Positions 1-31,195 of a stretch of 31,195 nucleotides of DNA are shown piece after piece. The position numbers and the translations under genes were made by a program. The first letter of the stretch is position 1, and each line of letters starts with the position of its first letter. The notes beneath the pieces were generated by a model. That model was not told the origin of the DNA, made no database searches, and saw only the letters and a list, made by a program, of their open reading frames with translations. Source of the stretch: a virus; IMG/VR virus record IMGVR_UViG_3300035698_003443, positions 1-31,195 of that record; one strand, 5' to 3'.

Positions 1-167
1 TATGAGTAACACCCGAACCATTTACATTTAGCATACTGAATATAACTCTCAAAATCAGATCTTATATTGATTGGTGTACCGTCAGGATAACTTGCACAAG
101 TTTCGAGATCAAATACTAAACATGATTCTTTCTTCTTTTGTAACTTCTCTGCTAACTCTGCATTCAT
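1..167 (-). CDS. DEDD-type 3'-5' exonuclease or DNA polymerase N-terminus (partial)
   Basis: About 55 codons are visible from ATG at 167-165; the rest lies beyond the left edge. The motif LVFDLETCASYPDG at residues 17-30 fits the Exo I motif (DxE) of DnaQ-like exonucleases, including the proofreading domains of family A and B DNA polymerases. The gene follows the nuclease-helicase gene in the same leftward operon, which suits a replication enzyme. A GGTGAT stretch lies just upstream of the ATG. Whether it is a polymerase or a stand-alone exonuclease cannot be decided from this fragment. Confidence 0.55.
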   Translation of the reverse strand, partial: MNAELAEKLQKKKESCLVFDLETCASYPDGTPINIRSDFESYIQYAKCKWFGCYS

Positions 168-202
168 TGTTCATCACCAAACATCTCAAATATTTTAATC
201 AT
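164..202 (-). CDS. 12-codon micro-ORF linking helicase and exonuclease genes
   Basis: The ORF encodes MIKIFEMFGDEQ. Its ATG overlaps the helicase TGA as ATGA, and its own TGA overlaps the next ATG in the same way. Every base between the two large genes is therefore translated if ribosomes run through. It may act only as a translational coupling bridge. A functional peptide is possible but there is no direct support. Confidence 0.3.
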   Translation of the reverse strand: MIKIFEMFGDEQ

Positions 203-2283
203 ATTACATTCACCTCATGGCCTTCTTTTTCAAAATTCCTTATTCTTAATTTGCTATGCTTGGCTGTATGTTTTCCACCGTCTTGGAAATCAAGATACCA
301 TGCACTATCTTTACCTTCTATCTTACGTAATAATCTACCAAGTATCTGTGTACTTTTCACGTCTCCTTTATTTGCAGCTGCATTAACCAGTACATCCAAG
401 TCTGGAATGTCCAAACCCTCTGCCGCAATACTCATAGTCATTATAAGACAACCTGCATCACAATTCTTGAACCATTTCATCATCTCTGCTCTATCATCAT
501 CTCCTACAGTACCGTGCAGATGTTTACTGTTTGGAATCTCCATAGACAAATCTTTTCCATGCTGTACCAACTTTGTAATAATCAATATTTTCTTTGTATG
601 ATTATTCATTGCAGTTTGACATATGAATCTATTACGTTCTGCATTGTTTACTATGTTTTCTCTGTAGTCTTCGATGTATTCAACGATTGAACTATCTCCA
701 GCTACTGTGCAGAAATCAATATCAGGCTTAACTAAGAATCCTTCTTTGATTAATTCCTTTGTAGTCTTACGATATATGACATCACCAATTAGTGCAAATA
801 TAAGTGGTTCTCTTCCATCGTCCCTGCTTGCTGTTGCAGTCAGACCCATACGGTATTCTGTATTCGGCATCATGTTAAGCATCTTCTGATATGTCAGTGC
901 TGCAGTCTTATGATATTCATCAATTACACATAATCCTATAGTGCCTAAATATGTACTTAATGTTCTGCATTTACTACTCAAGCTTTGGATTGTGCATATT
1001 GTAACATCTTTAATATCCATCTTCCCGTCTGCTATAACTCCTATTTCTAATCCAAGCATGTCTTCAAGCACTTCCTTGGTTTGATAGAGTAGTTCTTTTC
1101 TATCTATTACCCAGAGTGTTCGAACATCTAACTGACGTATAATCTCTGCAGCAATGAATGTCTTACCTGCACCTGTAGCCAGATTAAGTATGCCGTATTT
1201 CTTATCTTTAAACACATTAATCGCATCTTCTTGATACTTCCTAAGTTTTTTCTCAGTGATTAGTTTCTCAGGCATTATCCCAAGCTTCTGAGGAAACACT
1301 CTATTGTCTATCACTTCGACATTTACTTTCTTCTTGTAATATGTCTCGTATTCTTTAATTATCTCTCTCACTTTAGGTAGTAATCCTATATAGAACTGTT
1401 TCTTATGCACATTAACGAGGTGCATTGTACCTATATCTTCTACGTATGATTTACCATGACTCAGTGCACTTTTCCGCATCCAGTATTTCTCTTTAAGATC
1501 GAACTTTGTTGCATGGTCCAGGCCTTGCATTAATTTAGGAACTATATCCCCTTTAATCTGTACCATATTACCAGTTATAACAAATTGTATATCTATCTTA
1601 TCTTTACATAAGCGCCTATCCATTTCATTCTGGCATAATGTTTTGTATGCATTGAATGGACCTTTAAAACTCCCTGGTGCATATTCTTCTATATTATTTC
1701 CTTTCCTATCAAGTTCCATGATGAAGTATTGTATTTCTTTATGGAAATCTTTCAATTCTTGCTCTGTGAACTTATCACTATGTGTTTTGTTTGTTTTCAA
1801 GTACACCCAGTGGCACTCTGGTATTATTTTATATCTGAACCACATTACCCAACTATAGAATAGTCTTTGCAATTTGTGTAACTCGTATGAATCTTTACTG
1901 TTTGTTTTCCAGTCGTATATTATTTCCCCGTCGAGTATATCAATGAATCCTTTTATTCTTCTTCCCATGAAGTCGAATCCGAACTCGTATTCATATTGTG
2001 GTTTGTCAAATGTCTTATAGATTTCTACAGCTGTATCAAGCATCTTTCTATATGCTTCTTTGTCTAAATATTTTCCATAGAATCCTGGCTTGTTATCAAT
2101 ATCAAATTTCTTCCAAACTTTATCGAATAGTTTGGGTTGTAGTATGCATTCGTGTACTGCGTTACCTGCATTACCGTAACATTGGTAGACTTCGTCTGAT
2201 GCAGCAAGCCCAGAAAAGTAACTGAAATAAAATTGTAATTGACTTTCTTTATATTTACTGTAGGCACTATAGCTTATGTTCAT
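199..2283 (-). CDS. RecB-like nuclease fused to SF2 helicase
   Basis: A 694-aa two-part enzyme. Residues 1-200 carry PD-(D/E)xK (RecB/Cas4-type) nuclease signs: H44 in GNAVHE, D115 in GFID, D124 and K126 in IIYDWKT, then QxxxY at 139-143. Residues about 285-330 resemble the linker before the helicase core in T4 UvsW-like proteins (inference). The helicase core follows: Walker A TGAGKT 370-375, DEYH box 455-458, TAT 482-484 and motif VI QILGRLLRK 646-654. The start has GGAGG nine bases upstream, inside the preceding 32-aa ORF. Likely role: virus DNA replication, recombination or end processing. The fusion is clear from continuous reading; substrate and polarity are unknown. Confidence 0.88.
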   Translation of the reverse strand: MNISYSAYSKYKESQLQFYFSYFSGLAASDEVYQCYGNAGNAVHECILQPKLFDKVWKKFDIDNKPGFYGKYLDKEAYRKMLDTAVEIYKTFDKPQYEYEFGFDFMGRRIKGFIDILDGEIIYDWKTNSKDSYELHKLQRLFYSWVMWFRYKIIPECHWVYLKTNKTHSDKFTEQELKDFHKEIQYFIMELDRKGNNIEEYAPGSFKGPFNAYKTLCQNEMDRRLCKDKIDIQFVITGNMVQIKGDIVPKLMQGLDHATKFDLKEKYWMRKSALSHGKSYVEDIGTMHLVNVHKKQFYIGLLPKVREIIKEYETYYKKKVNVEVIDNRVFPQKLGIMPEKLITEKKLRKYQEDAINVFKDKKYGILNLATGAGKTFIAAEIIRQLDVRTLWVIDRKELLYQTKEVLEDMLGLEIGVIADGKMDIKDVTICTIQSLSSKCRTLSTYLGTIGLCVIDEYHKTAALTYQKMLNMMPNTEYRMGLTATASRDDGREPLIFALIGDVIYRKTTKELIKEGFLVKPDIDFCTVAGDSSIVEYIEDYRENIVNNAERNRFICQTAMNNHTKKILIITKLVQHGKDLSMEIPNSKHLHGTVGDDDRAEMMKWFKNCDAGCLIMTMSIAAEGLDIPDLDVLVNAAANKGDVKSTQILGRLLRKIEGKDSAWYLDFQDGGKHTAKHSKLRIRNFEKEGHEVNVI

Positions 2284-2365
2284 TTCTCAATTCCTCCAAG
2301 GCTTGTAATCCTTTGAAATTTAGCATATCCATTTCTGCTAACTTTTCAAGTATGTCAAGTATCAT
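2267..2365 (-). CDS. Small helical protein, 32 aa
   Basis: The ORF reads MILDILEKLAEMDMLNFKG and ends 17 bases inside the nuclease-helicase gene. The product would be a leucine-rich amphipathic helix. Its ATG lies just after the poly-T tract of the upstream terminator and has no clear Shine-Dalgarno motif. The GGAGG that serves the helicase lies within it, so it may serve mainly for translational coupling. No family recognised. Confidence 0.4.
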   Translation of the reverse strand: MILDILEKLAEMDMLNFKGLQALEELRNEHKL

Positions 2366-2369
2366 TTTA

Positions 2370-2399
2370 AAAATAAAAAAAAAGATGGCTTACGCCACC
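2370..2399 (-). terminator. Hairpin plus poly-T terminator with the stop codon in the loop
   Basis: On the minus strand GGTGGC, loop GTAA and GCCATC form a 6-bp stem (one G-U pair) followed at once by a nine-base T run and further Ts. The TAA stop of the 176-aa gene forms three of the four loop bases. The arrangement looks like an intrinsic terminator ending the transcript of that gene and limiting readthrough into the nuclease-helicase gene. Confidence 0.7.
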
Positions 2400-2920
2400 A
2401 GTTCTACAGTGTAGAGTTTATTTTCTTTCATTGCTGCTGCTACTTCGTCTTTCTTGACTTGTGCTTCTTGAACTGTACAGTTTTCTACTTTAGCAATCAT
2501 ATCTGCTTTAAGTAAACCGTATTGTCCATCAAAATCTTTAGTGATTTTAATTTTCGCCCCTTTGAAAGTTTTGTGCTCTGCGCCATATGTTTTAAGAATT
2601 CCGTCGTTACCAAATAGTTTATAGAATATTTCCCAGTTCTTAACAACATATATTCCGTCTTCTGTTACTATATCTCTTCTAACAATTTCGCCGTTCTTTT
2701 TTTTACAGCCGATGTGAAATTTCTCACCAGTTTCTTTGTTTGTTCCTTCAGTTTGTGGGTTATCTTCTAGTGCATTAACAGTGATTGTAATGCTTTCACC
2801 AACTGCTGGATTGTTAATGTATGTTGACCCTTTCAGATCGTCTGGTGTTAGTTCTTTAGAACCTGTTTCTGCTTCTGGTGTTACGTTTTCAATTTCTTCA
2901 AATGTATTTGTTTTTTCCAT
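2390..2920 (-). CDS. Hypothetical protein of the replication module, 176 aa
   Basis: Not recognised. The first 40 residues are acidic and probably disordered. Residues about 40-150 look like a compact alpha/beta or beta-rich domain with alternating Lys, Gly and aromatic residues, and the C-terminus is helical. It has its own promoter-like TATA element and its own terminator, which suggests abundant and independent expression. Position between primase-helicase and nuclease-helicase genes makes a DNA-binding role, for example a single-strand-binding protein, a reasonable guess but nothing more. GGAG lies about 11 bases upstream of the ATG. Confidence 0.75.
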   Translation of the reverse strand: MEKTNTFEEIENVTPEAETGSKELTPDDLKGSTYINNPAVGESITITVNALEDNPQTEGTNKETGEKFHIGCKKKNGEIVRRDIVTEDGIYVVKNWEIFYKLFGNDGILKTYGAEHKTFKGAKIKITKDFDGQYGLLKADMIAKVENCTVQEAQVKKDEVAAAMKENKLYTVELVA

Positions 2921-2974
2921 TTTACGTTTTCTCCGTTTTTGAAATGGTTGTCTCCATTATATATGTCTTATATA

Positions 2975-2995
2975 TAGGTTATATATAAATGTTTC
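2975..2995 (-). promoter_or_regulatory. Archaeal-type promoter for the 176-aa gene
   Basis: On the minus strand GAAACATTTATATATAACC contains an A-rich BRE-like stretch and a TATA box at 2990-2981. A start about 25 bases on would fall near 2957, leaving a leader of roughly 35 bases before the ATG at 2920. A second TATATATA stretch lies near 2970. Confidence 0.6.
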
Positions 2996-3171
2996 TATTT
3001 ATATACTTCAATACCAATAGATGATTCTTTATTCCATAATAATCGTGCTATCATATTCATTCCTTCTTCTGCAGATATATTACTTTTATCATGTTGTCTA
3101 ATAATTTCATCAATCTTTTTAATTTCTTCTTCTTGTTTTTCAATTATTTTTAATTTATGTGCTACTTCCAT
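2995..3171 (-). CDS. Small coiled-coil protein, 58 aa
   Basis: The start at MEVAHKL (3171) is chosen because GGAG lies ten bases upstream, just after the stop of the primase-helicase gene; an earlier in-frame ATG at 3204 would overlap that gene. Residues 6-30 are rich in Lys, Glu and Ile with heptad-like spacing (IIEKQEEEIKKIDEII), so a short coiled coil is likely. Last gene of the primase transcript before the promoter of the 176-aa gene. Function unknown. Confidence 0.6.
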   Translation of the reverse strand: MEVAHKLKIIEKQEEEIKKIDEIIRQHDKSNISAEEGMNMIARLLWNKESSIGIEVYK

Positions 3172-3182
3172 TTTATTTTCTC

Positions 3183-5540
3183 CTAATATGATACTTCTTT
3201 CCAAGTATTAATTATTGATTTCCATACAGATTTAAACTTAATATAATCGTTTTCAATTGCAACTAATTCAACTTTTTTTTCTTTCCAACATCTTTGTTTA
3301 ATTATTGAATCCATTATGCAGTGGCAGTGATGATTTGTATATCTTCTATATACTTCACCCATAAAACTCGGCACATCATCTTTACATTTTTTAACTATTT
3401 TAAGTAATTCTTGCTCATCGTATTTACTTTCTTTTGATTGCAGAAATTTATTAACCTGCATAATATTATTTGATGATATTATAGGCTTTTCTTGTTTCTC
3501 ATAATCTGCCTCGTCAATATAGCTTGTTAATTCATTAAGCACATCTCCGTTAATAATGTATATTAACCACCTAGATAAGAATGGGTTATCAACATTCATT
3601 ACTACATGTCTAAGATTGTAGTAGTATTGTCCTTTTGGGAAATTACTTGTTGCGAATGCTCTTGCTGTCATTTGCGCACCACTCAATCCGTTTGAGTTAC
3701 CTGATGTGTATGTTCTTTTATGATGTTCAAGTAAATCGTTCATGCTTGACATTTCGCTCCCTCTGTTTGAGTCATCACTTCTTGTCCTTGCAATTACTCC
3801 TAGGAATTCATCAATCGGGCATATTTCTTTAGCAGTGAGTAGTTCTCCAGGTTCAACCATTCTACTTTTAAAACTTGGTGTCAATCCTTTCAATGTACTA
3901 CTACTTCCACCTACTATTCTATCCCCGAATTTCTCGCTAACTGTCTCAAGCAGTTTAGTTTTACCACTACTTGCGATTGAAATCATCATAAGATGTAAAG
4001 GATAGTTTTCCTTTTTATGATGTGTTAAGAAATAAAATATTATATCTTTTATTTCGTTTGGAAATTTATAGATTCTTTTATCCCTATCGTGATACAATAA
4101 TGCGTTCATATATGTATCATAATCAATTTTATTGTATAGGTCTGTCATTTCTATAAAGTCTGGTGATTCTTTCTTTATGTTGTTAGCAATTATAAAGTTT
4201 TTTTGAACTTTTAGACTCATCTGTTCACCAATCAATGTCTTATCTGCGCCTTCTATTTCCAATCCTTGTATTGTATGCATACCTGGTGATAATTCTTCAT
4301 TTGTCATCACGAAATATTCTTTATTGTTTACAATCACACGCCATATGTCGCAATCATATACAATCTTCTTGATTGGTGAACTCTGTAATCTATGGTCTAC
4401 AATTTCATCGATAAATTTAAGAACTGGTGGTTTACCTAATTTCTTATATACTTCTGCCAAGATGATTGATTGTTTACTCTCTGAGAATTTACCAATAAAA
4501 TTACATCGTAGGGTTCTATTACAATTGATATAAAATTTGAGTATGTTTGGGTTATTTTCAAACTCTTTTCTTATATTACTTTTTAGTTGATAGAATGGAT
4601 AGTTATCTTCAGTGTAACATATATCTCCTTGGTTCAATGGTATTGCAAATGGAATATTTTTATCACGGATATAATTTATCATCTCACCTGTACTAAATTC
4701 TAAATAATCTCCTTTATCTTGTGCATTTTCCCATGATGATATCGTATCTGTTGTTCGCCCTTGCATCTTTAAATATTTCTTCTTAACTCTAATAGCTTCC
4801 TTCTTAGTTAAGAGTTTTAGATATAATGCTAAGTTTTTCTCAACTACGCTATGCCTAGGTGATGGTAATATATTATGTGTAGCATATTCACAAAAGAATT
4901 CATTTAACCATTCTGGTGGTATTATTTTTACTGTCTTATTATTTGATACTGTAACAACTGTCTCATCAATTTTATCATATAATATACTATTTTCATTATA
5001 ATATGCATTAGGATCATGTGATACGAAACATGCTCTACATACATCTTTTGTTACTGTGTCAATATTTATAATAGGTAACGATGTTTTCTCACATATCATC
5101 TTATAAACAGGTATATATCTCATAGGATGTTCTTCCATTGTGCATGGGACTATTTTTACAAGTATTTTTAATCCTAAACCAGAAGGTGAAACAAATACTG
5201 CATGTACTTCGGGTATATTTTTAAGTACTTCTTTATATTTTGTAACTTCTGCCTCATCTAGAAGATGATCTACATCTATACAAGCTATACCTGAGTGTTT
5301 TGTTAAATATGCTTTGTTACGATATGAGAATGTGCCAGAAAAAGTAAAATAGTCTAATTGTTTCTTTAATATATCTCGTTTATCATCATTTGTTGTCTTT
5401 CTTATCTTGGTAATAGATGTCTTGTATTTGTCTGACTTAATTATATCTAATGCATCCTTTATTGATATTTCGCGTTGTGGATAACAGCTAAACTGTCCAT
5501 TTATTTGTCCATTTATTCCTTTAAATTGACTAATCATCAT
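3183..5540 (-). CDS. Primase-helicase: AEP-like primase domain plus P-loop ATPase
   Basis: A 785-aa replication protein. N-terminal region: ACIDVDHL (D89, D91) and SPSGLGLK at 118-125, then D161 and the CRACFVSHDP segment. This matches BT4734-like primase-type domains, where DxD binds metal. C-terminal region: Walker A SIASSGKT at 521-528, Walker B-like CPIDEF (D577, E578) at 574-579, sensor-like ATSN 630-633 and a possible Arg finger R657 in LSRW, as in AAA+/MCM-like or SF3-like helicases. The middle (about 200-480) is not recognised. The start overlaps the end of the AbrB-like gene. It probably primes and unwinds at the virus origin, which may be the repeat region next door. Confidence 0.82.
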   Translation of the reverse strand: MMISQFKGINGQINGQFSCYPQREISIKDALDIIKSDKYKTSITKIRKTTNDDKRDILKKQLDYFTFSGTFSYRNKAYLTKHSGIACIDVDHLLDEAEVTKYKEVLKNIPEVHAVFVSPSGLGLKILVKIVPCTMEEHPMRYIPVYKMICEKTSLPIINIDTVTKDVCRACFVSHDPNAYYNENSILYDKIDETVVTVSNNKTVKIIPPEWLNEFFCEYATHNILPSPRHSVVEKNLALYLKLLTKKEAIRVKKKYLKMQGRTTDTISSWENAQDKGDYLEFSTGEMINYIRDKNIPFAIPLNQGDICYTEDNYPFYQLKSNIRKEFENNPNILKFYINCNRTLRCNFIGKFSESKQSIILAEVYKKLGKPPVLKFIDEIVDHRLQSSPIKKIVYDCDIWRVIVNNKEYFVMTNEELSPGMHTIQGLEIEGADKTLIGEQMSLKVQKNFIIANNIKKESPDFIEMTDLYNKIDYDTYMNALLYHDRDKRIYKFPNEIKDIIFYFLTHHKKENYPLHLMMISIASSGKTKLLETVSEKFGDRIVGGSSSTLKGLTPSFKSRMVEPGELLTAKEICPIDEFLGVIARTRSDDSNRGSEMSSMNDLLEHHKRTYTSGNSNGLSGAQMTARAFATSNFPKGQYYYNLRHVVMNVDNPFLSRWLIYIINGDVLNELTSYIDEADYEKQEKPIISSNNIMQVNKFLQSKESKYDEQELLKIVKKCKDDVPSFMGEVYRRYTNHHCHCIMDSIIKQRCWKEKKVELVAIENDYIKFKSVWKSIINTWKEVSY

Positions 5541-5703
5541 TTTCTTGCACCTTCCAAAAGCTTACAAATTTCCCATGAATACCGTTATCATCTTGTAGAA
5601 TAACTTCATCATTATCGTTAATATTTAAGAAATCACATAAATCTGGTGGTAGTATCAGTGCTTTTGATGCTCCATATCGTTTAATTTTCCGTTTAAATTG
5701 CAT
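5530..5703 (-). CDS. AbrB/SpoVT-like DNA-binding protein, 57 aa
   Basis: This ORF starts MQFKRKIKRYGASKALILPP and continues DLCDFLNINDNDEVIL. This is the pattern of swapped-hairpin AbrB domains: basic N-terminal strand, G-x-S-x2-L-I-x-P-P, then a 'GD-E-V' type turn. It is the first gene of the leftward operon, with GAGGT nine bases upstream. It overlaps the primase-helicase start, so the two are probably co-translated. A likely role is regulation of the adjacent divergent promoters. Archaeal AbrB proteins are often transcription regulators or antitoxins; no toxin gene is visible here. Confidence 0.75.
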   Translation of the reverse strand: MQFKRKIKRYGASKALILPPDLCDFLNINDNDEVILQDDNGIHGKFVSFWKVQENDD

Positions 5704-5758
5704 GTTTTTTTACCTCGTTTTTGTGCTAAATTCATAATAATTAATTTAAATATATGAT

Positions 5759-5793
5759 ACTCATATATAAATCTTTTTATTATATTCAAAATG
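5759..5793 (-). promoter_or_regulatory. Leftward promoter of the replication operon
   Basis: On the minus strand AAAAAGATTTATATATGAG has an A-rich BRE and a TATA box at 5773-5764. Predicted start is near 5740, giving a leader of about 37 bases with a Shine-Dalgarno motif before the AbrB-like gene. The upstream stretch GAATATAATAA also occurs in the facing rightward promoter. Confidence 0.65.
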
Positions 5794-5795
5794 AA

Positions 5796-5946
5796 AAGCA
5801 ACTCACCCGTAACTAGTCAAGTATAACAGTGCTTTTAAGCAACTCACCCCTAACCTGCAAACTCAACTACACCCTAAATTTTTACATGAACATGATTTTT
5901 TTATTTTTATATTATAGTGTACTGTAGTTTGCAGGTTACGGGGGAG
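5796..5946 (+). repeat. Iterated and inverted repeats in the divergent region: candidate origin or operator
   Basis: AAGCAACTCACCCGTAAC at 5796-5813 recurs with one mismatch at 5837-5854, 41 bases apart. The second copy continues into TAACCTGCAAACT (5851-5863), which is perfectly inverted as AGTTTGCAGGTTA at 5926-5938, followed by CGGGGG matching the inverse of CACCC(G/C). The DNA between the arms is AT-rich with a T tract at 5896-5909. The array sits between replication and packaging operons. Both an origin bound by a replication protein and an operator bound by the AbrB-like or RHH-like protein are possible. Confidence 0.6.
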
Positions 5947-5961
5947 ATGAATTAGTAATCT

Positions 5962-5991
5962 GAATATAATAACAGAAAGTTTTATATATGA
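5962..5991 (+). promoter_or_regulatory. Rightward promoter of the late operon
   Basis: AACAGAAAGTTTTATATATG contains a BRE-like AAAG at 5976-5979 and TATA at 5980-5988. The first ATG (6013) is about 29 bases from the TATA centre, so the first gene is probably leaderless. The upstream GAATATAATAA mirrors the leftward promoter. Confidence 0.68.
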
Positions 5992-6012
5992 CTTATACAT
6001 ATCTTATATAAA

Positions 6013-6147
6013 ATGGTAAAAATAACAACAATTTCTATAAATCCAGAAGATATCACATATTGTAAAGATAATAAAATAAATATGTCAAGATTAATGAGAC
6101 AAGCAATTAAAGATATAAAAGATGGAAGGTACAAGTACATTGAATGA
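6013..6147 (+). CDS. Ribbon-helix-helix-like small protein, 44 aa
   Basis: The ORF reads MVKITTISINPEDITYCKDN and continues KINMSRLMRQAIKDIKDG. The layout (basic beta strand, 'IxINPED' turn, helix, then 'NMSRLMRQAI' helix) resembles RHH transcription regulators. It is the first gene of the rightward operon, probably leaderless, and overlaps the terminase small subunit ORF by 26 bases. It may regulate its own promoter or the late operon. The family assignment is by pattern only. Confidence 0.55.
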   Translation: MVKITTISINPEDITYCKDNKINMSRLMRQAIKDIKDGRYKYIE

Positions 6148-6553
6148 TGCAAACCTATTACCACCTTTTCAAAAGGGCACGAAGAGAGCTCGAGATGCAG
6201 GAAAGAAGGGCGGGTTAGCTAATAAGGGCAATTTAAAGACCATTCAAGCCGCTAAAGTGCGTGAGATAAAGAAGCGTGTAGCAAAGGGACAATTGAAAGA
6301 TTGTGATGAAGAGTGGTTATTAGAAAGACTCGAAGACCCACATGCACTTAACATGGATCTTCTCAACTGGTTAACAGATATGAGAAAGGCCGACCCATCT
6401 AACATTCAGATCGCATCATTATACAACCAAGTAGCTAAAACTATACACGGTGAAAAACGTATCAATACTAACTTAAACATTAACATCACTATTACAGACG
6501 AAGAGATCCAGGAGCATATGAAAGAAATCACTGGAGACGTAATAGATATGTAA
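6122..6553 (+). CDS. terS: Terminase small subunit (putative)
   Basis: A 143-aa basic protein directly ahead of the large terminase. The N-terminal half is rich in Lys and Arg (GTKRARDAGKKGGLANKG), a pattern seen in small-terminase-like proteins that bind packaging-site DNA. The C-terminal half contains a helical stretch (SNIQIASLYNQVAKTIHGEK) and a hydrophobic strand that may drive oligomerisation. ATG at 6122 overlaps the RHH gene; a TTG at 6140 with GGAAGGT nine bases upstream is an alternative start. The call rests mainly on position and charge. Confidence 0.6.
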   Translation: MEGTSTLNDANLLPPFQKGTKRARDAGKKGGLANKGNLKTIQAAKVREIKKRVAKGQLKDCDEEWLLERLEDPHALNMDLLNWLTDMRKADPSNIQIASLYNQVAKTIHGEKRINTNLNINITITDEEIQEHMKEITGDVIDM

Positions 6554-6581
6554 CGATTCATGCAATGGCTCATGAATACCC

Positions 6582-6618
6582 GGGACGGGGTTTGGATTCA
6601 CCTCTTTTTCCTCGTCCC
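6582..6618 (+). promoter_or_regulatory. GC-rich hairpin between terS and terL
   Basis: GGGACGGGG (6582-6590) and CCTCGTCCC (6610-6618) pair over 9 bp with one G-U, closing a 19-base loop. The sequence is far richer in G and C than its surroundings. It lies just before the preferred terL start. It could be an RNA element controlling terL translation or a DNA packaging signal. Confidence 0.45.
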
Positions 6619-6631
6619 TTCATACTCAAGA

Positions 6632-8149
6632 ATGGTAAAACTAAACATAAAACACTTGATGGATCTTACAGAGAAGACAACAGATAAGAATAAGCTACGT
6701 GCGACACTTAGATATCTTTTTAAAAATCCTGAATATATACCACTATTTGGTAAGTTCTTCTTCCCTGATGCGATCAAGAATGATGTACCGGGATTTCATG
6801 AAGAGATATACAAGGCATTAAATCAACCAGGTAACAGCGCATTCGCTGCACCGAGAGGACATGCAAAGAGTACGATCACAGGATTAGTGTATATAACGTG
6901 GCTAATTGCTAATAGATTAGAGAAGTATATAGTATATGTATCACAGAATCATAGTAAGACAGTACAATTCTTAGAACCTTTAAGGCAGAACTTTAACCAG
7001 AACAAGATGCTCAGGTTCGTATATGGAAACTTAACACCCGGATCAGCTAAAGACAAAGATGGTAGAGATAGAGAAGACTGTATAGATGTGAAAGGTATAA
7101 GGATTGAGGCTGTGAGCTTTGAGAAAAACCTAAGGGGGTTCAAATACATTAATATCAGACCAACGTTAATAATAGGGGACGATATAGAGGAAGATATGCG
7201 TGTCTTGAACCCTGAGCTTAGGCTTAAAGATAAGAATAAACTCAACGGAGTAATAATCCCATCATTAGATATAGATGGTAGATTCAAGTATATTGGTACG
7301 ATCTTACATCACGATAGTTTATTATGGAAGAAGATCAAGAAGTGTAATGGTAAGGTATATCGAGCATTGGATGATGAGAGCAATCCACTATGGCCACAAC
7401 GTTTCACAAAGGCTAAGCTAGATGCTATACGTGAAGAGATTGGGTCAATATCATTCCAGAAGGAATATATGAACGATCCTGTAGATAATGCAACATCTAT
7501 CATCAAGCGTGAATGGATAGTTAACTGTTTCGATGAGAACAGATCATGGTTAGATTGTCATAATGATGAGTATAGTATGAAGACATTAGGTGTAGACTTT
7601 GCGTTCTCAGATAGGGTAAGCGCAGACAAGTCAGCATTCGTTAGTCTTGGTAAATTAGATAATAAGTTTGTAGTATTCCAAGGTAGTACACATAAGGGTA
7701 TGTCAGCTCCTGAGCAGATGGACTATATCAAGGATGGCTTGCATCGAGCACACAGATATACAACAGTAGCCCTGGAAGAGAATAGTATAAAGAGTATAAG
7801 TAAGGATATGAGTCAGTGGAATATGCCAATCAAGTTATATTGGACAGCTGCAGCAGATCCAAGGAAGAGTATAAAGCCTGAGACAGAGTATGAGTTCTCC
7901 CGTCACACAGTAGGTAAGATCAATATGATTATGAGATTAGGTACAGGGTTTGAGAACGGTGAGTTCATTATCCCATATAAGGGTGAAGCAGAGAAGAACT
8001 TCGCTCATATGTTATTAGCTGAATGCACATCATATGCATTGAGTGACGGAAAGCTTGTAGAAGCTAACGTGCATCCAGACATACCGATCGCATTAGGTTA
8101 TGCATATGAGAGTATGAATCAAGCAAACGAGTTTGTGGCAGTATGGTAA
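6632..8149 (+). CDS. terL: Terminase large subunit
   Basis: Packaging ATPase/nuclease. Counting from ATG 6632: Walker A APRGHAKST 73-81, Walker B TLIIGDDIE with D183/D184, nuclease motif GVDFAFSD (D322), ALEEN (E382/E383) and HPDIPIAL (D483). All catalytic elements of a TerL ATPase plus RNase-H-like nuclease are present, and 505 aa is a normal length. An in-frame ATG at 6560 would add 24 residues of unlikely sequence covering the GC-rich hairpin, so the later start is preferred; neither has a clear Shine-Dalgarno motif. It moves DNA into the prohead through the portal encoded at 10242. Confidence 0.95.
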   Translation: MVKLNIKHLMDLTEKTTDKNKLRATLRYLFKNPEYIPLFGKFFFPDAIKNDVPGFHEEIYKALNQPGNSAFAAPRGHAKSTITGLVYITWLIANRLEKYIVYVSQNHSKTVQFLEPLRQNFNQNKMLRFVYGNLTPGSAKDKDGRDREDCIDVKGIRIEAVSFEKNLRGFKYINIRPTLIIGDDIEEDMRVLNPELRLKDKNKLNGVIIPSLDIDGRFKYIGTILHHDSLLWKKIKKCNGKVYRALDDESNPLWPQRFTKAKLDAIREEIGSISFQKEYMNDPVDNATSIIKREWIVNCFDENRSWLDCHNDEYSMKTLGVDFAFSDRVSADKSAFVSLGKLDNKFVVFQGSTHKGMSAPEQMDYIKDGLHRAHRYTTVALEENSIKSISKDMSQWNMPIKLYWTAAADPRKSIKPETEYEFSRHTVGKINMIMRLGTGFENGEFIIPYKGEAEKNFAHMLLAECTSYALSDGKLVEANVHPDIPIALGYAYESMNQANEFVAVW

Positions 8150-8268
8150 CACAATTATATGAATGTGAGTATTGCGGAGAAGTGTTTAACGATTTTGAAA
8201 AGGCAATTAAGCATGAAGAAGGTTGTGAGTTTTTAGATGTAGGAAGAAGAGGTAAACACTATGGGTAG
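8143..8268 (+). CDS. Small zinc-finger-like protein, 41 aa
   Basis: The ORF overlaps the end of terL by 7 bases. The product contains CEYCGEVFNDFEKAIKHEEGC: Cys-x2-Cys then His-x4-Cys, the spacing of a single C2H2/C2HC zinc finger. Viral proteins of this kind usually bind nucleic acid. First of a string of tightly packed small genes. Function unknown. Confidence 0.6.
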   Translation: MVTQLYECEYCGEVFNDFEKAIKHEEGCEFLDVGRRGKHYG

Positions 8269-8389
8269 ATGTAGAGAGTGGAAGACATGCTCTGAGTATA
8301 ATGTAATTAAGGGAATACCATGCACTGATAAGATCGGGTGTGGATTAAGAGTACATATCAAGGAGGCTAAGAATGATAAAACTAATTAA
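8261..8389 (+). CDS. Small Cys-rich protein, 42 aa
   Basis: The ORF reads MGRCREWKTCSEYN and continues GIPCTDKIGCGLR. Four Cys at residues 4, 10, 21 and 27 (C-x5-C and C-x5-C pairs) suggest a metal-binding knuckle. It overlaps the genes on both sides. Not recognised. Confidence 0.5.
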   Translation: MGRCREWKTCSEYNVIKGIPCTDKIGCGLRVHIKEAKNDKTN

Positions 8390-8618
8390 GAGATTATTTA
8401 TGAGAAAGAAGTACATGCCATGGGTATCAGTAGGATATTTTATATTTAGGGATGCTACTCAGATAACTATTATGGCACGAGATACAATATATAGTGAGAA
8501 CGAATACACTACATACATAGATATTGAACCTAATCAAATAAAGGATGAAGAGGTCAGATACTTATCACAACAACTAATAGGAGAGCGATATGAATCAAAT
8601 AACGGATTTTTATGGTAA
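8373..8618 (+). CDS. Hypothetical protein, 81 aa
   Basis: A strong GGAGG lies about ten bases upstream of ATG 8373. The N-terminus is basic (MIKLIKRLFMRKK) followed by beta-rich sequence with many Tyr, Ile and Thr residues. It overlaps the genes on both sides within the small-gene cluster. No family recognised. Confidence 0.6.
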   Translation: MIKLIKRLFMRKKYMPWVSVGYFIFRDATQITIMARDTIYSENEYTTYIDIEPNQIKDEEVRYLSQQLIGERYESNNGFLW

Positions 8619-8799
8619 AGTAGTATGTATCAAGATGGTTGATGCTGCTGAGGCTATTGGGGAATTAACGTTTTATCATTATGACAATAGTACTATAACT
8701 ATGAAAGCCGTTACAGTACACCACGAGAACGGATCAGAGTTTTATCATAAATTGATGATGATCAATCGTGGTGAATGGAGGTCGATACAATGTCAATAG
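8590..8799 (+). CDS. Hypothetical protein, 69 aa
   Basis: AGGAG lies about eight bases upstream of ATG 8590. The product appears beta-rich (GKVVCIKMVD, AIGELTFYHY, TITMKAVTVHH), compatible with a small barrel. It overlaps the preceding gene by 29 bases. Not recognised. Confidence 0.55.
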   Translation: MNQITDFYGKVVCIKMVDAAEAIGELTFYHYDNSTITMKAVTVHHENGSEFYHKLMMINRGEWRSIQCQ

Positions 8800-8972
8800 A
8801 AACATTATCACCACATACACGAAGCGGTCAATATGAACATAAAGGGAATAATGGGCATATAAGACGATGTCCTAGATGCGGTATGAAATGCTCTCTTAAT
8901 CGTAATGGTTTTTGTAGTGTAGAGTGCCAAGTACAAGATAGTTTTGGAGAAGAGGTATATCAAGATGAGTAA
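8790..8972 (+). CDS. Small zinc-binding protein, 60 aa
   Basis: ATG 8790 is chosen over the in-frame ATG 8775 because GGAGG sits eight bases before it. The core RRCPRCGMKC then GFCSVEC gives C-x2-C and C-x3-C pairs, the same finger type seen at the N-terminus of the three HNH proteins in this window. The stop (TAA at 8970-8972) overlaps the ATG of the next, interrupted gene. Confidence 0.6.
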   Translation: MSIETLSPHTRSGQYEHKGNNGHIRRCPRCGMKCSLNRNGFCSVECQVQDSFGEEVYQDE

Positions 8973-8984
8973 ATGTAATCATTG
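8963..8984 (+). repeat. Direct repeat, left copy, flanking the HNH insertion
   Basis: The stretch beginning AGATGAGTAAATGT is repeated at 9386-9407 with a single mismatch. Both copies encode the start MSKC(N/H)H. The left copy runs into a stop (TGA) two codons later, where the HNH promoter begins. Confidence 0.8.
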
Positions 8985-9005
8985 AATAGAAATGTTTATA
9001 TATCA
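8985..9005 (+). promoter_or_regulatory. Archaeal promoter of the free-standing HNH gene
   Basis: GAAATG (8989-8994) is BRE-like and TTTATATAT (8995-9003) is a TATA box. Its centre is 26 bases from ATG 9025, so the transcript is probably leaderless. The promoter starts right after the left direct repeat, as if it had been inserted together with the gene. Confidence 0.7.
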
Positions 9006-9024
9006 CTTATTACATTTCTATATT

Positions 9025-9387
9025 ATGAAAAAATATAAATGTAAAATATGTGGAAATTTGTTCGATTATAGAACAACACGAGGAACACAAGTATGTTCCA
9101 CACCTTGTAATAGAAAATTGCAAAGTATGTTAAAAATTGGAGAAAATAATCCACGTTTTAATAATGGACACAGACAATATATTCGTATCATGAAAGATAT
9201 TAAATTATGCCAAAACTGTGGTAGAAAATATAAATTAGATGTACATCATATCGATGGTAATAGAAGAAACAATAAAAAAGAAAATCTTATTAAAGTATGC
9301 AGGAGGTGTCATATGTTATTAGATGGAAGATTTAAACATTTGAACTATCATAATTCAGGAACTGGATTATGTTCTGGGGGTGATTAG
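9025..9387 (+). CDS. HNH homing endonuclease, free-standing
   Basis: A 120-aa HNH nuclease. The N-terminal finger KCKICGN then VCSTPC gives C-x2-C and C-x3-C. The HNH core is CQNCGRKYKLDVHHIDGN, then NKKENLIKVCRRCH, with both Cys pairs, the HH dyad and the Asn. Start 9025 fits the promoter spacing; an upstream in-frame start at 8992 lies inside the promoter and is rejected. The stop TAG touches the restored ATG of the next gene. Likely a mobile homing endonuclease that inserted into a YkgJ-like gene. Confidence 0.88.
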   Translation: MKKYKCKICGNLFDYRTTRGTQVCSTPCNRKLQSMLKIGENNPRFNNGHRQYIRIMKDIKLCQNCGRKYKLDVHHIDGNRRNNKKENLIKVCRRCHMLLDGRFKHLNYHNSGTGLCSGGD

Positions 9388-9407
9388 ATGAGTAAATGTC
9401 ATCATTG
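9386..9407 (+). repeat. Direct repeat, right copy
   Basis: Second copy of the repeat at 8963-8984, differing by A to C in one position. It recreates the start of the interrupted gene directly after the HNH stop codon. The distance between the copies is 423 bases. Confidence 0.8.
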
Positions 9408-9661
9408 CTGGACAATGTTGCTACTTTAAATTAAAAGACGGAACAACTAAGAAGTGTAAGTTCTTAAGAGAGTTCAAATCAGGTAGAACAGTATGTCGTG
9501 TATATAATACTAGATTGAATAAAATATTATATAAGGATGACGATATTATCGTTAGATGTGCAATAAGGGATGTTAGTCAACCTAACCAAACTAATTTACC
9601 TGGATGCCCATATAACGAAGTAGCTCCTGTAAGTCAACAGCGAGCATATAATCAAGAATAG
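9388..9661 (+). pseudogene. YkgJ-like Cys-cluster protein, interrupted and out of frame
   Basis: From ATG 9388 the frame gives MSKCHHCW and stops at 9427. One frame over, an open stretch from 9413 to the TAG at 9659-9661 reads QCCYFKLKDGTTKKCKFL and later VCRVYN, RCAIRD and GCPYN. Joining the two with one base less gives MSKCxHCGQCCYF, the C-x2-CG-x-CC signature of YkgJ/UPF0153 metal-binding proteins, with the later Cys and GCPY also fitting. So a gene of about 90 aa seems broken by one extra T near 9408-9409, or is joined in another way. Translation from a rare start (ATT 9404) is also possible. Confidence 0.6.
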
Positions 9662-9674
9662 GAGGAATAATAAA

Positions 9675-10169
9675 ATGGCAGATAAAACAAAATTAAGAAT
9701 GTATGATACAAAGATGGAAAAACTAAAGAATGGTGATTTGAAAGCGACACAGTTGTATAGCGGTGGAGAAATATCTGTTAAGATTGCAGATAATGATATG
9801 ACTATCGGTATGCAAGAAGACTACGGAGTACCACAACTTATACCTAAAGAGAATGTACCGTATCTGTATTCGTTCCTTATACAACAGATACAAGTTAACA
9901 ACGATCTGGTTAAGCCACATCAAGACTTTTTAGAACAACATGGCCATTTAGATACTAAGGGCGAATTCGGTGCATTACTTAAAACATTAACAGAGCAGAA
10001 GAAGGTTGACAATTTCAAGAATTGGAAAGATCTTGACAGATGCGCTAAGACTATTGAACAATTACAACAAGCAAAAAAAGCAGTTGAAACCCATAACATC
10101 ATAGTTGATGAAATACAGAAACAACTCACTTGGATAGAGGAAAACTACCAAGATGTAGCTGCAAAATAG
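9675..10169 (+). CDS. Hypothetical virion-module protein, 164 aa
   Basis: A strong AGGAGG precedes the ATG. The first 60 residues look beta-rich, and the rest is helical with Gln- and Lys-rich stretches (KTIEQLQQAKKAVETHN) that could form a coiled coil. It sits between the terminase cluster and the portal gene and is followed by a terminator. Not recognised; a head-assembly or DNA-packaging accessory role is only suggested by position. Confidence 0.7.
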   Translation: MADKTKLRMYDTKMEKLKNGDLKATQLYSGGEISVKIADNDMTIGMQEDYGVPQLIPKENVPYLYSFLIQQIQVNNDLVKPHQDFLEQHGHLDTKGEFGALLKTLTEQKKVDNFKNWKDLDRCAKTIEQLQQAKKAVETHNIIVDEIQKQLTWIEENYQDVAAK

Positions 10170-10186
10170 AAAAGTATATAAATAAC
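10168..10186 (+). promoter_or_regulatory. Promoter of the portal gene
   Basis: AGAAAAGTATATAAATAAC contains BRE-like AGAAAAG (10168-10174) and a TATA box at 10175-10183. Predicted start is near 10204, leaving a T-rich leader of about 38 bases without a Shine-Dalgarno motif before ATG 10242. Confidence 0.6.
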
Positions 10187-10229
10187 TAATATACTATACA
10201 TATATTAGTTAATTTTTTCTTCTTTTTTA
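10184..10229 (+). terminator. Terminator overlapping the portal promoter
   Basis: AACTAATATA (10184-10193) and TATATTAGTT (10201-10210) form a perfect 10-bp inverted repeat with a 7-base loop, followed by the T-rich tract 10212-10229. It should end transcripts of the 164-aa gene. Transcripts begun at the portal promoter would start after the 5' arm and so escape the hairpin. Confidence 0.6.
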
Positions 10230-10241
10230 CATATTACACTC

Positions 10242-12116
10242 ATGGATTTTAATATATTCAAGAAAGCTAAACCGGCACAGGTAGATCTCAAATCAAGTGG
10301 TCCGACATCTCCAGGTGGCGACGTATTTGAACGTCCTAATATAGATTTTTCTGTATTCAAAGCGACCATTCCACGGTTTTTGTATAAACCCCCTTTTGGT
10401 TATCCACGAGGAGACAACCCACCACTTCTAAAACAATTTTCGAAAAACGGTTATATGTTCTCTGTAATTACAAGATTACAAGAAGAAGCAGCATGGACAC
10501 CTTGGAAGATCAATCTTAAGGATGAAGATGCTGAGTGGACACCGGAACTTGAAGCAAAGAAGTTAGAGATTACAGAATTCTTACAAAACCCTAACGGTAA
10601 CAAAGAAGGATGGAGTCATTTAATTAAGACAGCTGTTCGGGATATATGCGAACTTGACGCAGGGTTATGGGTTAAAGTATTTGGTAGAGATAAGAAACTT
10701 AAACAAATGTTTGCACGTGATGGTGGAACATTCCTTAAGAATCCAGACAAGTTTGGTTATATAGGAGATAGAGCAGATATCATATTTCCAGATGATAGTC
10801 TTACAGCAGCTACAACACAAAATACAGGTAGTGAGTTTGCTAATACAGACTTCGGTGCTAGATACGCTCTTAAATATAATGAAATCGCAGCATATTATCA
10901 ATATGGTTGGGAGATGGCATCAATGCCTATTCCATTCGGTAAACGTGAAATTGTTTACTTTATGAAAAACCCTCGTTCTGATTCAATTTATGGTATATCA
11001 CCAGTTAGCATATTGGCTGATATCATATTGACATTAGTATATGGGTCTATGTACAATTTAGATTATTATCAAAATAGTAATATGCCAGAGGGCATTATAA
11101 GTATGATCGGAGCACCGAATAAGGAATGTCAATCATTCGGTAAGAGATTAAAAGATACAATTAAAGAAGTAGATCCAACTACTGGATTTAGCAGGAAGAT
11201 CGGATATAAGATGCCGGTTGTTAATACAGATGTTAAATTTACTCCGTTCCAGATCCCAGCACGAGAGATGCAGATAATTGAACAACAAGCATGGTTCACT
11301 AAGATAGTATGGATGTGCTTTGGTTTATCCGCAGACGATATGGGTTTTACTGAAGATTCTAATAAGGCAGTAAGCGAGTCACAAACTAAGAAGTTCGCTA
11401 AGAAGGCAGCAAGACCAATACTAAACCTTATAGCAGAAAGAATCAATATGGAGATTATACCAGAATTTGATACAAACGAATTATGCCTTGAATTTGACGA
11501 TTATGACCTTAGTGAAGACGTAGTTAAACATAGTTTATACGAGTCCCAAATAAGAATGGGTATTAAGACACCAGAGATGGTAGCAGCTGAAGAGAAGATC
11601 GACGTAGCAGAACTAACTAAACAGAAAGAAGAGAATGCAGCTAAAGAAGAAGAAAGCGAAATAAGAAAATCAACAGCAATGCCTGATGAATTTGGTAACG
11701 ACGACGATAAGAAGGATGATAAGAAACCTGACACTAAAGCGGCACATTTAGCAGTAGACGATTTTAAACCAGACGATGATGAAGAAGAACTTAAAGCATT
11801 CATTATAGACGTCGGTACATCAGTACGAGCACCTAACGGACCAGAAGGTCAAGGTGTAGGAGTAGTATTAGAAATATATGCTGACGAATCAATGTTAGTA
11901 AAATTCGCAACAACTAAATTAATATATCACCAATCCGAACTAGTACCTATAGGTAATGGTCAAGGAAGCGCATTAAGCCGAGTTAAAAGTAAATCAGATC
12001 CATTTGCTAATACTGCATTTGAAAAGGATATGAATATACAAATTGAGAAGTCAGCTAAACTAATCAAGAATGCATTAAAAACCTACGAAAAGGGTGCATT
12101 GAACAATGTCAATTGA
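10242..12116 (+). CDS. Portal protein with C-terminal extension
   Basis: A 624-aa HK97-type portal. Recognisable portal features include the MKNPRSDSIYGISPVSIL segment (241-258) and NMPEGIISMIG (280-290), followed by the helical stem and wing region to about residue 440. A Lys/Glu/Asp-rich linker (about 455-515) leads to a small beta domain (IIDVGTSVRAP to LIYHQSELVPI, about 521-570) that looks SH3- or KOW-like, then a helical tail. The portal forms the ring through which TerL pumps DNA. It overlaps the MuF-like gene by 11 bases. The extension is unusual and may contact MuF or scaffold (inference). Confidence 0.88.
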   Translation: MDFNIFKKAKPAQVDLKSSGPTSPGGDVFERPNIDFSVFKATIPRFLYKPPFGYPRGDNPPLLKQFSKNGYMFSVITRLQEEAAWTPWKINLKDEDAEWTPELEAKKLEITEFLQNPNGNKEGWSHLIKTAVRDICELDAGLWVKVFGRDKKLKQMFARDGGTFLKNPDKFGYIGDRADIIFPDDSLTAATTQNTGSEFANTDFGARYALKYNEIAAYYQYGWEMASMPIPFGKREIVYFMKNPRSDSIYGISPVSILADIILTLVYGSMYNLDYYQNSNMPEGIISMIGAPNKECQSFGKRLKDTIKEVDPTTGFSRKIGYKMPVVNTDVKFTPFQIPAREMQIIEQQAWFTKIVWMCFGLSADDMGFTEDSNKAVSESQTKKFAKKAARPILNLIAERINMEIIPEFDTNELCLEFDDYDLSEDVVKHSLYESQIRMGIKTPEMVAAEEKIDVAELTKQKEENAAKEEESEIRKSTAMPDEFGNDDDKKDDKKPDTKAAHLAVDDFKPDDDEEELKAFIIDVGTSVRAPNGPEGQGVGVVLEIYADESMLVKFATTKLIYHQSELVPIGNGQGSALSRVKSKSDPFANTAFEKDMNIQIEKSAKLIKNALKTYEKGALNNVN

Positions 12117-12948
12117 ATTAAAATCATTAATCAATGATTTGGTTAAAGCAATATCCAAATTGTTTAGCGTTTCAGCGACTAACATCGCAAGGGATACCAT
12201 AAAGAAATTTTATGATATCGGGCTACAACAGATGGAAGTGAAGTTTAATATGAACTTTACTGGTAATAATACACGTCTTGGTACAATACAAGATTATGTT
12301 GTTGAGAACGTTAAAGGGTTTAACGACCAGATGCAAGACCGATTACGAAAGGAAATTACTCAAAGTATTATCGATAAAGAACCATTAACCGAAACAACTA
12401 AACGGGTTCAAGAAGTATTTAAAGTTGCTAAGGACCGAGCAAAGATGATAGCTCGAACCGAAACAAACAGAGCATTAAACGTGGCTCATAAAGACGCAGC
12501 CGAACAATCAGGTTTAAAATTAAAGAAGATGGTATCCGTCAAATTGGATGACAGAACATCTCCAATATGTAGGAGAATGCATTCAAAATATGGAATAGAA
12601 AAACAAGCGATTCCAATGAACGCAAAGTTTGTTGACAATCAAAGTGGTCAAAGCTTTGATATTCCTCCGTTTCACGTCAATTGTTTTGTTCCAGGAACAA
12701 AAATCCGAACTCAATACGGAGAAAAGAACATTGAGAATGTGAGCATAAATGATTATGTTTACACGCACAAAAATAGATACAAACCAGTTACTGAGGTTTT
12801 GAAACGATATGTTTCTGAAAAGATATATGTTGTTTCAACTTCGAAAGGTACGATACGTGTAACTGGTGAGCATCCGATAATGACGAATAAAGGATGGAAA
12901 GCAGCTAAAGATTTAACTACAAAAGATTGGGTGTTACACGCAAAATGA
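12106..12948 (+). CDS. MuF-like head protein, N-extein plus N-terminal intein half
   Basis: Residues 1-192 match MuF-type minor head proteins next to a portal: AKMIARTETNRALNVAHKDA at about 113-132, then DDRTSPICRRMH and PPFHVN. The family ends in an H-x-N-C-R motif; here it stops at HVN and an intein begins with Cys193. The intein half (193-280, 88 aa) has block A CFVPGTKIRT and block B GTIRVTGEHPIMT with the T-x-x-H pair (T61 and H64 of the intein). The ORF ends in TGA at 12946-12948, overlapping the ATG of the second half. Confidence 0.88.
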   Translation: MSIELKSLINDLVKAISKLFSVSATNIARDTIKKFYDIGLQQMEVKFNMNFTGNNTRLGTIQDYVVENVKGFNDQMQDRLRKEITQSIIDKEPLTETTKRVQEVFKVAKDRAKMIARTETNRALNVAHKDAAEQSGLKLKKMVSVKLDDRTSPICRRMHSKYGIEKQAIPMNAKFVDNQSGQSFDIPPFHVNCFVPGTKIRTQYGEKNIENVSINDYVYTHKNRYKPVTEVLKRYVSEKIYVVSTSKGTIRVTGEHPIMTNKGWKAAKDLTTKDWVLHAK

Positions 12949-13601
12949 TATTAGTTAAATGTGATTATTGTGAAGCGTTGTTAGAACGGAAATATCCATA
13001 TCAAGCTAAAGGATATAATTATTGTAATGCTTCATGCCAAATGCATCACGAATATGCTATTGGAAAAAGAGATAAAAATACAATAGCAAAGAAAGCCCAA
13101 AAAGTATCGAATTCAAAAATGAAAATAAACAATTGGTTGAATACTAAAAAATCACGAGCTAAATTAAAAGAAGTTCAACAAACGGATGAATATAGAATAA
13201 AATCGTCATTAGCTAAAGTAGGAGAAAAGAACCCAATGTTTGGAAAAACAGGAGAACAAGGTGGACACTACAAAGGTGGTTCATATCGAAAATATGGAAT
13301 TTCATTTAGAGGACCATTATGGAATGATATAAAAAGTAAAATTAGAGTAAGAGATGATAACAAATGTCGAATGTGTGGCTGTATAGAAAATTTACAGGTA
13401 CATCACATTGTACCATATAAATGCACACAAGACAACAGTGATGATAATTTAATAACATTATGTTCAAAATGTCATGCAAAGAGTGAAAATACTTTTTGCA
13501 AAGTAAACAATATTGAAGTTGAAGAATATGAAGGAAATGTTCATAATTTTTCGGTTCAACATGATGAAACATATATTGCTAACAATATGGTAGTCCACAA
13601 T
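12682..13601 (+). other. Fractured intein with HNH endonuclease
   Basis: The intein spans Cys1 (12682-12684) to the terminal Asn (13599-13601) and is coded in two ORFs that overlap as ATGA. The C-extein resumes with Cys (13602-13604). Joining HVN to CRTRALYI restores the MuF motif H-x-N-C-R. All splicing residues are present: Cys1, T-x-x-H in block B, the final His-Asn and Cys+1. Trans-splicing of two proteins, or cis-splicing after a -1 slip at GCA AAA, would both give the mature head protein. Confidence 0.85.
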
Positions 13602-13655
13602 TGTCGGACACGAGCACTATATATCCAGGAAGAAGATCAAGGTGATAAAGAATGA
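12945..13655 (+). CDS. HNH endonuclease plus C-terminal intein half plus MuF C-extein
   Basis: A 236-aa ORF from ATG 12945. Residues 6-31 form a finger (CDYC, then CNASC). A NUMOD3-like motif GEKNPMFGK lies at 93-101. The HNH core is at about 135-180 (CRMCG, VHHIVPY, NLITLCSKCH). Residues about 185-219 are the intein C-terminal half, with block F VHNFSVQHDETYIANN and block G MVVHN. The C-extein is 17 aa (CRTRALYIQEEDQGDKE). The N-terminus resembles that of stand-alone HNH proteins, which suggests an endonuclease gene fused in front of the C-half. GGGTG lies 11 bases before the ATG. The stop overlaps the next ATG (ATGA). Confidence 0.85.
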   Translation: MILVKCDYCEALLERKYPYQAKGYNYCNASCQMHHEYAIGKRDKNTIAKKAQKVSNSKMKINNWLNTKKSRAKLKEVQQTDEYRIKSSLAKVGEKNPMFGKTGEQGGHYKGGSYRKYGISFRGPLWNDIKSKIRVRDDNKCRMCGCIENLQVHHIVPYKCTQDNSDDNLITLCSKCHAKSENTFCKVNNIEVEEYEGNVHNFSVQHDETYIANNMVVHNCRTRALYIQEEDQGDKE

Positions 13656-14023
13656 AAACAATTGAATTAAACGGAACATGTACTGCAGGAGGAGCATTAA
13701 CTCTTACAGGTACAAAGACAGTAACAGGTTATCTTGAGAAGATAGATTATGTATATCAAGATGGCGATACAGGAGCAGATTTTGTTATTACTACAACTGG
13801 TGGAGATGTAGCTCAACCAATACTTACTGTGACTAATGCAGGAGTAGCAGCATTATCTTGGTATCCAAGAACACTAGCTAACAAAGTAGCAGATACATCA
13901 GCATTTACAGACGTAGCTGAGAAGATTGTTTTAACTCAAGAAAGTCTTAAAGTAGTTGTTGCAGCAGGTGGAGCAAGTAAAGATTTCAAATTCATAGCAT
14001 ATATAGGAGAACCAACTAAGTGA
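13652..14023 (+). CDS. Small beta-rich head-associated protein (putative)
   Basis: A 123-aa protein coupled to the MuF C-half by an ATGA overlap. The sequence is rich in Thr, Val, Gly and Ala with few charges (LTGTKTVTGYLEKIDYVYQD), and looks like a beta sandwich. Similar small proteins in head modules decorate capsids or plug vertices. No family recognised. Confidence 0.65.
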   Translation: MKTIELNGTCTAGGALTLTGTKTVTGYLEKIDYVYQDGDTGADFVITTTGGDVAQPILTVTNAGVAALSWYPRTLANKVADTSAFTDVAEKIVLTQESLKVVVAAGGASKDFKFIAYIGEPTK

Positions 14024-14028
14024 TTAAA

Positions 14029-15036
14029 ATGGAAAAACCATTCGAATATCAAACAATGCCTTTCCATTATAGTGAGGCTGTAATTAAAGGAGTAAAGAGA
14101 CATTTCGTAGAAGGATATGCGTCTACTATAGATCCTGATTTACAGAACGAAGTTATTACTATGGAAGGCCAGATGGATATTCTATCAGGTATTAAAGGTA
14201 GAACAATAACTATGGATATTGATCATGAAGAATGGTTTGATCTCGCAGGTGGAGTACAAAACCCAGATAATACTGAGGTATTAAAATCTCCTAAAGGGTC
14301 TCATTTACCAGTTGCTAAGATAGTTGCAGCTGAGATGAGAGACAGAGGAGTATGGGTAAAAGCTGAGATTAATAGAAACTTACCAGATTTCAATAGTGTA
14401 TGGGGAAGTATTAAAGAAGGTTTTTTACATAGTTTTAGTGTTGCGTTTTATCCTTTAAAGGCTTTCCAGAAAGCAGTTGATGGTATTACACAGAATATGA
14501 TTCAAGCATTAAATTTCGTAAACATCACATTAACAGGCCCACCGGTAAACCCAAACGCTAAGTTTGTTCCGGTGATGAAGGCAGCATTAAAAAATATGGA
14601 GGGAACTAATATGACAGAAGAAAAACCTGCAGAACCAGTCGAAGAAAAGGCTGAAGAAGTAGTAGAAGAAAAGAAAGAAGAAGTGGTAGAAGAAGTAGTA
14701 GAAGAAAAACCACAAGAAAATAAAATTGATGACGCTTCCAAGGAACTTGAAGAAAATGCAAAGAAAATGCAAGAAGAAAACGACGCTCTCAAGAAGGAAA
14801 ATGAAGAATTGAAGAAACAAACAGAAGAGAGCAAAAAGGAAGTTGAGAAAGTTGAAGAGAAGATTGAAGGCCCTATGGGACAAATTAAAGCTCTGAAAGC
14901 TGAAAACAAAATAATACAAAAAGCGAACGCTGCATTAAAAGCAGAATTAGCAAAACCAATAATGAAGGCTTCACAAGAAGAAGCCCCAAAAATGGGCAAA
15001 GTAACAGAGGATAAAAATCCTCTCGAATACATTTAA
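14029..15036 (+). CDS. Prohead protease fused to scaffold domain
   Basis: A 335-aa protein counted from ATG 14029 (GTG at 14020 is an alternative). Residues 1-180 are an HK97-type prohead protease: EGYAS near the start, catalytic His66 in DIDHEEW and Ser137 in LHSFSVAFYP. From about residue 195 the sequence becomes a highly charged Glu/Lys region and coiled coil (EENDALKKENEELKKQ), typical of scaffolds, ending with a short capsid-binding-like tail. The single gene therefore supplies both maturation protease and internal scaffold for the capsid protein encoded next. An internal start at 14611 may give scaffold alone. Confidence 0.85.
   Translation: MEKPFEYQTMPFHYSEAVIKGVKRHFVEGYASTIDPDLQNEVITMEGQMDILSGIKGRTITMDIDHEEWFDLAGGVQNPDNTEVLKSPKGSHLPVAKIVAAEMRDRGVWVKAEINRNLPDFNSVWGSIKEGFLHSFSVAFYPLKAFQKAVDGITQNMIQALNFVNITLTGPPVNPNAKFVPVMKAALKNMEGTNMTEEKPAEPVEEKAEEVVEEKKEEVVEEVVEEKPQENKIDDASKELEENAKKMQEENDALKKENEELKKQTEESKKEVEKVEEKIEGPMGQIKALKAENKIIQKANAALKAELAKPIMKASQEEAPKMGKVTEDKNPLEYI
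14598..14613 (+). promoter_or_regulatory. Internal ribosome binding site for a nested scaffold protein
   Basis: GGAGGG at 14598-14603 lies seven bases before an in-frame ATG at 14611, exactly where the protease domain ends and the scaffold begins. Starting here would give a 141-aa scaffold with the same C-terminus, like Nu3 within lambda C. Confidence 0.6.
14611..15036 (+). CDS. Nested scaffold protein (in-frame internal start)
   Basis: The product would start MTEEKPAEPVEEK and comprise only the acidic repeat-rich stretch and the coiled coil. It has the size and composition of a phage scaffolding protein. The ribosome binding site is among the strongest in the region. Its existence is inferred from the start signal and domain boundary. 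Confidence 0.5.
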   Translation: MTEEKPAEPVEEKAEEVVEEKKEEVVEEVVEEKPQENKIDDASKELEENAKKMQEENDALKKENEELKKQTEESKKEVEKVEEKIEGPMGQIKALKAENKIIQKANAALKAELAKPIMKASQEEAPKMGKVTEDKNPLEYI

Positions 15037-15054
15037 ACAAAGGAGTTGATATAT

Positions 15055-16203
15055 ATGGCAAACACAGGAAGTGCTGCAGCAAACTTTGATGAACAAAGCG
15101 CTTACCAACAATCTTTTGGAAGAATACCTTCCAAAACTTGTTACCAAAGAGCAAACATCAAATCGCTAACAGCAGGAAAAGTTGGATTTGATTCCGACAT
15201 GAGAAGCGACCTTAACAGTTCGTTTAAAGCAGGATTAAAAGCACAAAGTACCACATCAGGTGGCGCAGGAACAGCAGGATATGCAATGATTCCAGTTTAC
15301 GTTGATCCTAAAATCGTAGATCTTACAAGAAAATATACACCAATAGTTGAACTTATTCCAAGAGTAACTAATATGGGTATGTACGCAGATTTTAACCAAA
15401 TCACTGCAAAAGGTGGAGCATTCACTCAAGCAGAAGATGGCGCATTAGCAGAAACTAGTACTACATATGACAGACAAAGCGTACAGATAAAATTCCTTTA
15501 CGCTGTTGGTAGAGTAACAGGTCCTTCACAGGCAGCTCAACCAAGTTATGTTCTTATGGGTATGAACCCTGCAGGTGGAGCAACTGGTCCGTTTAACGAC
15601 GCAAGTGCACCAAACTCAATGCAACAAGAAACTATAGTAAAAGCAAGAGAATTAAGAGAACTTGAAGAAGCTCTTATCATAAACGGAAACGCTACTACAT
15701 CTACTCAAGGTGGAGCAAACGGAACAGAATATGATGGTATTGTAACTGGTCTTGGTTCAACTAATACAGTTGACAAAAATACTAGTGCAGTTGATCTAGA
15801 CGATGTAAATCTAGCAATCAGATATGCATTCGATGATGGTGGTAGACCAAATCTTGCAATTGCTTCAAGTGATGCATTTACAGACGTTCTTGGTTTAATT
15901 ACTCAAAAGATCGGGTACTTACAATCAACTACAGAAGTTGAGTGGGGATTCACAGCAATCAAGCTAAACACTATGGTAGGGCAAATGCCTCTAATACCAA
16001 GCATGTATTTGAGTAATGTCTCAGGTAGCAAAGCTATCTACTTCTTAGACTTATCAGTTTGGGAAATGAGAGTATTACAAGATATGACTTACGAAGAACT
16101 TGCAAAAACTAACGACAGCCGGAAGTTTATGTTAAAGATCTACGAGACATTAATTTGTAGAGCAAACAGCTATAATGCATCAATAACTGAGATTTCAGCT
16201 TAG
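15055..16203 (+). CDS. Major capsid protein, HK97 fold
   Basis: A 382-aa protein with AAGGAG nine bases before ATG 15055. Order after protease/scaffold, length, and motifs fit the HK97 major capsid family: an N-terminal region likely removed by the protease, then YAMIPVYVDPKIVDLTRKYT, LIPRVTNMGMYADF, the RELEEALIINGN helix and the C-terminal YETLICRANSYNASI region. It assembles the icosahedral shell. The N-terminal 75 or so residues would correspond to the delta domain or N-arm. Confidence 0.88.
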   Translation: MANTGSAAANFDEQSAYQQSFGRIPSKTCYQRANIKSLTAGKVGFDSDMRSDLNSSFKAGLKAQSTTSGGAGTAGYAMIPVYVDPKIVDLTRKYTPIVELIPRVTNMGMYADFNQITAKGGAFTQAEDGALAETSTTYDRQSVQIKFLYAVGRVTGPSQAAQPSYVLMGMNPAGGATGPFNDASAPNSMQQETIVKARELRELEEALIINGNATTSTQGGANGTEYDGIVTGLGSTNTVDKNTSAVDLDDVNLAIRYAFDDGGRPNLAIASSDAFTDVLGLITQKIGYLQSTTEVEWGFTAIKLNTMVGQMPLIPSMYLSNVSGSKAIYFLDLSVWEMRVLQDMTYEELAKTNDSRKFMLKIYETLICRANSYNASITEISA

Positions 16204-16213
16204 GTGATGTAAG

Positions 16214-16480
16214 ATGGCAACAAATACAAATTATACAGCAGAAACGTTAGCCCCACTTGGTGGAGCTAACAATTCAGGTGTCAAAGTTGGTTATGTAGTA
16301 GCAGGAGACAAGGCTGCGCAGAACGATACTTGGACTATCTCTAATGCAACTGAGATAGTACATGTTATTGCAACTTTAGACGCAACAGGTGGAGCTGAAA
16401 TTAACAGCTTTACTGGAAATGTAATTACATTAGCAAGTGCAACAGCAACTGCATGTAGTGCATTAATAATTTATAGGTGA
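16214..16480 (+). CDS. Small capsid-associated protein, 88 aa (putative decoration)
   Basis: This gene follows the capsid gene after 10 bases. It is rich in Ala, Thr, Asn and Gly and predicted all-beta. Its position and size suit a capsid decoration protein. No recognisable motif. Confidence 0.6.
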   Translation: MATNTNYTAETLAPLGGANNSGVKVGYVVAGDKAAQNDTWTISNATEIVHVIATLDATGGAEINSFTGNVITLASATATACSALIIYR

Positions 16481-16486
16481 TAAAGA

Positions 16487-16768
16487 ATGGTAGCAGCAGT
16501 TAAAACAGCAACAGCAGCAGGTGCATCAATTGGCGCAGGAGCAGCAGCATCAGCTCCAGGCGTAGTTGAAGGAATTTATACAGTTACAGTAGCAACAACT
16601 CTTGATTGGGTAGTATTAGACGATTTTGCAAAAGTACTTTACGTAGAAGGTTATGCGACAGCAACAGGTGTTGACGCAGTACCTTATGTAGATAGTACTA
16701 CTAAGAACAAAGTCTTTATTACAGGAACAGGAGCAAACACTCTAATTGTAAAAGGAACACCAGCTTAA
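16487..16768 (+). CDS. Small capsid-associated protein, 93 aa (putative decoration)
   Basis: Low-complexity Ala/Gly/Thr N-terminus (residues 1-28), then a beta-rich part (YTVTVATTLDWVVLDDFAKV). It lies between the 88-aa gene and a hairpin/poly-T terminator, so it ends the capsid transcript. The two small genes may encode partners on the capsid surface. Not recognised. Confidence 0.6.
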   Translation: MVAAVKTATAAGASIGAGAAASAPGVVEGIYTVTVATTLDWVVLDDFAKVLYVEGYATATGVDAVPYVDSTTKNKVFITGTGANTLIVKGTPA

Positions 16769-16771
16769 ATA

Positions 16772-16801
16772 GGGAGAAATCCCATTTTTTATTTTTTTTT
16801 T
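16772..16801 (+). terminator. Hairpin plus poly-T terminator after the capsid genes
   Basis: GGGA, GAAA tetraloop, TCCC, then a T tract broken by one A (16785-16801). The stem is only 4 bp but the GNRA-type loop and long T run fit a terminator. It would reduce readthrough from the highly expressed capsid gene into neck and tail genes. Confidence 0.55.
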
Positions 16802-16836
16802 AATTTTTGATTAGACACATAATGGAGGAAAAAACA

Positions 16837-17118
16837 ATGGAAAAATTTATAGGACATAAAGAAGTGATTACGAGAACAGTAGATAAACCGGCAGATGAGA
16901 ACGACAAACCATACAATATTGTACACGAGTATGATGAATGGGAAGTTTCAACTGGTGATGGTGTGAGAACAGTAAAAAGAAATAGTAGAGTAGCAATGCA
17001 TACTAAGACAACTGAATCGTATGACAAAGAAAAAAGAGTAGAAGAATACGAAGCAGCAAAGAAAGGCAAAAAAGTTGTTAAAAAAACAGAAAAGAAAATA
17101 GAAACAAGGGTTGAATAG
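16837..17118 (+). CDS. Hypothetical protein, 93 aa
   Basis: The start at 16837 is chosen because GGAGG ends eight bases before it; an in-frame ATG lies at 16822. The N-terminal half may be a small beta domain (FIGHKEVITRTVD, EYDEWEVSTGDGVRTVKR). The C-terminus is very basic (KKGKKVVKKTEKKIE). A DNA- or capsid-interacting role is possible but unproven. Not recognised. Confidence 0.6.
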   Translation: MEKFIGHKEVITRTVDKPADENDKPYNIVHEYDEWEVSTGDGVRTVKRNSRVAMHTKTTESYDKEKRVEEYEAAKKGKKVVKKTEKKIETRVE

Positions 17119-17120
17119 AG

Positions 17121-17948
17121 ATGACGTATTGTACTGCAGCAGAAGTTTACGGAGCAACCAGTTTGACTAGTAGTCAGATTGCGGAAGTCAATGTTAATAG
17201 TTTTATTAGCGCTGCAGAGAAACAAACAGATCGAAAAACCTTTACAACTTACTGGGCTTTACAAATAAATGGTACAGCTTCAGCAGGTGCAAACTCATCG
17301 CTCACAGACGACACTCAAACATGGACAGTAAACGCATATGCAAATATGTATTTATGGATATATGGAGGGACTGGTTCAGGTCAAGCACGGAAAATATTAT
17401 CAAACACCGCAACAGCTTTAACTGTGGATTCAAATTGGAGTACGAACCCCGATGATACTTCAACTTATAGGATTGTCTACACTGCCTCTGATCCTAATGT
17501 AGATGAATCTATTGATGGAACTGGTACTCCTTCATATTATCCTCCTACTTATCCAATACAAATAATACAATCCTTAACAATCAATGATACATCAGTTACT
17601 CCATCTTCACTATACGTGTATAAAGATGATGGCGAAATTAGATTATCAGATACATCAGAAAAATCATATTTTGATAGAGCTAAACCCCAATTAGTAGACA
17701 TCAATTTCTGGTATGGGGTTTATCCCTTACCAGCAGACGTACGAAGATATACAATCGTATTAGCATCATTAAGTATTTTGTCTGCTCAGATGGGTGGAAC
17801 TTACGCAACACCAAGCACTTACAGTTTACCTGAAGGCAGTGTTACTGTTGGACAGGCATATATTAACATTCGAGGTACATTTGATGTACTAATGAAAGAA
17901 AAAGCAGAACTTGAGAAAACATTAAGAAAATATCAAGCAGTAGCTTAA
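17121..17948 (+). CDS. Head-tail adaptor (connector) with inserted beta domain
   Basis: 275 aa. The ends fit an HK97 gp6-like adaptor: an N-terminal helix (MTYCTAAEVYGATSLTSSQ, SFISAAEKQTDRKT) and a C-terminal helical part (PADVRRYTIVLASLSIL, then the ALEKT-like tail). Residues about 50-120 look like an inserted beta domain (SSLTDDTQTWTVNAYANMY, GTGSGQARKILSNTATALTV, TSTYRIV), a type seen in many phage structural proteins. It would join the portal ring to the neck. First of four consecutive neck genes. Confidence 0.7.
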   Translation: MTYCTAAEVYGATSLTSSQIAEVNVNSFISAAEKQTDRKTFTTYWALQINGTASAGANSSLTDDTQTWTVNAYANMYLWIYGGTGSGQARKILSNTATALTVDSNWSTNPDDTSTYRIVYTASDPNVDESIDGTGTPSYYPPTYPIQIIQSLTINDTSVTPSSLYVYKDDGEIRLSDTSEKSYFDRAKPQLVDINFWYGVYPLPADVRRYTIVLASLSILSAQMGGTYATPSTYSLPEGSVTVGQAYINIRGTFDVLMKEKAELEKTLRKYQAVA

Positions 17949-17986
17949 GACTAAGCGGTCTATAAATATAACCAAGAGGTTGAACA

Positions 17987-18343
17987 ATGGCAATAGATTT
18001 TGATACAAACCCATTCACAGGAATGCTAACTAATTTCGCAAAGGTTGTTAGTCGTACGCCTGTAACAAAAACAACTTCTAATTATACTGGTGATGAAACA
18101 CTTACTGATGGAACACCAGAAAATATATCCGCTCCGTTTTTCCGAAAGGAAGACGATTGGGTTATGGATAAACCAGGACTTATTGATAATGCAGATGCAA
18201 TTATATTAGTATTACCCGCTCAAACTCTTAACAAAGATGATAAATTAACATATGATAGTGAAAATTATAGAGTCGACAAAGTTGTTACAAGACGATTAGG
18301 TACAACAGTATTTTACAAAGTAGGTAAATGCTTTAAGATATAA
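17987..18343 (+). CDS. Head closure (stopper) protein (putative)
   Basis: 118 aa, preceded by GAGGT. A small beta-rich protein with the layout of stopper proteins: PVTKTTSNYTGDETLTDG, AIILVLPAQTLNKDDKLTY, ENYRVDKVVTRRLG. It lies between the adaptor and the HK97 gp10-like protein, exactly the expected position. Assignment is by synteny and fold-like pattern. Confidence 0.62.
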   Translation: MAIDFDTNPFTGMLTNFAKVVSRTPVTKTTSNYTGDETLTDGTPENISAPFFRKEDDWVMDKPGLIDNADAIILVLPAQTLNKDDKLTYDSENYRVDKVVTRRLGTTVFYKVGKCFKI

Positions 18344-18344
18344 A

Positions 18345-18716
18345 ATGGCTGAGATGACTATAGCCCAGTTTAACAAGTTCAAAAAGAACTTAGTTGCTGG
18401 TATTGCTAATGACTTATCAAATGAATTGGTAAGAGCTTGCCCAGTAGATAAGGGTGGTTTAAAGGAATCAATCACAGTTGTTCCAGGAACATCAACGATT
18501 TACATATCAATGCTTGATTATGCATTATATGTTGAATTCGGAACAGCTCCTCACATTATAAGAATACGAGAGAAAAAGGTTTTATCTGATGGTAAAAACT
18601 TTTTTGGAACTGAAGTACATCATCCAGGAACAGAACCACAACCTTTCATTCGTTCAACATTAAGAAACAAACTAGGAAAGATTATTGGAGACAATATAAG
18701 GAGACATTCAAAATGA
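18345..18716 (+). CDS. HK97 gp10-like neck/tail completion protein
   Basis: 123 aa. The motif ALYVEFGTAPHII followed by HHPGTEPQPFIRSTL is the hallmark of HK97 gp10-like proteins, with the usual CPVDKGGLKESI before it. It starts one base after the upstream stop (TAAAATGGC), which implies re-initiation. It acts at the head-tail joint. Confidence 0.85.
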   Translation: MAEMTIAQFNKFKKNLVAGIANDLSNELVRACPVDKGGLKESITVVPGTSTIYISMLDYALYVEFGTAPHIIRIREKKVLSDGKNFFGTEVHHPGTEPQPFIRSTLRNKLGKIIGDNIRRHSK

Positions 18717-19366
18717 CATCATTCAGTATAATAAATGCGGAAAAGGAATTAGTTAACTTTTTAAGAAATAGCGATGTTTTTTCAATAACTATTCGAGGAG
18801 TAACTACTCAACAAGATACTGGTACTTTTACAGCTGCAGGTAGTTATACAGTAGCAACTACACCTACTACATTAAAAAATGTTAGATCAATAGTTGTTGA
18901 TGGAACAACATTAAATTATGGAGCTGATTATACATTCAGTTTTGAATCTGGATTAATAACATTTACAGTTGCTCAGACAGGCAATTATGTTATAGATTAT
19001 GATACAGGAACAGATCATATATGGCCTGATTTTCCAAGACCAGATTTGACTATTAGTAGTTTTCCAAGAATTGGTTTAGGATTTATATCAACATCAACTG
19101 AACCAGCAGGATTTGGTAATGTCGATATATCAGTACCTGATTTCACAATTATAGTATATGATAAGAAAAATGAAAATGTAAAACAATACATTTCAGATAT
19201 ACGAGATAAAGTAAAAACAGCATACAAATCATTTTACTACATTGGCAAATATGTACACGTTATCAATATTGGACCTTTACTTAAGTCCGAACGAGCAACA
19301 GGTAAGGATAAAATATTTCAAATGAATATTGACGTTAGAGGTGAATTTAATTATGAAAAGCCTTAA
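18713..19366 (+). CDS. Tail terminator-like protein with inserted beta domain
   Basis: 217 aa, overlapping the gp10-like gene by 4 bases. The N-terminal helix (NAEKELVNFLRNSD) and the C-terminal part (DFTIIVYDKKNENVKQY, VINIGPLL, FQMNIDVRGEF) suit a tail terminator that caps the tail tube. Residues about 30-100 are an insertion of beta strands (TLKNVRSIVVDGTTLNYG, YTFSFESGLITFTVAQTGNY), a repeat-like domain used in viral surface proteins. Position supports the call. Confidence 0.62.
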   Translation: MTSFSIINAEKELVNFLRNSDVFSITIRGVTTQQDTGTFTAAGSYTVATTPTTLKNVRSIVVDGTTLNYGADYTFSFESGLITFTVAQTGNYVIDYDTGTDHIWPDFPRPDLTISSFPRIGLGFISTSTEPAGFGNVDISVPDFTIIVYDKKNENVKQYISDIRDKVKTAYKSFYYIGKYVHVINIGPLLKSERATGKDKIFQMNIDVRGEFNYEKP

Positions 19367-19496
19367 ACGAGTTGAAGTATTATTAGAAAAACTAATTAAA
19401 CAAAACGATAGAACAATGAAGATATTAACTTGTGTTAATATAGTAAACATAATAACATTAGTAACATTGGTGGTTATGATATGGAAGACGATATAG
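19353..19496 (+). CDS. Small single-pass membrane protein, 47 aa
   Basis: The ORF overlaps the tail terminator gene by 14 bases, with GGTG upstream. The N-terminal 22 residues are basic and helical. Residues about 25-44 ([20 protein letters not shown]) form a membrane segment, followed by WKTI. A holin- or spanin-like role is conceivable but unsupported. Confidence 0.5.
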   Translation: MKSLKRVEVLLEKLIKQNDRTMKILTCVNIVNIITLVTLVVMIWKTI

Positions 19497-19606
19497 ATAC
19501 AGAAGATGAAATGCTTGATATTATGAAGCAAATGTTAGATTATACTAAATCAATGCATAAAGAATTAAGAGAAATTAAATGTCGATTAAGCGACAAACAA
19601 GAATAA
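19481..19606 (+). CDS. Small acidic coiled-coil protein, 41 aa
   Basis: The ORF overlaps the membrane protein gene by 16 bases. The product begins with an acidic run ([15 protein letters not shown]) and is wholly helical. It could pair with the membrane protein encoded just before. Unknown function. Confidence 0.45.
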
Positions 19607-19622
19607 GGAGGATAATTATATA

Positions 19623-20120
19623 ATGGAAAAAAGAAATCAATTAGGTCAATTTGAAAAAGGAATGATACCTCATAATAAAGGAACACGAGAATACATTATG
19701 AAAGAATGTAAAAAATGTCATAATGTGTTTACAAGACCTGATTGTAAATGTTTTAGAAAGCAAGATTTTTGTTCAAAAGCGTGTGCTACATCTTATCGAT
19801 GTAAAGGAAAAAAGAAATCATATGAAGAACGAGTTAAATTTAGTCTCGCAAAAACTAAAGAAAAAGTTTTTATTGGATTTAAATCAAATATATCAAAAAG
19901 AATACGTAATTCAGTAGAATATAAATTGTGGAGAAAAGCAGTATTTAAGAGAGATGATTATACATGTCAAGATTGTGGAAAAAGAGGTGGATATATTGAA
20001 GCACATCATCATAAACCATTTAGTTTATTTCCAGAATTACGATTTGCAATAGATAATGGCATTACGTATTGTACTAAATGTCACATAAAAAACGATACCC
20101 ACAGAGGTAGGAGGAATTAA
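19623..20120 (+). CDS. HNH homing endonuclease
   Basis: 165 aa. A NUMOD-like N-terminal segment ([17 protein letters not shown]) is followed by a finger with CKKC and CSKAC, then an HNH core: [20 protein letters not shown] and [15 protein letters not shown] lies before the ATG. It is placed between the two tiny ORFs and the tail tube gene. The AGGAGGA motif occurs both before it and right after it (20110), where it serves the tail tube gene. Probably mobile DNA in a late operon. Confidence 0.87.
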
Positions 20121-20122
20121 CA

Positions 20123-21058
20123 ATGGTAAATTCAGAAGTTATATCAGGTGTAGGCAGTTACTTACTATATGGAGTTGAAAGTGCATATAACACAGCAGTT
20201 ACAGCTAATTTACATTTAGGTCAAGTTACAAGCTTTAAACCTAGCATAAATAATAATCAAGTAGCAAATAGAGGATTCAAAGGTACAACTACTGGTGGAA
20301 GAAATGTTATTAAGTACACATACGGATTACTTGATGTATCACTTACTGCTGACTTTGCAGTTACAAGATGGAACTTTATGGAAGCAGTACTTGGAACAGT
20401 ATCTGGATCAGGTCCTTACGTTTATACTGAAGCAGACCTACCACCAAGTATTACATTAGGATCTAATATAGATAACGATACAACTGACCAGAATATGACT
20501 TACTCAGGAACAATAATTGATAGTTGTAGTATTAAAGCATCCGTTGGTGAAGTAGTGACTTGTAGTTTAACTATGAAAAGTGCACTACCAGTATTAAATA
20601 CAACACTTGATACAGCAGTTGCATTACCTGACGAAGAAGTATATAACTTCAGTGGAGCAACTATTGAATTACCAAGTGGCGCAGCAATTTCAAACATAAT
20701 CGATAGTGTAGATGTAAGTATAGCAAACAATTTTGAATTAATTGGTGGATTAGGTTCAAGACTTATGCAGAAAGCAGTAGCTAAAGAAAGAGATTATTCA
20801 GTTAAAGTAAGTTTAAAGTATCTTGATAATGATCTACTTACAGCAGCATTAGGAGCAACAACTCCAACTGCACAAGGAACACCAACTGAATATGCTACAT
20901 TAGTATTAACATTTGCATCAGGAACTAAAAGTTTAACAATGACATTTAGTGAAGTACCATTATCTGAATTTGCACAAATGCAAGATCTAAATAGTGTAAT
21001 TGGAGAAGATATTACATTGAATCCAAAATCATTATCTTGTTCAGATGATAGATCATAA
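20123..21058 (+). CDS. Major tail tube protein
   Basis: 311 aa. The opening (GVGSYLLYGVESAYNTAVTAN) is typical for tail tube proteins of phages and archaeal siphoviruses, and the rest is beta-rich with Thr/Ser/Ala bias. It lies after the neck genes and before the tail chaperone with its frameshift, the standard place. No sheath-like gene accompanies it, so a non-contractile tail is likely. Confidence 0.78.
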   Translation: MVNSEVISGVGSYLLYGVESAYNTAVTANLHLGQVTSFKPSINNNQVANRGFKGTTTGGRNVIKYTYGLLDVSLTADFAVTRWNFMEAVLGTVSGSGPYVYTEADLPPSITLGSNIDNDTTDQNMTYSGTIIDSCSIKASVGEVVTCSLTMKSALPVLNTTLDTAVALPDEEVYNFSGATIELPSGAAISNIIDSVDVSIANNFELIGGLGSRLMQKAVAKERDYSVKVSLKYLDNDLLTAALGATTPTAQGTPTEYATLVLTFASGTKSLTMTFSEVPLSEFAQMQDLNSVIGEDITLNPKSLSCSDDRS

Positions 21059-21072
21059 ATCGGAGGAATAAA

Positions 21073-21444
21073 ATGGCAGAAGATAAATTAGGGGAAGTAA
21101 AACCGGCTGAAGTAAAACAAGAAGGTCCAGACGTCGAATATAGAAAATTTGATAGTGAGGATATGATTAAATTAAGAAGTTTTGCAGTAGTATTAAACGA
21201 ACAAAATAAACCAGTACCTGATCTAGGTAAGATACAAAAGGTATCAATCATATTAGGTATTAAGAAATGTCCTTGGTTTCAAGATGTAATTAATGAAATG
21301 CAAGGAGTAACTGAAGCAATTTGGTCACAAAGAATGAAAGAATTTAGATTAGTTCCACCAAATAGATTGGATGAATTGTTTAAAAAATCACAAGAAATTA
21401 ACAAAATTGATACAGCTGGAGAAGAAGAATTTAGAAAAAAGTAA
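21073..21444 (+). CDS. Tail assembly chaperone, short form (G-like)
   Basis: 123 aa with GGAGG upstream. Its position between tail tube and tape measure genes matches lambda G. The N-terminus is charged (DKLGEVKPAEVKQEG), the middle has ALPHA-helical chaperone-like sequence (WFQDVINEMQGVTEAIW). The last codons, AGA AAA AAG TAA, contain a slippery heptamer that lets some ribosomes continue into the next ORF. Confidence 0.78.
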   Translation: MAEDKLGEVKPAEVKQEGPDVEYRKFDSEDMIKLRSFAVVLNEQNKPVPDLGKIQKVSIILGIKKCPWFQDVINEMQGVTEAIWSQRMKEFRLVPPNRLDELFKKSQEINKIDTAGEEEFRKK

Positions 21445-21632
21445 TATCTGTGCTTAAAAACAGAGGACACGATCAAAGAGCACGGATAGCAATTATGGAT
21501 GTTGTCCTTTGTAATGTATTAAATTGTTCAATTTCGGAAGTAAGAAAAATGACTTTAGAAGAAAGGAGGAGATTTGAAATGTTGGTTATGTCAATAAAAG
21601 AGCATGCACCAGGATTAATTTCAGCAATGTAA
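21073..21632 (+). CDS. Tail assembly chaperone, frameshifted long form (GT-like)
   Basis: A -1 slip at A AAA AAG (21435-21441) lets reading go on at GTA 21441 and gives a 186-aa fusion whose added part (VISVLKNRGHDQRARIAIMD to the end) is helical and Arg-rich. The added part has the size and location of lambda T. Its frame opens just after a TAG at 21432-21434, so only ten bases allow the shift, and they hold the slippery site. The tail tube chaperone pair is thus made in a fixed ratio. Confidence 0.78.
21435..21485 (+). promoter_or_regulatory. Programmed -1 frameshift signal
   Basis: The A AAA AAG heptamer (21435-21441) is followed by a 6-base spacer including the UAA stop and then by a stem: CTGTGCTT (21448-21455) with AGCACGG-type partner 21478-21485, 8 bp with two G-U pairs and a 22-base loop. 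Slippery site, spacer and stem all match classical -1 signals. Confidence 0.75.
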
Positions 21633-21633
21633 A

Positions 21634-22767
21634 ATGGCAGAAGAATTTATAATAAAACTTGTATCCGGTGACTTTTCAGCCGGAGTTTCTTCAGCGTCAG
21701 GTCCATCTTCTAAAGGTGGTAGCGGTGGAGGAGGCAGTATGATTGGTGGTATTGCTAAAATAGGAGCAATGGCAGCTGGTATCATGGGTGTTGTTTCAAC
21801 TTTACTTGCTATTGTAGGACCAGTAGTAAATGATCTTCTTCGACCAATTAAAGGTTTATTACGAGGTATATTCAAAACATTAGGTGAATTCTTACGTCCT
21901 ATTGTAGATATATTAGTACTTTTATTACAACCAATATTAATATTTATAAAACCATTCTTATCAGTATTCAAGAATATGATGGCTCCATTTATAGCTATCG
22001 CTAAACAAATGGGACATACAGCTAATCAGTTAGCTGGTGCAGGAGATATGCAAGGAGCAACCGAAGTTGCTATATCAGCAGCAACTGTTTTGATAGCACC
22101 ATTCGCAATAGCATTCACAGGTGTAATGTTAGATATGTTACAGCAATTATTATTTGCTGCTTTAGGTACATTAGTTTCAGTAATGATTGATTCATTAGGA
22201 GCATTACTTATGCCAATTGCAGAATTCTTCCATGTTGGTGATGAATTACAAGCAAAAATGGAAGAAGCTAAATCATTAGTTACTGGTGCATTTGATACTG
22301 CATCAGCAGCAGTACATACTGGTTTAATGGCTATGACTCAAGGCATATTAGATAATATGTTAATTGCAGCTGAAGAAGAGTTACAAAAAATAAAAGATGA
22401 ATATGGCGATACTTTCAAAGAAAGCATGGTTCAACCAATATTTGATAGCATGGACGAGGCAGCCGGTGTAGTAGCAACAACATCAGAGGGTATGGGAGAT
22501 GATATTGTAGTTGGTATGGAAGGTATGGAAACAACAACTAGTACAATGATGGGCGAAGATGGTTTAATTCCTTTAGTATTTGACGATGGATTAAATGCTA
22601 TGGGTCGTTCAACATTATCATTCACAGAAAAATTAGAAGGTTATGCAGATAGAATCAATGATGCATTCGATGATGCAAGAGAAAATATAAGAGATCAACA
22701 AAGTAGTTGGGGCATTGGTTATCAAAGAGATGGTGACAATGTCAATATAGGTATATGGGGTACATAA
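21634..22767 (+). CDS. Tape measure protein (short)
   Basis: 377 aa. A Gly/Ser-rich linker near 25-35 is followed by long hydrophobic helices (IGAMAAGIMGVVSTLLAIVG, PIVDILVLLLQPILIFIKP, LIAPFAIAFTGVMLDMLQQL) and then amphipathic helices. This is the usual composition of tape measures, placed after the chaperone. At about 1.5 angstrom per residue the tail would be near 55 nm, a short siphovirus tail (inference). It starts one base after the chaperone stop (TAAAATGGC). The end is GIWGT, a motif that recurs in the hub protein. Confidence 0.75.
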   Translation: MAEEFIIKLVSGDFSAGVSSASGPSSKGGSGGGGSMIGGIAKIGAMAAGIMGVVSTLLAIVGPVVNDLLRPIKGLLRGIFKTLGEFLRPIVDILVLLLQPILIFIKPFLSVFKNMMAPFIAIAKQMGHTANQLAGAGDMQGATEVAISAATVLIAPFAIAFTGVMLDMLQQLLFAALGTLVSVMIDSLGALLMPIAEFFHVGDELQAKMEEAKSLVTGAFDTASAAVHTGLMAMTQGILDNMLIAAEEELQKIKDEYGDTFKESMVQPIFDSMDEAAGVVATTSEGMGDDIVVGMEGMETTTSTMMGEDGLIPLVFDDGLNAMGRSTLSFTEKLEGYADRINDAFDDARENIRDQQSSWGIGYQRDGDNVNIGIWGT

Positions 22768-22768
22768 A

Positions 22769-23239
22769 ATGGCAGGAGATGTAACACTAACAATAAGCGG
22801 TATGACATTTACTTTCAATCCAGGAGATGTAGCTAAAGTTTCAGAATCAATTATAGCTACACCAGAAGTAGTTGAACTATCTGGTTTAGGCCCAATGGGT
22901 GGAAATATATTTGATTATACTGGAGTAAAAAAATCAATAACTATTAATGGTTTTTTAACAGAAGCTAGTTCAACAAGAGTAAGTGGGTACAGTATAACAA
23001 GTATTGATAATCAAAAAACTTGGCTCGAAGCATTAGCAAATGGGAAACAAACAGGTATTGCATTTGTATCTAATTATGCAGACACTTCAGCATATGGTAT
23101 TGGTTCAGCAACACTTCCATTATTAACAACATTTACTACAACAACAGTTATGGTTCAGGCAATGACATTTGATGAAATCGTAGGAGATGTTAGTAGATTA
23201 AAATATTCAATAACATTCGTAGTAGGTTCATCAATATAA
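22769..23239 (+). CDS. Distal tail-like protein, 156 aa (putative)
   Basis: A beta-rich protein following the tape measure. Features include LTISGMTFTFNPGDVAKV, GGNIFDYTGVKKSITINGFL and YSITFVVGSS, similar in layout to small baseplate/distal tail proteins. It starts one base after the tape measure stop. Assignment is by position and composition. Confidence 0.6.
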   Translation: MAGDVTLTISGMTFTFNPGDVAKVSESIIATPEVVELSGLGPMGGNIFDYTGVKKSITINGFLTEASSTRVSGYSITSIDNQKTWLEALANGKQTGIAFVSNYADTSAYGIGSATLPLLTTFTTTTVMVQAMTFDEIVGDVSRLKYSITFVVGSSI

Positions 23240-23243
23240 GAAA

Positions 23244-25187
23244 ATGACAGTAGGAAACCCAATTTTAACAACAGTGTCCATTAACGGGATTACAGTAGAT
23301 ACATATCTGCAAGGTTGGGAAAAACCTAATGATTCAACTATTAAAACAATTAAGATTGCTTTGTCAAAAGCAGCTGAAGCCGTATTAACATTTGATGATA
23401 CACTAATATCAGCACCAGTAATAGTACAAAGAGGTATTACTACAGCGACTGAAGAATATATATTCCGTGGAGAAGTAAAAATATTTAATATAACTGGTGG
23501 AACAATAACAATAGATTGCAATGATAAATTATATGCAGCAGTTAAAACTACAATTACAGCATCATTTGATAAGAATACAGATACTGAAGCTGGTGTAATT
23601 TCCGAAATGTTTAAAACTTTAGTTAATGATTACACAACTTTAACAGCCGACAATACGTCTGTTACTAACTCAGGTACTACAAATATATTATCTAATTTTA
23701 TATGTAGAAGTACTTCAGTATATGATAGAGTAGACGCTTTAACTGAAGCGTTAGGTTCGCAAATGTATTATGACCCAAAAGATGATTTGGTACATTTAGA
23801 AGTTAAAGGTGTATTAAATCAATCTACAACTTTATCTACTTCATCTAATATATCTAATATACCTAAATGGACTTATGATGAAAGTAACCTTTGGAATTAT
23901 ATAGAATTACGAGGGTCAATACAAACATTTGAAACTACTGAGACTGGTCGAATAGGAACAACAACCGGTTATAGTACAACGTCTGTTCAACTTAGTTTTA
24001 CACCAGTTAGTACTAAAGTATATTCGGATTCAGCTAATCCACCTACAACATTAAGAGAAGGAGGAATTGATAGATCATCATCATTATATGATTATTCAGC
24101 TAATACAATTGCTAAAACTATTGAATGGAATACAGACAAATATACTCCTGGAGCAAGTGATTATGTTATTACAGATTATAGTTATGACGTACCAACACCA
24201 GTTATAGCTATTAATTCAGATAGTATAGCATCATATGGGGAAAAGAAAAAAACAATATTTAGAAACGATATAACAGACGTGAACGATGCAGAATTATATT
24301 CGTCACAATATTTAGATGATCATAAAGATCCAATTATTGGAACTCCTTTACAAGTAACTAATGTATCTGATTTACAAACAGGCCAAAGCATTACAGTTCA
24401 AGATGAATTTGCATCTATAAATAGTACATTTATAATCAAAAGTATAAGTCAAGTATATCCGTATAAAGCCGATAGAATTACAGTAGTTAGTAATATACAA
24501 GATGATACTGATTATACTTACGAACAAGCTAAAAGAATAAGAAAATTGGAATCATCAAACGTAGGAGATAGTGATTTACTATTACACGTTTTTTCAATAG
24601 AGAATAGTTATATCTATGAGCGAAGATATACAGAACTTCAAAAAACAACTATTCCAGGTACTGTTTTAATTTGGGGGTCAGCTGTGTTTGGCATTTGGGG
24701 TACAAACAAATGGGGAGCAAGTACAGGAGCAGTTACTACAATTACTCATATTGCTCAAGGAAGTAGAAATGGATATGTAGAATTATTTTATGATGAAGAT
24801 TTTAAAGATTCAGGTACTGGTGATTGGAACACAACTAGTAAATCATTAATATTAGACGATGGAGAAACTATGGAATCATCTTCTATCTGGTATAATGATG
24901 GAACAAAAACAGAAGCAACATTAACAGCAGTTGGTGATACATCAAGTTTATTAACATTTTCAATGACAGCTGATGGTGGAAACAACTGGGAAGAAGTTAC
25001 TAATGGAACACCATACACATTTATTAATACTGGAACCGATCTTAAATGGAAAGTTGAAAACCAAGCAGATGCAGGTGTAAGAATAACAGAAGATGAAGAT
25101 ACTAGAATAACAGAAGCTGGTGATAGTAGAATTACAGAGAATTTTACAGGAGTTAGCGTTACATTAACAGAAGTATCAATAATATAG
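23244..25187 (+). CDS. Tail hub/baseplate protein (gp27-like) with C-terminal repeats
   Basis: 647 aa. The N-terminal two thirds look like a hub protein: FRGEVKIFNITGGTITIDC, then the YDRVDALTEALGSQMYYDP segment and the PLQVTNVSDLQTGQSITVQD segment near 375, as in tail-associated hub proteins. From about 480 (FGIWGTNKWG) a different beta domain follows. Near the end, residues 613-636 hold three tandem 8-residue units beginning RITE. It probably closes the tail tube and anchors fibres. Confidence 0.7.
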   Translation: MTVGNPILTTVSINGITVDTYLQGWEKPNDSTIKTIKIALSKAAEAVLTFDDTLISAPVIVQRGITTATEEYIFRGEVKIFNITGGTITIDCNDKLYAAVKTTITASFDKNTDTEAGVISEMFKTLVNDYTTLTADNTSVTNSGTTNILSNFICRSTSVYDRVDALTEALGSQMYYDPKDDLVHLEVKGVLNQSTTLSTSSNISNIPKWTYDESNLWNYIELRGSIQTFETTETGRIGTTTGYSTTSVQLSFTPVSTKVYSDSANPPTTLREGGIDRSSSLYDYSANTIAKTIEWNTDKYTPGASDYVITDYSYDVPTPVIAINSDSIASYGEKKKTIFRNDITDVNDAELYSSQYLDDHKDPIIGTPLQVTNVSDLQTGQSITVQDEFASINSTFIIKSISQVYPYKADRITVVSNIQDDTDYTYEQAKRIRKLESSNVGDSDLLLHVFSIENSYIYERRYTELQKTTIPGTVLIWGSAVFGIWGTNKWGASTGAVTTITHIAQGSRNGYVELFYDEDFKDSGTGDWNTTSKSLILDDGETMESSSIWYNDGTKTEATLTAVGDTSSLLTFSMTADGGNNWEEVTNGTPYTFINTGTDLKWKVENQADAGVRITEDEDTRITEAGDSRITENFTGVSVTLTEVSII

Positions 25188-25198
25188 GAGGATTAAAG

Positions 25199-25828
25199 AT
25201 GGTAAATAAAAAAATAACAGACTTAGACGCATCAACTTCTGTTGATGATACTGATGTGATGGAGATTGTAGATGACGTAGCAGGTACGCCTACAACTAAA
25301 AAAATTACAGTATTAGATTTACATAATGAAACTACTAAAACTGAGATGGGTTATCTTAATGGTATTACTAGTGCAGTACAAGGACAAATAACTCCCAACA
25401 CTGCTAAGATTAGTTACAGTACAGCAGCTAGTGATGCAGTAGCTTTAAACACTGCTAAGGTAACTAATTCAAATCATAGTGGAGATGCTACAGGTGCTAC
25501 AGCTTTAACACTTGCTACAGTAAACAGTGATGTAGGAAGTTATACAGCAGCAGACATAACAGTTAATGCTAAAGGATTAATTACAGCAGCTTCTAATGGA
25601 AGTGGCGGTGGTGCAGTAGATAGTGTATTCACAAGAACAGGTGCAGTTGTATCAGCTATTGGAGATTATACAAAAGAACAAATCACTGGATTAAAGACAA
25701 GTGATAGTCCTAGTTTTACAAATTTAACACTATCAGGAACTAACTCAGCTAATGGTAAGAAAATATCAATAACTACAGCTACACCAAGTTCACCAAGTAC
25801 AGGAGACGTCTGGTTTGATATAAATTAA
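25199..25828 (+). CDS. Tail fibre-like protein, 209 aa
   Basis: GGAGG precedes the ATG. The N-terminus (KITDLDASTSVDDTDVMEIV) is a common attachment region of phage fibres and the motif FTRTGAVVSAIGDYT at about 144-158 is widespread in tail fibres. The C-terminus (TATPSSPSTGDVWFDIN) is also fibre-like. Rich in Thr, Ser and Ala. First of several adhesion genes. Confidence 0.75.
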   Translation: MVNKKITDLDASTSVDDTDVMEIVDDVAGTPTTKKITVLDLHNETTKTEMGYLNGITSAVQGQITPNTAKISYSTAASDAVALNTAKVTNSNHSGDATGATALTLATVNSDVGSYTAADITVNAKGLITAASNGSGGGAVDSVFTRTGAVVSAIGDYTKEQITGLKTSDSPSFTNLTLSGTNSANGKKISITTATPSSPSTGDVWFDIN

Positions 25829-25829
25829 A

Positions 25830-27524
25830 ATGGCAGGAATAAAAATATATAAACCAGCTACAACCAATATGATTGGTAAAGCAGGAGATGAATACGGTAA
25901 TTGGAACGCTTACTCTGCTAATGTAACAGACCCAAGAACTGGAGAAACTATTACAGCTTTTAAGAGTGCTGCAGCGGTTGCCCCTAATGCTCCTCCAACA
26001 GCAGGTTCTTTAGATTTATCTGGTTCAGCTGACTGGACAGTTAGAATATTGGCTTGGTCAGATGCTGCTTCAGGTAATTATTTTCATATGGATTTATATC
26101 CAGACACTTTACCAGAATTAAGATTTGATATAACAAATGTTCCTACTTGGTACGAATGGCATATAAATTCCTCTCATGCAGATATGGCTGCTTGTGTTAT
26201 GAGAATTATTAATTATGGAGTTACAGGTGGTAATAATTATATATCATACATACAATTAGAACAAGGAACTACTGCTAACCCTTGGACAGATGGAACAAGA
26301 AGTGCAGGTTGGGTATCAGCAATACCACAAACAAGAGTATATAATGGAAGTACTTGGGAAATTGCTAAAATTAGAACATATCAAGATTCAAGTATATTAT
26401 CTATACAAAATTGTGATGATACTACTGGTTGGGGTGTATCAAACGGAACAATATCCCAGAATACTACAACATTTCATGCAGGTACAGGTTCGATAAATAT
26501 GATGCACGCTTCTGGTGTTGCAACTGATTTATTTGTTTATAATAATGATGGACTTCCTTTTTTTAATGGTACGCATAAGAATGTAGTATTATGGTATTAT
26601 GTAAAAGATTCAACAGTGTTAGCTAAAATTGGTGGACCACAGTTAATGTTAGGATTACCAGGAACAACAGGTTGGTATTATTCTGGAGCTACACCAGTTG
26701 TAGGATGGAATAAAATAGAAACAAGAATAGATGCTATGAGTACTTGGGGTTCTCCGGATGTAACAACTATGGGTGGTCAAATAAGATTTGATATGACTCC
26801 TAATAATACAACAGATGTATTAGTTGCAGGAGATTTATTATTAGATGATATATATATTAATGGGTGGAAAGGTAATAGTACATTACTTACAAGTATAACA
26901 CACGCTTATAGTTTTACTTCTGATGTAACAGATTCAGTAGGAACTAATAATGGTACTGCTTATGGAGCAACACACGGAAGTGGTGGAATAAATGGTAACT
27001 GTTATGATTTTGATGGTTCTAATGATTATTTATCTTTACCAGACTTAGCAGATTTAGAACAGACACCATTTTCATTTTCAATATGGTGTAAAACAGATAT
27101 TAGTGGGTCACACCAATATCTTATAGATAAATTAAATACTAGCACAGGATGGGTATTTGGATTGGATAACCAAGGTGGTACACAATACAATATTACTTTT
27201 GGTGCAAGAGTTGCAAATGGAACATTTGGTGCAAACTCAGTTCAAACTTTAGCTACAGGTACTTGGTTTCATTTCGTTGGTACTTATGAAAGTGGTAGTG
27301 CTAAGTTGTATAAAGATGGAGTCTTACTTTATACAGATACAACCAAAACTGGTTCAATAAAGGTGAATTCATTACCAGTATTAATTGGTGGTAATAGAAA
27401 TTATTATACTAATGCTTGGTTTAATGGTAAAATTGATGAAGTTTATTTTTGGGGTAAAGTTTTAACACAACCAGAAGTAACAGAATTATATGCAGCAGGA
27501 GCTGGAAAGTTTTATCCATTTTAA
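25830..27524 (+). CDS. Receptor-binding protein with LamG domain
   Basis: 564 aa, starting one base after the fibre stop. Three parts: residues 1-165 resemble a carbohydrate-binding jelly roll (SYIQLEQGTTANPWTDGTRS at its end); about 190-345 is a second beta domain (VVLWYYVKDSTVLAK, VVGWNKIETRID, LVAGDLLLDDIYINGW) that recurs in the protein at 27793; 355-564 is a LamG/concanavalin-type domain (AYSFTSDVTDSVGTNNGTAY, YDFDGSNDYLSLP, FSFSIWCKTD, WFHFVGTYESG, FNGKIDEVYFWGKVLT). It probably binds glycans on the host surface. Confidence 0.8.
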   Translation: MAGIKIYKPATTNMIGKAGDEYGNWNAYSANVTDPRTGETITAFKSAAAVAPNAPPTAGSLDLSGSADWTVRILAWSDAASGNYFHMDLYPDTLPELRFDITNVPTWYEWHINSSHADMAACVMRIINYGVTGGNNYISYIQLEQGTTANPWTDGTRSAGWVSAIPQTRVYNGSTWEIAKIRTYQDSSILSIQNCDDTTGWGVSNGTISQNTTTFHAGTGSINMMHASGVATDLFVYNNDGLPFFNGTHKNVVLWYYVKDSTVLAKIGGPQLMLGLPGTTGWYYSGATPVVGWNKIETRIDAMSTWGSPDVTTMGGQIRFDMTPNNTTDVLVAGDLLLDDIYINGWKGNSTLLTSITHAYSFTSDVTDSVGTNNGTAYGATHGSGGINGNCYDFDGSNDYLSLPDLADLEQTPFSFSIWCKTDISGSHQYLIDKLNTSTGWVFGLDNQGGTQYNITFGARVANGTFGANSVQTLATGTWFHFVGTYESGSAKLYKDGVLLYTDTTKTGSIKVNSLPVLIGGNRNYYTNAWFNGKIDEVYFWGKVLTQPEVTELYAAGAGKFYPF

Positions 27525-27536
27525 AATAATAGGTGA

Positions 27537-27788
27537 ATGATGATGACAAAATTTAAATACATAGAAATGATTGAAGATACAGAAGATTTATACAAACCAA
27601 CTAATATGATTAGGTTAGATTGTGTAACAGATAAAGATGCTGAAACAATACACTTTGCCAACAAAGGTAAGTTTACAAAACTTAAATCTAAAGTAGTAGA
27701 AGGGGAACACCATATAGATAGTTCAAAGAATAAACCTTGTGTTGCAAGAGAAATTATAGACGATAAGATTAAAGTATTAAAGGAGTAA
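27537..27788 (+). CDS. Hypothetical protein, 83 aa
   Basis: AGGTG lies just upstream of three consecutive in-frame ATGs (27537, 27540, 27543); the third has the best spacing. The product is charged and mixed alpha/beta (FKYIEMIEDTEDLYKP, HFANKGKFTKLKSKV). Placed between two fibre genes, it may be a fibre chaperone or small structural protein. Not recognised. Confidence 0.6.
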   Translation: MMMTKFKYIEMIEDTEDLYKPTNMIRLDCVTDKDAETIHFANKGKFTKLKSKVVEGEHHIDSSKNKPCVAREIIDDKIKVLKE

Positions 27789-27792
27789 TAAG

Positions 27793-28710
27793 ATGGCAAA
27801 TTTAATTAACAATCAAGGAAGAAAACAAATGTTGTATAGTGCTTATACAGATAGAGCTCTATCAACCACAGTTAATATTCCAATAAGTAAATTTAAATTA
27901 GGGATAGATAATGGTACTGTACTTATTACTGATACAGATCTGGATAATGTTATACCATTAGCGAACGGAACCATTAATGATGATGGATCTAATACTTTAA
28001 CTGGTAGTACTGGTGGAGATAATTCAACTGATAACGTATCTATATTCAAACAAGGTGGAAATGTTACAGACGATACAGCTCAAAACCTTATAGCTAATGG
28101 AACAAGTGTTAGTAAAGTTTGGACTATAGCAGACTTATCATCAGCGGGTGCAGTATGTACTGCAGCAAAGAGAACATCAATATGGTTATACATATTAAAC
28201 GCAGCAACATTAGCTAAATTTCTAATTGCAGGTACAGCATTACAAGTACAAGTTGGTGATGATTCATCTAACTATTATGAACTTAATAAGACTGCAGCTG
28301 AGTTAGTTGTAGGTTGGAATTGGATCTCAACTAATAAAGATGATTTAGATGATCAAACATTAGTAGGTGCTCCTAGTACTTATGATTGGTTGAATATAAT
28401 AATAACAACTAACAATGCAACTGACGCATTTGTAGCTGGTGATGTTGTATATGACTTATTAAGGCAATGGGTTGAAGCAGATACAATAATTGACTTTGTA
28501 GCATCATATCCAACTATTGATTATGATAATCTTGAAGTTACAACTAGAGCATACGTTACAAGCATCAATGCAAATGGTTTCAACATAAACTCATTAGCAT
28601 TTGAGAACGAGGACACTGCTCCATTGGTATTAAGTTTAGCAGATTTCACAGACGAATCAAAAGAACGGACAGATGAGTTCACATTTATAGTTAAGGACAG
28701 GTTGAGGTAG
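27793..28710 (+). CDS. Tail fibre/adhesion protein, 305 aa
   Basis: The N-terminus (MANLINNQGRKQMLYSAYT) is followed by a beta domain that contains SIWLYILNAATLAKFLIAG, VVGWNWISTNKDDLDD and FVAGDVVYDLLRQW. These match, in order, the second domain of the LamG protein at 25830, so the two share a module. The C-terminal part (about 225-305) is different. Probably a virion surface protein. Confidence 0.68.
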   Translation: MANLINNQGRKQMLYSAYTDRALSTTVNIPISKFKLGIDNGTVLITDTDLDNVIPLANGTINDDGSNTLTGSTGGDNSTDNVSIFKQGGNVTDDTAQNLIANGTSVSKVWTIADLSSAGAVCTAAKRTSIWLYILNAATLAKFLIAGTALQVQVGDDSSNYYELNKTAAELVVGWNWISTNKDDLDDQTLVGAPSTYDWLNIIITTNNATDAFVAGDVVYDLLRQWVEADTIIDFVASYPTIDYDNLEVTTRAYVTSINANGFNINSLAFENEDTAPLVLSLADFTDESKERTDEFTFIVKDRLR

Positions 28711-28715
28711 ATACA

Positions 28716-28946
28716 ATGAAACAAGACAAAGTTAAGAAAGATAAAAAAGTTAAAATCATGAAAGGGGCAGGTAAATATAATGGTATAATAGCTGAAATAG
28801 TAGATATTAATTATTTTGGAACAGGTAATGTATTATTACATCATAAAGATTTATCTGGTGCAGGAGATGCTGATGGTAATCTTTTACCAGAACATAGAGT
28901 AGTACATATTGATATGATAGATGAGGTAAAACAAAATGGCAAATGA
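28716..28946 (+). CDS. KOW/SH3-like small protein, 76 aa
   Basis: GAGGT lies eight bases before ATG 28716. After a very basic start (KQDKVKKDKKVKIMKG) comes GKYNGIIAEIVDINYFGTG and HRVVHIDMID, a small-barrel pattern like KOW or SH3-type domains. It overlaps the next gene. Function in the tail region unknown. Confidence 0.55.
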   Translation: MKQDKVKKDKKVKIMKGAGKYNGIIAEIVDINYFGTGNVLLHHKDLSGAGDADGNLLPEHRVVHIDMIDEVKQNGK

Positions 28947-29943
28947 TATAACAACTTACACATTCGTCAATGGTAACGTAGCAGACGCCGATGAAGTAAA
29001 TCAAGATTTCGATGATGTTGTAGCTGCTTCTGCAGATTGGTCTGCTGATTCATTAAAAGCGAGTGGATTAAATTTAATAAGACAATTACAAGATAGATCA
29101 ATTGATTTAAGTACTGCAAGTTTAGAATGGGCAGAAGGATATAGTGACGCTGATGGTAGACTTGATAGTGTAGATACTGCTACATCTGCTACTGATGCTG
29201 GATTTTCAACAGATGAATATCAAAGAGATGCATTTGGAGTAGCAAGTGCTGCTGAAAATGCAACAACTACTACATCAAGTAGTTCAACATCTACATTTAC
29301 TACTATAGTTACATTAGCAACTCCTGGTATATTTACTCAGTTTTTCTTTGATACAGACAACGCAAGTTCACCAAGAATTGATGTAAAAAATGAAGCAGAA
29401 ACTGTAACTTATCTTACTTGGAGTGGGACATTTAATTATTCTGATTATAAAACATTTACTAAAGCCGATTATGATGCACCACTTGCAGCAGGTACATATC
29501 ATTTAGTATTTAGTGCTTTTAATGGAACACCTACTATTAATAGAAATGCAAATTATTCCTATAGTGGTACTGCATTTAGTATTTCAAGTCAATCTGTACC
29601 AGGTATTTCAACACCTGCTAAAATACCTATACAGTTTACACCTTATGCTGCAGCTACAACTTCAAAGATAACACATGATATACCAACTGGTTTATTCAGT
29701 TCAACAGCATCAAGTGCGGTTGGTACTCCTTTGATAAGTAATTGGGAAACAGGCAACGATATTGATTACAAATTAACTAATGCAACAGAAGATAGTGATT
29801 GGTTAACAATTAATGAACGGGCAACATTTACTGCATTTACATCAGAACCGACTAAATGTATAGTTAGATTAACACCTAAAAGTACAAGTCCTACAATATA
29901 TTATCCATCAATAAAAGGATTTGCAGTTTACGAATTAAATTAG
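28936..29943 (+). CDS. Tail fibre-like protein, 335 aa
   Basis: The N-terminus (YTFVNGNVADADEVNQDFDD) is a well-known start of phage fibre and tail proteins. A Ser/Thr run (TTTTSSSSTSTFTT) leads to beta-rich domains (FTQFFFDTDNASSPRIDVK, GTYHLVFSAFNGTP), which look like jelly-roll modules. GAGGT lies nine bases before the ATG. Likely part of the host-recognition set. Confidence 0.72.
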   Translation: MANDITTYTFVNGNVADADEVNQDFDDVVAASADWSADSLKASGLNLIRQLQDRSIDLSTASLEWAEGYSDADGRLDSVDTATSATDAGFSTDEYQRDAFGVASAAENATTTTSSSSTSTFTTIVTLATPGIFTQFFFDTDNASSPRIDVKNEAETVTYLTWSGTFNYSDYKTFTKADYDAPLAAGTYHLVFSAFNGTPTINRNANYSYSGTAFSISSQSVPGISTPAKIPIQFTPYAAATTSKITHDIPTGLFSSTASSAVGTPLISNWETGNDIDYKLTNATEDSDWLTINERATFTAFTSEPTKCIVRLTPKSTSPTIYYPSIKGFAVYELN

Positions 29944-29952
29944 GAGGATAAA

Positions 29953-30612
29953 ATGGTATGGAGCAAAAAACTAAGCGAATTATTTGGGGACAATGAACGT
30001 GTCCACGATTTACTTAGTGAGCAATCTATTTTCAAAACTATAGTATTTTATATGGTTGATTCCAATACAAGAAAGAGAGTTAAGATTGGTAACTTCATTA
30101 AGTACCAATGCGTTAATCAACAACTTCATATGGAATTAGAAGATAAAATAACTGAATTTAGATCTATTAAGAAATACGATGACCGGATGAAAGCTATTTT
30201 AGAGTTCGTTCATAAGCATATTAAATATGTAGGCGATGATGTTAGTAAGTATGACCGACTTGAATACTGGAAAAAACCAAATGAAACATGGTGGGATAAA
30301 GAAGGCGATTGTGAAGATGGTGCAATCTTAATATATACTCTAGCATTTCATTCAGGAATACCAGATAACCGTAATTGGATTATTGCTAAGAATGTACAGA
30401 CTAAGATTAATGGAACAACTAAAGTCGTAGGACATGCTCTATCATGTTACAGAGCATCTGATATGACATTACTAGCAATAGATTGGTGTTACTATTATTA
30501 TGATTCATTACGAATGATGGTAGACATAAGATACAATTATGATTACTTACCTGATGATCCACCATGGTTTTTGGTGAACTACTCAGGAGCATATAAAACA
30601 AGGATGTGGTAA
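29953..30612 (+). CDS. Transglutaminase-like cysteine peptidase
   Basis: 219 aa with AGGAGG upstream. The papain-like/transglutaminase triad is visible: Cys120 in WWDKEGDCEDGA, His161 in GHALSCYR and Asp177 in LAIDWCY. The N-terminal 70 residues are helical. Phage enzymes of this type cut peptide or isopeptide bonds; a role in cell-wall or S-layer penetration, or in fibre processing, is possible. The location among fibre genes favours host entry. It has no signal peptide. Confidence 0.78.
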   Translation: MVWSKKLSELFGDNERVHDLLSEQSIFKTIVFYMVDSNTRKRVKIGNFIKYQCVNQQLHMELEDKITEFRSIKKYDDRMKAILEFVHKHIKYVGDDVSKYDRLEYWKKPNETWWDKEGDCEDGAILIYTLAFHSGIPDNRNWIIAKNVQTKINGTTKVVGHALSCYRASDMTLLAIDWCYYYYDSLRMMVDIRYNYDYLPDDPPWFLVNYSGAYKTRMW

Positions 30613-30613
30613 A

Positions 30614-30844
30614 ATGGCAGATGATAATATATTAAAAGTTGATGGTAAATGGTACAATAGAGATCTTAATTTCAATGCTTTAATTACAGCACCATTCAAT
30701 GATATAGTATTAACCTACGTTGCTTCAGGTAATGGAGCAGGTAAAATAGAAACTGCTACATATAAATTTGATTCAACAACAGTTGGAATATTAACACTAA
30801 GTTATAATAGTGATAACAAACTAACAAGAGTGGTGAAAACATAA
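30614..30844 (+). CDS. Small fibre-associated protein, 76 aa
   Basis: The ORF starts one base after the peptidase stop. The product (DNILKVDGKWYNRDLNFN, then alternating Thr/Tyr strands) is beta-rich. Proteins of this layout occur next to phage fibre genes. Its last base is shared with the start of the next ORF. Not otherwise recognised. Confidence 0.6.
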   Translation: MADDNILKVDGKWYNRDLNFNALITAPFNDIVLTYVASGNGAGKIETATYKFDSTTVGILTLSYNSDNKLTRVVKT

Positions 30845-31195
30845 TGCCATACGAATTCAATCCATTCACTGTAAATTTTGACGAAGTAAACGAAGCACTA
30901 ACTAACCCTTTACAATTTCAAGGACAGATAGATGTAAATTCTGACTTTCCTTTATTAGCAGATGTAGAGAATGGTTGGTTTTATACGATTGGAACTGATG
31001 TAACAGATGATGATGTTAATAAAACTAACACTGGTCAATCATTCACAGTTGGTGATGAAGTAGCTTGGAATGGTGTTAACTGGACTATACTAGGTAATGA
31101 AAATGATTATGTACCTTATACTGGTGCAACAGGTAATGTTGATTTAGGTGCAGTTGATTTAACAACAACAGGAACTTTATCAGGTGGTACATTAA
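30844..31195 (+). CDS. Tail fibre protein (partial, runs off right edge)
   Basis: The ORF begins MPYEFNPFTVNFDEVNEAL. After a small module (WFYTIGTDVTDDDVNKTN, VAWNGVNWTIL) it reads YVPYTGATGNVDLGAVDL, a hallmark repeat of phage tail fibres. 117 codons are visible and the frame is open at the window end. It would be the distal fibre or receptor-binding protein. Confidence 0.75.
   Translation, partial: MPYEFNPFTVNFDEVNEALTNPLQFQGQIDVNSDFPLLADVENGWFYTIGTDVTDDDVNKTNTGQSFTVGDEVAWNGVNWTILGNENDYVPYTGATGNVDLGAVDLTTTGTLSGGTL

What the first reader, a model, noticed from the sequence alone, without database searches (positions are those of the whole stretch)
12106..13655. Fractured intein in the MuF-like head gene, with an HNH endonuclease fused to the C-terminal intein half
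The conserved MuF end motif H-x-N-C-R is interrupted by an intein with Cys1, T-x-x-H, terminal His-Asn and Cys+1 all intact. The intein is coded by two ORFs: N-extein plus 88-aa intein half, and HNH plus about 35-aa intein half plus a 17-aa C-extein. The second ORF's start overlaps the first's stop as ATGA and its N-terminus looks like a normal free-standing HNH start, so this is not simply a broken gene. Fractured genes with split inteins and separate endonucleases are known from phage metagenomes; here the endonuclease is translated in one piece with the C-half, and the target is a late virion gene of a probable archaeal virus. A -1 slip at GCA AAA could also yield an unsplit precursor.
Basis: partly seen in the sequence, partly recalled or inferred. 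Interest (0 to 1): 0.92.

Follow-up and report, generated by a model that had tools for sequence, protein, structure and literature searches.

The report
Split intein with built-in DNA cutter
In a probable archaeal virus, and in nine related viruses, a virion gene is broken into two overlapping genes that carry the two halves of a self-splicing protein, with a DNA-cutting enzyme fused to the second half; this looks like a conserved, working arrangement and a missing intermediate in how genes become split.

Summary
ORF1 (12106-12948) encodes a MuF minor head protein (192 aa) plus an 88-aa N-intein. ORF2 (ATG 12945-13655) encodes a zinc finger/NUMOD3/HNH endonuclease, a ~37-aa C-intein and a 17-aa C-extein. 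Stop and start overlap as ATGA, and all class 1 intein residues are present.

It is not a sequencing error or a decaying gene. Ten distinct viral lineages (window plus nine) have the same order: MuF-IntN stop, overlapped by the start of an HNH-IntC ORF. The halves are under purifying selection (IntN dN/dS 0.12). The split persists where the HNH is partly (L040) or almost wholly (L127) deleted. A -1 slip is not a shared mechanism: the slip site is not conserved, and two lineages use another frame relation. Intein-free MuF genes (PPAHVN|CRSS) in related contigs from archaeal bins define the empty site. Other MuF inteins carry a ZF-HNH in frame in cis, and one cis mini-intein (L211) lies inside the split group.

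Best reading: translationally coupled halves that trans-splice MuF and release an HNH-IntC homing endonuclease. This is a new variant of the known "fractured gene" split inteins, in which the endonuclease is free-standing. Splicing and cleavage are inferred, not shown.

The parts
12106..12948 (+). ORF1: MuF minor head protein N-extein plus intein N-half, stop included
   Evidence: translation; Phage_Mu_F 9.9e-13, Hint_2 3.3e-7; PHROG minor head protein 1e-25
12106..12681 (+). N-extein (192 aa), MuF domain ending PPFHVN
   Evidence: Pfam residues 79-193; conserved in all ten lineages
12682..12945 (+). Intein N-half, 88 aa, Cys1 to Lys280
   Evidence: NCBIfam intein_Nterm above cut-off; alignment A4
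12862..12873 (+). Block B T-x-x-H motif (TGEH, residues 253-256)
   Evidence: T253 and H256 invariant in the ten ORF1s
12929..12933 (+). GGGTG, Shine-Dalgarno-like, 11 bases before the ORF2 ATG
   Evidence: anti-SD pairing -6.3 kcal/mol; group median -6.4 against -3.1 for internal ATGs, p=0.0025
12945..12948 (+). ATGA: start of ORF2 overlapping stop of ORF1
   Evidence: sequence; ATGA in 8 of 10 lineages, longer start/stop overlaps in L080 and L205
12945..13655 (+). ORF2: zinc finger, NUMOD3, HNH, intein C-half, C-extein, stop included
   Evidence: translation; alignment A3
12945..13073 (+). N-terminal zinc-finger-like part of the endonuclease (residues 1-43)
   Evidence: four invariant Cys and GxRD in the nine aligned ORF2s
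13176..13250 (+). NUMOD3-like DNA-binding motif (residues 78-102)
   Evidence: Pfam 1.3e-3, below cut-off
13365..13490 (+). HNH nuclease core (residues 141-182)
   Evidence: Pfam HNH 4.6e-7, above cut-off
13491..13601 (+). Intein C-half, about 37 aa, ending His218-Asn219
   Evidence: Intein_splicing matched in 9 of 9 ORF2s; VHN end invariant
13602..13652 (+). C-extein, 17 aa, CRTRALYIQEEDQGDKE
   Evidence: Cys-Arg invariant; intein-free homologues read HVNCRSS and YHFNCRTT

Best explanation
A class 1 intein in a viral MuF head gene is expressed as two translationally coupled proteins. Ribosomes finish MuF-IntN at TGA 12946 and re-initiate at the overlapping ATG 12945 to make HNH-IntC-C-extein. 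The intein halves associate, trans-splice HVN to CRTR... to restore MuF, and free a processed HNH-IntC protein that acts as the homing endonuclease for intein-free MuF alleles. Shown: anatomy, catalytic residues, recurrence, purifying selection, persistence without an intact HNH, existence of intein-free sites. Inferred: re-initiation, trans-splicing, DNA cutting.
For: Ten lineages with the same order and start/stop overlap; Cys1, TxxH, HN and Cys+1 kept in all of them; dN/dS 0.12 for IntN and 0.09 for the zinc finger/linker, intein dN below extein dN; IntC and C-extein kept in L040 and L127, whose HNH is deleted in part or almost wholly; stronger ribosome-binding signal before the ORF2 start than before internal ATGs; intein-free MuF in related contigs; the contiguous relative L211 is predicted to fold as an intein close to gp41-1 and NrdJ-1.
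Against: No splicing or expression data. The C-extein is only 17 aa, so the gain from splicing is not obvious. The ribosome-binding signal is weak in L122, L040 and L042. The intein/portal tree conflict does not isolate the intein as the moving unit, because the MuF N-extein tree is compatible with the intein tree.
Confidence: 0.83

Rival explanations
1. A -1 ribosomal slip on AAA before TGA makes one long precursor, so the intein is really a cis intein.
For: The window reads GCA AAA TGA and a -1 slip of the AAA codon would join the frames; L040, L042, L044 and L122 could do the same.
Against: The slip site is absent in L120, L127 and L129, and L080 and L205 have the other frame relation. What is shared is start/stop overlap.
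Confidence: 0.06
2. The halves no longer splice: MuF-IntN is a tolerated tailed head protein and ORF2 is a homing endonuclease with an intein relic.
For: The C-extein is short, and no splicing data exist.
Against: Catalytic residues are kept across divergent lineages; IntC and C-extein are kept in L127 where the nuclease core is gone; intein dN is lower than extein dN (0.18-0.22 against 0.345); L211 has the same residues in one contiguous intein.
Confidence: 0.08
3. A sequencing or assembly error, or a recent inactivating indel, in an ordinary cis intein with an HNH domain.
For: Cis MuF inteins with an in-frame ZF-HNH exist, and a one-base change in a run of A would join the frames.
Against: Nine other contigs have the same split, with the junction varying in sequence and in frame relation; strong purifying selection on both sides of the junction.
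Confidence: 0.02

Closest known systems
Fractured genes with split inteins (Dassa et al. 2009, from memory; AceL NrdHF in PMC7891396)
   Same: A viral gene broken by a split intein at the usual homing-endonuclease point, with an endonuclease coded between the two halves.
   Different: There the endonuclease is a separate gene; here the HNH is translated in one piece with the C-half, from a start codon overlapping the stop of the first half. The target is a virion gene instead of a DNA-metabolism enzyme.
Cis-splicing MuF inteins (Escherichia phage Snoke, Vibrio phages, Gordonia phage Barsten)
   Same: Same gene family and the same point in the HxN|CR motif (PMC6776784).
   Different: One uninterrupted ORF; not split.
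Cis MuF inteins with a nested ZF-HNH (L088, L109/L158, L119, L152, L153, L155, L157, L164)
   Same: ZF-HNH at the corresponding point of a MuF intein.
   Different: HNH in frame without stop or new start; a separate clade in the intein tree (99*).
gp41-1 and NrdJ-1 split inteins
   Same: The contiguous relative L211 is predicted to have their fold (TM normalised to target 0.73-0.87).
   Different: Other host genes; 22-24% identity over the aligned part.
Nanoarchaeum equitans DNA polymerase split intein (from memory, not compared here)
   Same: Naturally split intein linked to DPANN archaea.
   Different: Cellular polymerase gene, halves far apart in the genome, no endonuclease.

Membership tests
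Class 1 intein | Cys or Ser at position 1 | tested here: met
   C193; Cys in all ten lineages
Class 1 intein | Block B T-x-x-H | tested here: met
   T253GEH256; T and H invariant
Class 1 intein | C-terminal His-Asn followed by Cys/Ser/Thr | tested here: met
   H218 N219 | C220, invariant in the nine aligned ORF2s
Class 1 intein | Hint fold | tested here: inconclusive
   Pfam Hint/intein matches on both halves; fold shown only for a model of the contiguous relative L211; ORF2 alone leaves IntC at low confidence
Class 1 intein | Protein splicing activity | not testable with these tools
   needs co-expression
Fractured gene (split intein plus endonuclease) | Host gene broken in two by a split intein | tested here: met
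   recurs in ten lineages
Fractured gene (split intein plus endonuclease) | Free-standing endonuclease gene between the halves | tested here: not met
   HNH is one ORF with IntC in the window and eight of nine relatives, L127 keeping only the zinc finger
HNH homing endonuclease | HNH catalytic domain | tested here: met
   Pfam HNH 4.6e-7 above cut-off in the window
HNH homing endonuclease | Intein-free alleles exist as targets | tested here: met
   L327 and L328, nested among carriers in the portal tree
HNH homing endonuclease | Cleavage of the empty allele and homing | not testable with these tools
   trees show recombination, not cutting
Phage Mu F-like head protein | PF04233 above its cut-off | tested here: met
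   49.3 bits against 29.6
Programmed -1 frameshift | Conserved slip site and frame relation | tested here: not met
   slip site absent in L120, L127, L129; other frame relation in L080, L205

The most novel reading that the evidence does not exclude
A family of archaeal-virus split inteins in which trans-splicing of a virion protein is also the maturation step of its homing endonuclease: the nuclease is made as an HNH-IntC-extein precursor, coupled to MuF by start/stop overlap, and is freed only when MuF is spliced. The lineages would record an evolutionary series: split with fused HNH, split after HNH loss, and re-fused mini-intein.
Probability: 0.35. Interest if true: 0.75.

Novelty: new variant of a known kind. 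Interest (0 to 1): 0.62.

Why it matters
How split inteins and genes-in-pieces arise is an open question. This set of related loci shows one viral gene family without the intein, with a cis intein carrying a nested HNH, split with the HNH fused to the C-half, split with the HNH core lost, split with separate or antisense endonucleases, and (L211) contiguous again. It suggests a route: an endonuclease that keeps its own start codon inside the intein splits the gene, and trans-splicing then holds the split even after the nuclease decays. The proteins are short and their catalytic residues intact, so the steps can be tested directly, and they are candidate new split inteins for protein ligation.

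Tried and rejected
Single-protein scans with ORF1, ORF2 and the terminase found no close relative; profile scans with A1 and A2 did. Frameshift and sequencing error were rejected on comparative grounds. A scan of GTDB genomes with the ORF2 profile gave only weak partial matches, mostly to the IntC part, and none of those loci held the N-half together with the HNH or ZF. Reading the intein/portal conflict as clean intein homing was not accepted, because the MuF N-extein tree is compatible with the intein tree. AlphaFold of ORF2 alone leaves IntC at low confidence and was not interpreted. Dassa et al. 2009 is not held in the library; its content is cited from memory.

Full report
WHAT IS THERE. 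The window is an IMG/VR virus record of 31,195 bases. ORF1 (12106-12948) is a MuF-like minor head protein next to a portal gene, running into an 88-residue intein N-half that begins at Cys193, directly after PPFHVN. ORF2 begins at ATG 12945, inside the stop of ORF1 (ATGA), and encodes a CxxC...CxxxC zinc finger, a weak NUMOD3 match, an intact HNH core, an intein C-half ending VVHN and a 17-residue C-extein CRTRALYIQEEDQGDKE. Cys1, T-x-x-H, His-Asn and Cys+1 are all present. Joining the exteins gives PPFHVN-CRTR, the uninterrupted MuF form seen as YHFNCRTT in Streptococcus phage Javan472 and PPAHVNCRSS in L328.

IT RECURS. Scans of viral contigs with intein profiles and a check of reading frames found nine further lineages with the same order: L040, L042/L043, L044, L080, L120/L121, L122, L127, L129 and L205. 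All are MuF genes (Phage_Mu_F in 10 of 10 ORF1s). In eight of ten, counting the window, the junction is ATGA; L080 has ATGAATAA and L205 ATGATAGTTAA. The nine ORF2s aligned share M1, the zinc-finger cysteines and the VHNCR end.

IT IS UNDER SELECTION. Between the window and L040, dN/dS is 0.12 for IntN and 0.09 for the zinc finger/linker; dN is 0.22 for IntC and 0.345 for the N-extein, where dS is saturated. In L040 the HNH has an internal in-frame deletion, and in L127 nearly the whole core is gone, yet IntC, the C-extein and the start/stop overlap remain. That argues that the split intein itself, not only the nuclease, is needed.

TRANSLATION. A -1 slip on AAA would join the frames in the window, L040, L042, L044 and L122. 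L120, L127 and L129 lack the slip site, and L080 and L205 have the other frame relation. What is conserved is a start codon overlapping the stop. Anti-Shine-Dalgarno pairing before the ORF2 starts is stronger than before internal ATGs of the same regions (median -6.4 against -3.1 kcal/mol, one-sided p=0.0025), although weak in some members. Coupled re-initiation is therefore the most likely route; it is inferred.

PLACE AMONG MuF INTEINS. MuF is a frequent intein target at this point: cis inteins are annotated or readable in Escherichia phage Snoke (PMC6776784), Vibrio phages and Gordonia phage Barsten. A set of cis MuF inteins carries a ZF-HNH in frame at the corresponding position (L088, L109/L158, L119, L152, L153, L155, L157, L164). 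Other split MuF-type inteins have a more classical fractured form: a free-standing sense HNH in L212/L117, a sense endonuclease-like ORF in L069, antisense HNH genes in L046 and L091, antisense ORFs that look Vsr-like (by eye) in L082, L099 and L154, or none in L071 and L137. In a tree of 136 inteins the ten fused-HNH lineages sit on one side of a branch (weak support, 37), inside a group of 16 (92) that also holds five other split MuF inteins and one cis mini-intein row; cis-HNH inteins are a separate clade (99*). L211, sister to L080 (99/97*), is a contiguous mini-intein with an HNH-tail remnant LCSKCHAK. Its AlphaFold model (moderate confidence, 70-85 over most of the intein) matches inteins including gp41-1 and NrdJ-1. 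Re-fusion after HNH loss is the simplest reading, but the direction is inferred.

MOBILITY AND HOST. All nine other split lineages carry a portal related to the window's (26-58% identity), as do contigs in genome bins of the phylum of a Woesearchaeota MAG (L327, L328) and of a Halobacteriales MAG (L332). Best E-values by phylum sample: 2e-77 (Woesearchaeota MAG), 7e-36 (Halobacteriales MAG), 2e-13 (Thaumarchaeota MAG), against 5e-9 in Bacillota and 1e-9 in Patescibacteria. A tailed virus of archaea, possibly DPANN, is probable but indirect. L327 and L328 lack the MuF intein and nest among carriers in the portal tree; grouping them with the outgroup is rejected (p-AU 0.0095). Intein and portal trees disagree on L080 (p-AU 5e-4 and 3e-4). 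The MuF N-extein tree does not clearly disagree with the intein, so recombination is shown better than homing of the intein alone.

MECHANISM. Most likely both ORFs are translated together; IntN and IntC associate; trans-splicing yields MuF with an intact HVNCR and releases IntN and HNH-IntC; HNH-IntC can cut intein-free MuF alleles during co-infection so that the whole cassette (12682-13601) is copied in. Anatomy, conservation and empty sites are shown; splicing, re-initiation and cutting are inferred.

NOVELTY. It works like a fractured-gene split intein (Dassa et al. 2009, from memory; the AceL NrdHF case in PMC7891396 has an intervening GIY-YIG endonuclease). The defining free-standing endonuclease is not met here, because the HNH is one protein with IntC. 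I found no description of this form in the papers searched, but that library lacks most subscription journals and the Dassa paper, so absence is weak evidence. I rate it a new variant of a known kind.

Noticed in passing
L071 3590-4234, L082 1141-2395, L099 3007-4171, L137 4025-4621, L154 4028-5155: Split MuF inteins whose first residue appears to be Ala, Gln or Ser instead of Cys, while Cys+1 is kept. The Ala/Gln ones could be split inteins of another class; PMC7891396 (2020) says no split class 2 intein was known.
   Followed up: partly
L046 3432-3959, L091 3453-4010, L082 1399-1947, L099 3247-3903, L154 4262-4915: Endonuclease-like ORFs on the opposite strand between the two halves of a split MuF intein (HNH in L046 and L091, Vsr-like by eye in the others).
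   Followed up: partly
L029 415-3074, L031 3182-5639: Phage IMPDH-like genes broken by a split intein with NUMOD3/Vsr-like endonuclease ORFs between the halves, the classical fractured-gene form.
   Followed up: no
L327 2-1360: Terminase gene of an archaeal-bin virus contig that carries its own intein, while its MuF gene has none.
   Followed up: no
window 8992-9387 and 19623-20120: Two further HNH genes in the window, both free-standing, with N-terminal zinc-finger-like starts similar to ORF2.
   Followed up: no
L058 3068-4099, L061 3053-4087: MuF inteins interrupted by stops well inside the middle domain, with the C-half downstream in the same frame; they look like decaying or differently split inteins.
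   Followed up: no
L003 2779-4872, L006 2081-4207: Cis MuF inteins of Vibrio phages that seem to start with Ala-Cys after HxN, so possibly not class 1.
   Followed up: no
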